Positions 1 through 53,770 of a stretch of 53,770 bases of DNA are shown here, piece after piece. Where the stretch lies: the NCBI GenBank assembly GCA_027034975.1, contig JALVWQ010000016.1:1-53770 (forward strand), given 5' to 3'. This DNA is from Campylobacteraceae bacterium. Lineage in GTDB: Bacteria; Campylobacterota; Campylobacteria; Campylobacterales; Sulfurovaceae. Position numbers and translations under genes: made by a program. The notes below the pieces were generated by a model, which made no database searches, had not been told where the DNA came from, and saw nothing but the letters and a program-made list of their open reading frames with translations. The stretch's first letter is position 1, and each line of letters opens with the position of its first letter.

Positions 1-435
1 GCCATCAAAGCCTCGAGTTTTGAGAACCTTTGTTACTGAGTGTTTCATAGCTGCTGGGGCTAAGAATTGCCCTTTTTTAATATTGACAACGGCAGCAGTT
101 TTAGCGGCTGCTACCAAAAGATCGGTCTGTCTTGAGAGAAATGCTGGAATCTGGAGCACATCTGCAACTTCACTAGCAGGCTCTGCTTGCTCTGGGAGGT
201 GTATATCGGTGAGTATCTTATAGCCAAACTCATCTTTTACCTCTTGGAGAAGCTTAAGACCCTCTTCGAGCCCAGGGCCTCTGAAGCTCTCGATGCTTGT
301 TCGGTTTGCTTTGTCGAAACTTGCTTTAAAGTAAAATTGTATTGTGCAATCTTCATGATACTCTTGGAGAGCTTTGGCGATCTTAAAAACATTTTCGCGA
401 CTCTCGAGCACACATGGACCAGCTATGAGTATCAA
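1..435 (-). CDS. kdsA: 3-deoxy-8-phosphooctulonate synthase, 3' end outside window
   Basis: Condenses phosphoenolpyruvate with arabinose 5-phosphate to make KDO 8-phosphate for the LPS inner core, in the cytoplasm. The first 145 residues are present and the frame runs off the window edge without a stop. Seen: GPCVLES (residues 6-12), [11 protein letters not shown] (37-47), [15 protein letters not shown], and an [16 protein letters not shown] stretch, all typical of KdsA. No ATG is available near the family start. The TTG at 433-435 has GGAG six bases upstream and places the first beta-strand correctly, so I chose it. The gene follows the DUF3108 gene on the same strand after 46 bases and may share its transcript. 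Confidence 0.93.
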
Positions 436-481
436 AATAATCTCCTTCTAAATATTAGAAGAGATTATATCTAATTTGTTA

Positions 482-1207
482 TTAATTAACCAAAAATGCA
501 TCGATATGCGAGACATAAGAGGTGTTGAGTACTCTTATCGCTTTTGCTATACCGTTAGGGGCTATGGCGAAGATTATCTCTCCATTGGTACTGCCTAAGA
601 TATTTTTGTGTGTTACAATATGGAATATACGAACTCCCTTAACTCGTAACGCTCTTGCCTCTTTTTGCTGCTGTGTCTTAGATGGAATGATCACCTCTAA
701 TCTGCCCTTAAATCGCTCTAACCCCGCTGCAATAATAGTGAAGCGGCTATTGTCTGCTGTGTGTTGGAGCTTTTGTACGATATTGTGGTAGGCACTAAAG
801 AGGTCGTTATGTGCAAAGTAACTGAGATAACGATCGGTTTGGTTAAGGAGCTTATTGCCTTTCCACTTTTTTTTGATTTTACGAATCTTTCGGTTTTTGT
901 AGTCGAAGATGTACTCTAATTTTACATGCTTCTTTTTAAAGTGTACATCTTGTAAAAAGTGCTCCGCAAAGTAGCGTTTGTTTTTGACGCTTCCTTGAGT
1001 ATCGTAGTGTTCGGTACGGTTACCAGAGAGTGTTTTTGCAAAACCTGATGTTTTCATATCTGCGACAATATTGTAGTGGCTACTACTTACGGTATAGTCT
1101 ATGGTCACTCGCCCAATTGTACCAAAGAGAGGAGCTTTGACAATATAGTGGAGTCTTTCGGCATTTAATGAGATAAAGAGAAAGAGTAGAGATGAAATAT
1201 AACGCAT
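482..1207 (-). CDS. DUF3108-family exported protein
   Basis: A 241-residue protein with a hydrophobic signal-like segment at residues 1-16, then an all-beta looking mature part with repeated short strands (HYIVKAPLFGTIGR, VTIDYTV, NIVADMKTSG) and a basic middle (KNRKIRKIKKKWKG). The layout and the TSGFAK-type segment match DUF3108 proteins, which are periplasmic or outer-membrane associated and of unknown role. It lies upstream of kdsA, so a link with envelope assembly is possible but only inferred from position. The start ATG is at the first Met before the signal segment. Confidence 0.75.
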   Translation of the reverse strand: MRYISSLLFLFISLNAERLHYIVKAPLFGTIGRVTIDYTVSSSHYNIVADMKTSGFAKTLSGNRTEHYDTQGSVKNKRYFAEHFLQDVHFKKKHVKLEYIFDYKNRKIRKIKKKWKGNKLLNQTDRYLSYFAHNDLFSAYHNIVQKLQHTADNSRFTIIAAGLERFKGRLEVIIPSKTQQQKEARALRVKGVRIFHIVTHKNILGSTNGEIIFAIAPNGIAKAIRVLNTSYVSHIDAFLVN

Positions 1208-1285
1208 TATAGAGCCTTTTTTGATTGATTATAGCACTTTTTCGTAGAGAAATTGTGTTTATGGTAAGCTTTGTAATATTTTTGC

Positions 1286-1291
1286 TATAAT
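1286..1291 (+). promoter_or_regulatory. Probable -10 box (TATAAT) of der
   Basis: A perfect TATAAT lies 24 bases before the der ATG in the 108-base divergent gap. No clear -35 is visible, which is normal for sigma-70 promoters in Campylobacterota. The transcript leader would be very short and has only a weak Shine-Dalgarno. Confidence 0.5.
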
Positions 1292-1315
1292 TTCGAAAAA
1301 AGTAAATGGTAGTAT

Positions 1316-2704
1316 ATGAAAAAGGTTGCAATAGTAGGGAAACCCAATGTAGGGAAGAGTTCTCTCTATAATAGATTAATAAAACGAAGAGATGCGATTA
1401 CCTCTGATGTAAGTGGAACAACTCGTGATGTTAAAAAGGGTGTAGTTACACTTTTAGAGGGGCGAGAGTTTGAGCTTTTAGATACAGGTGGTATAGATTA
1501 TACAAGCGAACTCTTTAATAGAGTTGGCGATAAATCGATGCAGGTTGCCAATGAGGCAGATATTATCCTCTACATGGTAGATGGTAAAAGTATCCCAGAT
1601 GATGAGGATAAAGAGTACTTTTGGAAGCTCCAAGGCTTAGGGAAGCCAATAGCTCTTATTGTAAATAAGATCGATAATGATAAGGAGAACCAAGAGAAGT
1701 TTTGGGAGTTTAGCGAATTTGGGGCAGAGAATGTGTTTGCTGTTTCAGTAAGCCACAATCGTGGTCTTTCGCCGCTTTATAAGTGGCTAGAGGGGCATAT
1801 TCCGCCAAATCTAGATTATGAGCAGCTATATGTAGAGGATAACGATATTCCACTAGAGATGCTCTTAAGTGAGCAAGAGGAGGAGGAAGAGGAGAAGGCA
1901 TTTAAAGTAGCTATTATTGGGCGAGTAAATACCGGTAAGAGCTCTTTGCTTAATGCTTTGCTAAAAGAGGATAGGGTAGTTGTGAGTGATGTGGCAGGAA
2001 CAACAATCGATCCAATTGATGAGACAATTGAGTATAACGATTATCAAATTACCTTTGTGGATACGGCAGGTATTCGAAGACGCAGTAAGATTTTAGGTAT
2101 CGAGAAGTATGCACTTAATAGAACAGAGAATATGCTTAAAGATGCCGATATTGCACTCTTGATGATCGATGCAACTGTTGGGGTAACAGAGCTTGATGAG
2201 CGAATTGCAGGCTTGATAGATAAGTATAAGTTAGGAGCATTGATTGTTCTTAATAAGTGGGATATTCGAGGTGAAAAAGAATATAAAGAGGCAATAGAGG
2301 ATGTGCGTGATGAGCTAAAATTTTTACACTATGCACCAATTATTACCGTCTCCGCAAAGAGTGGCTTGAGAGTCCATAAGATCTTAGATCAAATTGTGGA
2401 GATCTATAAACGCTATAGCCAAAGAATTCCAACATCAAAATTGAACGAAGCTATTAAGATGGCGATTGCTCGCCACCATGTACCAAGCCACAATGGGCAG
2501 GTTGTTAAGATAAAATTTGCAACACAATTTGCAACAAAGCATCCACGCATAGCCTTGGTGGTAAATAAGCCAAATCTATTACACTTTAGCTATAAACGCT
2601 ACTTAACAAACTTTTTACGAGAGCAGTTTGATTTTGAGGGGGTACCAATTGAGCTATTTGCACAAAAAAGAGGAGAGCGAAATGAAGAAGAGGAGAGTAT
2701 TTAA
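1316..2704 (+). CDS. der: Ribosome biogenesis GTPase Der (EngA)
   Basis: Double-GTPase needed for 50S subunit maturation. The 462 residues show two G domains in tandem: the first Walker A GKPNVGKSS (8-16) with DTGGID and NKID, and the second GRVNTGKSS (about 201-209) with DTAGIRRRSK and NKWD. A KH-like C-terminal domain follows. An acidic linker (EQEEEEEEKAF) separates the G domains. Length and order are standard. It is directly followed by trpS, whose ATG starts on the base after the der stop codon, so the two are surely cotranscribed. Confidence 0.97.
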   Translation: MKKVAIVGKPNVGKSSLYNRLIKRRDAITSDVSGTTRDVKKGVVTLLEGREFELLDTGGIDYTSELFNRVGDKSMQVANEADIILYMVDGKSIPDDEDKEYFWKLQGLGKPIALIVNKIDNDKENQEKFWEFSEFGAENVFAVSVSHNRGLSPLYKWLEGHIPPNLDYEQLYVEDNDIPLEMLLSEQEEEEEEKAFKVAIIGRVNTGKSSLLNALLKEDRVVVSDVAGTTIDPIDETIEYNDYQITFVDTAGIRRRSKILGIEKYALNRTENMLKDADIALLMIDATVGVTELDERIAGLIDKYKLGALIVLNKWDIRGEKEYKEAIEDVRDELKFLHYAPIITVSAKSGLRVHKILDQIVEIYKRYSQRIPTSKLNEAIKMAIARHHVPSHNGQVVKIKFATQFATKHPRIALVVNKPNLLHFSYKRYLTNFLREQFDFEGVPIELFAQKRGERNEEEESI

Positions 2705-3667
2705 ATGAGAGTTCTAACAGGAATCCAATCGTCAGGAAAACTACATTTAGGAAACTACTTTGCAGCAATTAAACCGATGCTTGATATGCAAGAGGAGCAT
2801 GAGCTTTTTGTTTTTATTGCGAACTACCATGCACTCAGCGGTGGAGCGGATCTAAAGGAGCTTAGAGCAAATACTTTAGAGGCAGCGGTCGATTTTTTAA
2901 GTTTAGGGATCGATCCGAACAAAACAGTATTTTGGGCACAGAGTAGGGTAAAAGAGGTACTAGAGCTCTATTGGGTACTCTCTCGATATACTCCTGTGGG
3001 GCTACTTGAGAGAGCCCACAGTTATAAAGATAAGATTACAAAGGGTATTGCCCCTAACCATGCACTCTTTAGCTATCCGGTGTTAATGGCAGCTGATATT
3101 CTTTTATACGATGCCCAAAAAGTGCCAGTTGGGAAAGATCAGATCCAGCACTTAGAGATGACAAGAGATATTGCTATAAAGTTTAATAATGAGTATGGAG
3201 AGATCTTTACTCTTCCAGAGGCTTTAGTTGAAGAGAGTGTTGCTACTGTTCCTGGAATTGATGGTGCAAAGATGAGTAAGAGTTACAAAAATACAATTGA
3301 TATCTTTATGGAGGAGAAAGCACTTCAAAAGAGGTGTAATAAGATCATTACCGACTCTACACCACTTGGCGAACCGTTAGAGTGGGAAGGGAACAATGTC
3401 TATGCGATTGCAAAACTCTTTTTAGACAAAGAGCAGCAGTTAGAGCTACAAGCTGACTATAAGAGTGGAACTAAGGGACATGGACACTTTAAAAAGTACC
3501 TCAAAGAGTTGATTTGGGACTACTTTAAAGAGGCACGAGAGAAACGAGAGTACTATCTAAACCACATGGATGAAGTAGAAACAATCTTAGAAGAGGGTGC
3601 CCAGAAAGCTAAAGCAATTGCTTCAAAAAAGATGGAGCAAGTTAGAGACTTGGTGGGGATATACTAG
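2705..3667 (+). CDS. trpS: Tryptophan--tRNA ligase
   Basis: Charges tRNA-Trp with tryptophan. This is a 320-residue class I synthetase of the compact bacterial type. Seen: the HIGH-equivalent in SGKLHLGN (10-17), the ADILLYDA and VPVGKDQIQHLE segments characteristic of TrpS, and KMSKS in GAKMSKSYKN (about residues 189-193). The start ATG abuts the der stop with no gap, so translation is probably coupled. A small palindrome follows the stop codon at 3704-3721. Confidence 0.97.
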   Translation: MRVLTGIQSSGKLHLGNYFAAIKPMLDMQEEHELFVFIANYHALSGGADLKELRANTLEAAVDFLSLGIDPNKTVFWAQSRVKEVLELYWVLSRYTPVGLLERAHSYKDKITKGIAPNHALFSYPVLMAADILLYDAQKVPVGKDQIQHLEMTRDIAIKFNNEYGEIFTLPEALVEESVATVPGIDGAKMSKSYKNTIDIFMEEKALQKRCNKIITDSTPLGEPLEWEGNNVYAIAKLFLDKEQQLELQADYKSGTKGHGHFKKYLKELIWDYFKEAREKREYYLNHMDEVETILEEGAQKAKAIASKKMEQVRDLVGIY

Positions 3668-3703
3668 TAAGTCTATTCAAGTTTTGTTTTTGAAATTATG
3701 AGT

Positions 3704-3721
3704 TTCCCACTCTCGTGGGAA
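3704..3721. repeat. Short perfect palindrome after trpS
   Basis: TTCCCAC / GTGGGAA arms of 7 bp with a 4-base loop, followed by TGAGG. There is no T-run on either side, so it is a poor intrinsic terminator. The sequence recalls the TTCCCACGC..GCGTGGGAA palindromes scattered in many bacterial genomes and in some cases linked to REP/RAYT elements; only one copy is visible here. It could still help end trpS (plus) or the beta-barrel gene (minus). Confidence 0.4.
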
Positions 3722-3778
3722 TGAGGTTGTTGATTGTATATACAAATGCTGCCTAGCAGATAGAGAGCTTATACTAAA

Positions 3779-4417
3779 TTAAAAATCGTAAGTTATGCCG
3801 CTTGTAAATGCACCGCTTTTAATTGTTGCTGGGTTATTTTTATATTTTGCTTTTCTATCTTTTCCTATAAATGTATAGTCGGCAAATATTTTAAAGTTGT
3901 TTGGGAGTGTATAATTCGCTCCAAATCCTAGTTGCATTGATGTTTTAGAAGCTTTTGTGGCTTTTGTAAGTGCACTTGAACCCGTCATTTTACCAAAACC
4001 AACAAGCGAGTAGATTGTTAACCCATCAGAAACATCATACTGAGGTTTAAGATATATTGCAACATTATCGTAATTAATAGAGTTATCATTTGCAATCGAA
4101 ATTGATGCACGGCTCTCTGCCGCAAGATATTCATTTATATTATACCCTGCAAGCATTGAGAGTGTTAGCATATTCATATTGTGCGAGAGAGTAGCAGTTT
4201 TTGCATCAAAACTATTTGCTCCTAGCCCTAAACCACCATAGATACCACTCTTAGCATACTCCGGTGTAATAATATTTGGCATATAACCATCGCGTTCTTT
4301 AACCTTTAGTGGTTTGCCATCATCTCCTAATTGTTCAGTTTTGTCTATTGTACTATTGTTTTCTGCTACTAAATGTGCAGATAGTAGTGCTGTTGCAATA
4401 AATAATCTTAAAGTCAT
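3779..4417 (-). CDS. Outer-membrane beta-barrel protein (small porin-like)
   Basis: A 212-residue protein with a signal peptide (1-18, ending LVAE), a short hydrophilic plug-like segment, then alternating beta-strands: SGIYGGLGLGANSF, LTLSMLAGYNI, YLAAESRASISIA, VAIYLKPQYDV, LTIYSLVGFGKM, TSMQLGFGANYTL, FKIFADYTFIG and AFTSGITYDF. The terminal Phe is the usual BAM recognition signal. It resembles the eight-stranded barrel family used for OmpA/OmpW-like proteins; ligand or function cannot be read. It has its own promoter and a strong RBS (GGGGAG) four bases before the ATG. Confidence 0.8.
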   Translation of the reverse strand: MTLRLFIATALLSAHLVAENNSTIDKTEQLGDDGKPLKVKERDGYMPNIITPEYAKSGIYGGLGLGANSFDAKTATLSHNMNMLTLSMLAGYNINEYLAAESRASISIANDNSINYDNVAIYLKPQYDVSDGLTIYSLVGFGKMTGSSALTKATKASKTSMQLGFGANYTLPNNFKIFADYTFIGKDRKAKYKNNPATIKSGAFTSGITYDF

Positions 4418-4461
4418 GATACTCCCCTCTGATCCTATTAATAAATATAAAAGCTTCTCAT

Positions 4462-4467
4462 ATTATA
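4462..4467 (-). promoter_or_regulatory. Probable -10 box (TATAAT) of the beta-barrel gene
   Basis: Reading the minus strand, TATAAT lies about 44 bases before the ATG at 4417, between murI and the barrel gene. This suggests the barrel gene is transcribed apart from rho-murI. Confidence 0.5.
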
Positions 4468-4522
4468 ACATATAAAAATTGATTTATTCTTAAGAGGAGT
4501 AAAAAAGTATGATTATATGGAT

Positions 4523-5257
4523 TTAGAGCCACTGAGACGCGATTTGGCGTAACCCTATAACATTATCTGATGCATATATTGTAATTTGCGGTTCTTTCTC
4601 TAAAGGTGTGTAGCCTTTATTAAACAGATACTCCACTACTGCATCTCCAGAGTGGATTAAGAGTGGTTTGTTACTGAAGTAGTTTCCAATAGCCTCTGCA
4701 ACGAGAGGAAAATGAGTACATCCTAAAATAATAGCATCAGGAGTTTGTATATCTTTAAAGTAGTACTCTAGCATTGCATCGAGCACTTTTCCTTGAGTTA
4801 TTCCCTCTTCTACAATTGGTACTAGCATACCTGTTTGTAGTGAAGTTATATTGCTAAAGCCAAGTTTTTTGAGCTCATCTTCGTATCTTCGTGAGTTTAC
4901 TGTTGCTCTCGTACCAATTATAAGTATATTTGCATTTTTATCTTCTATCTTGTTATTAAGTGCCAAAATTCCAGGCTCAATTACTCCAAAGATAGGGTAG
5001 TTTGCTTTTGAACGCATACTTGGGAGTGCATAGGCACTTACAGTGTTGCAAGCTGTTATAAGTGCATCGATATTAAAGTTATTAAAAAATTCAATTGCCT
5101 CTAGTGCATAACGAATAATAGTATTGGAGTCTTTTGTACCGTAGGGAACGCGTGCGGTGTCGCCGTAGTAGATAATTTCGTTAAAAATAGGTTGCTCTAT
5201 AAGTGATTTTGCAACAGTTAAGCCACCTGCACCAGAGTCAAATATTCCTATTTTCAT
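4523..5257 (-). CDS. murI: Glutamate racemase
   Basis: Interconverts L- and D-glutamate to supply D-Glu for peptidoglycan. The 244 residues include the N-terminal FDSGAGGLTVA, YYGDTARVPYG, the first catalytic cysteine in TACNTVS, and the second in LGCTHFPL, followed by a His-containing C-terminal part. All are diagnostic of MurI. The gene follows rho with an 8-base gap on the same strand; rho-murI pairing is common in Campylobacterota. Confidence 0.96.
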   Translation of the reverse strand: MKIGIFDSGAGGLTVAKSLIEQPIFNEIIYYGDTARVPYGTKDSNTIIRYALEAIEFFNNFNIDALITACNTVSAYALPSMRSKANYPIFGVIEPGILALNNKIEDKNANILIIGTRATVNSRRYEDELKKLGFSNITSLQTGMLVPIVEEGITQGKVLDAMLEYYFKDIQTPDAIILGCTHFPLVAEAIGNYFSNKPLLIHSGDAVVEYLFNKGYTPLEKEPQITIYASDNVIGLRQIASQWL

Positions 5258-5265
5258 TCGAGAGC

Positions 5266-6600
5266 TTAAGCTCCCTCATTCATAATAGAGAGGAACTCAT
5301 CATTGCTTTTAGTGCCAAGCATCTTTTTATAGAGGAATCTGAGACCTTCAACCTCTTCCATACCCTGCATTGCATTTCGAATTGCCCATACCTTTTGCAT
5401 CACTTCGCTATTTAAGAGGAGCTCCTCTTTTCTTGTACCAGATTTAGAGACATTAATCGCTGGGTAGATTCTTCTCTCTGAGACTGCACGACTAAGAACA
5501 ACCTCTGAGTTACCTGTACCTTTAAACTCTTCGAAAATTACTTCGTCCATTTTAGAGCCTGTTTCGATAAGTGCAGTTGCGATAATTGTTAAGCTACCAC
5601 CACCTTCAATATTTCTAGCAGCACCAAAGAATCTTTTTGGCTTATGGAGAGCATTTGCATCGACACCACCAGAGAGTACCTTACCAGAACTTGGAGTAAC
5701 TGTATTGTATGCTCTAGCTAAACGCGTAATAGAGTCTAGGAGAATTACTACATCTTGTCCCATCTCTACCCGTCTTTTCGCTCTCTCAATTACCATCTCT
5801 GCTGTTCTAACATGGTTGTGTGCTGGGAGGTCAAATGTTGAGCTATAGACTTCGCCTTTAACAGAACGCTGCATATCGGTAACCTCTTCTGGACGCTCAT
5901 CGACAAGGAGAACCATAAGTGTTACATCTGGACTGTTGTGGGTGATACCGTGTGCAATCTCTTTAAGAAGCTCAGTTTTACCAGTTCTTGGTGGTGCTAC
6001 GATAAGTGATCTTTGCCCTTTACCAATAGGTGCAAAGAGGTCTATAACTCTTCCTGTAAGTCTTACTGGATCGTATTCTAGTTTAAGTTGTTCATTTGGA
6101 TAAAGAGGAGTCAGGTTATCGAAGAGTGGACGCATTTTCGCCTGCTCAACAGGCATATAGTTAATTGCTTCAATCTTTAAAAGTGCGTAGTACTTCTCTT
6201 GATCTTTTGGTTGTCGCACCTGGCCAGTAATAATATCGCCATTTCTAAGGGCAAACTTTTTAATTTGAGTTGAGCTTACATAGGTATCGTTGCTCGAATT
6301 GGCAAAGTTCCCATCGATTGAACGCAAGAAACCATAACCATCTGGCATAATCTCTAATATTCCTGTATAGAGGATATAGCCACCTTGGCTCACTTGAGAT
6401 TTTAAAATTTCAAAAATCAAATCTTTTCGCTGGTATCCATTAGGGTTATCTACATTTAGCTCTTGTGCTATCTCTACCAATTTTGTGAGTGGTTCATTTT
6501 GGAGATCTTCTAGCTTATGACCCTCCACAGGTGTATGTGTTCTCTGGTGCTGTTTTCTACCATTATTATTACTATTTCTTTGCAGTTTTGTATCGCTCAT
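5266..6600 (-). CDS. rho: Transcription termination factor Rho
   Basis: Hexameric RNA-dependent ATPase/helicase that ends transcription at unstructured C-rich RNA. The 444 residues show an N-terminal hydrophilic tail (about 1-30), the Rho N domain ([13 protein letters not shown]), the cold-shock-like RNA-binding domain ([14 protein letters not shown]), Walker A APPRTGKT (about 202-209), [12 protein letters not shown], and the Q- and R-loop region ([20 protein letters not shown]). Length is normal for a Rho without a large insert. It is first in a rho-murI unit with a hairpin in its leader. Confidence 0.98.
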
Positions 6601-6631
6601 GTATCCTCTTGTAGTTTGGGAGATTAATATA

Positions 6632-6649
6632 AGGGCTTATAAGAGCCCT
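6632..6649 (-). promoter_or_regulatory. Hairpin in the rho leader
   Basis: AGGGCT / AGCCCT arms surround CTTATA in the leader between the presumed rho promoter and the rho start. No T-run follows. rho is autoregulated in its leader in Escherichia coli, so an attenuating or protein-binding role is conceivable; the hairpin alone does not prove it. Confidence 0.35.
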
Positions 6650-6674
6650 GAAGTCAAACTTTTTAAGTTGGGTT

Positions 6675-6680
6675 ATTATA
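6675..6680 (-). promoter_or_regulatory. Probable -10 box (TATAAT) of rho
   Basis: A TATAAT on the minus strand about 74 bases before the rho ATG, just after the end of the Crp-like gene. It predicts a leader of roughly 65-70 bases that contains the hairpin at 6632-6649. Confidence 0.5.
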
Positions 6681-6713
6681 CTCTCACTAGACTTAAAAAA
6701 ATATTACTTCTTA

Positions 6714-7397
6714 CTATTGTGCATCCTCTAAAAGCTCTAAAACTTTGCCTAAATTTCTAATTTCGAGTTTTTTTTGTTTGCTTTCAGACTCAAGAAGCCC
6801 CTCTTTTTTGAGTGATTTGAGATGTCTATCTATTATATGGCGTACAGTACCAATTAAACTTGCAATTTCTGAGTGTGAAAGTTTACTTAAAAGGTCAACT
6901 CCACGCTTTTCTATACTTTTATAGTTTTTAAGGAGTAGCTTTAAGAGTCTCTCTTTTGTCTCTAGTAATGATAGATCAAGTGCTAACTCCTCTACTTGTC
7001 GCATCTGTTGAGCGACATAACGGTAGATAAGTTGTTCAAATTTTGGAAACTCACGCATCCACTCTCGAACCTTTTCGAGCGGAAAACGAATTGCTCTTCC
7101 AGGTTCTAAAATTTCGGTTGCGAGGTTGTGTTCTTGATTATCTAGTAGTGGAACAACATCATACATATCGCCACGACTTAATAGATAGAGAGTCTGCTCT
7201 CTATTGGTTTTGAAATTAATATCATACACTTTGACTTTTCCTGACTCGATAATATAGAACCACTTTAAAAGAGAATCTACATCAAAAGGATTCTCTTTTT
7301 TAGAAAATCTGATTATAGTTGCGTGTTTTTGAAACTCATCACGAAGATTACCACTAAAACCTTCAAAAGGTCCTAAGTAGTTTGTACTATTTAACAT
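6714..7397 (-). CDS. Crp/Fnr-family transcriptional regulator
   Basis: A 227-residue regulator with an N-terminal cyclic-nucleotide-binding-like beta-roll (about 20-125, IESGKVKVYDI, LSRGDMYDVVPLL), a dimer helix (YVAQQMRQVEELALDLS) and a C-terminal winged HTH (LSHSEIASLIGTVRHIIDRHLKSL). There are no cysteines for an Fe-S cluster, so it is not a classical FNR; the effector is unknown. Campylobacterota use this family for nitrosative stress, respiration or sulfur control, but nothing here fixes the role. Its start overlaps the arsC stop by 7 bases, so it belongs to the lolA-like - arsC - crp run. Confidence 0.88.
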   Translation of the reverse strand: MLNSTNYLGPFEGFSGNLRDEFQKHATIIRFSKKENPFDVDSLLKWFYIIESGKVKVYDINFKTNREQTLYLLSRGDMYDVVPLLDNQEHNLATEILEPGRAIRFPLEKVREWMREFPKFEQLIYRYVAQQMRQVEELALDLSLLETKERLLKLLLKNYKSIEKRGVDLLSKLSHSEIASLIGTVRHIIDRHLKSLKKEGLLESESKQKKLEIRNLGKVLELLEDAQ

Positions 7398-7741
7398 GGA
7401 AGTATCTCTTCGACAAGTTCTAAAGGTCTAGCTATCACTGCTCTATCTTTATAGATAACTATTGGTCTCTCTATAAGTTTTGGGTTTTGCACCATCGCCT
7501 CTAAGAGATCCTCTTCGCTAGCATCTTTTAAATTGAGTTCTTTAAAGAGAGCCTCTTTTTTTCGTATAACTTCGCTTGGTTTTTTATTGAGTTTTTTTAA
7601 TATTGCCTCTAACTCATCTTTTTTTGGGTTCTCTTTGAGGTACTCTTTTATTGTAAAGTCACAATTTTTCTCTTGTAAATAGTTAAGTGCAGCCCTCGAT
7701 TTCGAGCATCTACTATTGTGCCATATCTCTATATCTGCCAT
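7391..7741 (-). CDS. arsC: ArsC-family arsenate reductase-like protein
   Basis: A 116-residue thioredoxin-fold protein of the glutaredoxin-coupled ArsC/Spx family. The catalytic cysteine is in HNSRCSKSR near the N-terminus, and the arginines of the anion site appear in VIRKKEA, LIERPIVI and AVIARPLE, matching ArsC Arg60/94/107. Members reduce arsenate or act on other thiol targets. No arsB, acr3 or arsR is adjacent, so a housekeeping ArsC/YffB-like role is as likely as resistance. It sits 11 bases after the LolA-like gene and overlaps the Crp-like gene. Confidence 0.85.
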   Translation of the reverse strand: MADIEIWHNSRCSKSRAALNYLQEKNCDFTIKEYLKENPKKDELEAILKKLNKKPSEVIRKKEALFKELNLKDASEEDLLEAMVQNPKLIERPIVIYKDRAVIARPLELVEEILPC

Positions 7742-7752
7742 CTCTATCCTTT

Positions 7753-8283
7753 TTAATATATTGTATCATAACCTTTAGGTCGAGCACAAATAAATTTGGA
7801 GCCACTTAAAGGAGTGTTTCTATAGTGTATAGTATTAAACATGATATTTACAATATTATCTAAATTATCTTTATAAGCTATTTGTTCTATTTCACCTTTT
7901 CTATTTAAGATAATTGTATAGAGGATATCACCATATTTTGTGGTGTAAGTGCGACCCTTATAGAGTCTTGCTCTTTTTAAAACTCTCGAGAGATTAAAAC
8001 CCTTATTTATTTTATAGTAACTTACTTGCTCTAAATCGTGATCTATTACAACTAATTGTTTACCACTACTACAGACCTCTTTTTTTGTAGGGCTTTTATA
8101 TATCCATTTTGATTCTGATGGAGCGTTAAAATAGACTTTACCTCTATATCTTATTATTTTCCCTTTACTATTTTTAACTTGTTGTGTAAATGTACCATTA
8201 AAACTTACTGGAATATTTATTCCTTGTGCAAAAAGAGAGTTTATAGCAATAAATGCAATAAGGAGAGTTATTTTTTGAATCAT
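7753..8283 (-). CDS. LolA-like outer-membrane lipoprotein carrier
   Basis: A 176-residue exported protein with a signal peptide of about 19 residues (ITLLIAFIAINSLFAQG). The mature part follows the LolA pattern: FNGTFTQQVKNSKGK, RYRGKVYFNAPSESKWIYKSPTKKEV, QLVVIDHDLEQVSYYKI and later beta-strands that form the half-barrel for acyl chains. LolA carries lipoproteins across the periplasm from LolCDE to the outer membrane. Sequence similarity is at the pattern level, so a related DUF function is possible. It heads a minus-strand run with arsC and a Crp-like gene. Confidence 0.75.
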   Translation of the reverse strand: MIQKITLLIAFIAINSLFAQGINIPVSFNGTFTQQVKNSKGKIIRYRGKVYFNAPSESKWIYKSPTKKEVCSSGKQLVVIDHDLEQVSYYKINKGFNLSRVLKRARLYKGRTYTTKYGDILYTIILNRKGEIEQIAYKDNLDNIVNIMFNTIHYRNTPLSGSKFICARPKGYDTIY

Positions 8284-8376
8284 TACGTTAATCCTTTTTT
8301 TCTATTTCTGTAATTTTACACTCTTTTTGTGAATTAAAAGTAAAAAATTACATATCATGCTATAAGTTGCTATTTT

Positions 8377-8431
8377 ATTACCGCACCAATAAATAATCTT
8401 AATTTTCAAGACTATTTGTTGCTGCGGTAAT
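8377..8431. repeat. Large hairpin in the LolA-like/HU divergent region
   Basis: The 327-base gap 8284-8610 between two divergent genes contains two 19-base arms (8377-8395 and 8413-8431) that match at 17 of 19 positions when one is inverted; the outer nine bases, ATTACCGCA, are perfect. The loop is 17 bases. There is no T-run on either side and no reading frame. The rest of the gap is AT-rich promoter-like sequence. It could be a decayed mobile palindrome, a protein-binding site or part of a small RNA. Confidence 0.6.
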
Positions 8432-8572
8432 AATTGTTGATGAAGCACTAAAAATAGGACATTTTACTCTTTTTATGGAAAAAATGGGGTAAATATTCTC
8501 AAAAGTAACAACTTTGAGACATAAAAATTCATATAAACCCCAATTATTCAACTTCTTATAAGAATTTGCACA

Positions 8573-8578
8573 TATAAT
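8573..8578 (+). promoter_or_regulatory. Probable -10 box (TATAAT) of the HU gene
   Basis: TATAAT 32 bases before the HU ATG, with an AAAGGA Shine-Dalgarno downstream. This is the best promoter candidate in the divergent region. Confidence 0.5.
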
Positions 8579-8610
8579 TTAGACATATATTCAAATTAAA
8601 GGACGAAAAT

Positions 8611-8892
8611 ATGACAAAAGCAGAGTTTGTTGAGCTTTACAAAGAGAAAGGTGAGTTTAGTAGCAAGGCGAGTGCAGAAAAAGCACTAAAGGCATTTTTA
8701 GACTCTATCGAAGATGTTTTAGTAAAAGGTGACAGTGTAACATTTGTTGGCTTTGGTACTTTTTTAGCTGCAGATGTTCCTGAAAAGAGTGGTAAAATTC
8801 CAGGAAGTGATAAAACTTATACTAAGCCAGCTCATAAAGCACCTAAGTTTAAAGCTGGTAAATCTCTTAAAGAGGCTGTTGCTGGTAAGTAA
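8611..8892 (+). CDS. hup: HU-family nucleoid DNA-binding protein
   Basis: A 93-residue histone-like protein that bends and compacts DNA as a dimer. The N-terminal helices (KAEFVELYKEKGEFSSKASAEKALKAFLDSI) are followed by the dimer beta-saddle start (GDSVTFVGFGTF). The usual arginine-rich arm is replaced by a lysine/proline arm (KIPGSDKTYTKPAHKAPKFKAGKSLKEAV) that keeps the PxFxxGKxLKxxV end. Monocistronic by position, with its own promoter. Confidence 0.95.
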   Translation: MTKAEFVELYKEKGEFSSKASAEKALKAFLDSIEDVLVKGDSVTFVGFGTFLAADVPEKSGKIPGSDKTYTKPAHKAPKFKAGKSLKEAVAGK

Positions 8893-8938
8893 TCAGCTAG
8901 CTTTTTCGTGTAAAAACGAGATTAATCTTTAGTTTATT

Positions 8939-9023
8939 GCAGAGTGTAACCCTTAACAACTGGGTGACTCTTTGCTACTTAATTGATAAGTTCTTTATTA
9001 TCTTCTTATAAGGAAGAGATAAT
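8939..9023. terminator. Possible convergent terminator region between hup and dnaJ
   Basis: Two imperfect stems lie in the 138-base convergent gap: 8939-8952 with 8962-8975 (GCAGAG..ACCC against GGGTGA..TTTGC, with mismatches) and 8997-9023 (ATTATCT..TTAT against ATAAGG..AGATAAT, with bulges). Neither is followed by a strong T-run, so termination here is inferred mainly from the convergent gene layout. Confidence 0.3.
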
Positions 9024-9030
9024 CTTTCTA

Positions 9031-10155
9031 CTATTTAATCCAACTTTTGATTCTTTCGAATGTACTTTCGAATATACTTTTATGTGGCTTGCTCTCTAAT
9101 CCAAAACTCTCGTTTAGTTTCTCTATAAGCTCTTTTTGTTCACTTGTAAGCTTTGTTGGGTAGATTACTTTTATCTGTACAATAAATCGACCACGACGGT
9201 GAGGATTGTTTACATTTGGAACACCCTTGTTATTAAAGATAAAATGCTCTTTATCTCGTATTTTAGGTGAGAGATGGATAGAGACCTCTCCTTCAAGAGA
9301 TGGTACTTTAATCTCTTCAGAAAGTAGAAGTTGCGTAAAGAATACAGGTGCCTCTATATAGATATCGTCACCATCTCTAACGAAGTGTTCATCCTCTTCA
9401 ATATCAAAGTGAATATAGAGGTCACCTCTATGACCATATCTATCGATATTTCCTTTACCAGGAATTCTCAGACGGTTGCCATTGTTTATGCCAGCTGGTA
9501 TTGAGATAGTAACTTTCTCACTCTTTTTAATACCGCCAATACCCTTACACTCTTTACACTTTTCACTTGCTGTTTTTCCAGTACCGTGGCACTTTGGACA
9601 CTCTTGTGTAAAGGTCATAAAGCCTTGACGCATTACCACTTGCCCTTGCCCCTGGCAGTAGCCACAGGTTGCTAGTTCGCCATCTTTTGCACCGGTACCG
9701 TTACAACTGTTACAAGGTTCTAAATATGTAACAGTAATCTCTTTTTCACAACCAAAAATAGCTTCGTTAAACTCTAACTCTATCTCTTGCTCTATATCGA
9801 GCATATAGTTCATTGTTGAGCTCTGCTGCCTTCTTGAACCAAACCCAAAGCTCTCACCAAACATTGAGTTGAAGATATCCATAATATCATCCATATTACT
9901 TGCACCAAAGCCACCTCTACCGCTAGTGCCATTTAAGCCCTCTTTCCCGTACATATCATATACCTCTCGTTTTTGAGGGTCACTTAAGACTGCATAAGCC
10001 TCGTTAATAAGTTTAAACTTCTCCTCTGCCTCTTTGTCTCCTTGATTTTTATCGGGATGGTATTTTATTGCTAATTTTCTATACGCTTTTTTTATCTCTG
10101 TTGTAGTTGCATCTTTTGATACTTGTAAAACTTCGTAGTAACAAAGATCTTCCAT
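9031..10155 (-). CDS. dnaJ: Chaperone protein DnaJ
   Basis: Hsp40 co-chaperone that stimulates DnaK ATPase. The 374 residues show the J domain with HPD at 33-35, a short Gly/Phe-rich linker ([18 protein letters not shown]), four zinc-binding repeats ([32 protein letters not shown]) and the C-terminal substrate-binding domains ([20 protein letters not shown]). Complete type I DnaJ. dnaK, grpE and hrcA are not in the window, so dnaJ is unlinked here. Confidence 0.97.
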
Positions 10156-10195
10156 ATATATCTACCTTTGATTTTTTGCGTAATTTTAGCACATT

Positions 10196-10205
10196 ATTAT
10201 ATAAT
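10196..10205. promoter_or_regulatory. Overlapping divergent -10 boxes (dnaJ / Dabb-recR)
   Basis: The ten bases ATTATATAAT read as TATAAT on both strands: 10200-10205 for the plus-strand Dabb-recR pair (30 bases before its ATG) and 10196-10201 for dnaJ on the minus strand (40 bases before its ATG). If both are used, polymerase can occupy only one at a time. Confidence 0.4.
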
Positions 10206-10235
10206 TCGAGATAAGAAAGATAAAAGGTTTAAAAG

Positions 10236-10526
10236 ATGATAGTACATATTGTGATGATTAAATTTAAAGAGACAACAAGTAAAGAGCAGATAGTAGATAT
10301 TAAAGAGCGGCTTGAGAAGCTTGTAGATGCAATAGAGCCACTAAAGAGTATGGAAGTAGGGCTTAATTTTAAGGCGTCAGAGAGAGCAATGGATCTAGTC
10401 TTAACTGCACTTTTTGATACAAAAGAGGGGTTAGAGATATACTCTCCGCACCCTGCACACCAAGAAGTTGTTAAGAGTATTAAGGAGCTTGCAGAGTATA
10501 CTAAAGTTGTGGATTATGAAAAGTAA
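10236..10526 (+). CDS. Dabb-domain (stress-responsive A/B barrel) protein
   Basis: A 96-residue protein of the dimeric alpha/beta barrel family: VHIVMIKFKETTSKEQI at the N-terminus, a central helix ERLEKLVDAIEPLKSMEVGLNF, and YSPHPAHQEVVKSIKEL, which carries the typical Y-x-x-HP-x-H motif of Dabb proteins. The role in bacteria is not established. Its end overlaps the recR start by 11 bases, so the two are translated from one message. Confidence 0.85.
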   Translation: MIVHIVMIKFKETTSKEQIVDIKERLEKLVDAIEPLKSMEVGLNFKASERAMDLVLTALFDTKEGLEIYSPHPAHQEVVKSIKELAEYTKVVDYEK

Positions 10527-11085
10527 AGAGTTAGCTCCCTTTAATAATTTAGTAGATGCCTTTGCAGCAATGCCAGGTATTGGCGAAAAGAGTGCACTAA
10601 AACTAGCCTACCATATTGTAAGCGAAGGCTCTTATGATGGCATGAAGCTCTCGCACGCTATAGAGCAGGCAGTAGAGTCGATACAGCGATGTAGAAAGTG
10701 CAACAATTTAAGCCAAGACGAGCTTTGCCACATCTGTAGCGATGAGTTAAGAGACAGAACAAAGCTCTGCTTAGTAGAGAGTGCAAAAGATATTCTCACT
10801 ATCGAGAAACTAGGGCAATATAAGGGGCTCTACTATGTCCTAAGCGATATCGATACATTCGACTTAGTCCATCTACGCGATGCACTTAAAGGAGTAAATG
10901 AGCTCATATTTGCATTTGCCCCATCAATCGCAAGTGATACCATGATGCTCTATATAGAGAGCCAACTAGAAGATATGAATCTCCAATTTACAAAAATCGC
11001 CCAAGGGGTACCCACCGGAATTTCGCTCGATAGCGTCGATACTCTCTCGCTTGCTCGTGCAATTGAGGATAGGGTTTCTATATAG
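10516..11085 (+). CDS. recR: Recombination protein RecR
   Basis: RecFOR pathway protein that helps load RecA on gapped DNA, working with RecO (also in this window at 38237-38854). The 189 residues from this ATG show the helix-hairpin-helix (MPGIGEKSALKLAYHI), a four-cysteine zinc finger (Cys59, 62, 71, 74), and a Toprim domain (KLCLVESAKDI, YYVLSDIDTFDLVH). A longer frame begins at 10468, but RecR proteins start as MKSKELAPFNNLV does, so the inner ATG is preferred. The gene ends 8 bases inside the convergent deaminase gene. Confidence 0.93.
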   Translation: MKSKELAPFNNLVDAFAAMPGIGEKSALKLAYHIVSEGSYDGMKLSHAIEQAVESIQRCRKCNNLSQDELCHICSDELRDRTKLCLVESAKDILTIEKLGQYKGLYYVLSDIDTFDLVHLRDALKGVNELIFAFAPSIASDTMMLYIESQLEDMNLQFTKIAQGVPTGISLDSVDTLSLARAIEDRVSI

Positions 11086-12289
11086 TCTCTCCTCCAACTA
11101 TTGTAGCTTCTGTTTGTTGGCAGTCTATTATGGTGTGGAGAGCTAAGGAACCGTTATCGTTTTTTTCTAAGTCGTCTGCTAATTTGAAGATTGCGAAGTC
11201 TGCAAAGTAGCCCTCTTTGAGTTCGCCAACTGGGAGTTTAAGTGCTTTGGATGCATTTGTGGTAATAGACTCTATTAATCTACTAGCAAGTAGTTTTAGG
11301 TCGGCTTTATGGTGGAGCATAAGGGCTGCTTTGAGTTCCTCTAGTATAGAGAGGGAGTAGTTTGAACTATAGCCATCTGTCCCTAAAAGTAGGTTATTGA
11401 CATACTCTATTTGGGTTCTGCCGCAACCTAGTAGTCGGTTCGAGCGAGGGCAGTGGATAACTGAGTGCTTATGGCTATTGAGGTAATCGAAGTGCTCTTG
11501 CTCAGCTTGTGTGCAGTGGGTAAAGAGAGTTGGGTAGTTATCGAAGAGTTTTAAAAATCCATCTATGGTATTTACTGCTGTTGCTGTATTGAAATATTTT
11601 GCGAATAGCTCTTTAAAGTCGCCGCTATTGCTTTCGAGCCACTCTTTTTCTGCTTTTGATTCTAAGAAGTGGGCTGTGGTTGGGAGATTTTTACTCTTTG
11701 CCACATTTAAAACTGCTTGTATCAAAATAGGGTGTACGGCATAGGGTGAGTGGATTGCTACAGCAGGGTAGAAGCTATCGTCAGCTAAAGCGATTGACTC
11801 TTCGAGACGGTGTTGAAAGTCTCCAAAGAGAGCATCGACTGTGGCAGGGTTTGAGCCTATAACTTCATTGAAGTAGACAACTCTCTGCTTCGCCTCTTTG
11901 CACACTTGCATATCTGCACCAAAGCTAGAGATGGCTCCAATTGTTGTTACACCACTTTGTGCCATCTCTTGGAGTGCATTTTGCATGAGTGATGCATCAA
12001 GAGCCTCTACAAGCTCTTCTCGGTAGGCAAAGACACTATAGAGCCACTCTATAAAGGATCCAAATTGGAGTCTTGCTCTATTGGCACTAAACTCTAAATG
12101 GGTGTGTGGGTTGATAAATCCGGGGTAGATTATTGAGTTACCATCATATCTTATAGGCTCTATATCTGGGTGCTCTTTTTGGAGTGACTGGAGTGGGGCA
12201 ATTTTAATTATTTTATTGTTATAAAGAATTCCCATATTTTCTTGATAAGTAGCATCTCTATAGATATACTTTGCAGTTATTATTTTCAC
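11078..12289 (-). CDS. mqnX: Probable aminofutalosine deaminase (amidohydrolase)
   Basis: COG0402-type metal-dependent deaminase, 403 residues. Metal and catalytic motifs are visible: PGFINPHTHLEFS with His62 and His64, HSPYAVHP, HFLESKAEKEW, FTHCTQAEQ, HCPRSNRLLG and LGTDGYSSN. The sequence recalls from memory the Nitratiruptor enzyme (Nis0429) shown to deaminate 6-amino-6-deoxyfutalosine in menaquinone synthesis, including the EFSANRA and NEVIGSNPATVDALFGDF regions. An S-adenosylhomocysteine/methylthioadenosine deaminase is the alternative. It overlaps recR tail to tail by 8 bases. Confidence 0.8.
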   Translation of the reverse strand: MKIITAKYIYRDATYQENMGILYNNKIIKIAPLQSLQKEHPDIEPIRYDGNSIIYPGFINPHTHLEFSANRARLQFGSFIEWLYSVFAYREELVEALDASLMQNALQEMAQSGVTTIGAISSFGADMQVCKEAKQRVVYFNEVIGSNPATVDALFGDFQHRLEESIALADDSFYPAVAIHSPYAVHPILIQAVLNVAKSKNLPTTAHFLESKAEKEWLESNSGDFKELFAKYFNTATAVNTIDGFLKLFDNYPTLFTHCTQAEQEHFDYLNSHKHSVIHCPRSNRLLGCGRTQIEYVNNLLLGTDGYSSNYSLSILEELKAALMLHHKADLKLLASRLIESITTNASKALKLPVGELKEGYFADFAIFKLADDLEKNDNGSLALHTIIDCQQTEATIVGGETI

Positions 12290-12323
12290 CTTTTAAACCT
12301 TTTCTAACAACACTTTTAATAGA

Positions 12324-12329
12324 ATTATA
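12324..12329 (-). promoter_or_regulatory. Probable -10 box (TATAAT) of the deaminase gene
   Basis: TATAAT on the minus strand, 35 bases before the ATG at 12289, in the 65-base divergent gap with aroQ. Confidence 0.45.
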
Positions 12330-12354
12330 GCAAATTAATTCAAAAGGTAGATAT

Positions 12355-12825
12355 ATGAAAATCGTAGTTATACAAGGCCCAAATTTAAATATGCTTGGAG
12401 TAAGAGAGCAGCACATCTATGGCCCTATGAAGTTAGAGGATATTCACGAGCAGATGAAACACTTTGCAGAGCAAAATAGTGTAGAGATAGAGTTTTTCCA
12501 AAGCAACCTAGAGGGCGAGATTGTAGATAGAATTCAAGAGTGTTTAGGGGATGCTGATGGAATTATTATTAACCCAGCAGCTTACTCGCACACTTCTATT
12601 GCGATTAGAGATGCAATTGCAGCTGTAGAGTTACCAACTATCGAAGTACACTTAAGTAATATCCATGCAAGAGAGGAGTTTAGAAAGCACTCTTTAACTG
12701 CTGAGGTTTGTGCTGGTGTAATTGCTGGTGTTGGTCCATTTGGTTACCACTTGGCGATGATTGGAATGCTACAGATTATTAACGAAATTAAGGCTATGCA
12801 AGAGGCACAAAGCCAAGACTCTTAA
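12355..12825 (+). CDS. aroQ: 3-dehydroquinate dehydratase, type II
   Basis: Third step of the shikimate pathway: removes water from 3-dehydroquinate. The 156 residues carry the type II signature: [11 protein letters not shown] with Arg17, catalytic Tyr22 (HIYG), [45 protein letters not shown] and [10 protein letters not shown]. Homododecameric cytoplasmic enzyme. In Campylobacterota aroQ commonly precedes pepP/Q, folK and flhF, as here. The stop codon is directly followed by the repeat element at 12826-12950. Confidence 0.97.
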
Positions 12826-12950
12826 TGAAACTTTCATTTTATCTACAGCTAAACTATATAAAAGATAATGAAAGTTTCTCTTGCCAAAGGCAAAGCTTTA
12901 GTGAGAGGAATTTTCAAGGAGCTTTGCTTCTTGAAAAGGAGATTTAATAA
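12826..12950 (+). repeat. GAAACTTTCAT repeat element, copy A, before the M24 peptidase gene
   Basis: Fills the gap between aroQ and the next gene. It contains a perfect 12-bp inverted repeat (12827-12838 with 12868-12879), a 42-base block at 12879-12920 that is 38/42 identical to 38865-38906 read on the other strand, and a hairpin TTTTCAAG / CTTGAAAA (12912-12938) whose base touches the AAGGAG Shine-Dalgarno (12937-12942). A 28-codon frame (ATG at 12869) runs through it and its TGA overlaps the GTG start of the peptidase. Confidence 0.65.
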
Positions 12951-13976
12951 GTGAAATATTATATAGTTTTCCAAAACGAAAATGCACTCTATTATGAGTG
13001 CAACTATAGTTGCGACAATGCGATTTTTTTAAAGCTAGGGAGCAAGAGCTACTTCTTTACCGATAGCAGATATGAGATTGAGGCAAAGAGTAGTGTAAAA
13101 GATGCAGAAGTAGTAATAGTCAGTGATCTTTTGGGAGCATTAATAGATAAGTTAAAAAAATCTAGTGTTAAAAAAGTTGCGATAGATCCGCAAGAGTGGA
13201 ATCTCGATAGTTTTCGAAGATTCAAAGAGTCTCTAACTCTCAAAATTAAGTATAAACCAGCTTTTTCGCATAAAAAACGAATTATTAAGAGTGCACAAGA
13301 GATTAAGTATCTGCAAAAAGCTGTTAATATAGGGAAAGAGTCATTTAAAAAGATAGCTAAAGAGTTAGTAAAAAGAAGAGGTGTAGATGAACAACACTTA
13401 AACTTTTTAGCTGAATCTATTTTGCGAGATTTCGGAAAGAGAGAGTTAAGCTTTGAGCCAATTTTAGCTTTTAGTGAAAATGCTTCGAAACCTCATGCAC
13501 TGCCAACAAAGAGAGTACTCAAGAGTGGCGATTTGGTACTTTTAGATGCTGGGGTAAAGTATAAAAGATACTGCTCCGATAGAACAAGAACAGCCTATTT
13601 TGATGGAGAGACTCTTTCGTTTAAAAAGAAACAGCACTTTTCGAAAAAGAGGATACAAAAGGCGTATGATACTGTCTTAAAAGCTCACGATAGAGCTATT
13701 GCAAAGGCAAGAAGCGGTATGAAGGCAAAAGAGATAGATGAGTTAGCTCGTGATGTTATAGAGAAGGCTGGTTTTGGAGAGTACTTTGTGCACTCTACGG
13801 GGCATGGAGTAGGGTTAGATATTCATGAGATGCCCTATATCTCAAGTAGAAGCGATACCGTTATTGAGGACTCTATGGTCTTTACGGTTGAGCCTGGAAT
13901 CTATATAGAAGATGCTTTTGGGATTCGTATAGAGGATATGGTCGTTATGCGAAACGGCAAAGCAGAAGTTTTGTAG
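12951..13976 (+). CDS. M24-family aminopeptidase (Xaa-Pro type)
   Basis: Metallopeptidase of the pita-bread fold that removes N-terminal residues next to proline; 341 residues. The N-terminal creatinase-like domain (about 1-120) is followed by the catalytic domain with the two-metal ligands in LLDAGVKYKRYCSDRTRT (two Asp), HSTGHGVGLDIHE (His), VEPGIYIE (Glu) and IRIEDMV (Glu). The start is GTG, since no ATG is suitably placed, with AAGGAG upstream. The gene corresponds to pepQ/pepP in aroQ-pepQ-folK-flhF clusters of Campylobacterota. Confidence 0.9.
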   Translation: MKYYIVFQNENALYYECNYSCDNAIFLKLGSKSYFFTDSRYEIEAKSSVKDAEVVIVSDLLGALIDKLKKSSVKKVAIDPQEWNLDSFRRFKESLTLKIKYKPAFSHKKRIIKSAQEIKYLQKAVNIGKESFKKIAKELVKRRGVDEQHLNFLAESILRDFGKRELSFEPILAFSENASKPHALPTKRVLKSGDLVLLDAGVKYKRYCSDRTRTAYFDGETLSFKKKQHFSKKRIQKAYDTVLKAHDRAIAKARSGMKAKEIDELARDVIEKAGFGEYFVHSTGHGVGLDIHEMPYISSRSDTVIEDSMVFTVEPGIYIEDAFGIRIEDMVVMRNGKAEVL

Positions 13977-13985
13977 GTTAAGATT

Positions 13986-14504
13986 TTGTCTGGCTATCTT
14001 TATAAACAGATTGGTAATTGTGTGACTATTCGTAGTCGACTTTTCCCTTACAGAGTTCAAAACTATTTGCCAAAAGGGAGTGTTGCCCTTATAGGTGGTG
14101 GTGGGAATGTCGGCGATGTGCTACGAAGATTTAATCACCTCTTTTTTATGATAGAGCGAGAACCACATCTAAGAGTATTAGCAACCTCTACTATTTTAAA
14201 GAACCCTCCATTTGGGTATCTCGATCAGCCAGACTTTTACAATACCCTTCTTTTGATTGAAACAACGCTAACGCCAATGCAACTTTTGAAGCGTTTACAG
14301 CGAATAGAGTTTCGTTTTCGACGCAAAAGGCTCTTTAAAGATGCCCCAAGAACGCTAGATTTAGATATAATACTCTTTAATAAAGAGAGGATACGCAAAG
14401 CACCTGTCTTGATTGTTCCACATCCGCACTATAGAGAGCGGATGAGTGTTTTGCAGCCGTTAGAGTCACTAAAGGGAGTACGATGGTTAAAGAGAGTTTT
14501 GTAG
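13986..14504 (+). CDS. folK: 2-amino-4-hydroxy-6-hydroxymethyldihydropteridine pyrophosphokinase
   Basis: Transfers pyrophosphate from ATP to the pterin in folate synthesis. The 172 residues include the N-terminal LIGGGGNVGD loop, NPPFGYLDQPDFYNTLLLIET and the signature KDAPRTLDLDIILF, then VPHPHYRERMSVLQPL. The N-terminus before LIGGGG is about 30 residues longer than in compact homologues, as in other Campylobacterota FolK. The start is TTG at 13986, 10 bases after the peptidase stop. Its 3' end overlaps flhF by 22 bases. Confidence 0.88.
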   Translation: MSGYLYKQIGNCVTIRSRLFPYRVQNYLPKGSVALIGGGGNVGDVLRRFNHLFFMIEREPHLRVLATSTILKNPPFGYLDQPDFYNTLLLIETTLTPMQLLKRLQRIEFRFRRKRLFKDAPRTLDLDIILFNKERIRKAPVLIVPHPHYRERMSVLQPLESLKGVRWLKRVL

Positions 14505-15595
14505 CAGACACACCACTAGAGGCGTATAAACTTGCACTAAAAAAGTATGGTTCTATCGAAAAGTTCTCTGTCGTGAAGGCTTCGCAGTATAAAAATAGCG
14601 ATGGTGCATTAGTTGCACAGATAGAGATAGAGGTTGATGAAGAGAGCTTTTATGAAGGTATCGGTATGAGCGAAGAGGAGCAACTTATAGAGGAGCTCAA
14701 TTTACTCAAGAGCAAGATGAATAAGATGAAAGAGGCTCTTCAGCCAGAGGCTCCACAAGTGTTGCCTGAAGAGAAGCGATACAACTATACAACCACACAA
14801 GCTCAAAATAGTATAGAGCATGTAAAAGAGCTTTTAATCGAGAAAGGGCTCGATAAGAAGTGGGTAAACTATATGCTCGATCCATTTACGGCTACACAAG
14901 TGGCTGAGGATGAGACACTCTTAGTCTCCTTTGTACTTGAAGAGTTAGAAGATGCTCTACAGATAGATAGAAACTTTCTTAAGGATAGAGTGCATCTCTT
15001 TGTAGGTGCAACAGGTGTGGGGAAGACGACAACGATTGCAAAAATTGTTGCTTATGCTATCGCAAAAGGGGTGCACCCAAAAGAGATTGCAGTTATTAAC
15101 CTAGATACCTTCCGTGCAGCTGCAAATGAGCAGTTACATACCCATATGAGAAGAGTAGGAGTCGATTACTACTTTGCAGAGAATGAGATAACTATCTATG
15201 AGGTCTTAAAAAGAGTTGATGATAAGCGATTCCTCTTTATAGATAGTGCAGGGAGTGCCCCATACGATATTGAGAAGTTAATGAAAACGGTAAAGTTTTA
15301 CCAAAACAGTAAAAATCTGATTGGCGAAGTGCATACAAATTTAGTTGTATCTGCTGGGGTAAAGTATAGAGATCTAAAGAGTATCTATGAGCACTTCTCT
15401 TTTTTAAATATAGATTCACTTATTGTAACAAAGATCGATGAGACAAAAGATATTGGCAATATTATTGCATTTCTTTTAGAGACAAAATTACCTCTCTCGT
15501 TTTTAAGTACAGGACAGCGAGTTCCGCAGGATTTAGAGTTGGCAAGTACCAAAAAAGTACTCAATTATTTTATTGGTGATTTAAAAGATATATAA
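14483..15595 (+). CDS. flhF: SRP-family GTPase FlhF
   Basis: FlhF marks the cell pole and controls flagellar placement and number. The 370 residues show the basic N-terminal region ([15 protein letters not shown]), a coiled-coil stretch ([18 protein letters not shown]), then the N and G domains of the SRP54/FtsY class: G1 [14 protein letters not shown] (about 174-187), G2 [14 protein letters not shown]3 [10 protein letters not shown]4 TKIDE and G5 [11 protein letters not shown]. It starts inside folK. The usual partners (flhG, fliA, fliM/Y) do not follow; mnmA does. See findings. Confidence 0.92.
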
Positions 15596-15605
15596 AGGCA
15601 AATGT

Positions 15606-16631
15606 GTGAAAAAGGTTTTAGTTGGCTTAAGTGGTGGTGTCGACTCTACTGTTAGTGCTCTGCTTTTGCAAAGCCAAGGCTATAGTGTAGAGGGTGTCTA
15701 TATGGTGATGCATGATATCGAGGAGCTCAATAGTGCAAATATTGCGAAAGCTCAGAAGGTTGCAGACTATTTAGGTATTAAGTTACATGTACTCGATATT
15801 CAAGAGAGCTTTAAAAATGAGGTTTATGACTACTTTGTAAAGAGCTATCAAGATGGCTTAACGCCCAATCCTTGTGTTGTTTGTAATAGAACAATTAAAT
15901 TTGGAAAGATGCTTGAGTTTGCAGATAGTTTGGGAATAGAGTATATTGCAACAGGACACTATGTAGATGTGCGAGATGGGTTTATCTATAAGGGGAAAGA
16001 TTCAAGTAAAGATCAGAGCTATTTTTTGGCTCGGATTGATCCCAAAGTGATACCTAGAGTTATCTTTCCACTTGGGAAATGGATAAAGAGTGATGTCAAA
16101 GAGTATGCAAAGGGTATAGAGATACTGCAAGAGTTTGCGACGCAGAGTGAGAGTAGCGAAATCTGTTTTGTAGAGAATAGTTATGTTGATATTCTTAATA
16201 AGCATATCGAAACAGATAAACCTGGTGTTGTAAAAGATTTAGAGGGTAATGAGGTTGGCGACCATAAAGGTTTTATGCACTATACTATTGGGAAGCGAAG
16301 AGGTTTCTTTGTGCGAGGGGCACACGAACCTCACTTTGTAGTCGATATCGATGCAGAAAACAACACACTTGTAGTAGGAAAAAAAGAGGATTTAGCCAAG
16401 AGTGAGATAATTGTCTCAAATATTAACCTTTTTGAAGAGAGTAACGACTTTAATTGTACGGTAAAGGTGCGTTATAGAACAGAGGGGATCGAGGCAAATG
16501 TAAAAATCGATAAAAATATCGGTTTAATCAGTCTAAAAGAGCCAGCTTTTGGTGTTGCTAAGGGACAATTTGCTGTATTTTATGATGGAGATAGATTGCT
16601 TGGTGGTGCTGAAATTATAGATGTGTTATAA
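15606..16631 (+). CDS. mnmA: tRNA-specific 2-thiouridylase MnmA
   Basis: Makes the 2-thio group of wobble uridine 34 in tRNA-Lys, Glu and Gln. The 341 residues show the PP-loop GLSGGVDST (7-15), NPCVVCNR with the first catalytic cysteine (near 90), [13 protein letters not shown] with the second (near 186), IGKRRGF, and the C-terminal beta-barrel. The start is GTG, 10 bases after flhF, so it is probably the last gene of the aroQ-flhF run. A strong bidirectional terminator follows. Confidence 0.97.
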
Positions 16632-16657
16632 AGTTGAGGTTAGATCTGTAGAAAAGT

Positions 16658-16683
16658 AAAAATTGCCACTAGGGCAATTTTTT
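16658..16683. terminator. Bidirectional intrinsic terminator between mnmA and csp
   Basis: A perfect 10-bp stem AAAAATTGCC / GGCAATTTTT with a 5-base loop (ACTAG). The outer A/T pairs give a T-run on both strands, so it can end mnmA (plus) and csp (minus). The right arm includes two bases of the csp TAA stop codon. Confidence 0.85.
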
Positions 16684-16900
16684 AGTGTGCAGTTACATTC
16701 TCTGCTTGAAGACCTTTTGGACCTTGTGATACTTCGAAAGTGACTTTTTGACCCTCTTGGAGTGATACACGACCACCACTTGGGTTATTTACTTGACGAA
16801 AATGAACAAATACATCAGACTCCCCATTACTTTGAGAGATAAATCCGTATCCCTTTTCATCGTTAAACCACTTTACTGTGCCTTCTAAAAGATTAGACAT
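16682..16900 (-). CDS. Cold-shock protein (CspA family)
   Basis: A 72-residue single OB-fold RNA chaperone. Seen: [15 protein letters not shown], with RNP1 KGYGFI, and DVFVHFRQV with RNP2, then [21 protein letters not shown], the typical end of CspA proteins. Binds single-stranded RNA and DNA and melts secondary structure. It has a long structured leader (16901-17008) and its own promoter, and ends in a strong terminator. Whether it is cold-induced cannot be read from the sequence. Confidence 0.95.
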
Positions 16901-17008
16901 TGTTGACCTTTAAAAAAATATATCGAAGAACAGACAAAGTAGATCTTCAAGCAGAGTAGTACATCTTGTAACCTGTTGCAAAAAAGAGTCTACCTCTTTG
17001 TTCTTCAG
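16901..17008 (-). promoter_or_regulatory. Structured 5' leader of the csp gene
   Basis: The presumed csp transcript has a leader of about 105 bases. Its first bases, GAAGAACA (16999-17006 complement), can pair perfectly with TGTTCTTC (16925-16932 complement), and the pairing extends inward through GTAGA/TCTAC with small bulges. The 3' arm ends about 13 bases before the AAAGG Shine-Dalgarno. Long leaders that refold with temperature are known for cspA in Escherichia coli; here this is inference. Confidence 0.5.
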
Positions 17009-17013
17009 TAACC

Positions 17014-17019
17014 ATTATA
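17014..17019 (-). promoter_or_regulatory. Probable -10 box (TATAAT) of csp
   Basis: TATAAT on the minus strand 114 bases before the csp ATG. Transcription from it would start at or next to the GAAGAACA arm of the leader stem. Confidence 0.5.
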
Positions 17020-17124
17020 GCTCTTTTTTATAAAAGTAAGGTGCTATTATAATTTTTTATCTCTTTTAGAGCCTTTTTTAATAGTACAGTTGATCCTCTG
17101 TAGAGAAAGAAATGAATTTTTTAG

Positions 17125-17130
17125 TATAAT
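17125..17130 (+). promoter_or_regulatory. Probable -10 box (TATAAT) of speA-cysE
   Basis: TATAAT 29 bases before the GTG start of speA, followed by a GAGGAG Shine-Dalgarno. The box lies inside the longer upstream reading frame, which argues against the earlier ATG at 17090. Confidence 0.55.
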
Positions 17131-17158
17131 CGTAAGGAATCTTTCGAGGAGCAGCATT

Positions 17159-19018
17159 GTGAAGAGTAATTATGGTTTGTCTATCTGGGGAAGTGGAAAT
17201 TTTGACATTGAGGGTGATACTATTGTTGTAAACTATGCAAATCGACCTTCGCTCTTAGATATTACGCAAGAGATACGAAATAGTGGATATAAAGGGCCAG
17301 TAATATTGCGTTTTCCACACCTTATTAAGAAGCAGATAGATCTTCTCTTTGGTGAATTCTCTAGGGCATTTGAAGAGTTTGAGTATAGAGGAAGTTTTAA
17401 TGCTGTTTTCCCTCTTAAAGTAAATCAGTTTCCCAATTTTGTAAATGAGGTTGTTGAGTGTTCAAGAGAGTATAACTATGGACTCGAGGCTGGAAGTAAA
17501 GCAGAACTTATTATAGCGATGGCAAAAACCCCCATTGGTGCACCAATTACTGTAAATGGTTTTAAAGATAAAGAGATGATAGCTCTCTGTTTTATCGCCA
17601 CAAAGAGTGGACACAATATTACTATTACAATAGAGGGGCTTAATGAGCTAAAGACAATTATAGAGGTACATAAGGAGTTTACAAAGAGTTTTTCTGATGC
17701 TCTTATACCAAGTATAGGAATGCGAATTCGTATGCATAGCTCAGGAATTGGGGTGTGGTCGAAGAGTGGAGGGTACAGCTCTAAGTTTGGTTTAACCTCT
17801 ACAGAGCTCTTGATTGCATGCGATATCTTAAGAGAAGAGGGACTTTTAGAGCAATTTAAAATGATCCATTTTCATATTGGATCACAAATGGAGGAGATTG
17901 GTCCACTCAAGAAAGCACTAAGAGAAGCAGGAAATATCTATGCAGATTTGAAAAAGAGAGGAGCAAAAGGTTTAGAGTCTATCAATATTGGGGGTGGTTT
18001 AGCTGTAGAGTATTCACAAGTTGCTAAGAACCATAGTCGCAACTATTCTATTAAAGAGTTTGCAAATGATGTTGTCTTTTTAATGAAAGAGATCTCAAAA
18101 AATAAGGGAGTAAAAGAGCCCAATATCTATACCGAATCGGGGCGTTTTATCGCATCACACCATGCAGTTTTAGTAGCTCCGGTACTCGAGCTCTTTTCGC
18201 AAGAGTATAACGAAAAGTCTCTTGCTCTTAAAGAGAAGAACCCTCCTTTAATAGAGGAGTTGTATGATCTCTACAGATCAATAGAGAAGACAAATGCACG
18301 AGAGTACCTCCATGATGCAATCGACCATTTAGAGAGTCTCTTGACACTCTTTGATTTAGGCTACATAGATTTAGAGGATCGCTCCAATACAGAGATTCTA
18401 GTCAATTTAATTATTAAAAAAGCGATAGCCCTCTTAGATACCAAAGGGCGAGAGGATCTTAAGCAGATCGAAGATAAGATACAAGAGAAGTATCTTGTGA
18501 ACTTCTCGATCTTTCAGTCACTTCCAGACTTTTGGGGATTAGGACAACACTTTCCTATAGTGCCACTTTCGCATCTGTCGAAAACTCCTACCCAAGCAGC
18601 TGCAATTTGGGATATCACTTGCGATAGCGATGGTGAGATTGCCTATAATGCTCATGCACCGTTAAAGCTACACGATATTAATGTAGAAGAGGAGGAGTAC
18701 TTTTTAGGCTTCTTTTTGGTTGGTGCCTACCAAGAGGTGCTTGGGATGAAACACAACCTCTTTACGCACCCTACAGAGGCAACGATTCGCTTTGATAAAA
18801 ATGGAGATTATTCGATAGAATCGATACTTGAGGCACAAAACTTAATGGATATATTAGATGATTTAGATTATGATATCGGTGTGATCGATAAACGACTTAA
18901 AAGTAATATCGAAGAGTCATCACTTAGTGATGATGAGAAAGAGCGACTATTAGGAAAGCTCTATCTCTATCTCAGTGAGAATAGTTACCTTAAAACAATA
19001 CAAGCAAGTAGGGGTTGA
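17159..19018 (+). CDS. speA: Biosynthetic arginine decarboxylase
   Basis: PLP enzyme that turns arginine into agmatine for polyamine synthesis. From the GTG the protein has 619 residues, normal for SpeA. Seen: [10 protein letters not shown] at the N-terminus, FPLKVNQF with the PLP lysine (near residue 83), [56 protein letters not shown] and [19 protein letters not shown] frame from 17090 exists, but the GTG has a GAGGAG ribosome site and the promoter lies downstream of 17090. Four bases separate it from cysE. Confidence 0.95.
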
Positions 19019-19022
19019 TTAT

Positions 19023-19721
19023 ATGGGTTTATTCGCAACAATTATTGAAGATTTTCAAACTATTAAGAAGAATGATCCGGCATTAAAGTCAAAGTTTGAA
19101 CTCTTCTTTAACTATCCAGGTGTCTGGGCTCTCTTTTTTTATAGAATTGCAAACTTTTTTTACAAAAAAGATTTTAAACTAATTGCACGACTTATATCTG
19201 CAATAGGGCAATTTTTAACCTATGTCGATATCCACCCAGGTGCAACAATCGGTAGAAGAGTCTTTATAGATCATGCTATGGGTGTTGTGATTGGTGAGAC
19301 AGCTGAAATTGGGAATGATGTATTGATCTATCAGCAAGTTACACTTGGTGGGGTAAGTCTCTCAAAAGGAAAGCGTCACCCAACAATTGAAGATGGGGTA
19401 ACAATTGGAGCTGGGGCAAAGGTTCTAGGGAATATTAGAATTGGAAAAGAGGCTAAAATTGGTGCAAACTCTGTAGTTATTAGAGATGTTGCACCAGAGT
19501 CAACAGCTGTTGGTATTCCTGCCCATGTAACAAAACGAATTGATAATAAAGAGCCACTCAAACACAATATAATGCCAGATATCGATAAAGACCTCTTTAA
19601 CTATCTTCTTGATCGAATAGAGCTTCTAGAGAGTGCTATAGAGAGTGGAGAGATAGATAAAGAGAAAGAAACGGAGCTTAAAAAACGGCACAAAATGTAT
19701 ATCGATACAATGAAGGAGTAG
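19023..19721 (+). CDS. cysE: Serine O-acetyltransferase
   Basis: Acetylates serine, first committed step of cysteine synthesis. The 232 residues from this ATG include the N-terminal helical domain ([23 protein letters not shown]) and the left-handed beta-helix of hexapeptide repeats ([42 protein letters not shown] in pieces), including the catalytic His in FIDHAMG. The end is a charged helix, longer than in enterobacterial CysE. A start at 18975 inside speA is rejected; the chosen ATG is four bases after the speA stop with AGGGG upstream. Confidence 0.93.
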
Positions 19722-20420
19722 TTACTCCTGGATAATTGGAATATCAAAAGATATGCTACTCTCTTGGAGGTTTGGAACAATACAGAGCCGATTTGCTAAT
19801 TCGTCGATCTCTTTATCCTCTTTTCTATTGCGACTACTCGATTTGAGCTTAAGAATAGATATCTTATACGATTTACCATTAACAAGGAGATGTTCGCCAA
19901 TCCCAAGTTTTAGGCTAATATCTAAATAGCCACATCCACGAAAAGTTGAGAGTGTCATTCTAAGTAGTTTTAAAAACTCATTTTGATTCAGCATAGTATG
20001 TGGAAGATCACTATCGGCAAAGAGTCTGATATCAATATCTTTATCGATAGTATATTGGTGGATTGCTACACTTAACATCTTATTAATATCTGTTAAAATA
20101 TGCTGCTTTGCATCGCCGTTTGCATACTTTTTCGAGAGAGGGCGATAGTAGAGCTTAATTGCTATCCATTCGTCACTGTTATAGCCAACACTTATGCTGT
20201 AAAAGTTTAAGTGGTCATAGACAAGCTCCATTTTGCTATTTTTTATGCCATAATCTTTTGGGGCATTATTAAGAGCAAGATTATAAATTTCAGAGTTAGA
20301 GACATACCCCATAAGTATCTCAGCACTATCATTGAGGTATACTATTTTACCATTTGGATTAAAGACAATGAGTGGATTACTATCCATATTTGCAAGAAAT
20401 TCAAAATCAGGTATATTCAT
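19722..20420 (-). CDS. PAS-domain protein with degenerate kinase-like C-terminus
   Basis: A 232-residue protein. Residues about 8-100 resemble a PAS sensor (MDSNPLIVFNPNGKIVYLNDSAEILMGY). The rest resembles the layout of a histidine-kinase ATP domain (FLKLLRMTLSTFRGCGYLDISLKLG, YKISILKLKSS), but the N, G1 and G2 boxes and a phosphorylatable His are not recognisable. It overlaps the preceding Fis-type gene by 14 bases, so the two are translated together. Likely an NtrB-like sensor that has lost catalysis and works by protein contact; this is inference. Confidence 0.6.
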   Translation of the reverse strand: MNIPDFEFLANMDSNPLIVFNPNGKIVYLNDSAEILMGYVSNSEIYNLALNNAPKDYGIKNSKMELVYDHLNFYSISVGYNSDEWIAIKLYYRPLSKKYANGDAKQHILTDINKMLSVAIHQYTIDKDIDIRLFADSDLPHTMLNQNEFLKLLRMTLSTFRGCGYLDISLKLGIGEHLLVNGKSYKISILKLKSSSRNRKEDKEIDELANRLCIVPNLQESSISFDIPIIQE

Positions 20421-21204
20421 TGATCTTCTTCCTTAGTGTATTTCTGTTAATGCCTAAAACATCAGCAAGTTTCAGTTGTGACTTGTATAGTTTAAGTCCG
20501 ACTTTTAGAAGTGGTTTTTCAAAGACTTCTAGCATCTTTTTATAGACATTTGAACCGCTATAGTGTTTTTCGAAGTAATTTTCGAGTGTGTAGGTCAAAT
20601 CTTCATCAGAGAGTTGCTTTAATAGTAGATATTTATAGATAGAACTCTTAAGAGAGCGGAAGTTCTGTGAGAGATCGATATCGTTACTATCCAACTCAAC
20701 ATCTGAAGAGATATTAAATATTTCTCTTGCCTCTTGGGTATAATATTTTGTAAAGAGTTCGATATCTTCTAATCGTTCAGAGAGTGGAGGCATTCTATAG
20801 ATAAATGCAAACTTACTCTCTAAACGGGGGTCAAGACTCTTTTTATTATAGATTGCAATAACACTACTATTGTTAAAGTTAATCGCATCTATATTTGCTA
20901 TCTTCTCGTAATTTGTGATGATTATTTGAGAGTAGTTGCCAAGTGCATTTAAAACATCTTCTAATTTACTGCCATCAACCCATACTGAGTTGGGATAGAG
21001 TTTTTTTACAAGCGTCTTTTTCCCAGTATACGCTTCTCCATAGAGAATTGATGATACATGGAGATCTTTGGTAGATTGAAGCGATTGGTATATGTTATTT
21101 ACTATTTTTGAATTACTAACAATAAACACTCTTTGCCTTTTTATTGTTAGTTTATACTCTTTTTGCTTAAAAAATAGGCAATTTGTGATTATGCTTTGAC
21201 TCAA
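20407..21204 (-). CDS. Degenerate AAA+/Fis-type regulator (NtrC-like)
   Basis: A 265-residue protein. The C-terminus is a clear Fis-type HTH (YKSQLKLADVLGINRNTLRKKINEY). The middle keeps the layout of a sigma-54 activator: a Walker A remnant GEAYTGKKTL, a strand IIITNYEKI where Walker B should be but without the DE pair, and PPLSERLEDIELFTKYY, which matches the region after the sensor. The GAFTGA sigma-54 contact loop is missing. It therefore probably binds DNA but cannot open sigma-54 promoters. It lies 39 bases after metE and overlaps the PAS gene. Confidence 0.7.
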   Translation of the reverse strand: MSQSIITNCLFFKQKEYKLTIKRQRVFIVSNSKIVNNIYQSLQSTKDLHVSSILYGEAYTGKKTLVKKLYPNSVWVDGSKLEDVLNALGNYSQIIITNYEKIANIDAINFNNSSVIAIYNKKSLDPRLESKFAFIYRMPPLSERLEDIELFTKYYTQEAREIFNISSDVELDSNDIDLSQNFRSLKSSIYKYLLLKQLSDEDLTYTLENYFEKHYSGSNVYKKMLEVFEKPLLKVGLKLYKSQLKLADVLGINRNTLRKKINEYT

Positions 21205-21243
21205 TTTCGTAAATAGGCTACAAAGTGTAGCCTATCATCTGCA

Positions 21244-23514
21244 CTAGAGTTGCTCTCTTACGATCTTTACTGCCTCAACCATATTCTTAAGGCTCGGTTT
21301 TACCTCTTCCCATTTTCTTGTTTTTAAACCACAATCTGGGTTTATCCAGAGTTGTTTTGCTGGGAGCACCTCTAAAAGTTTGTTGATCTGTGTAACGATC
21401 TCTTCAACACTTGGAATTCTTGGAGAGTGTATATCGTAGACGCCTGGTCCAACCTCTTGCTTATATCCAACTTTTGCAAAGATTTTAAGGAGTTCATTGC
21501 CACTTCTTGCTGTCTCGATTGAGATAACATCTGCATCCATCGCTTCGATTGTGCGAATAATATCGTTAAATTCAGAATAACACATATGGGTATGGATCTG
21601 CGTAGTTGCTACTGCTGGAGCAACACAAATTTTAAAGTCTCTTACTGCCCACTCTTCATATGTAGGAATCTTAGAGGCTCTTAAAGGATACCCCTCTTTA
21701 AATGCTGCTTCATCAACCTGGATCATCTTAATTCCAGCATCTTGAAGATCGCTAACCTCATCTGCAATAGCAAGTGCAATCTGTTTAGAGACTTCACTTC
21801 GCTCTAAATCGTCACGAACAAATGACCAGTTTAGAATAGTTACAGGCCCTGTAAGCATACCTTTCATTACTTTTTGTGTTTTGCTCTGTGCATAGGTAAT
21901 CCACTCAACTGTCATAGGTTTTGGGCGGCTCACATCGCCATAGATTACTGGTGGTTTAACACAGCGGCTACCGTAACTTTGCACCCAACCATTTTCGCTG
22001 AATGCAAAACCTTTAAGTTGCTCTCCAAAATACTCAACCATATCGTTACGCTCTGGCTCACCATGCACCAACACATCAATACCTGCCTCCTCTTGGAATG
22101 CCACACAATCATCGATATAGGCTTTCATTGCATCTTTATACTCAGCTTCACTAATCTTTCCATTTTTAAAGTCTCTTCTTGCTTTTCTAACCTCTTTTGT
22201 TTGTGGGAATGAGCCAATAGTTGTTGTTGGAAGAGTAGGGTAGTTAAAGAGTTCATGCTGTAATTTAATACGATCTTCAAACTTATCGGCTCTCTCTAGT
22301 GCAAAGTTGCTATTGATTCGCTTTTGCACAGCCTTATCATGGATAATATCTGCACTCTTACGCGTCTTATTTGCAGCTCTATTTGCTGCTAGAAGCTCTT
22401 TTTGCTTCTCTGTTAGTGCCTCTTTGCCCTCAAAGAAGAGCTTGTCGAGTATTACAAGCTCTTGAAGCTTCTCTTTTGCATATGCCATCCAACTCTTTAC
22501 ATCTCTATTGAGCTTCTCTTCATACTCAAGCGTAAATGGTGTATGCAGCAGTGAGCAAGATGTCCCAACAGTGATATTCTCTTTGCCAACGATGGCTGCA
22601 ATTTTATTGAGGAGTTCTAAACTCTCATCTATGTTATTAATCCAGATATTTCTACCATCAACGACACCAGCAATAACTTTTTTCCCTTTTGCTGCGATCT
22701 TCTCAAGAGATTGAATATTCTCTTTTCCATATATAAAATCTAATCCAATAGTATCTATTCCGGTGTTGACTAAGATATTTGTAGCCTCTGTTGCATGCTC
22801 AAAGTATGTAGATACAACTATTGTAATATTCTTAGCAACAGATGAGAGCTTATCGTAAGTTGGTTTAATAAGACTTAGCTCCTTAGCCTCTAAATCTTTT
22901 ACAAAGTATGGCTCATCGATTTGAACTGTTACACTCTCATCTAATTTTGACAGCTCAGTTAGTAGCTCTTCGTAGATTGGTAAAATTTTGCCTAAGAGCT
23001 CAAAAGTATCCCCTCTATCGACTCTTTTAGAGAGTGCTAAGAATGTAATTGGCCCAATAAGGTTTATTTTAGGACTGATCCCAGCCTCTTTTGCCTCTTT
23101 ATACTCATTAACTATTTTACTTGCATTAAGTCTATAGCTATCGTTTGTTGTAAGCTCTGGTACAATATAGTGGTAGTTTGTATTAAACCACTTTGTCATC
23201 TCCATAGCTACAGCATCTTTGTTCCCCCTTGCCATTGCAAAGTAGAGCTCTTCACCCTCTAAGCCTCTAAATCTCTCAGGGATTGCTCCTAGCATAATAG
23301 CAGTATCTAACATATTATCATAAAGTGAAAAGTCATTTACACTAATTAAATCGACTCCTGCCTCTTTTTGGTAGTTCCAGTGTCTTAATTTTAGCTCTTT
23401 AGCAACTCTCTCTACTTCACTAAAGTCTGTTTTACCACTCCAGTATCTCTCGAGTGCAAATTTTAATTCTCTTTTTTCTCCAATTCTTGGAAATCCTACT
23501 ACATAACTTGACAT
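21244..23514 (-). CDS. metE: Cobalamin-independent methionine synthase
   Basis: Transfers a methyl group from 5-methyltetrahydropteroyl-triglutamate to homocysteine. The 756 residues are full length: the N-terminal barrel begins SSYVVGFPRIGEKRELKFALE and the C-terminal barrel carries TTTIGSFPQTKEVR. The zinc ligands are His and Cys in THMCYSEF (near 641) and Cys in NPDCGLKTR (near 724), with the acid residue in VDEAAFKEG nearby. No metH is in the window. Upstream are two small dyads but no recognisable riboswitch (see 23515-23950). Confidence 0.97.
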   Translation of the reverse strand: MSSYVVGFPRIGEKRELKFALERYWSGKTDFSEVERVAKELKLRHWNYQKEAGVDLISVNDFSLYDNMLDTAIMLGAIPERFRGLEGEELYFAMARGNKDAVAMEMTKWFNTNYHYIVPELTTNDSYRLNASKIVNEYKEAKEAGISPKINLIGPITFLALSKRVDRGDTFELLGKILPIYEELLTELSKLDESVTVQIDEPYFVKDLEAKELSLIKPTYDKLSSVAKNITIVVSTYFEHATEATNILVNTGIDTIGLDFIYGKENIQSLEKIAAKGKKVIAGVVDGRNIWINNIDESLELLNKIAAIVGKENITVGTSCSLLHTPFTLEYEEKLNRDVKSWMAYAKEKLQELVILDKLFFEGKEALTEKQKELLAANRAANKTRKSADIIHDKAVQKRINSNFALERADKFEDRIKLQHELFNYPTLPTTTIGSFPQTKEVRKARRDFKNGKISEAEYKDAMKAYIDDCVAFQEEAGIDVLVHGEPERNDMVEYFGEQLKGFAFSENGWVQSYGSRCVKPPVIYGDVSRPKPMTVEWITYAQSKTQKVMKGMLTGPVTILNWSFVRDDLERSEVSKQIALAIADEVSDLQDAGIKMIQVDEAAFKEGYPLRASKIPTYEEWAVRDFKICVAPAVATTQIHTHMCYSEFNDIIRTIEAMDADVISIETARSGNELLKIFAKVGYKQEVGPGVYDIHSPRIPSVEEIVTQINKLLEVLPAKQLWINPDCGLKTRKWEEVKPSLKNMVEAVKIVREQL

Positions 23515-23544
23515 ATCTATCCTTTTTATTTTAACTATTTTTAT

Positions 23545-23561
23545 TTCAATGATCTATTGAA
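23545..23561. promoter_or_regulatory. Palindromic operator candidate before metE
   Basis: TTCAAT and ATTGAA, perfect 6-bp arms around a 5-base spacer, 31 bases before the metE ATG. The shape fits a dimeric repressor or a LysR-type site; MetR sites are also TGAA..TTCA dyads, but the identity of the binder is unknown. Confidence 0.4.
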
Positions 23562-23608
23562 TTTGAATGACAAAGTTTTTATTAGAGATATACAAATACT
23601 AGCACGCT

Positions 23609-23626
23609 TATATGCCGTAACATATA
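23609..23626. promoter_or_regulatory. Second palindrome before metE
   Basis: TATATG and CATATA arms with a 6-base spacer, about 95 bases before the metE ATG. Being AT-rich, it may be chance, but it is the second dyad in the metE upstream region. Confidence 0.3.
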
Positions 23627-23950
23627 GAAATATGCTTATGGCACAAAAATTTCTTAGCTTTTATTAAGAAAAATAATAAAAGAACTGTACTAATAATATA
23701 AATGTACTCACTAATAAAAGTTAAGAGAGAGGAGGGTGCACGCCAGTACGCCTAAAGGCAAAATAGGTACAGTAGTATGGACATCGTGGAATAAAGGTAT
23801 TTAAAAGCAGTATTAATCTTGTTTTGCGTTGAAAAATTGCATTACAGTGGCATTTGCTTTTTAGAATAGCAAAGAGAAATAATTGCTTAATTAAACTACC
23901 AACCATATCCAATCTTTATAAATTACTTCCGTAATAATAACAGAGAAAAG

Positions 23951-24205
23951 CTATAATTTAGCTTCAAGCTCTGCTATACGCTTTTTTAGTTTCTCTATCT
24001 CTTTTGCAAGATCCTCAATAGTTGGTGCTTTTTTGGGCTCTTTTTTTGTAACAATTTTTGCATCACTTTTAATGAGAATTTTCTCTTTCCCATCTATTAT
24101 CTCTGTTTTTGTCTCAACTTTACCGCTCTTTGCGAGCTTCATAGCGTTAAAGTAGCTTATTTTATTTCGAATCGCATACTCTTTAATCGAAATATACTCT
24201 TGCAT
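23951..24205 (-). CDS. Small HTH protein with C-terminal coiled coil
   Basis: An 84-residue protein. Residues 1-30 (YISIKEYAIRNKISYFNAMKLAKSGKV) look like an excisionase/MerR-type winged helix that recognises DNA, followed by a short basic beta-hairpin (TKTEIIDGKEKILIKSDAKIV) and a leucine-spaced helix (LAKEIEKLKKRIAELEAKL) likely to dimerise. It has a good RBS (AAGGAG). Function unknown; it could regulate metE or nadE or be a leftover of a mobile element. It lies between nadE and metE, same strand. Confidence 0.7.
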   Translation of the reverse strand: MQEYISIKEYAIRNKISYFNAMKLAKSGKVETKTEIIDGKEKILIKSDAKIVTKKEPKKAPTIEDLAKEIEKLKKRIAELEAKL

Positions 24206-24244
24206 CTTGTAATCTCCTTTTTAAGGAAAATTGTTTCTAGTTTC

Positions 24245-24267
24245 TATTTTTGAAACATGAAAGTTTC
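24245..24267 (-). repeat. GAAACTTTCAT repeat element, short copy C
   Basis: Just after the nadE stop, the minus strand reads GAAACTTTCATGTTTC then AAAAATAGA, matching the head of copy B (38929-38955 on the minus strand). The 42-base downstream block of copies A and B is absent, so this is a partial copy. It can form a small TGAAAC / GTTTCA hairpin. It sits upstream of the small HTH gene. Confidence 0.5.
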
Positions 24268-24269
24268 AT

Positions 24270-26177
24270 CTACGAATCACTATCTATATCTTTTAAAAAA
24301 ATCTCAAAATCACTATCGCTTGGCATTCGCCAATTGGCACGAGGACTAAGAGAGATTGTACCTACCATTGGGCCATCTGGAATAGCTGAGCGTTTGAATT
24401 GCTGTGTAAAGAAACGCTTTATAAAGAGTCTTAGCCACTTTTTGATCTCTTCATGGCTATATTTATCGCTAAATGCTTGGCTTGCTAAAAAGAGAATCTT
24501 CTTTGGAGAGAATGACTCTCGAATAAAGTGATACAAAAAGAAGTCGTGCAACTCATAGGGGCCAATGATAGACTCTGTCTCTTGTGTAATTGTATCCTCT
24601 TGACTTGGGAGCAACTCTGGAGAGACAGGTGTCTCTAAAATAGTAGTTAATACCTCTTGTAGTTCTATTTTACTTTGTGCATAATATTCGATTATATAGC
24701 GAATAAGGGTTTTTGGAATACCACAATTGAGTGCATACATACTCATATGATCACCATTATAGGTGCTCCAACCAAGGGCAATTTCGCTTAAATCGCCTGT
24801 ACCAATTACAAGCCCACCATTCTTGTTTGCACTATTCATTAAAATAGAGGTGCGGACTCTTGCTTGGACATTTTCGTATGTTACATCTAGAGTCTCTTTG
24901 TTATGCTCTATCGCTTCAAACTCTTTAAGAGCAAGCTCTGTAATATCCACCTCTTTAAGTGTTACATTCAGAAGCTCGCAGAGTTTATGTGCACTCTGCT
25001 TTGTACGGCTCGTTGTACCAAACCCAGGCATTGTGTAGCAAAGAATATCTTTAGTATCCCAGCCCATTAAACTAAAGGCTTTATGGGTGCTTAAGAGTGC
25101 TAATGTAGAGTCGAGTCCTCCAGAGATTCCAAGAACAGCTTTTTTAATTTGAGCCTGCTGCATTCTTCGAATAAGAGCATAGGCTTGTATATCGGTAATC
25201 TCTTCACATCTTTGCTCTCTAAGTTTTGGATTGTTTGGTACAAATGGGTGAGGGTTTACAAACCTCTCTATCTTCTCTACTTTTGGGAGGGCTTTAAACT
25301 CTATCTCTCTATAGTTACTCTGTGGCATTTGTGAGAATGAGCTGTCGCTAATTCTTAGATTGCTTACTCTCTCAAGATCTACAGTTGCATAGAGTATCTT
25401 ATTTTCAAATGTGAGTCTGCCATCTTGAGCAACTATAGAGCCATACTCAGCTACAAGTAGATCACCACTAAAGATTGTATCTGTAGAGCTCTCTCCAAGT
25501 GAACTTGAGGCATAAGCGTAGGCACAAATTCCCCTCGCACTTTGGGTGCGTACTAACTCTCTTCGGTACTCAGCTTTTCCAATAATCTCGTTACTTGCAC
25601 TTAAATTTAAAATAAGATTCGCCCCATTTGCTACCATTTGGTTACTTGGTGGTGTTACTGCCCAGAGGTCCTCGCATATCTCAATGCCAAATTTCATACC
25701 ACTATTATCGCTAAAGAGCAGATCCACACCAAAAGGAACACTATCGCCAAAGTGGTTTGTGTAGCTATTAGTTAACTCTTTTCCAGATACAAAGTAGCGG
25801 AGTTCATAAAACTCCTGTTTATTAGGAATGAAGCTTTTTGGCACTATCCCTAAGATTTTTCCATCCTGAAGTACAATAGCAGTGTTGTAGAGTCGATTAT
25901 TATGCAGCATTGCATAGCCTACAACTATGATTGTATCTATATCTTTTGTTTGCTTACAGAGCTCTAAGAGTGCCTCTTTTTGTGAACGAAGGAGGCTCTG
26001 TTGAAAGAGGATATCTCCAACACTATAGCCAATAAGTGTTAACTCGCTTAAGAGTAAAACAGATGCTCTGTTTTTGCTAGCATCTGCTACAAGTTCGAGG
26101 ATACTCTTAAGATTTTTGTAGGGATTTGCAAGAGTCAGCTTTGGTGCTGCTACTGCAATGTTGTAAAAACCAAACAT
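24270..26177 (-). CDS. nadE: Glutamine-dependent NAD(+) synthase
   Basis: Amidates nicotinic acid adenine dinucleotide, the last step of NAD synthesis, using glutamine as ammonia source. The 635 residues join an N-terminal nitrilase-type glutaminase (Glu in SELTLIGYSVGD, Lys in VPKSFIPN, Cys in GIEICEDLW) to a C-terminal synthetase with PP-loop LGISGGLDSTLAL (near residue 348), GTGDLSEIALGW and NGDHMSMYALNC. Many Campylobacter have only the short ammonia-dependent form, so the long form is notable. It is in the dsbD - FTR-rhodanese - nadE run on the minus strand. Confidence 0.95.
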   Translation of the reverse strand: MFGFYNIAVAAPKLTLANPYKNLKSILELVADASKNRASVLLLSELTLIGYSVGDILFQQSLLRSQKEALLELCKQTKDIDTIIVVGYAMLHNNRLYNTAIVLQDGKILGIVPKSFIPNKQEFYELRYFVSGKELTNSYTNHFGDSVPFGVDLLFSDNSGMKFGIEICEDLWAVTPPSNQMVANGANLILNLSASNEIIGKAEYRRELVRTQSARGICAYAYASSSLGESSTDTIFSGDLLVAEYGSIVAQDGRLTFENKILYATVDLERVSNLRISDSSFSQMPQSNYREIEFKALPKVEKIERFVNPHPFVPNNPKLREQRCEEITDIQAYALIRRMQQAQIKKAVLGISGGLDSTLALLSTHKAFSLMGWDTKDILCYTMPGFGTTSRTKQSAHKLCELLNVTLKEVDITELALKEFEAIEHNKETLDVTYENVQARVRTSILMNSANKNGGLVIGTGDLSEIALGWSTYNGDHMSMYALNCGIPKTLIRYIIEYYAQSKIELQEVLTTILETPVSPELLPSQEDTITQETESIIGPYELHDFFLYHFIRESFSPKKILFLASQAFSDKYSHEEIKKWLRLFIKRFFTQQFKRSAIPDGPMVGTISLSPRANWRMPSDSDFEIFLKDIDSDS

Positions 26178-26222
26178 CTACAACCTTTTTATTTAATTGT
26201 ACCAAAATATCATTAGAGTAGC

Positions 26223-26963
26223 TTACCCTTGAACTATCTCTCCTGGGTAGCTAATGATACCTCTATAGAGGTTTCCGATACTCTGCATACCATTAGATTT
26301 TAAAATCTGTTGCACTTGGAAACTTCTGCTTCCTGTATGGCAGTAGAGTATGATATTTTCATCTTTTCTTGCTAAGAGTTTTGGCATCCAGTCGTAAAAC
26401 TGTGTTGTAGGTAGCAACTCATTAGTCCCTTTGATATGCCCCATCTTATACTCCATTAACTCTCGTACATCAATAAGTGAGAATTGTACCATTCCAAGTT
26501 CTCGTGCTTCTAGTAGAGACTCTAGTTCATCACCATCAAGTTGCTCTTTTTTAACAAGCATTTGAGCCTCTTCTTTGGTTAAACCACGAGAGTGAGTATG
26601 GGATGCTTCATCTAATTGCTTCTCTTTACTCTTTTGCTCTGCATACTCTGGAGTACAAAAGATACCGCAGTGGCAAACACCATCTTCGGGTATCTCTTTC
26701 TCTAGAGCAGGTTTACATGGGCAGATACGGTTGTCAGCTACTTTACGCTCATCTTCGGTTTCGCCTTGAACAATAAAGCATGGGCAGTAGCGTTTACCAT
26801 AAATAAGTCTATTGCGTGCAAGACCCATTGCAACACCCTCATTTACTTCGTCATCTGGGTTTTGCACAAAGCCAAATTGTTTATTGACCTTCTCTACAAA
26901 CTTCCAAGTCTTCTCTAGTTCAGCCTGGAATATATCTGAATTTACATCTATATTTTGTTGCAT
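26223..26963 (-). CDS. Ferredoxin-thioredoxin reductase catalytic domain fused to rhodanese
   Basis: A 246-residue two-domain protein. Residues about 10-110 carry the FTR catalytic pattern CPC (60-62), CPC (81-83) and CHC (97-99), the ligands and redox disulfide around the [4Fe-4S] cluster. A charged linker leads to a rhodanese domain with IDVRELMEYKMGHIKG (164-179) and the active loop CHTGSRS (Cys208). FTR takes electrons from ferredoxin to reduce a disulfide; rhodanese carries persulfide sulfur. The fusion suggests ferredoxin-driven persulfide or thiol chemistry (inference). No separate FTR variable subunit is visible. It follows dsbD by 46 bases. Confidence 0.88.
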   Translation of the reverse strand: MQQNIDVNSDIFQAELEKTWKFVEKVNKQFGFVQNPDDEVNEGVAMGLARNRLIYGKRYCPCFIVQGETEDERKVADNRICPCKPALEKEIPEDGVCHCGIFCTPEYAEQKSKEKQLDEASHTHSRGLTKEEAQMLVKKEQLDGDELESLLEARELGMVQFSLIDVRELMEYKMGHIKGTNELLPTTQFYDWMPKLLARKDENIILYCHTGSRSFQVQQILKSNGMQSIGNLYRGIISYPGEIVQG

Positions 26964-27009
26964 TTTTAACCTTTAGTTATTTTTATCAAAAATGCAATTC
27001 TAGCAAATA

Positions 27010-28836
27010 TTACTTAATAGTATTAAGTATCTCTACAAATCTCTCTGGCTTTACAAAACCTTGCTGGAAGAGACTCTCTTCTGGTTCTCCTTTGCTGTTA
27101 AAAAAGAGAATATTAGGAGCCCCAAAGATTTTAAAGTGTTTCATGATATCTTGATCATCTTGGGTATACTTAGTTATATCTAACTGTATAAACTTAAATC
27201 GTTTCATAGCATCTTTTACTTTTGGATCTGGAAAAGTAATATTTGCTAGCTCGGTACAAGCTGCACAATTCTCTTTACCAATATCGACAACAACAGGTCT
27301 TTTGGCACTTTTAATTTCGTTAAGTAGTGCCGCTAAAGTATACTGCTTTGGCTCCTCTTTTGAGATACTTTGTGAGATTGCAATTGCCGCTCCACCTTTT
27401 AGCTTTTCAAGTGGATTAAATATAGAAGTTGCCCCACTAATAGCACCTATAAAGAGTATAATACCATAGAGTAAAATAAGGAAATTAAAGACTTTTAACA
27501 CTCCTACAAAGCCGGTTGTTTTACTTGCATCAAATACCTTAAACATAATTGCAGTACCAATAAGTAGTATTGCAAAGAGATAGATAAAGAGTGTTGAAGA
27601 GATAATGCCTCTAAGCACATATAGAGCCATAAGAAGCATTAAAACACCAAAAATTTTAGAGACATTCTCCATCCAGCCACCAGGTTTAGGTACAAGATTT
27701 TTTGCACCAATACCAACAAGTAGCAGTGGCACACCAGCCCCTAAGCCCATAACAAAGAGTGCTAATCCGCCAAGAAGGGCATCGCCAGTTGCTGAGATAA
27801 AGATAATTGCTCCGCTAATTACAGGTGCAGTACACGCTCCTACAATGAGTGCAGAGATAGCACCCATAATTGCAGTACCTAGTAGCCCTTTGCCTTGAGC
27901 ATTGTTGCTTACATTATTGAGCTTCGTCTGGAGTTTAGATGGGAGTGCAATCTCGAAATATCCAAAGAGTGAGAGTGCAAGTGCTACAAATATAGCTGCC
28001 ACAGGAATAATAACCCATGGATTATTTAAATTCGCTTGAAGATCAAAATTAAGTAGCCCAGCAACAATACCAATTACAGCATAACTAGCTGCCATAGCAA
28101 CAACATAGACTAGAGAGATTGTAAACGAAGTACCTCTGCTTATCTCTCCGCCACTTCGATTAGCTTGTTGTAGGAGAATTGAGCTTAAGATTGGAATCAT
28201 TGGTAGAATACATGGGGTCAGTGCTAAAAGGAGCCCAACAATAAAGAAGAGTATCAAAACAAAGAAGAGCCCCTCGTTTTTAAGAGCTTCTGCAATCTCT
28301 TTACTATTCCCTTGAGCAGCTAATCTTTTGAGTTTTGCAAAAAAGCTTTCGTTACTTGCTTGGTTTGGAGCCTCTGTTTTAGCAATATTGCTTGTTGCAT
28401 TAAAAGCCCCTGCTGTTTTTAAAGTAAATTGGTAACTTTGTGGAGCATAACAGATACCTTCGTCAGAGCAACCACTTAAAGCAACTTGTAGCTGGTATTC
28501 GCCTGAAACACCCAATTGAGAGTTAGGAATTTTAATTGTAAGGTTCCCTTCGTAAGCCTCTTCTCCAGTAATTATTTTTCCCTTCGGAAGGGTAGGGTGG
28601 AGCTCTTTTTTGAGAGGCTTTAGTATTGTAAATTTGAGCTTATTTTTATAGATATGTATTTTAGGTGCCAGGTTGATGTGTACCGCTAGCTCTTTTTTAT
28701 TCTGTTTCGCATCTACTTTAAAAGCTTCTGTAGGTTTTAAGAACTTCTGCTGCTTTGGTACCTCAAAACCACCAAACCCTTCACTAAAGAGAAGCGTAGT
28801 AAAGAGCAACAGCATTGATAGAACTATTTTTTTCAT
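27010..28836 (-). CDS. dsbD: Thiol:disulfide interchange protein DsbD
   Basis: Carries electrons from cytoplasmic thioredoxin to periplasmic partners. The 608 residues show a signal peptide (1-19), the N-terminal DsbC-interacting domain with two cysteines in SGCSDEGICYAPQ, eight or so membrane helices with the redox cysteines in ALTPCILPMIP and VGACTAPVISG, and a C-terminal thioredoxin-fold domain with CAAC (ENCAACTEL). All three modules are intact. It is divergent from the DUF255 gene across a 113-base AT-rich gap and heads the run toward FTR-rhodanese and nadE. Confidence 0.94.
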   Translation of the reverse strand: MKKIVLSMLLLFTTLLFSEGFGGFEVPKQQKFLKPTEAFKVDAKQNKKELAVHINLAPKIHIYKNKLKFTILKPLKKELHPTLPKGKIITGEEAYEGNLTIKIPNSQLGVSGEYQLQVALSGCSDEGICYAPQSYQFTLKTAGAFNATSNIAKTEAPNQASNESFFAKLKRLAAQGNSKEIAEALKNEGLFFVLILFFIVGLLLALTPCILPMIPILSSILLQQANRSGGEISRGTSFTISLVYVVAMAASYAVIGIVAGLLNFDLQANLNNPWVIIPVAAIFVALALSLFGYFEIALPSKLQTKLNNVSNNAQGKGLLGTAIMGAISALIVGACTAPVISGAIIFISATGDALLGGLALFVMGLGAGVPLLLVGIGAKNLVPKPGGWMENVSKIFGVLMLLMALYVLRGIISSTLFIYLFAILLIGTAIMFKVFDASKTTGFVGVLKVFNFLILLYGIILFIGAISGATSIFNPLEKLKGGAAIAISQSISKEEPKQYTLAALLNEIKSAKRPVVVDIGKENCAACTELANITFPDPKVKDAMKRFKFIQLDITKYTQDDQDIMKHFKIFGAPNILFFNSKGEPEESLFQQGFVKPERFVEILNTIK

Positions 28837-28949
28837 CTTTTATCCTCGATTTAAGTTTTATAATGTATAACATACCATAAATGTATGCATTCATTGTGTA
28901 TTAAATTATATAAAACTATAACAAATAATAATTAATAAAAGGTTAGAAG

Positions 28950-30860
28950 ATGGCAAATAGATTAATAAATGAAGAGTCTCCATATCTCCAGCAACACGCA
29001 CAAAACCCTGTAGATTGGTATCCATGGGGCGAAGAGGCACTAGAGAAGGCTGCAAAAGATGGAAAGCCAATTTTTTTAAGTATTGGTTATAGTAGTTGCC
29101 ACTGGTGCCATGTGATGGAGCAAGAGTCGTTTGAGAATCCAGAGATTGCAGAAAAACTGAACGAAAACTTTGTTTCGATTAAGGTCGATAAAGAGGAACG
29201 CCCCGATATCGATAGACACTTTCAAGAGGTTTATCAGAAGATGAACAATAAAGCAGGGGGTTGGCCACTCTCTATCTTTATGACACCAAACAAGGTACCA
29301 TTCTACTCTGCAACCTATATCCCACCAATTGCAAACTATGGTATGATGGGCTTTGGAGAACTGCTCGATACAATTGCAAAAAGTTATAAGCAAGATCCAA
29401 AAATGCTCGAAGCAAAAGGCGTAGAGGTGCTAAATGCCTTAAGACCTAAGAGTAAAATAGAGGCAACAAAGATTGATGAGCAGTTAATAAGCATAGTTAC
29501 AAAACAGATAAAGCATGTTTACGAAAAGGAGTATGGTGGTTTTGGAGATGCACCAAAGTTCCCTCACGCCTCTACACTTGAGCTTGCTATAAATCTCTAC
29601 AAATTAGAGGGAGATAGTGAAATTTTAGAGATCCTCAAACATACACTCGATAGTATGCTTCTAGGAGGACTCTACGATCATGTTGATGGAGGTTTTTGCA
29701 GATATAGTACAGATAAGATGTGGCTTGTACCGCACTTTGAGAAGATGACTTACGATAATGCACTTATGGCAAAGGTTCTTTTGAGGGCATTCCGCTTAAC
29801 AAAAGAGGAGCACTACAGAAGTGCTGCCTTTGAGACGATAGATTTTATGCTAGAGAAGATGAGTCAAGATAACCTCTTCTTTAGCGCAAGCGATGCCGAT
29901 ACAAATGGTGAAGAGGGGGCTTACTTTGTATATGACTATAACGAAGTAAAAGAGGCTTTTGAAAAAGAGGGGATAGATAGCAAACTCCTTTTTGAGCTAG
30001 GAATAACCCGTAATGGGAATTTCGATAAAAAATCGATTGTTCGCTTACAAGAGAGTAGATTAAAGGATACCCCAGAGGTTAAAGAGGCTCTAGCTGTTCT
30101 TAAAAAGCTAAGAGAGTCTAGGAAGTATCCATTTATCGATAGAAAAGTTATTACTTCATGGAATAGTATGATGATTATTACCCTTTTTGAGGCATCAAAA
30201 GAGGAGCAGAGCTATTTAGATAAAGCAGTTAACTCTCTAGAAGCACTAGAGAAGAAGATGCTCCGAGGAAATGAGCTTTTCCATAGTGTGTTAATAGAGA
30301 ATCAGCCAAAAGTAAAGGGCTTTTTAGAAGATTACGCGTGGCTCATTGCTGCAAATCTTAGTGCTTACAGTGCAACGCTTGATGAGAGTTATATTATCAA
30401 AGCGACCACATTAACAAATGAGGCAATCAAAAGATACTATCGAGATGGTAAATGGCTCCTGAGCAATGGAGAGTTTAAGAACTTCGAAGAGGATTACGAT
30501 ATGACATACACCTCTTCTCTTTCGCTAATGGTGCAAAATCTCTTGACACTTCGATCGCTGAACGAAGCGATATACGAAAAATTTGCCTTCCAGACACTGC
30601 AAGTGCACTCATACCAACTGATGCGACAACCTATATCGAGACCAACACTTACAGATGCAGCTATTCGCTATATTAAAGATGACACTATTATTAAATCAAA
30701 AGAGGTGAACTTAAAAGCACTCATAAAAGAGGATTTTAGCTATCCGTACACACTGTTAAAAGTAACAAGAGATGAAAACTTTGAAATCTGCAGTAATAGT
30801 GTCTGTTTCGCTACTGTAACAACTCTTAAAGAGCTAAAAGAGAGAATAGAAAAACTCTAA
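28950..30860 (+). CDS. Thioredoxin-fold DUF255 protein (YyaL/SSP411 family)
   Basis: A 636-residue protein with an N-terminal thioredoxin-like domain: [29 protein letters not shown] with Cys50 and Cys53, and [12 protein letters not shown] long (alpha/alpha)6-barrel-like region follows ([47 protein letters not shown]). This is the conserved YyaL/spermatogenesis-associated-protein-20 family; its substrate is unknown. Divergence from dsbD puts two CxxC proteins back to back. RBS AAAGG before the ATG. Confidence 0.92.
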
Positions 30861-30874
30861 AGTGGAAGTTCGAA

Positions 30875-30898
30875 AGCACCTCTATTAGACGAGGTGCT
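30875..30898. terminator. Terminator hairpin after the DUF255 gene
   Basis: Perfect 8-bp stem AGCACCTC / GAGGTGCT with an 8-base loop, followed on the plus strand by CTATTTGTTTATTT. It lies between converging genes and may act in both directions, though the T-runs are interrupted. Confidence 0.6.
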
Positions 30899-30906
30899 CT
30901 ATTTGT

Positions 30907-32058
30907 TTATTTAGAGCTATTTGTATCGCTCAAAGTGCTTTGGATAGTTGTTGTGCTCTCTTGAGGATTTAGTCTTCCCTCTGTACAGATAATTACATCA
31001 GTCGTTTTTTCTGACTTTCCGACACACTCAGCAGTTACTTTTGTATCTTTAATCTCTTTTTCAAGCGATTGGAGTACCTTCATTCGCTTCATCTCATTAA
31101 AGTTTTCAAGATCATACTCTTTTGTTGCATCACCAAGTTTATCATTGATGGCTTTTATAGGTGCAATACACTTTAATGCTGCTTGCTTTGAGCCAGCTTT
31201 AGCAATACAAGTTTTAGCAGCCTCTAATGCTTTTAAAAGTTCTGGTAAATACTTTTTTTGCTTCTGCAGATATCGTTTGCCTAGTGCATTGATAATATCT
31301 TTTTCAAGCTCAGGTGTAACAGAGAGGTTAGCATCTTCTAAATTAATACCTTTTTGCTTCATCTGATTTTTAAGCTCTTTAATAGAAGAGATATAATCTT
31401 CAGTTCTAACCATTGCAGCTTTGTTACCACTGTAGTCACTATCAGATACAATAGGGAAATTTGGTAGAGCAAAGCTATTTTCAGCTATTGATTGATCAAA
31501 CTTTACCTGAACCGCTATTTTCTCGCTAATAAAACCAGCATTTTTAATAACAATCTTAAGTGGAATCCCTTTATACATACAGACTTCCTGGTCTTCATAT
31601 TGCCATAGATCACACTCATACCCAGCAATAGTCTCTTTACCAACCTTTTGAGCCCCCAGCTTAATAAGCGATTTAATACTTTCATCTGAGAGATCAAGCT
31701 TTTCGGTAATAGCTAAGTCTAAATCTCTATCACGAGTTTTATATATCTTCTTTTCGCCATAGTCAACAGTATAGATTGTACCATGATCTGCAAGCGTCAT
31801 TGTATGTCTACTATTTGTAGTGTTAAAGTCTCCCTCTTGAACTTCACTAACCTCTTCCTCTTTAAGCTCTTTTACACCCCAATTATCAAATACAAGTCGT
31901 GCTACACCACGAACATTGGAGTTTAAGTTGCTATCAAAACTAGAGGTATTGACATCGTAATAGATAAGACCAGATTTAAATTTATACTGCCTAAATTGAT
32001 CACTCGCATTCAGTGTAAATGAAAGTAAAAAAAGTAAAGTGAGATAGATAATTTTCAT
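30907..32058 (-). CDS. Exported protein of unknown function
   Basis: A 383-residue protein I do not recognise. It has a signal peptide (1-18, FLLSFTLNASD), then a beta-rich half (YKFKSGLIYYDVNTSS, TIYTVDYGEKKIYKTRD, YECDLWQYEDQEVCMYKGIPLKIVIK) resembling a periplasmic carrier fold like DUF4412, and a helical second half with four cysteines (ALEAAKTCIAKAGSKQAALKC, TAECVGKSEKTTDVIICTEG). The even cysteine count suggests disulfides. The tail is Ser/Thr-rich. Monocistronic by position, converging on the DUF255 gene. Confidence 0.65.
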   Translation of the reverse strand: MKIIYLTLLFLLSFTLNASDQFRQYKFKSGLIYYDVNTSSFDSNLNSNVRGVARLVFDNWGVKELKEEEVSEVQEGDFNTTNSRHTMTLADHGTIYTVDYGEKKIYKTRDRDLDLAITEKLDLSDESIKSLIKLGAQKVGKETIAGYECDLWQYEDQEVCMYKGIPLKIVIKNAGFISEKIAVQVKFDQSIAENSFALPNFPIVSDSDYSGNKAAMVRTEDYISSIKELKNQMKQKGINLEDANLSVTPELEKDIINALGKRYLQKQKKYLPELLKALEAAKTCIAKAGSKQAALKCIAPIKAINDKLGDATKEYDLENFNEMKRMKVLQSLEKEIKDTKVTAECVGKSEKTTDVIICTEGRLNPQESTTTIQSTLSDTNSSK

Positions 32059-32156
32059 TCTATGATTCCTTTAAGGTCTCCATTTTTATAATCTTGTTAT
32101 TATAGCAAAATTGTAAACAAATAGATAAAAAATTTGCAATATTATCGAAGTTTTTT

Positions 32157-32717
32157 CTAAAATCTTATACTTTTTTTTACAAAATCTCTTATATATTCAT
32201 AGCCAGAGTATAGTGTTAAAAAAACTGCAATCCAAAGAAGAGTAGTCCCAAATTGCCACTGCATTAATAAAAAACCAATCGCAATCATCTGAGCAACAGT
32301 TTTTACTTTTCCCATCCAGCTAGCACTAATATCGATTCCCTTATCTATAGCACTAACTCTAAGTCCTGTAATAAATAGTTCTCGTGTTAAAATAAGATAG
32401 ATTGCCCATGGAGAGGCACGATGAAGCATCATTAAACCTAAAAATGCAGCAAGTGTGAGCATCTTATCTGCTAATGGGTCTAAGATTGCTCCAAGAGTTG
32501 TTGTTTGGTTAAACTCTCTAGCAATATAGCCATCAAAAAAATCGGTAACACTTGCAATAACAAATATAAATGCAGCCCAAAAATCAAGCCACGAGTAGTG
32601 AATACCGCTAAAGAGATCGAGATCTCTATTGACTAATAGCACAAACATAAGTGGTGCTAGTAGTAGTCGAACAAATGCTAAGATATTAGGTATATTAAAA
32701 GCCTCTTTGAGTAACAT
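32157..32717 (-). CDS. pgsA: CDP-diacylglycerol--glycerol-3-phosphate 3-phosphatidyltransferase
   Basis: Inner-membrane enzyme that makes phosphatidylglycerol phosphate. The 186 residues begin with the usual FNIPNILAFVRLLLAPLM, then the CDP-alcohol transferase motif with its aspartates in DFFDGYIAREFNQ and GAILDPLADK, and several membrane helices. Short C-terminal basic tail. Its start codon shares one base with the stop of the upstream enoyl reductase gene, so it is coupled to the dapA-fabL lipid and cell-wall run. Confidence 0.93.
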   Translation of the reverse strand: MLLKEAFNIPNILAFVRLLLAPLMFVLLVNRDLDLFSGIHYSWLDFWAAFIFVIASVTDFFDGYIAREFNQTTTLGAILDPLADKMLTLAAFLGLMMLHRASPWAIYLILTRELFITGLRVSAIDKGIDISASWMGKVKTVAQMIAIGFLLMQWQFGTTLLWIAVFLTLYSGYEYIRDFVKKSIRF

Positions 32718-33493
32718 TATCTAAAAGTTGTTCCACCATCTACGACAATAGTTTGTCCTGTAATCCAGCTTGCATCGTCTGTGCATAAGAAGTAGATTGC
32801 ACCTGCAAGATCCTCTGGTGTTCCCATTCTATTTAAGGCTGAGCGTTTAATTGTTTCCGCTTTTACCTCTTCGTAGTTTGTAAAGGCTCTTAGAGCATCA
32901 GTTTCAATAGGTCCACCGCTTACTGCATTTACTCGAATACCCATCTCACCTAGCTCAACAGCAGCATATCTTGCCATTGCCTCAACTGCAGCCTTATTTG
33001 TACCATGACCTGCGTAGTTTTCTATATAGATTAAATTTCCTGTAGAGCTTAGGGTTACAATTGAGCCTCCTCCAACTTTTTCCATTCGTTTTGCCGCCTC
33101 TTGGCTTCCAGCTACAAATGCACCTACAGTAGCCATATAGATATTTGTTAATCCTTTTTTTGGACGAAGCTTCATAAATTTCCCATAGCCACCAACAACA
33201 CTTCGACCATAGATCATAGCATTGCTTACAAAAAAGTCAACCCTATCAAAATCTTTATCGATTGCTTCAAATAGAGGCTTAAATTGATCTGTATCTAAAA
33301 TATCTAACGGATAAGCCTTTGCTTTAATGCCATACTTCTCCTCTAGCTCATTTGCTATAGCATCTGCAGCCTCTTTGTTTGAGTTGTAAGTAAATGCTAC
33401 ATTAATACCATTTTGTGCAAACTTTTCAGCTGTTGCTCTACCAATTCCTTTTGTAGCACCTGTAATTACTAATGTTTTCCCTTTCATACTCAT
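32717..33493 (-). CDS. Enoyl-ACP reductase, FabL-like SDR
   Basis: A 258-residue short-chain dehydrogenase. Cofactor loop TGATKGIGRATAEK near the N-terminus, NAM after the fifth strand, serines in LSSTGN, and the catalytic tyrosine and lysine spaced Y-x6-K (YAGHGTNK, about Tyr160 and Lys167). That spacing marks enoyl-ACP reductases, not ordinary SDRs (Y-x3-K). The run ENYAGHGTNKAAVEA...VNAVSGGPIETDAL resembles Bacillus FabL as I recall it, so this probably reduces trans-2-enoyl-ACP in fatty acid synthesis. It starts one base after dapA ends. Confidence 0.8.
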   Translation of the reverse strand: MSMKGKTLVITGATKGIGRATAEKFAQNGINVAFTYNSNKEAADAIANELEEKYGIKAKAYPLDILDTDQFKPLFEAIDKDFDRVDFFVSNAMIYGRSVVGGYGKFMKLRPKKGLTNIYMATVGAFVAGSQEAAKRMEKVGGGSIVTLSSTGNLIYIENYAGHGTNKAAVEAMARYAAVELGEMGIRVNAVSGGPIETDALRAFTNYEEVKAETIKRSALNRMGTPEDLAGAIYFLCTDDASWITGQTIVVDGGTTFR

Positions 33494-33494
33494 C

Positions 33495-34388
33495 TTATGC
33501 CCCTACAACTTTATATTTTTTGAGTGTCTCTTCGATTCTCTTCATATTCTCTTTACTTGGCGGAACAAGTGGTAATCGATACTCTAGTGTCTCAATTAAG
33601 CCAGCAATATACATAGCTGCTTTAATTGGTATTGGGTTGCTTTCGCAAAATAGGACTTTGTTAATCTCAAAGAGATCATCGTTAATCGCTTTTGATGTTT
33701 TAAAGTCACCCTCTAATGCTGCGTGAGTTAGCTTCGCTTTTAAATCTGGCAATAAGTTTGCAGTAACTGATGTAATCCCCTTACCGCCACTTGCTAAGAT
33801 AGGGAAGTCGATAGCATCATCTCCACTAAATACATAGAGCTCCGGAACTTTTGCTAACAACTCTACAGTTCTCTCAATAGAACCTGTTGCCTCTTTGATA
33901 CCAAATATATTTGGAACATCATCATATAATCTCTTTACAGTATCTGGTAAAATATCTACCCCTGTTCTTCCAGGTACATTATAGAGCATAAATGGTATCT
34001 CTACGGAAGAGGCAATCGCTTTATAGTGCTGGTAGAGTCCCTCTTGGCTTGGTTTATTGTAGTATGGGCTCACCGAAAAGAGTGCATCTGCACCACACTT
34101 TGCTGCATGTTTTGCAATATCTATCGCCTCATGTGTTGCATTACTTCCAGCTCCAGCTAAAACTTTTGTATTAGTCCCTTTGCAAACCTCTACAGCAATT
34201 TCAATACATCTTTTATGTTCATCGTGGCTAAGTGTTGCACTCTCACCAGTTGTCCCTACAGGGCAAACTGCATCTATACCATTATCAATCTGTCTTTTTA
34301 TTAGTTTTGCATATGTTGCTTCGTCTAACTGCCCATTTTTAAAGGGTGTAATCAGTGCTGTTGTTGCACCTTTAATTAGTAAATTCAT
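33495..34388 (-). CDS. dapA: 4-hydroxy-tetrahydrodipicolinate synthase
   Basis: Condenses pyruvate and aspartate semialdehyde in lysine and diaminopimelate synthesis. The 297 residues carry [53 protein letters not shown] with the catalytic tyrosine, and the Schiff-base lysine in GIKEATGS, then [17 protein letters not shown]. Its ATG overlaps the M16 peptidase stop by four bases (ATGA). The M16-dapA-SDR order is shared with Campylobacter. Confidence 0.97.
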
Positions 34389-35701
34389 CTATCTCTCCTA
34401 AGAATTATTGTTGTTGATCTATTATTATCAAAATATTTTTTTGCAACTCTTTGAATATCTTCGCTTGTAATTTTATCTAAATTATCTTCATATTCTAAGA
34501 GTGGCTGGAGGTTTCCTTTTGCTAAGTAGTCTCCAAAGAGGTTTGCAATTGAGCTTGAGCTATCAAGATCTTTAAGAAAATCTACTTTAGTATTGAGTTT
34601 TACCTTCTCAAGCTCCTCTTTTGTAACGCCACTATTTTTCAGCTCTTCAATTTTGCTAAGGATCTCTTTTTCTAAATCTTCAGCACTGATATTTGGATTA
34701 GCCATTGCAAAGAATATAAAGACACCTGGATCTTTCATCTCCATATTGTAGCCATAGACAGTCGAAGCGATCTGCTTCTCTTCCACCATATCTTTATAGA
34801 GTCTACTGCTCTTTCCATTACTTAAAATATCAGTAATTACAGAGAGTACAATTTGGTCTTTATCGTCAAATTTTGGAATAGAGTAGGCAATCGCAAGTGT
34901 CTCTACACTGTTTCCTTTTTTGTGAATTTCAACTCGTTTATTACCATCTCTAGGAGCTTCTCGCGGCTCAAAAGTACCAAAGATTGAGCTATTAAAGTCA
35001 CTCTTTTTATTAACTATTGCTCCAAAGTGCTCTTTGGCTTTTTTAAAAACCTCTTCTGGCTTTATATCGCCAGCGACGAGTAATATTGCATTCTCTGGCT
35101 TATAGAACTTCTCATGAAACTCTCTTATATCATTTATATTCCAGTTGAGAATATCTTCCATAAAGCCAATTGGTGTCCAGTGGTAGCTGTGTGATGTGTA
35201 GTGCTCGTTAAAGAGTCTAAAGTAGAGGTAACCAATTGGATTATTATCGGTTCTCCAGCGTCGCTCTTCGGCAACGACATTTCGCTCTTTTTGGAACTCT
35301 TCGTCTGTAAGATTGAGGTTTTGCATAAGTTCAGCAAAGAGCTTCATAGAGGTATCTATATACTTTGAAGAGCTCTTAATAAAGTAGTGTGTGTAGTCAA
35401 AACCTGTAGAGGCGTTATTGACTCCGCCATGCTCTTTAACAATTTTATCGAACTCTCCCTCTTTAAGGTTTTTTGTAGATTTAAAGTTCATATGTTCAAG
35501 CATATGAGCAATCCCACTCTTTCCCATCATCTCATTGCGGCTGCCAACTTTATAGATAATATCGGTTGTGATAACACCACTTCCATTCTCAAGTGGAATG
35601 ACACATACAGTTAAGTTGTTCTCTAAAGTTTGTATATAGTGTTTGGGTAATGAACTTGCCATTAACTCTCCTAGTAGTAGTAAAAGTAGTAAAAGTTTCA
35701 T
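34385..35701 (-). CDS. M16-family zinc peptidase, exported
   Basis: A 438-residue protein with a leucine-rich signal peptide (1-15). The zinc site HxxEH is at 66-70 (HMLEHMNF), with the downstream Glu ligand expected in the [11 protein letters not shown] area ([10 protein letters not shown]). The second half is the inactive M16 domain ([18 protein letters not shown], then [15 protein letters not shown]). It resembles processing-peptidase-like enzymes of unknown substrate in the periplasm. It lies between pyrD (8-base gap) and dapA (4-base overlap), conserved in Campylobacterota. Confidence 0.9.
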
Positions 35702-35709
35702 AAAAGCTC

Positions 35710-36777
35710 CTAATGCTTTCGATCTGCTCCAATAGCCTCAGTAATCGAATTGTAGCCATCTTTTTTAATTAAGTGTATTAACTGGCGGTTTATCTCGCCA
35801 ACAAGTGAAGGACCTTTATAGATTAACGATGTATAGATCTGTACAAGCGAAGCACCAGCCTTAATACGACGGTACGCCTCTTGTGTACTATCGATACCTC
35901 CAACACTTATAAGGGTAGTCTTGCCATAGAGCTCTTTTGCTAAGGCTTCAAATATCTCAAAAGATTTCTCTCTTAAGAGTGCTCCACTTATTCCACCAAA
36001 ATCTTTTGCGTGTGGTGTTAGTGAGTAATCAATAGTTGTATTGGTTGCAATTATCCCATCTGCTCCAGCCTCAATTGCAAAGTTTGCTAGATTTATGGCA
36101 TCCTCTGCACTCATATCGGGTGCAATTTTTAAAAGAATTGGGCGATTTGTAATGCTTTTACCAATTCTAAAGACCTCTTTAATAAACTGTTCATTTTGTA
36201 GATCTCTAAGCCCTGGTGTATTTGGCGAAGAGATATTAATGACTATATAGGTACCGTAATCTTTAAATGCTCTAAAGAGGTGTTCATAGTCTCCAAGAGC
36301 CTCTTTTTCTGGAGTAACTTTATTTTTCCCGATATTAATACCAATTGGAAAGTTAAAGAACTTTACCTTTTTGAGTTTCTGGAGCATATAGTAGCTTCCT
36401 TTATTGTTAAAGCCCATTGCATTTTGGATAGAGTTATCCTCTATGAGTCTAAAGAGTCTTGGTTTTGGGTTACCTGCTTGTGGCTTTGGGGTAACTGTTC
36501 CTATCTCTGTAAATCCAAAGCCAAGGGCTGGCATAGCTTTTATGTAATCGCCATCTTTATCGAACCCAGCTGCAAGACCTATTGGATTGTGAAAAGTTGT
36601 CCCAAAAAGTTCTTGCTTGAGACTATCGTTATCGACAAAGTTCCTTTTGGTCATATAGTTAAAAAGGGGAGGGCAGGCAGAAATTGCTTTAAGTCCAAAC
36701 CCTGCAATGAGGTGTGCCGTCTCTGGCTCTAGTTTAAAAAAGAGTTTCTTAGCACTCTCGTAACTACATAGTGACAT
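35710..36777 (-). CDS. pyrD: Dihydroorotate dehydrogenase (quinone), class 2
   Basis: Membrane-associated flavoenzyme that oxidises dihydroorotate to orotate and passes electrons to quinone. The 355 residues show an N-terminal amphipathic region (SAKKLFFKLEPETAHLIAG), GLAAGFDKDGD, FGFTEIGTVTPKPQAGNPKPR, NAMGFNNKG, NISSPNTPGLRDLQ with the class 2 serine, LLKIAPDM, NTTIDYS and ISVGGIDS. It starts the run pyrD-M16-dapA-fabL-pgsA, 12 bases after cysS. With PyrF (50379-51065) it is one of two pyrimidine genes here. Confidence 0.97.
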   Translation of the reverse strand: MSLCSYESAKKLFFKLEPETAHLIAGFGLKAISACPPLFNYMTKRNFVDNDSLKQELFGTTFHNPIGLAAGFDKDGDYIKAMPALGFGFTEIGTVTPKPQAGNPKPRLFRLIEDNSIQNAMGFNNKGSYYMLQKLKKVKFFNFPIGINIGKNKVTPEKEALGDYEHLFRAFKDYGTYIVINISSPNTPGLRDLQNEQFIKEVFRIGKSITNRPILLKIAPDMSAEDAINLANFAIEAGADGIIATNTTIDYSLTPHAKDFGGISGALLREKSFEIFEALAKELYGKTTLISVGGIDSTQEAYRRIKAGASLVQIYTSLIYKGPSLVGEINRQLIHLIKKDGYNSITEAIGADRKH

Positions 36778-36789
36778 CTCTATTCCTTC

Positions 36790-38193
36790 TTATAATTTTT
36801 CCCATTTTGTACCATCAGCCATATCCATTATAGCTATACCCATATTTTGCAGCTCTTCACGAATTGCATCGGCACTTTCGAAATCTTTTGCTTTTTTAGC
36901 TTCGGCTCTTTTTGCGATGAGCGATTCTATTTTTGTTTTCTCCTCTTCGCTCACACCTTGTTGGAACCACTCGATAGCATCTTTACACCCAATGCCTAAG
37001 AGTTGGCAGAGATAGTCGATATTTCCTAAAATCTCTTGCTTAAGAGCTTTGTTTTTGGGCTCTTTATCTAACTGCTCGTTTGCACTGCTTATCATATCAT
37101 CTACAATTGCCATCGCTTTTGAGCTATTTAAGTCGTCGCACATTGCCTGCAAGAGAGCCTCTTTAAACGCTTTATTGACCCTGCCAACTTTGCCACCATA
37201 GAGTCTTTTTTTAAGACGGTAGAGTCTGTCGAGTCGTTTTTTACTATTTTGTAGATCTACCTCGTTAAAGTTAAAGTCGTTGCGGTAGTGGACTGATATT
37301 AAATAATATCTAAGTAGCTCACCATCATAAACCTTGAGTGCATCTTTTAAGAAGAAGCTATTGCCAAGGCTTTTACTCATCTTCTCACCATCTATCTGCA
37401 CAAAACCGTTGTGCATCCAATATTTTGCTATCTCTTTATTTAAGGCACAGCGAGTTTGAGCTGCTTCGTTTTCGTGGTGTGGAAAGAGCAAATCTGCACC
37501 GCCACAGTGGATATCTATGCAGTACTCATCGTTCCCTTTGAAGAATTTATTAATCATAGCCGAGCACTCAATATGCCATCCTGGGCGACCCTGCCCAATC
37601 TTTGCATTAAAGCAGACATCTTGCTCTTTACACGCCTTCCAGAGGGCAAAATCTTTCGGGTTTCGCTTTTGGCTATTGGCTTCGATTCGGCTAATGTTTT
37701 GTGCATCATCAGTAACCATATGCGAAATAGAACCGTAGCGACTATCCTTGCTTGTATCGAAGTAGATATCTCCATTCTCTATCGTGTAGGCACAATCGCT
37801 TTCTAAGAGTTCTGTAATCATCTTCTCAATCGCCTCGATCGACTCTGTCGCTTTTGGTTCAATATCAGCACGAAGAACACCTAAAGCGGCCATATCCTCT
37901 AAGTATCTATTTATATAAAACTCTGTTAACTCGTGAAGTGTTTTGCCACTAGTAGCTAATTTATTGATAATCTTATCATCAATATCGGTAAAGTTTTTTG
38001 CTAAAGTAACATTGTACCCTAAATCTTGGAGAGTTCGTTTTAAAATATCGAAGCTTAAAGCACTCCGAGCGTGCCCCAAGTGGGCATCGTCATAAACTGT
38101 TGGACCACATACATAGATAGTTGCTTTTCCCTCTGCAAGTGGGATAAACTCTCTCTTCTCTTTTTGTACTGAATCGTATAGATAGAAGCTCAT
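36790..38193 (-). CDS. cysS: Cysteine--tRNA ligase
   Basis: Charges tRNA-Cys. The 467 residues include the zinc cysteine at 29 in VCGPTVYDDAHLGHAR with HLGH (38-41), WHIECSAM, HHENEAAQ and KMSKSLGN. The C-terminal helical domain ends with the anticodon-binding tail. Full length. It follows recO with a 43-base gap and precedes pyrD by 12 bases on the minus strand, so recO-cysS-pyrD and on may be one long transcript. Confidence 0.98.
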   Translation of the reverse strand: MSFYLYDSVQKEKREFIPLAEGKATIYVCGPTVYDDAHLGHARSALSFDILKRTLQDLGYNVTLAKNFTDIDDKIINKLATSGKTLHELTEFYINRYLEDMAALGVLRADIEPKATESIEAIEKMITELLESDCAYTIENGDIYFDTSKDSRYGSISHMVTDDAQNISRIEANSQKRNPKDFALWKACKEQDVCFNAKIGQGRPGWHIECSAMINKFFKGNDEYCIDIHCGGADLLFPHHENEAAQTRCALNKEIAKYWMHNGFVQIDGEKMSKSLGNSFFLKDALKVYDGELLRYYLISVHYRNDFNFNEVDLQNSKKRLDRLYRLKKRLYGGKVGRVNKAFKEALLQAMCDDLNSSKAMAIVDDMISSANEQLDKEPKNKALKQEILGNIDYLCQLLGIGCKDAIEWFQQGVSEEEKTKIESLIAKRAEAKKAKDFESADAIREELQNMGIAIMDMADGTKWEKL

Positions 38194-38236
38194 TTTTATC
38201 CTATGAATATTTTGATCTAATTATATCGAACTATAG

Positions 38237-38854
38237 CTAAAAGCCTTTAAGTGCAAGTAGATAGAGTTGCTCAATTGTTGCATCATCTAAAAGAATTGTA
38301 GAGCCGCTTTCAAAAAGATTCATTAAATCTTTTTTTGAAATTGCTGGAGATTTGGCACACTCAGGGTGGGCTGGCAGAAAGCCCTGTATTGGAGCTATGG
38401 ACTTATCAATTTGATTGTTACAGATTACACAGTGGGATGGGGGCTGGAGTCGCCCTTCATATTTTAAAATATTAATTGCAACTTCTACTATTAAACGCTT
38501 AGGGGACTGTTTCTCCCACCGCTTTGCAGCCTCTAAAAGAGTATAGAAATAGAAGCTCTCAACACTCTCGATATCGCGAAAGTGTCGCTCAAATATTGCT
38601 ATAAATTGGTGCCAAAGCATCAGTTTTTCTCTATCGTAAAGCCATGGAAAACCAATATGTGAGAGGCTACGCACTCTTGGTAAAAAGTTTGCCTTATCTT
38701 GTTCTTCTTCAAAGTCGATTAAGTACCCCATTTGTAAGATAGAGTGGCGTGCTCCATAGAATCGGTAGTACTTTTTTACACTTGTAGGGCTTAAGATGGT
38801 AACAATCATATCTTCGTCCCTGGCTCGTTGAAGCTTTAAAATAAACCCTTTCAC
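38237..38854 (-). CDS. recO: DNA repair protein RecO
   Basis: Partner of RecR in loading RecA and annealing strands. The 205 residues have an N-terminal OB-fold (KGFILKLQRARDEDMIVTILSP, FYGARHSILQMGYLIDFE) and a helical C-terminal half with a four-cysteine-like site (CVICNNQ ... HPECAKS). This is the short, divergent RecO of Campylobacterota. The start is GTG: the sequence reads AAGTGAAAGGG with AAGG ten bases upstream. The GTG lies at the end of repeat element B. Confidence 0.85.
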   Translation of the reverse strand: MKGFILKLQRARDEDMIVTILSPTSVKKYYRFYGARHSILQMGYLIDFEEEQDKANFLPRVRSLSHIGFPWLYDREKLMLWHQFIAIFERHFRDIESVESFYFYTLLEAAKRWEKQSPKRLIVEVAINILKYEGRLQPPSHCVICNNQIDKSIAPIQGFLPAHPECAKSPAISKKDLMNLFESGSTILLDDATIEQLYLLALKGF

Positions 38855-38955
38855 TTCAAAAACACCTTGAAAATTCCTTTCATTAAAGCTTTGACTTTAG
38901 CAAGAGCAACTTCATGATTTTCATTTATCTATTTTTTTTGAAATATGAAAGTTTC
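38855..38955 (-). repeat. GAAACTTTCAT repeat element, copy B, before recO
   Basis: On the minus strand this begins GAAACTTTCAT at 38955 and ends at the recO GTG. Its 42-base block (38865-38906) matches 12879-12920 of copy A at 38 of 42 positions. The AAGG at its end serves as the recO ribosome site. The frame matching the copy A leader peptide (VALAKVKALMKGIFK) is open but has no start at the same place and ends in a TGA overlapping the recO GTG. Confidence 0.65.
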
Positions 38956-38980
38956 TATTGCAATCTCTTCGAAGTTGTGA

Positions 38981-38986
38981 TACAAT
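38981..38986 (+). promoter_or_regulatory. Extended -10 box of the IMPase-accD unit
   Basis: TGATACAAT reads as a TGn-extended -10 (TACAAT), 28 bases before the ATG at 39015. It lies downstream of repeat copy B in the divergent gap with recO. Confidence 0.4.
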
Positions 38987-39014
38987 TTTGTATTCTATAA
39001 CATTAGGGCTTAAA

Positions 39015-39749
39015 ATGAGAGATGCAATGCTCCAAGCAGCTATCGAAGCAAATAGAGAGATCTATGTAACAATAAATGAGGGCTACAAGCAAGAGTGGCA
39101 CAAAGAACATAACCAAGGGGCAGGCGGTGATATATCTAGTGGTTTTGATCTCTTTTGCGAGGCAACATTTGTCAAATACCTCCAGAAATTTGGAGAGATA
39201 GACTCTGAAGAGTCTGGAATTATAGGAGAGGGGGATAGAAAAATAATTATCGACCCACTTGATGGTAGCTCTAATGCAGATGCCAATTTTCCTTATTATG
39301 GTAGTTCAGTCGCATTTTTAGATACCAATGGTCTCTTAGAGCTAGCAGTTGTCTGTAACTTTGCAAATGGGGATCTCTTTTATAAATTTGCAGATTCACA
39401 ACTGATGGTTGGTAAGATTAATCAGAATAGTTTTAAAGTAGAACAGAGTGATTACTCAAAGAAAATTGGTATTTTTGAGAGAGCCTACGCCTATGCATCA
39501 ATTGTCACAAAACTAAATAGTGCGAATATTAAGTTCCGATCACCTGGTGCTGTGGCACTTTCGCTTGCGTATGCCCATAGAGTCAATTTTGTAATCTTCA
39601 AAGGGAGTTTACGAATTTACGATTTTGCTGCGGCTTTGGCATTTTGTGAAGATTTAAAAGTTTCGATTAGCGAAGATTATGTTATAGTTGCACATAGCAA
39701 AGAGTTATTAGCAAAACTAGAGAAGTTCTTAAAAGAGGAAGATCTATGA
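39015..39749 (+). CDS. Inositol-monophosphatase-family sugar phosphatase
   Basis: A 244-residue Mg/Li-dependent phosphatase. Seen: [22 protein letters not shown], and [24 protein letters not shown], the metal-binding core, then [15 protein letters not shown] and [19 protein letters not shown] is closer to the fructose-1,6-bisphosphatase version of the motif than to the DGT.N of inositol monophosphatases, so FBPase activity is possible. CysQ or SuhB roles are alternatives. A longer frame from 38958 is rejected, since this ATG has AGGG upstream. Overlaps accD by 4 bases, as Cj0128c-accD in Campylobacter. Confidence 0.82.
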
Positions 39750-40582
39750 ATTTAGGTGAACTATTTGGATTTAAAAAACAAGCAAGTAAAAGTGAAGCTC
39801 CAAGTCATTGGGTAAAGTGTCCTAAGTGCCAATCATTAATGTACTATAAAGAGGTTGAGGCACTTAGTAATGTTTGCCCAAAGTGTGCACATCACTTTCG
39901 AATCGATGCAAAAAAGAGAATCGAACTCTTAGCAGACGAGGGGAGTTTTAAAGAGCACGATAGCAATTTGGCTCCAAACGACCCATTGAAATTTGTAGAT
40001 AAAAAGAGTTATAAAAAGAGATTAGATGAAGCAAAATCGAAAACTGGTAGACAATCGTCTGTAATTAGTGGCAGTTGTACGATTAAGGGGCTTCCAGCAG
40101 AGCTAGTGGTCTTTGATTTTGCCTTTATGGGTGGGAGTCTTGGCTCTGTAGAGGGCGAAAAGATTGTTCGTGCAGTCAATAGAGCGATCGAAAATCGCTC
40201 TGGTTTAATTATTGTAAGTGCAAGTGGTGGGGCAAGAATGCAAGAGAGTACATTCTCTCTTATGCAGATGAGCAAAACTTCTGCAGCACTCCATAAGCTC
40301 CATGAAGAGAAGTTACCATTTATCTCTGTATTAACAGACCCAACAATGGGTGGGGTTAGTGCATCGTTTGCAATGCTTGGAGATATTATTATGGCTGAGC
40401 CAAACTCACTTATTGGTTTTGCTGGGCAGAGAGTTATTAAACAAACGATTGGGGCTGATCTTCCAGAGGGGTTTCAGCGAGCAGAGTTTCTACTTGAGCA
40501 TGGTCTTATTGATATGGTTGTTAATCGAAATGAGATGAAAGAGAGTGTAGCAAAATTCCTTAAACTTTTTTTAAAGGATTAA
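39746..40582 (+). CDS. accD: Acetyl-CoA carboxylase carboxyltransferase subunit beta
   Basis: With AccA transfers carboxyl from biotin to acetyl-CoA, first step of fatty acid synthesis. The 278 residues show the N-terminal zinc ribbon (Cys25, 28, 44, 47), then the crotonase-fold domain: [62 protein letters not shown] and [15 protein letters not shown]. Standard length. Starts within the phosphatase stop (ATGA) and is followed after two bases by the thiE-like frame. Confidence 0.97.
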
Positions 40583-40584
40583 AA

Positions 40585-41175
40585 ATAGCTCAAATCTACG
40601 CACTCATTGATAGAGCACTACTTGATCGATTTGGTATCGATCTTGTAAGCTTTGCAGACTTTTTAAATCAAAAAAATATTCCAATTGCTCAGTATAGAAA
40701 TAAACAAAAAGCCCCCTCAATTATCCGAGAGGATCTGAAACTATTAAACAGTATTTACCGTGGTAAGCTTATTCTTAATGACCATATAGACTTCATTGAG
40801 TTTGCAGATGGTCTGCATGTTGGGCAAGAGGATCTTTTAGAATATAACTCCAATAAAGCTACTGCTATCAAAGAGATTAAAGCGAAAATTGGAAACAAAA
40901 TTCTAGGACTCTCCACCCATAATGCTAAAGAGATAGAAGAGGCTAATAGCTTTAAAGCATTAAACTACATAGGTTTAGGTGCCTATCGAAACACAACTAC
41001 TAAAGAGAGTGTAACTATTGGTGGAAGTGAACTGTTAGATATTGCAGCAAAATCGAAACATAAAGTTGCAATTATTGGTGGTGTTCGTTTAGATGATAAT
41101 TTTAGTCATTACCCAGCTGTGAGCTATAAGGTTATTGGAAGCCATCTGATGCAAGTATATTTGAAACAAATTTAA
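40585..41175 (+). CDS. thiE: Thiamine-phosphate synthase-like protein with apparent ATA start
   Basis: A complete 196-codon frame with no ATG, GTG or TTG in its first 180 codons. It begins ATA at 40585, six bases after the GGA of an AAAGGA ribosome site. ThiE features are clear: QYRNKQKAPS (PP-binding Arg/Lys), LILNDHIDF, ADGLHVGQEDL, ILGLSTHNAKEIEEA, NYIGLGAYRNTTTKE and VAIIGGV. ThiE joins the pyrimidine and thiazole halves of thiamine. The GPIF-type loop is altered (GAYRN), so substrate may differ. Cotranscribed with accD. Start mutated from ATG, true ATA initiation, or a sequencing error are all possible. Confidence 0.8.
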   Translation: MAQIYALIDRALLDRFGIDLVSFADFLNQKNIPIAQYRNKQKAPSIIREDLKLLNSIYRGKLILNDHIDFIEFADGLHVGQEDLLEYNSNKATAIKEIKAKIGNKILGLSTHNAKEIEEANSFKALNYIGLGAYRNTTTKESVTIGGSELLDIAAKSKHKVAIIGGVRLDDNFSHYPAVSYKVIGSHLMQVYLKQI

Positions 41176-41226
41176 AATTCTTATAGCATTCATAACTCTT
41201 TTAGACAAGACAAATGGAGTTTATGG

Positions 41227-41232
41227 TAATAT
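41227..41232 (+). promoter_or_regulatory. Probable extended -10 (TGG TAATAT) of nhaD
   Basis: TAATAT preceded by TGG, 26 bases before the nhaD ATG, with TTTTAGGAG as ribosome site downstream. Confidence 0.4.
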
Positions 41233-41258
41233 AAAACCAAAATCTTTTAGGAGTTTCG

Positions 41259-42575
41259 ATGCACGATTTACACTTAACTACCACATGGGTTGGTATAGTC
41301 TCATTAATTATTTTTATAATAGGATACTATTTTATTGCTACAGAAGACAAGTACCATGTCAACAAAGCAAAGCCTGCACTATTTACGGGTACATCTATCT
41401 TTATGTTAATTGGAGTCTATTTTGCTCTCAACGGATTAGATGGACACCACTTAGAGGAGGAGACAGAAAAACTTATTGTTGAGATTGCCGAAATCTTCTT
41501 CTTTTTAATGGTTGCTATGACATATATAGAAGCGATGATCGATAGAAGAGTCTTTGCAGCACTAAGATACAGCCTCGTTTCAAAAGGCTACACATATAAA
41601 AAGCTCTTTTGGATCACAGGGCTCTTATCGTTTTTTATCTCGCCGGTTGCAGATAACTTAACAACCGCACTTATTCTATCTACTGTTTTAATTACAATTG
41701 ATAGAGATAATCCTAATTTCTTAGTTCCTGGTGCTATAAATATTGTTGTTGCAGCAAATGCCGGTGGTGCGTGGAGCCCTTTTGGTGATATTACAACACT
41801 TATGGTATGGATTGATGGAAAAGGATCTTTTACAGAGTTTTTATATCTCTTTCCAGCATCTTTTATTGGCTGGTTTATCACTGCTCTACTATTAAGTCGT
41901 TTTGTCCCAGATGGGAAACCGCACTTTGATATATCAGAGAGTAAAGTAGAGATAAAAAGAGGTGGTAAGCAAATTATTGGACTTTTTGCTTTAACTATTC
42001 TTTTGGCTGTACTCTCACACCAACTACTCCATTTACCTGCAATGTGGGGTATGATGTTTGGTTTAGCACTCTTAAAACTCTATGTCTATAAAATGAATAT
42101 AAAGCAAGATAAAGATAATCAATTAAACCCATTTGCATGGATAGCGAAAATCGAGAATGATACACTTCTCTTCTTCTTTGGTATCTTAGCAGCAGTTGGT
42201 GGATTACACTTTTTAGGTTACTTAGAGTACTTTACAAAACTCTACGATACTTTAGGACCAACTGTTGTAAATATTATCGTTGGTTTTGTTTCTGCAATTA
42301 TCGACAATGTACCAGTCATGAGTGCTGTACTTAAAGCTAATCCAAATATGGGAGATGCCCAGACAGCACAATGGATGTTGGTAACTCTAACAGCTGGAAT
42401 TGGTGGTAGCTTAATTAGCTTTGGATCTGCTGCTGGTGTTGGAGTAATGGGTAAACTACACGGTATCTATACTTTTAGCTCTCATATGAAGTATGCTTGG
42501 ACTATCTTAGTTGGATATATCATCTCAATTACAATTTGGTATGTGCAATTTATTATTTTAGGTATTGGTGCTTAA
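41259..42575 (+). CDS. nhaD: Sodium:proton antiporter, NhaD type
   Basis: A 438-residue inner-membrane protein with about 12 hydrophobic helices. It shows the NhaD/IT-superfamily segments FISPVADNLTTALILSTVL, VPGAINIVVAANAGGAWSPFGDITTLMVW and DNVPVMSAVLKANP, plus GIGGSLISFGSAAGVGVMG near the end. NhaD exports Na+ or Li+ for protons and is common in marine and haloalkaline bacteria. No signal peptide. It appears to be transcribed from its own promoter. Confidence 0.94.
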   Translation: MHDLHLTTTWVGIVSLIIFIIGYYFIATEDKYHVNKAKPALFTGTSIFMLIGVYFALNGLDGHHLEEETEKLIVEIAEIFFFLMVAMTYIEAMIDRRVFAALRYSLVSKGYTYKKLFWITGLLSFFISPVADNLTTALILSTVLITIDRDNPNFLVPGAINIVVAANAGGAWSPFGDITTLMVWIDGKGSFTEFLYLFPASFIGWFITALLLSRFVPDGKPHFDISESKVEIKRGGKQIIGLFALTILLAVLSHQLLHLPAMWGMMFGLALLKLYVYKMNIKQDKDNQLNPFAWIAKIENDTLLFFFGILAAVGGLHFLGYLEYFTKLYDTLGPTVVNIIVGFVSAIIDNVPVMSAVLKANPNMGDAQTAQWMLVTLTAGIGGSLISFGSAAGVGVMGKLHGIYTFSSHMKYAWTILVGYIISITIWYVQFIILGIGA

Positions 42576-42597
42576 TTTTTTATATTATAGTGCTGCA

Positions 42598-42618
42598 GTA
42601 ACTTGCTGCAGCAGTTAC
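42598..42618 (+). terminator. Hairpin after nhaD
   Basis: GTAACT / AGTTAC arms enclose TGCTGCAGC, itself part of a CTGCAG dyad repeated upstream. It lies between nhaD and the methyltransferase gene. No T-run follows, so it may be a Rho-assisted or processing structure instead of an intrinsic terminator. Confidence 0.35.
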
Positions 42619-42665
42619 ACTACTGATTCTTCAAACTATATTTTACATAATAAAGGTTTATTATT

Positions 42666-43268
42666 ATGAATAAAGAGGATAAATTTGCCTCTAAAGCAAA
42701 AGAGTATGATGCATTGCAAAGAAGATTGGTTACTGCAAAAGCTATTGCAAATAGGATAAAAGCTAAAATAAATTTAACAAAAGATATGCACTTGATAGAT
42801 TTTGGCTCTGGTACAGGATTGTTACTAGAGTGTTTAGCAGATGATATTGGCAAATTTACTGCTATAGATATATCACCATCAATGATAGGTATCTTAAGAG
42901 CAAAATCGATACCTTGTAAGCTCGATATAAAAGAGTTAGATTTGACAAAAGAGGATTTAGATTTAAAAGTAGATGGTATAGTATCGTCGATGACTATCCA
43001 CCATATAAAGGATGTTCAGGCTCTCTTTAAGAAGTTCTATAAAATGCTAAAGAGTGGCGGATTTATTGCAATCGCAGATTTAGATAGTGAAGATGGCAGC
43101 TTCCATAGCGTAGATACCGGCGTAGAGCATTTTGGATTTGATAGAAAAGAGTTTATAGATTTTGCTAAAGAGGCAGGATTTACAAATATAAAAATAGAAG
43201 ATGCCACTACAATCTCGAAACCTCACAAAGAGTTTGGGATTTTTCTTCTTACTGCGATGAAGAAGTAG
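42666..43268 (+). CDS. Class I SAM-dependent methyltransferase
   Basis: A 200-residue Rossmann-fold methyltransferase. The SAM loop is LIDFGSGTGLL (Asp45 to Gly51), followed by AIDISPSMIGIL, a GIVSSMTIHHIKD motif IV-type region, and LKSGGFIAIADLDSEDGSFH. This resembles small methyltransferases acting on metabolites (UbiE/Tam class). The substrate cannot be read. The gene stands between nhaD and the ABC-F gene with gaps of 90 and 72 bases. Confidence 0.87.
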   Translation: MNKEDKFASKAKEYDALQRRLVTAKAIANRIKAKINLTKDMHLIDFGSGTGLLLECLADDIGKFTAIDISPSMIGILRAKSIPCKLDIKELDLTKEDLDLKVDGIVSSMTIHHIKDVQALFKKFYKMLKSGGFIAIADLDSEDGSFHSVDTGVEHFGFDRKEFIDFAKEAGFTNIKIEDATTISKPHKEFGIFLLTAMKK

Positions 43269-43340
43269 AGATAATAAAAAACACCCTTTTAGATAAGTAA
43301 TGATATTATTCGATAAAGCTTTTAATGGAGAGAATAGAAT

Positions 43341-44933
43341 ATGTTAAGCACAGTAAATTTAACACAAAGATATGGTAAAAGAGTACTTTTTGAGAAGATA
43401 AATATTACTTTAGATCCAGGTAAGAGGTATGGGCTTATTGGGGCGAATGGGGCTGGTAAGTCTACTTTTATGAAGATTTTAGCAGGAGAGATTGAGCCGA
43501 GCGAGGGCGAGGTGCAGATTCAGCCAGGGGCTAAGCTTGGTGTTTTGGGGCAGAATCAGTATGCGTTTGAGGATTTTACGCTAAAAGATACTGTTCTTTA
43601 TGGAAACAAAAGGCTTTTTGAGGCACAAAAAGAGAAAGAGAAGCTCTATATGGAGGGTGATTTTGAGAGCGAAGAGGTAAATAATCGCTTAGCAGATTTA
43701 GAGATGATCTGCGCAGAAGAGGATCCAACATATGAGAGTGAAGTTAAGATAGAAAAGCTCTTAACCTCTCTTGGGTTTCCTGTTGAGATGCACGACAACT
43801 TAATGAGCACACTAACAGGTGGCGATAAGGTTAAGATTTTACTTGCACAAGTCCTCTTTTTACAACCCGATATTTTACTACTCGATGAGCCTACAAACAA
43901 CCTCGATATGGAGACTATTGCTTGGCTAGAGGAGCAGATAAAGCGATATGAGGGTGTTGTTGTTATTATCTCGCACGATAGACACTTTTTAAATGCAACA
44001 GTTACCCATATTTTAGATTTAGACTTTAAGACAATACGCGAATTTACAGGAAACTATGACGACTGGTATATTGCTGCAAACTTAATGAAGAAACAAGCAG
44101 AATTAGAACGAAGTAAAAAGCTTAAAGAGAAAGAGGAGCTAGAGAAGTTTATTGCTCGATTTAGTGCAAATGCATCGAAAGCCAAGCAGGCTACGAGTCG
44201 CCAGAAGCAGCTTGAAAAGTTAGATATTGCTGATATTCAAGTATCATCTCGTCGTGATCCATCGATTCTGTTTAAAGCCAATAGAGAGATTGGTAATGAG
44301 GTCTTAGAGGTCAATGATATCCACAAGAGCTATGGCGACAATAAAGTATTAAATGGTGTAACTTTTAAAGTAGATAAAAATGATAAAATAGCTGTAATTG
44401 CTGCAAATGGTGTGGGTAAAACAACACTCTTAGAGATAATAATGGGTAACCTAGAGCCTGATAGCGGTAGTATAAAATGGGGGCAAACCGTAACACCTAC
44501 CTATTTTCCGCAAAATACTACAGAGATTTTAGATGCGAAAGAGAAGCTTTACGAATGGATACAGGGGCATGATCAAAAGTGGCATATCGATGAGATTCGA
44601 AAGTGCCTAGGAAGAATGCTCTTTAGTGGAGAGGAGCAAGAGAAAGAGGTAGCTTCGTGTTCTGGTGGGGAGAAGCATAGAATAATGCTTAGTAAAATGA
44701 TGATGGATAGTGCAAACTTCTTAGTTTTAGATGAGCCAAACAACCATTTAGATCTAGAGGCAATTATCGCTCTGGGTGAAGCACTGCATCAGTATAAAGG
44801 TGGCGTAATCTGTGTTACGCACGACCGTGAGCTTATTGATGCTTTTGCCAATAAGATTGTAAAGGTTAAAGAGGATGGCACAATAGATATTTTCGAAGGA
44901 AACTACGAAGAGTATTTAGCTGCTAATGAGTAG
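43341..44933 (+). CDS. ABC-F family ATPase (YbiT-like)
   Basis: A soluble protein of 530 residues with two ABC domains and no membrane span. First domain: Walker A GANGAGKSTF, signature LTGGDKVKI, Walker B DILLLDEPTNNLD. A charged linker helix (QAELERSKKLKEKEELEKFIARFSANASKAKQATSR in pieces) leads to the second: AANGVGKTTL, CSGGEKHRI, FLVLDEPNNHLD. ABC-F proteins bind the ribosomal E site and aid translation of stalled messages. Length and linker match YbiT. The first signature begins LTGG where LSGG is common. Confidence 0.94.
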   Translation: MLSTVNLTQRYGKRVLFEKINITLDPGKRYGLIGANGAGKSTFMKILAGEIEPSEGEVQIQPGAKLGVLGQNQYAFEDFTLKDTVLYGNKRLFEAQKEKEKLYMEGDFESEEVNNRLADLEMICAEEDPTYESEVKIEKLLTSLGFPVEMHDNLMSTLTGGDKVKILLAQVLFLQPDILLLDEPTNNLDMETIAWLEEQIKRYEGVVVIISHDRHFLNATVTHILDLDFKTIREFTGNYDDWYIAANLMKKQAELERSKKLKEKEELEKFIARFSANASKAKQATSRQKQLEKLDIADIQVSSRRDPSILFKANREIGNEVLEVNDIHKSYGDNKVLNGVTFKVDKNDKIAVIAANGVGKTTLLEIIMGNLEPDSGSIKWGQTVTPTYFPQNTTEILDAKEKLYEWIQGHDQKWHIDEIRKCLGRMLFSGEEQEKEVASCSGGEKHRIMLSKMMMDSANFLVLDEPNNHLDLEAIIALGEALHQYKGGVICVTHDRELIDAFANKIVKVKEDGTIDIFEGNYEEYLAANE

Positions 44934-44957
44934 CCACATTTAGAGAAGGGCTAAAAA

Positions 44958-45551
44958 ATGTTTGAGTGGTTTCTACCGCTATTTCTTTTTATTGTAGTTG
45001 CTGGTTTTACACCAGGGCCTAATAATATTATTGCTATGGGAATAGGCTTCAACTGGGGCTTTAAAAGAGTAATTCCTCATATATTAGGTGTTACAGTTGG
45101 TTTTCCAATAATGTTATTGCTTATTGGGTTTGTGCTAAAGCCTATTTTGGAGCAGCATCACTCGATTTTGTTAACACTTAAGTACCTAAGTAGTGCTTAC
45201 ATTCTCTATCTAGCATACAAAATTGCAACTGCACCTCTTAATGTTGATGAGCAAGAGTATAAGAAACCAATTACATTTTTTGAGTCTGTTGCTTTTCAAT
45301 GGATTAACCCTAAAGGATGGGCAGGAGCATTGGCTACTATAACTCTATATATTCCACAATCGCAATTTAGTTTTGGCTTAATTGTTGCAGCAGTCTGTTC
45401 AGCAATTACAATAGTTTTTGCAATAGCACTTTGGGGATATATGGGAAAAAAGATAAAGTTAATGCTCTCGCAAGAGAGCCATATTAAGCTCTTTAACTAT
45501 ACAATGGCACTCCTACTACTCTTTTCAGTTTTAATGATGGTTTTAAATTAA
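44958..45551 (+). CDS. LysE-family amino-acid exporter
   Basis: A 197-residue membrane protein with six predicted helices and the family start FLFIVVAGFTPGPNNIIAMGIGFNWGF. WINPKGWAGALATITLY in the fifth helix is also typical of LysE/RhtB transporters, which export amino acids such as lysine, threonine or homoserine lactone. The substrate cannot be told. It lies 24 bases after the ABC-F gene with an AGAAGGG ribosome site. Confidence 0.9.
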   Translation: MFEWFLPLFLFIVVAGFTPGPNNIIAMGIGFNWGFKRVIPHILGVTVGFPIMLLLIGFVLKPILEQHHSILLTLKYLSSAYILYLAYKIATAPLNVDEQEYKKPITFFESVAFQWINPKGWAGALATITLYIPQSQFSFGLIVAAVCSAITIVFAIALWGYMGKKIKLMLSQESHIKLFNYTMALLLLFSVLMMVLN

Positions 45552-45584
45552 TGATATTTGCTTTTAAATCTAATAACGAGAACC

Positions 45585-46334
45585 ATGGAATTTGATATTG
45601 TAACAGTTGTGATCCTCTTTTTTGCAGGGGTTTTTGCTGGATTTGTCGATTCAATTGCTGGAGGTGGTGGTATTATTACGCTACCTACGCTTTTAGCTGT
45701 GGGTATTCCCCCTCACCAGGCATTGGCTACGAATAAGTTACAAAGTTCGTTTGGCTCCTTTACGGCTACGCTAAACTATGCGAAGCGAGGTTTAATGAAC
45801 CCAAAAGAGCTCTTTAGGGGTGTACTCTTTACATTTATTGGTGCAGTAAGTGGGGCGTATAGTATACAGTTTTTTGATGCAAAGAGTTTAGAGAGTATGA
45901 TTATTGTGATGCTGATTGTGATTTTCCTCTATACACTAGCGAGCCCCAACTTAGGAAAGATTCATACAAATGCAAAGATGCAAAAGCCACTATTTTATCT
46001 TCTCTTTGGCTTGCTTATAGGTTTTTACGATGGGTTTTTTGGGCCAGGTACAGGAAGCTTTTGGACAATGGCACTTATTTTGCTTTTAGGATTGGATTTA
46101 AAAGCAGCAACAGCTCAGACGAAGCTCTTTAATTTTACAAGCAATATTGCTTCGCTTGCTATGTTTATCTATGCTGGATTGGTACTTTGGCTTGCTGGTA
46201 TCGTAATGGGAGTAGGGCAGATTATTGGTGCCTATCTTGGCTCTACACTTGTTGCAAAAAAGGAGGTTAAGTTTATTCGAGTCTTCTTTTTAATAGTTGT
46301 TGGAGCGACAATTTTAAAGCTCCTTTTTACATAA
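45585..46334 (+). CDS. TSUP-family (TauE/SafE) transporter
   Basis: A membrane protein of 249 residues with about eight helices. The family repeat motifs are FAGFVDSIAGGGGIITLPTLLAVGIPPHQALATNKLQSSFGS (first half) and GFYDGFFGPGTGSFWTMALILLLGLDLKAATAQTKLFNFTSN (second half) in pieces. TSUP proteins move sulfite, sulfonates or organic acids. Reading could also begin at TTG 45558, but the ATG at 45585 is better placed before the first helix. It converges on the SulP gene with a one-base gap. Confidence 0.88.
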   Translation: MEFDIVTVVILFFAGVFAGFVDSIAGGGGIITLPTLLAVGIPPHQALATNKLQSSFGSFTATLNYAKRGLMNPKELFRGVLFTFIGAVSGAYSIQFFDAKSLESMIIVMLIVIFLYTLASPNLGKIHTNAKMQKPLFYLLFGLLIGFYDGFFGPGTGSFWTMALILLLGLDLKAATAQTKLFNFTSNIASLAMFIYAGLVLWLAGIVMGVGQIIGAYLGSTLVAKKEVKFIRVFFLIVVGATILKLLFT

Positions 46335-46335
46335 T

Positions 46336-47874
46336 TTAGTAATCCCTTGCGACTTTATAGTCTGGATCATCTGGCTCTTCGGTAATATTGGCGTTTGCCC
46401 TTTTTAAAGTCGCTTTACAATCTTGACTTAGGTGACGCAAAGTTACCTTTTTGCCTAACTTTTCGTACTTTTGGGTAAGTTTTTCGATCGCCTCTACGCC
46501 AGAAGAATCCATTACTCTAGCATCTTTAAAGTCGATAATTATATATTTTGGATCCTCTTTTGGATCAAATACATCATTAAATGATTGCACCGAGGCGAAA
46601 AAGAGAGGGCCGTGCAACTCATAGAGTTTAGCATTCTGTCCTAATTGGCGACTATTTGCATAAATTTTTGCATGTTTCCAAGCAAAAACCAAAGCAGAGA
46701 TAATAACACCAATAATAACTGCAACTGCTAAGTCAAAAAAGATTGTAATTATCGTTACTGCTACCATAACAAAGGCATCCTCTTTTGGCATCTTTTTGAG
46801 GTGCCCAAAGCTGCTCCACTCAAATGTACCGATACTTACCATAAACATAATACCCACTAAAACCCCAACAGGAATTAGTTGCAGCGTATTTGTAAAAAAG
46901 GCTACAAGTGCCATTAATCCAACTGCAGCAGTAAACGAAGAGAGTCTTCCAAGCCCTCCAGAGGTGTAGTTGATAATTGATTGTCCTATCATTGCACACC
47001 CTGGCATACCACCAAAAAAACCACATGCAAAGTTTCCGGCTCCAAGTGCAATACACTCTTTGTTTCCACTCCCTCTTGTACCACTGAGTTCATCTAAAAC
47101 AGCTAAAGTTAAAAGAGACTCTATTAAACCAACAAGTGCAGCAATAATTGCATATGGAAGAACCATCTTAATTGCATCGAGGTTAAAGAGCGTATCTGGA
47201 ATAGAGAAGTGTGGTAATTGACCCTTAAATTGGCTAAGGTTAGCTAAATCACCAATAGTTTTAGTCTCTAAACCTGTAAAGAAAACAAAAAGTGTTAAAG
47301 AGACAATAGCTATTAAACCAGCTGGAATTGCCTTTGTCAAACGAGGCACAAAGTACATAATTGCCATTGAAGCTGCTACTAAAAGGTACATTTGCCACCC
47401 CTCGCCCTTAAAGAATTTAAGCTGTGCAAGGGCAATTACAATTGCTAGACCATTTACAAAACCGTAGATTGCGGGGAGTGGTACTAAGCGTATAAATTTA
47501 CCAAACTTTAAAAAACCAAAAAGCATCTGTATAATACCAGCTATTATTGCAGAGAGAACTATATATTGTAGTACTCCTAAAGCTAACTCATCTCCTTTCA
47601 ATCCTTGAGTTTGGAGGTAATGAGTTGCTTCTAGTGCCAAACCAACAAGCACAACAGCTACAGAGCCTGTAGCACCACTAATCATACCAGGCTTCCCACC
47701 AAGGAGTGATGTAACTAAACCTAAGATAAATGCTGTATAGAGCCCCACAATGGGGTTAATACCTACAATAAAAGAGAAAGCAATAGCCTCTGGCACTAAA
47801 GCGACAGCTACAACGAGACCTGAGAGGATGTCATTTTTAATATCATCAGTTTTATAGTTTTTAATATTAAACAT
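46336..47874 (-). CDS. SulP-family anion transporter with STAS domain
   Basis: A 512-residue inner-membrane transporter of the SLC26/SulP family. The membrane part (about 1-400) shows ALVPEAIAFSFIVGINPIVGLYTAF, GMISGATGSVAVVLVG and GGMPGCAMIGQSIINYTSGGLGRLSS. The C-terminal STAS domain includes IIDFKDARVMDSSGVEAIEKL. Members carry sulfate, bicarbonate or dicarboxylates; the substrate is not evident. The VMDSSGVEA segment is well conserved. The stop is next to the convergent TSUP gene. Confidence 0.92.
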   Translation of the reverse strand: MFNIKNYKTDDIKNDILSGLVVAVALVPEAIAFSFIVGINPIVGLYTAFILGLVTSLLGGKPGMISGATGSVAVVLVGLALEATHYLQTQGLKGDELALGVLQYIVLSAIIAGIIQMLFGFLKFGKFIRLVPLPAIYGFVNGLAIVIALAQLKFFKGEGWQMYLLVAASMAIMYFVPRLTKAIPAGLIAIVSLTLFVFFTGLETKTIGDLANLSQFKGQLPHFSIPDTLFNLDAIKMVLPYAIIAALVGLIESLLTLAVLDELSGTRGSGNKECIALGAGNFACGFFGGMPGCAMIGQSIINYTSGGLGRLSSFTAAVGLMALVAFFTNTLQLIPVGVLVGIMFMVSIGTFEWSSFGHLKKMPKEDAFVMVAVTIITIFFDLAVAVIIGVIISALVFAWKHAKIYANSRQLGQNAKLYELHGPLFFASVQSFNDVFDPKEDPKYIIIDFKDARVMDSSGVEAIEKLTQKYEKLGKKVTLRHLSQDCKATLKRANANITEEPDDPDYKVARDY

Positions 47875-47948
47875 AGATTGACCCTAATAGTAAGATTGGG
47901 CGGAAGTGTACCATTAAGATACTTAGAGTAAAGAGGAGGGGAGAGTTG

Positions 47949-48715
47949 CTATTTTGCCATCTCTTTTATAGCCTCGATACTCTACTCATGCATATCTAGG
48001 TCGAGATGGCTAGCCCCTTTTATTTCTACAATAGAGACATTTAAACCTTTTGATTTTGCTTCATTATAAAACACTTTCGTAGTTTCTTGTTTTGAGATGT
48101 TATCTTTTGTTCCAGTTACTAGTACAATTTTTGTCTCTTTTGGGATTTTATCGACTACATCTATAGCCGAGATCAACTTTTTATCACTATCGATCTTATA
48201 GATATCATACCTTCCACCAGCTAAGAGAGCATTTTGAATAAGATTTGGCTTATAGCCTAAAGTGTAGCAGTTGCTAGGGCCCCAGCAGAGTATGCAACAA
48301 CCGTTAACTCTTTGGTTTTGAACTTCTCTTTTAAACCTTTAAGCGGTATTACCAAGAACTCTATATACTCTTTTGCACTCGCTATATAGATCGTATTTTA
48401 TTATGAGTAAGAACTTAAATTTTATTTGTAGATGAGCCCAAGTACATGGCAGTGCAACAGCAACTATGGTGAGATCTGTCTCCATATCAAGGTTTCTGCA
48501 AAGAGTTTGTAGCGAGAGAGTGTATCTGCTCCCTCTTTCCATGTACCATGAATGGTAACGATTAACTTATCTTTTGCTTCACCTAGAAATGAAGCATACT
48601 GAATACACTCGCCATCACTCCAGATATAATTCCCTTTTAAATTTTGACACACTTTATGACTAATATTTTTTGCAAAGAGTAGAGATGTATATAAAATAAT
48701 AGATGTTAATAGTAT
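47949..48715 (-). pseudogene. Broken secreted alpha/beta hydrolase
   Basis: Fragments in three frames form one hydrolase: a signal peptide (LLTSIILYTSLLFAKN), VTIHGTWKEGADTLSRYKLFAE, a shift near 48495, TDLTIVAVALP, in-frame stops around 48360-48420, then LTVVAYSAGALATAT with the AxSxG nucleophile elbow, a one-base loss near 48258, and NALLAGGRYDIYKID...VLVTGTKDNISKQETTKVF and GASHLDLDMHE. An amber codon at 47982-47984 precedes the last 11 codons. There is no ATG at the start; the frame begins right after the upstream gene's stop. At least three frameshifts make it non-functional. Confidence 0.85.
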
Positions 48716-49747
48716 CTATGGAAGCAGAGAGGCATATTTTCTAAGTATCTTACGAGAGTTATGGTCACACCCTTTATAAGTTTTATTGCTAATTATCCAG
48801 CCATTATTATTTTGGTATAGATTATATGTATTATAAGAGCATACTCTTTTACCATTTTTTAATGAGTAGATAACTTTCGCTTCAACCTTATTTGCACGAG
48901 ATAATTTAATCTTTTTAATATATACATAGTTTAAATTACGGCTTAGCCAATCTTTATGATAGATATCATTTAGAGCGATATTATTATTAAAATAGGCACC
49001 CCTATTTGCACTTAAATATGTATTTACTTTACTCAAATAGTATCGAATATAAGATGTTTGCGTTAAAAGATGCCTAGATGCACCACTAAATGGTGCAATT
49101 AGATGATTGTTCTTTATAACAGGGACACTACTCGCATATCTACTAGGGTTTTTAAAGCTTATATTACGATATTCACTCCTAAAATGATAGCGTCGTCTAT
49201 CTCGATTAGAAATCCAATAAAGTCTATTTGCATTTGTTTGCATCATTTTGGTAACTAACGCGTTTGGAGCATTTACATACCGTGTATAATTCATAAGACT
49301 ACTTAAATCACGTTGAACTTGTGAAGCATTAACATAGATGCTATTGTTGTAGTGAAATTGATGAAATCCAAGCTTTGAACCATAAGGAATAATTTGTAAC
49401 TTTGCACCTGTAAGTGACCTACCACCTAAAAAAGCTATTGCACAACTACTTGCACACACACCATATTTTTTTACAGCAGCACCAATTCTCTTTCTTTTTA
49501 GAAATTTTCCAATTGCAATACCAGCTCTTAATTCGCCTCCTTTACTATTGAGAACTAAAATAGTCTGAATCCCTTTTGGCACTTGAGCATATTTTGCTTT
49601 TAAGCGATTAATATCACTTCGATACATTCTACCGTACCCATAGATTAAGTTAACTCCATGATAATTTGGAACTACTGAGAAATTCATACTATAACTAAGA
49701 CTTAAAGATAGAGTAGCTAAAATTATAATTTTAATAAAATTTTTCAA
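48716..49747 (-). CDS. Secreted ClpP/crotonase-fold protein (COG3904-like)
   Basis: A 343-residue protein with a signal peptide (1-19, ATLSLSLSYS). Residues about 60-130 match periplasmic ClpP-like proteins: ILVLNSKGGELRAGIAIGKFLK and GVCASSCAIAFLGG, with candidate catalytic serines at 100-101 flanked by Cys98 and Cys102, then GSKLGFHQFHY. The C-terminal domain (about 255-343) is basic with many Tyr/Asn and ends in a short beta motif. Substrate unknown. Composition is AT-rich and Asn/Tyr-rich compared with neighbours. The adjacent hydrolase is a pseudogene. Confidence 0.75.
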   Translation of the reverse strand: MKNFIKIIILATLSLSLSYSMNFSVVPNYHGVNLIYGYGRMYRSDINRLKAKYAQVPKGIQTILVLNSKGGELRAGIAIGKFLKRKRIGAAVKKYGVCASSCAIAFLGGRSLTGAKLQIIPYGSKLGFHQFHYNNSIYVNASQVQRDLSSLMNYTRYVNAPNALVTKMMQTNANRLYWISNRDRRRYHFRSEYRNISFKNPSRYASSVPVIKNNHLIAPFSGASRHLLTQTSYIRYYLSKVNTYLSANRGAYFNNNIALNDIYHKDWLSRNLNYVYIKKIKLSRANKVEAKVIYSLKNGKRVCSYNTYNLYQNNNGWIISNKTYKGCDHNSRKILRKYASLLP

Positions 49748-49876
49748 ATTTACCCTTTTACGACTTGATTTATTAATAAAATTATTCCATAATATGGATA
49801 TGAAGAAGCTTATTAAACATATTATCTACATAAAAAAATGATATTTTTCTAATTGAGGAAAAAAATAGTATTATGA

Positions 49877-49882
49877 TATAAT
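49877..49882 (+). promoter_or_regulatory. Extended -10 (TGA TATAAT) of the small membrane gene pair
   Basis: TATAAT preceded by TGA, 23 bases before the GTG at 49906. A strong AAGGAG ribosome site follows. The promoter can serve both the 104-residue and the 36-residue membrane proteins. Confidence 0.5.
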
Positions 49883-49905
49883 TACTTTTTAAGTAAGGAG
49901 TTCTT

Positions 49906-50220
49906 GTGGATAATATAATTAACAAAATAAACCAATATATGGATATATATACGCTATTATACCTTTTGTTTGGTTTTTTATTAGGTTTTTTTATAAAAAA
50001 AATGATTAAACTCTTCTTTTTTGTAGCAATTCTATTATTAATTATAGTACTGTATGATCATTATAGTATAACTCATGATGATATTAGTCATATTACGGCT
50101 ATTTTAAATTATATGACTCAAAAAATAATTTACTTAATAAAGTATCTCTATAACACATTAACATTTTTAAAAGTTAGTGCTATAATTCTAGGAGTAATAG
50201 TGAGTTTACTCATTGCATAA
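49906..50220 (+). CDS. Small membrane protein, possibly FUN14-like
   Basis: A 104-residue protein beginning with GTG. It has two closely spaced hydrophobic segments (YLLFGFLLGFFIKKMIKLFFF and VAILLLIIVLYD in pieces), an amphipathic loop (HYSITHDDISHITAIL) and a third hydrophobic end (SAIILGVIVSLLIA). GFLLGFFIKKMIK resembles the start of FUN14-domain proteins, but the resemblance is weak. Very AT-rich. RBS TAAGGAG, five bases before GTG. Followed after nine bases by the 36-residue ORF. Confidence 0.65.
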   Translation: MDNIINKINQYMDIYTLLYLLFGFLLGFFIKKMIKLFFFVAILLLIIVLYDHYSITHDDISHITAILNYMTQKIIYLIKYLYNTLTFLKVSAIILGVIVSLLIA

Positions 50221-50229
50221 AGGATTTAT

Positions 50230-50340
50230 ATGTTTCAAAAATACGCACCTATTATCATTTTGCTTCTCTTTGCAATTGGTACCTATTTTATGATAGAGGG
50301 AATGAACAGTGCTCTCGAGCTTGGGCATGGAACAAAATAA
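50230..50340 (+). CDS. 36-residue single-span membrane protein
   Basis: A short frame with ATG, an AAAGGA ribosome site six bases upstream and a TAA stop. It encodes FQKYAPIIILLLFAIGTYF as one membrane segment, then a charged, His-containing tail (MIEGMNSALELGHGTK). It is nine bases after the 104-residue gene, likely coupled. No family is recognised; conservation in relatives would confirm it. Confidence 0.6.
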   Translation: MFQKYAPIIILLLFAIGTYFMIEGMNSALELGHGTK

Positions 50341-50378
50341 AAAGAGATTTTCTTTCTATTTTGATGATTATAAAACTA

Positions 50379-51065
50379 CTAAAGCTCTTTAAGAATATCC
50401 TCTATTTTGCTTTGTGGATCTTCAGCTTTGTAGATTGGTCTACCAACTACTATATAATCTACTAAAGCCACTTTTGCTTTTTCGATAGTTGCAACTCTTT
50501 GTTGGTCACCGGCATCTTCGCCAAATGGTCTAATACCTGGTGTGAGTGTTAAAAACTCATTACTTGTACTCTTTTTAATATCTTGACTCTCAAATACACT
50601 ACAGACTACACCATCTAAGCCACTCTCGTAGGCGTCTTTTGCAAATTTACTTGCAGTTGCTGCTAGCTCTTGATTATATACATCTGCAAACTCTTCGTTA
50701 CTAAAAGAGGTGAGAGCAGTTACAGCTAAGACAATTGGTCGTTTTTTAAGAGGTTTTAGTCGCTCCATTACACTCTGCATAGCTCTCTTACCGCTACTTG
50801 CATGCACATTAAACATATCTACACCTAACTTTGCAATCTCTTCTGCTGCATCTGCCATAGTGTTTGGGATATCGTAGAGTTTGAGATCTAAAAATATTTT
50901 AAATGTTGGATTAATCGCTTTTATCTCATCTAATAATGCTTTTCCATCACGAATGTAGCTTCTAAATCCAACTTTGATCCATAAGTTATTGTGCTCTTGA
51001 ATCTTCTCTAGGAGTACTAGATTCTCCTCTTTTGTTGGTAAATCAAGTGCTATGCATAGTTCCAT
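50379..51065 (-). CDS. pyrF: Orotidine 5'-phosphate decarboxylase
   Basis: Last step of UMP synthesis. The 228 residues from the ATG at 51063-51065 show LCIALDLPTKEENL, WIKVGFRSYIRDG, FLDLKLYDIPNTM with the catalytic Asp-Lys-Asp set, DMFNVHASSGKRAM, LTPGIRPFGEDAGDQQRVATIEKA and DYIVVGRPIYKAEDP. A longer frame to 51158 adds residues unlike PyrF and overlaps the divergent promoter region, so it is rejected. GGAG lies eight bases before the chosen ATG. A weak AAAGA/TCTTT hairpin sits beyond its stop codon. Confidence 0.95.
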   Translation of the reverse strand: MELCIALDLPTKEENLVLLEKIQEHNNLWIKVGFRSYIRDGKALLDEIKAINPTFKIFLDLKLYDIPNTMADAAEEIAKLGVDMFNVHASSGKRAMQSVMERLKPLKKRPIVLAVTALTSFSNEEFADVYNQELAATASKFAKDAYESGLDGVVCSVFESQDIKKSTSNEFLTLTPGIRPFGEDAGDQQRVATIEKAKVALVDYIVVGRPIYKAEDPQSKIEDILKEL

Positions 51066-51088
51066 ACTCAATACTCCATTTTTTTTGC

Positions 51089-51098
51089 TATAATTATA
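51089..51098. promoter_or_regulatory. Overlapping divergent -10 boxes (pyrF / cyclophilin)
   Basis: TATAATTATA contains TATAAT on both strands: 51089-51094 for the cyclophilin gene (32 bases before its ATG) and 51093-51098 on the minus strand for pyrF (27 bases before its ATG). Confidence 0.45.
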
Positions 51099-51126
51099 CC
51101 CAAAATTAAAAAGAGGAGAATACTCT

Positions 51127-51648
51127 ATGTTTGGTAGAAAAAAATTGAAAGAGTACAATTTAAGCGAAGAGGAGTTAAATAAGCTCCAGTATGCAATTAT
51201 AGATACAAATAGAGGAAAGATTATTGTTAAGCTTTTCCCTAAAGATGCACCAAATACAGTAGCAAACTTTGCACACTTAGCAAATAGCGGTTTTTATGAT
51301 GGTTTAAAGTTTCACCGTGTAATTCCAGGCTTTATGGCTCAGGGTGGTTGCCCATACTCTAAGAGTAATCCTTCACTTGCAGGAACAGGCGGTCCAGATT
51401 GGGCAATTCCTTGCGAGACAGATAACAGAGTAAAACACAATCGAGGTGCACTCTCTATGGCTCATGCTGGTAAAGATACAGGTGGTAGCCAATTCTTTAT
51501 TACATTTGTCGAGACGCCACACTTAGATGGTGTCCACACAGTATTTGGTAATATCCAAGAGGATGATATTGAGAGTTTTAAAAATTTAGATAGTATAAAA
51601 CAAAATGATGATATTAACTCTATTAGAGTGGTAGAGAAGTTAGATTAA
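51127..51648 (+). CDS. Peptidyl-prolyl cis-trans isomerase, cyclophilin type
   Basis: Speeds proline isomerisation in protein folding. The 173 residues have no signal peptide, so it is cytoplasmic. Seen: [47 protein letters not shown] in pieces, with the active [13 protein letters not shown] segment, then [23 protein letters not shown]. Some loops differ from PpiA/PpiB, as in other bacterial short cyclophilins. The stop codon is immediately followed by the large palindrome 51648-51813. Confidence 0.94.
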
Positions 51649-51813
51649 ACCCAAATTTTGCATTAGAGATTAACAACCTTTAGCAAATCATTTGTTCTAG
51701 GGCAATTACAAAAATCCATCAATTAACCTAAGGGTTAACCTCAATATTTTTGCAAACACCCTAAAACAAAGCATTTGTCAAATCTTTGCTAATTCTACTA
51801 CAATATTTGGGTT
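51648..51813. repeat. Large imperfect palindrome between cyclophilin gene and lpxB
   Basis: Two 81-base arms, 51648-51728 and 51733-51813, separated by TAAG. With no gaps allowed, 54 of 81 positions are complementary, including AACCCAAAT..ATTTGGGTT at the outer ends, TAGGG..CCCTA and CAAAAAT..ATTTTTG inside, and ATTAACC..GGTTAAC at the centre. It fills the convergent intergenic gap. It looks like a decayed MITE or folded RNA element. The ends are not flanked by an obvious target duplication. Confidence 0.7.
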
Positions 51814-51842
51814 AAAAATTTTAGAGAGTTAACTCTCTAAAA
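51814..51842 (-). terminator. Intrinsic terminator of lpxB
   Basis: A perfect 24-base palindrome (12-base arms, 51819-51842) built of TTTTAGAGAGTT and its complement, overlapping the lpxB TAA stop (51829-51831), followed on the minus strand by AAAATTTTT. It can form a stem with U-run and stop lpxB transcription. Confidence 0.7.
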
Positions 51843-52869
51843 CCTCAGCCACTCGTTTGGCACTCCCTTTTTGTAGATAGGCTCTAAGTATCTTTGAGTT
51901 CTCAAGAAACTCATCTCGCTTAAATTTTTTATAGGCTTTTACTAAATTTTCTACAGAGAGTTGATCTTGTATAATCTCTGGATGCATTGGCTCTTTGCCC
52001 ATCTTTTCAAAAAATATATTTGCTAAACCGATATAGTTTAGTTTTATGATTCTGCTTCCTATAAAGTAGTCGAGTGCTTTAGCCTTGTAGGTTAATATAA
52101 ATGGTGTGCCAATTATTGCAGCTTCGAGTGTTGCGGTACCACTACAGATAAATGCAAAATCAGCCTCTACAAGTGCCTTTTGTGCATTATCTGTTACTGT
52201 AAAGTTCGATATATCACCGTATATCTCTCTGTTGTGCTCTAAATGTTTTGGGATTGCTAAAAGTAACTCTTTCTCTTTAAAAAGTGTGCTAAGTTGGCGA
52301 AAGATTGGCATTAGTTTTTGAATTTCGCTCTTTCTACTTCCTGGCATAAAGAGGATCTTCTCTATATTCTCATTTAGACTATCTTTATAGTCTTTAATCG
52401 AATCAAGCAATGGGTGTCCCACATACTCAATATTAGCATTTCGAGGATAGTACTCTTTTTCAAATGGAATAATAGAGAGGAGTTTATCCACATTTTTAGC
52501 GAGCGTAAAGACTCTCTTTCGTTTCCAAGCCCACGCTTGTGGAAGAATGTAGTAGATAATCTCTTTATTGGGGTATTTTTTCTTAATCTTTTTTGCAAGT
52601 GGCAGATTAAATCCAGAGCTATCAATTAACAAAACCTTATCAGCTTCACCTGCTAGCTCTACCATCTGTTTTGCAAGGTTAAGGAAGAATGGAATCTTTT
52701 TAAAAACATCTGCAAAGCCCATAATTGCATGCTCTTGCATATCTATTAAAGGGTCGCCCAAAGAGGAGTCAAAAATACCAGTGAGTGTAAAGTCGTTTTC
52801 TAAATGCTCTAAGAGAGACTTTAAATGCACATTTGCAGAGTGCTCTAATGCACTTACTAATATTTTCAT
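51829..52869 (-). CDS. lpxB: Lipid-A-disaccharide synthase
   Basis: Joins UDP-2,3-diacylglucosamine and lipid X to make the lipid A disaccharide. The 346 residues are a shorter LpxB (GT19 family, GT-B fold) typical of Campylobacterota. Seen: ILVSALEHSANVHLKSLLEHL, GFADVFKKIPFF, DSSGFNLPLAKK, YYILPQAWAWKRKR, ANIEYVGHPLLD, LFMPGSRKSEI and CSGTATLEAAIIGTPFILTYK. It supports the Gram-negative LPS assignment with KdsA. Ends in a palindromic terminator. Confidence 0.95.
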   Translation of the reverse strand: MKILVSALEHSANVHLKSLLEHLENDFTLTGIFDSSLGDPLIDMQEHAIMGFADVFKKIPFFLNLAKQMVELAGEADKVLLIDSSGFNLPLAKKIKKKYPNKEIIYYILPQAWAWKRKRVFTLAKNVDKLLSIIPFEKEYYPRNANIEYVGHPLLDSIKDYKDSLNENIEKILFMPGSRKSEIQKLMPIFRQLSTLFKEKELLLAIPKHLEHNREIYGDISNFTVTDNAQKALVEADFAFICSGTATLEAAIIGTPFILTYKAKALDYFIGSRIIKLNYIGLANIFFEKMGKEPMHPEIIQDQLSVENLVKAYKKFKRDEFLENSKILRAYLQKGSAKRVAEVLES

Positions 52870-52947
52870 AAGGTTCCTAATCTCTTTTTAGTATAATTAT
52901 ATCTAAATAAATTAAGCTTAATTAGTAGCTAATCGCAAGGTACTTAA

Positions 52948-53770
52948 ATGAAAGATGTTATAGCATTCTTAAAAGAGCATGGTAATTTAAAAATAATAGA
53001 TGAACCGTTAGATGTGGAATTAGAGATACCACATATTGCATACTTAGAGGTAAAGAAAAAAGACTCTCGCCCACTACTCTTTACAAAGCCAATATATAAA
53101 GCTAAAAATATTGAGTACGATACCCCAGTATTAATGAATATCTTTGCAAATAAAGATATTACAAGAAAGATTTTTGGTAAAGAGCCAGATGATATTGGTA
53201 ACTCTATAGATTCTCTTATGAAGTTCAAGCCACCAAAAGGCTTAATGGAAAAGATTAAGATGCTTCCAACACTAATGCAGTTAAAAAATGTATTCCCTAA
53301 ACGCTCTAAAAATAGGGGAGAGTGCCAAGAGGTTGTAATTCAAGGTAGCGACATTGATTTAGATAAACTACCAATTCTTAAAACTTGGGAAGAAGATGGC
53401 GGGCGATTTATAACTATGGGGCAGGTATATACCCAAAGTTTAGATGGCAATATGCAAAATGTGGGAATGTATCGACTGCAACAGTTAGATAATAACAAAT
53501 TAGCGATGCACTGGCAGATACATAAAGATGCAAGTAACTTTTTTGACCAATACGCTAAAGCTGGCAAAAAGATGCCAGTATCTATTGGAATTGGTGGCGA
53601 CCCACTCTATATTTGGTGTGGGCAGGCACCTATGCCTCATGGTATGTTTGAACTGTTGCTTTATGGATTTATTCGTAACAAGAATGCAAGGCTTGTTAAA
53701 TCTATTACTAACGATATTTATGTACCAAGCGATGTAGATTTTGTAATCGAAGGGTATGTAGACCCAACAA
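52948..53770 (+). CDS. UbiD-family decarboxylase, 3' end outside window
   Basis: The first 274 codons of a UbiD-like prenylated-FMN decarboxylase. Seen: IAFLKEHGNLKIIDEPLDVELEIPHIA, GSDIDLDKLPILKTWEEDGGRFIT, MQNVGMYRLQQLD, MHWQIHKDASNFF and VSIGIGGDPLYIW. This family includes UbiD and the menaquinone-pathway decarboxylase used with the futalosine route, which fits the deaminase in the same window (11078-12289). Which one it is cannot be settled from the N-terminal part. RBS AAGG seven bases before the ATG. No stop before the window edge. Confidence 0.9.
   Translation, partial: MKDVIAFLKEHGNLKIIDEPLDVELEIPHIAYLEVKKKDSRPLLFTKPIYKAKNIEYDTPVLMNIFANKDITRKIFGKEPDDIGNSIDSLMKFKPPKGLMEKIKMLPTLMQLKNVFPKRSKNRGECQEVVIQGSDIDLDKLPILKTWEEDGGRFITMGQVYTQSLDGNMQNVGMYRLQQLDNNKLAMHWQIHKDASNFFDQYAKAGKKMPVSIGIGGDPLYIWCGQAPMPHGMFELLLYGFIRNKNARLVKSITNDIYVPSDVDFVIEGYVDPT

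Follow-up and report, generated by a model that had tools for sequence, protein, structure and literature searches.

Copies of the repeat in the window

The window, that is, the entire 53,770-nt stretch analyzed here, is the whole of contig C16 in a 1.77-Mb genome of 68 contigs. Copy A of the repeat (Table 1) lies between aroQ, recognized by a Pfam match (DHquinase_II), and a gene for an M24 peptidase whose closest named relatives are found in Nitratifractor/Campylobacteraceae MAGs, with Sulfurovum next. The old AT(G) of an ancestral TAATGAAA overlap stands just before the 5' arm of its first hairpin, H1. A promoter and terminator scan detected two weak promoter-like sites and no terminator at copy A. 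None of the 4227 covariance models of Rfam 15 gave a gathering match in the window; the best match at E up to 1 was to a miRNA model, with 18 bits against a cut-off of 90.

Table 1. Features of the repeat copies and the adjoining gene in the window
Feature	Position	Strand	Remark
Copy A, whole element (H1-type, lacking the 42-nt insert)	12826..12950	+	aroQ stop to M24 peptidase GTG
Copy A, H1 hairpin, 5' arm GAAACTTTCATT	12827..12838	+	
Copy A, H1 hairpin, 3' arm AATGAAAGTTTC	12867..12878	+	
Copy A, P1, outer stem and inner hairpin TTGCC-AAA-GGCAA (12882-12892)	12878..12907	+	
Copy A, P2, 12-bp stem with GC-TTT-GC top	12911..12937	+	
Copy A, GGAG, Shine-Dalgarno-like end of the element	12938..12941	+	9 nt before GTG 12951
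M24 peptidase (pepP-like), gene downstream of copy A	12951..13976	+	GTG-AAA start
Copy C, relic, H1 head only	24235..24268	-	
GGAG remnant of the copy C 3' end	24214..24217	-	before ATG at 24205
Copy B, 3' end eroded	38859..38955	-	before recO

A preliminary description of this DNA had proposed a family of three copies in the window. Copies A and B are members of such a family, copy C is only a relic, and the genome as a whole contains eight copies plus C (eight by sequence search and also eight by the core model described below). A and B were 87% alike over one 54-nt stretch and 79% alike over their entire match (query 2-100), and the 24-mer CTTGCCAAAGGCAAAGCTTTAGTG, allowing up to 3 mismatches, occurred twice versus 0.00 expected. 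The head GAAACTTTCAT was found exactly at 12827 (+), 12868 (-), 24257 (-), and 38945 (-), the match at 12868 being the second arm of copy A's own inverted repeat (12827-12838 / 12867-12878). Because A and B precede unrelated genes (M24 peptidase and recO), their likeness is not due to shared ancestry of the two genes. Both copies do end at GTG-AAA, as had been described, but the junction falls at different points of the element: P2 and GGAG are retained in A, whereas B is eroded, having lost the 3' half of P2 and GGAGA. The core model matched copy B at 38848-38908 (34.4 bits), and the orthologue of copy B in genome G001 retains AAAAGGAGTTCTTAAG-ATG. Copy C aligned with the initial 34 nt of a complete element (88%, E 1.1e-5); its middle is gone, and its AAAAAGGAGATT end is left before the start of an 84-aa ORF that has no Pfam match.

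Structure and covariation of the element

Read towards the gene, the element consists of hairpins H1, P1, and P2, followed by GGAGA and a short tail of some 4-15 A/T-rich bases. Elements measure 70-175 nt, with a core of 68 nt, and full copies begin with (A/G)TGAAA. H1 is formed by GAAACTTTCATG, a loop of about 28 nt, and CATGAAAGTTTC; P1 is CTCTYGCC-AAA-GGCRAAGCTTTAGTGAGAG; and P2 is TTTTCAAGGAGC-TTT-GCTTCTTGAAAA in the window's genome. Five of that genome's eight copies, all of them sisters of copy A, carry a 42-nt hairpin inserted in P1; copy A has no such insert. The predicted fold of copy A had an energy of -35 kcal/mol (z -3.2), and that of one full copy reached z -4.9.

Fourteen copies served to build the core model, R1. 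In P1 and P2, 98.9% of the cells of 14 copies were paired, with double changes at 6 of 20 pairs, and the sequence of P2 differed from copy to copy while its pairing was maintained. Across 99 distinct rows, 95.9% of the cells were paired and 17 of the 20 pairs showed double changes, nearly all P2 pairs varying yet remaining paired; this alignment was fitted to the model, and thus leans towards it, and includes a few antisense or partial matches. Its covariation score was 0.559, versus 0.186 after shuffling, and only 47-59% of the cells were paired in slid versions of it. The H1 arms of 22 copies had 0.82 mismatches with their own partners and 2.43 with swapped partners (0 of 2000 permutations), in a set selected at 3 mismatches or fewer, a selection that favors own pairing. 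All three hairpins covary.

Distribution and insertion sites

Further copies exist beyond the window in the whole-genome search, and the covariance-model search of relatives found the core in many genomes of the family and order, which bears out the proposal of a dispersed family. The core model matched many sulfur-oxidizing Campylobacterales: 106 of the 175 genomes in the family, representing 10 of 11 genera, and 125 of the 398 genomes in the order, representing 28 of 87 genera. The number of copies ranged from 8 to 68 per genome in the 14 genomes searched at full depth, which were picked for many copies and include the window's genome, and tandem arrays with a 74-81-nt period occurred. Phages, plasmids, and viral contigs gave no match to the repeat. 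The family is unnamed in the open-licence literature searched and in Rfam, and as far as these sources go it is undescribed.

The gap between aroQ and the M24 peptidase gene contained the core in none of 80 relatives, two of whose loci carry less than 80 nt upstream; the four matches in the fetched loci lay elsewhere. The end of AroQ could be placed in 75 of the 80, and in the closest relatives the stop and start overlap as TAATG (-1 nt). This indicates that copy A landed in a coupled overlap; its left side still has TTAATGAAA, and the right-hand repeat is imperfect (TTAATGAAA versus TTTAATAAGTGAAA). The copy located at C62:71068 has TATGTAATGAAA on either side, and its site was empty in the congeners read. 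Copy B is also present in the closest congener (G001) and was missing, by eye, from G005, G006, and G007; in G004, a copy of opposite orientation occupies this gap.

The junction of secF with a DUF6394 gene was searched in 78 genomes, and 30 loci were fetched, of which 10 contained the core. In the 23 scored loci, nine sites were filled and 14 empty, requiring at least six changes on the tree, which leaves out seven loci (five with no recognized target site and two with an intermediate gap). Clustering of the filled rows did not exceed that obtained on shuffling the labels (as low a value in 78 of 500 shuffles). The end of secF (MRAMYENGTI-stop and more) was present twice in filled loci and once in empty ones. 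These patchy filled and empty sites and the direct repeats of the target agree with the description of the element as mobile, as does the comparison of orthologous gaps without it, both at the empty aroQ-M24 gap and at the alternating secF sites. The filled and empty states could in part represent losses by recombination between the repeats. The 3' end of secF (L199, L207, L239, and L300-L307) is an insertion hotspot where the secF tail is directly repeated. At L239, the right-hand repeat is followed by part of a second element, a pattern resembling tandem duplication of unit and target together.

Exact direct repeats of at least 12 nt flanked 15 of 116 copies, versus 0.7 expected. Three of these are tandem element copies, and the 12 host repeats comprise nine at secF, one at a dnaG end (L178, 50 nt), one at a dnaG start, and C62:71068; the clear target repeats derive from few independent sites. 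Repeat lengths were 10-12 nt at L048 and L002 and 17-52 nt at secF and L178, and overall the shortest target repeats were about 5 nt (TGAAA) and the longest about 50 nt. In secF copies, the bases left of the core were complementary to the upstream target, with a mean of 1.4 mismatches per 12 compared with 4.2 in random windows. Since the target of another genome was nearly as good (1.9 mismatches per 12), it is only suggested that the left end tracks its own target. Among all copies, 30 of 116 had a left-end inverted match with at most one mismatch versus 2.6 expected, a count that includes A/T-rich chance pairs and tandem copies.

Position before genes and nature of the element

From 120 extracted rows, four duplicates were dropped, and then five rows with short flanks and one with N bases. 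An ORF start (ORFs of at least 60 codons) lay 3-11 nt downstream of 65 of 111 copies, compared with 11.4 at random positions from the same loci and with 6 for the divergent side; with the limit widened to 36 nt from the 3' end, the corresponding figures were 82 of 111, 36.5, and 14. The analysis covered the best-scoring copies; weaker ones may be placed differently. GGAG was present in 63 of the 65 copies at starts and in 31 of 45 elsewhere (Fisher 5.3e-5). Its presence in the latter indicates that GGAG belongs to the element, and its excess at starts is consistent with selection for a Shine-Dalgarno function. The strong placement before start codons and the preferential retention of GGAG where it could be used support the earlier suggestion that the repeat provides ribosome sites.

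In the window's genome, six of the eight copies have an ORF starting 4-7 nt beyond the core; lysine is the second residue of all six ORFs, and four start with GTG. The right-hand start was GTG in 9 of 22 H1-type copies and in 2 of 56 other copies (p 1e-4), and ATG stood on the left-hand side in 19 of the 22. On the simplest reading, H1-type elements would carry in a start codon too. The core was also found at RNA genes. In L212 (G036:C184) and L225 (G133:C33), it interrupts the RNase P RNA gene; the entire RNase P RNA is still aligned by Rfam across the inserted core. In L233 (G077:C49) and L243 (G086:C157), the core stops about 7 nt short of ATGGAGAGTTTGATC, the 5' end of 16S rRNA, and would therefore lie in the pre-rRNA leader. 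Copies in L219, L222, L228, and L240 are antisense at dnaG starts.

The dispersal of the repeat, sites that are empty in some genomes and filled in others, direct repeats at its flanks, covarying stems, placement at starts, and retention of GGAG point to what is probably a small non-autonomous mobile repeat of Campylobacterales with a built-in ribosome-binding site. A cis-regulatory RNA, such as an attenuator or a leader of riboswitch type maintained by selection, with mobility merely the way in which it spread, is an improbable alternative. P1 and the loop sequence are conserved and the stems covary; the predicted fold of full copies allows the H1 3' arm to pair alternatively with the P2 5' arm; and GGAG adjoins P2 and is retained at starts. 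However, the genes downstream of the scanned copies are unrelated (M24 peptidase, recO, SAM methyltransferase, MFS, NQR2/RnfD-like, HI0933 flavoprotein, and PLP enzyme genes), the copies within RNase P RNA, before 16S rRNA (L233), and antisense to dnaG starts do not suit a leader, and copy numbers vary greatly among genomes. Switching among H1, P1, and P2 that regulates the downstream gene is possible on the basis of the predicted fold.

That the repeat is a GTAG- or CGTC-class REP or REPIN mobilized by a RAYT (Y1) transposase is very unlikely. Like REP/REPIN and BIME sequences, the repeat is short, palindromic, dispersed in many extragenic copies, non-autonomous, and at times tandem, and both classes occur in Sulfurovum sp. 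NBC37-1 according to PMC3733652. However, GTAG or CGTC occurred anywhere in only 18 of 110 cores, and neither tag lay in a conserved column. No Y1_Tnp match was found in carriers G001, G023, G030, G037, and G041, and the sole match in the window's genome (C10:120266-120622) has an internal stop (TAA). The repeat further differs from REP/REPIN and BIME in lying 5' of genes, in the sense orientation, with a built-in GGAG.

Still less probable is a conserved leader peptide. Copy A is open for about 41 codons, from the old ATG to just before the GTG, but the frame differs among copies, covarying P1 positions change the amino acids in frame, L046 contains a stop, and coding does not account for the stem covariation; we rejected this coding reading. 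A CsrA target, suggested by several GGA motifs in or beside the hairpins, one of them over the Shine-Dalgarno position in the alignment, is the least credible reading and is refuted as a general explanation, given that the protein is missing from 7 of 18 carriers tested, including G000 (the window's genome), G004, G006, G021, and G030.

Several families of small repeats resemble the non-autonomous element favored here. Pneumococcal BOX elements are small, intergenic, and folded as RNA, with no transposase gene of their own. The same is stated for enterobacterial ERIC/IRU, Neisseria Correia/NEMIS, and pneumococcal RUP in PMC2229807. The present repeat shares these properties with all four MITE-like families and, as in MITEs, is small, dispersed, and patchy in presence, but its target repeats are long and variable rather than a fixed short duplication, and it has a ribosome-site end. 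In the two copies tested (A and L008), a search for terminal inverted repeats returned only internal hairpins. Rickettsia palindromic elements, according to the same source (PMC2229807), are found also inside genes and RNA genes. They are palindromic like the present repeat, which differs in lying mostly before start codons and in having target direct repeats. In summary of these comparisons, the element behaves like a MITE or a REP but lacks the REP tag, terminal inverted repeats, and a fixed duplication.

A resident Y1 transposase or reverse transcriptase was rejected as the mover, both being missing from carriers; RVT_1 had no match in G000, G006, G030, and G041. Either enzyme may have been a past or foreign supplier. 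Insertion of the mobile repeat leaves target sequence of about 5 nt to about 50 nt flanking the element. At a start codon, the old start would stay on the left and the element would put GGAG near the right-hand start, and translation of the downstream gene could go on. GGAG would act as the ribosome site of downstream genes, and start-codon insertions would survive because it is built in; the copies are presumably mostly selfish DNA tolerated thanks to GGAG. A candidate recombinase or transposase may move copies, with either a folded single strand or DNA derived from a transcript as its substrate; alternatively, copies may be written in by template switching or reverse transcription.

Eukaryotic SINEs are structured and have an A/T-rich 3' tail, variable-length target repeats, and copies lacking the 5' part. 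The present repeat is alike in all four respects, by analogy only with their target-primed reverse transcription, whereas no reverse transcriptase match (RVT_1) was found in several of its carriers. It is a tentative and rather unlikely idea that the family is a bacterial SINE counterpart or another new mode of transposition, in which a folded element with an A/T-rich tail and no resident transposase duplicates 5-50 nt of target, leaves an inverted target copy at its left end, and owes its survival to a 3' end that is a ready translation start (GGAG; often GTG-AAA in the H1 type). With long, variable target repeats and no evident transposase, the mode of movement becomes a testable question.

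Small mobile repeats frequently damage or silence the genes they precede. Because this repeat carries its own putative ribosome-binding site, insertion at a start codon, even in an operon of overlapping genes, can leave the gene readable. This suggests a simple route from a selfish repeat to the leader of dozens of genes, and for annotators the repeat would account for GTG start codons and unusual gaps in genomes of the Sulfurovum type. Among the copy clusters, L292 was the one with ORFs listed, and no mobilizing gene was recognized there; in L293-L299 the search covered repeat positions only. L292 (G378:C20:242500-249000) contains at least four strong copies, some in tandem (81-nt period), located before and between successive ordinary genes (hemN-, argF-, hemB-, and ribA-like by eye), and its genome has 68 copies in all.
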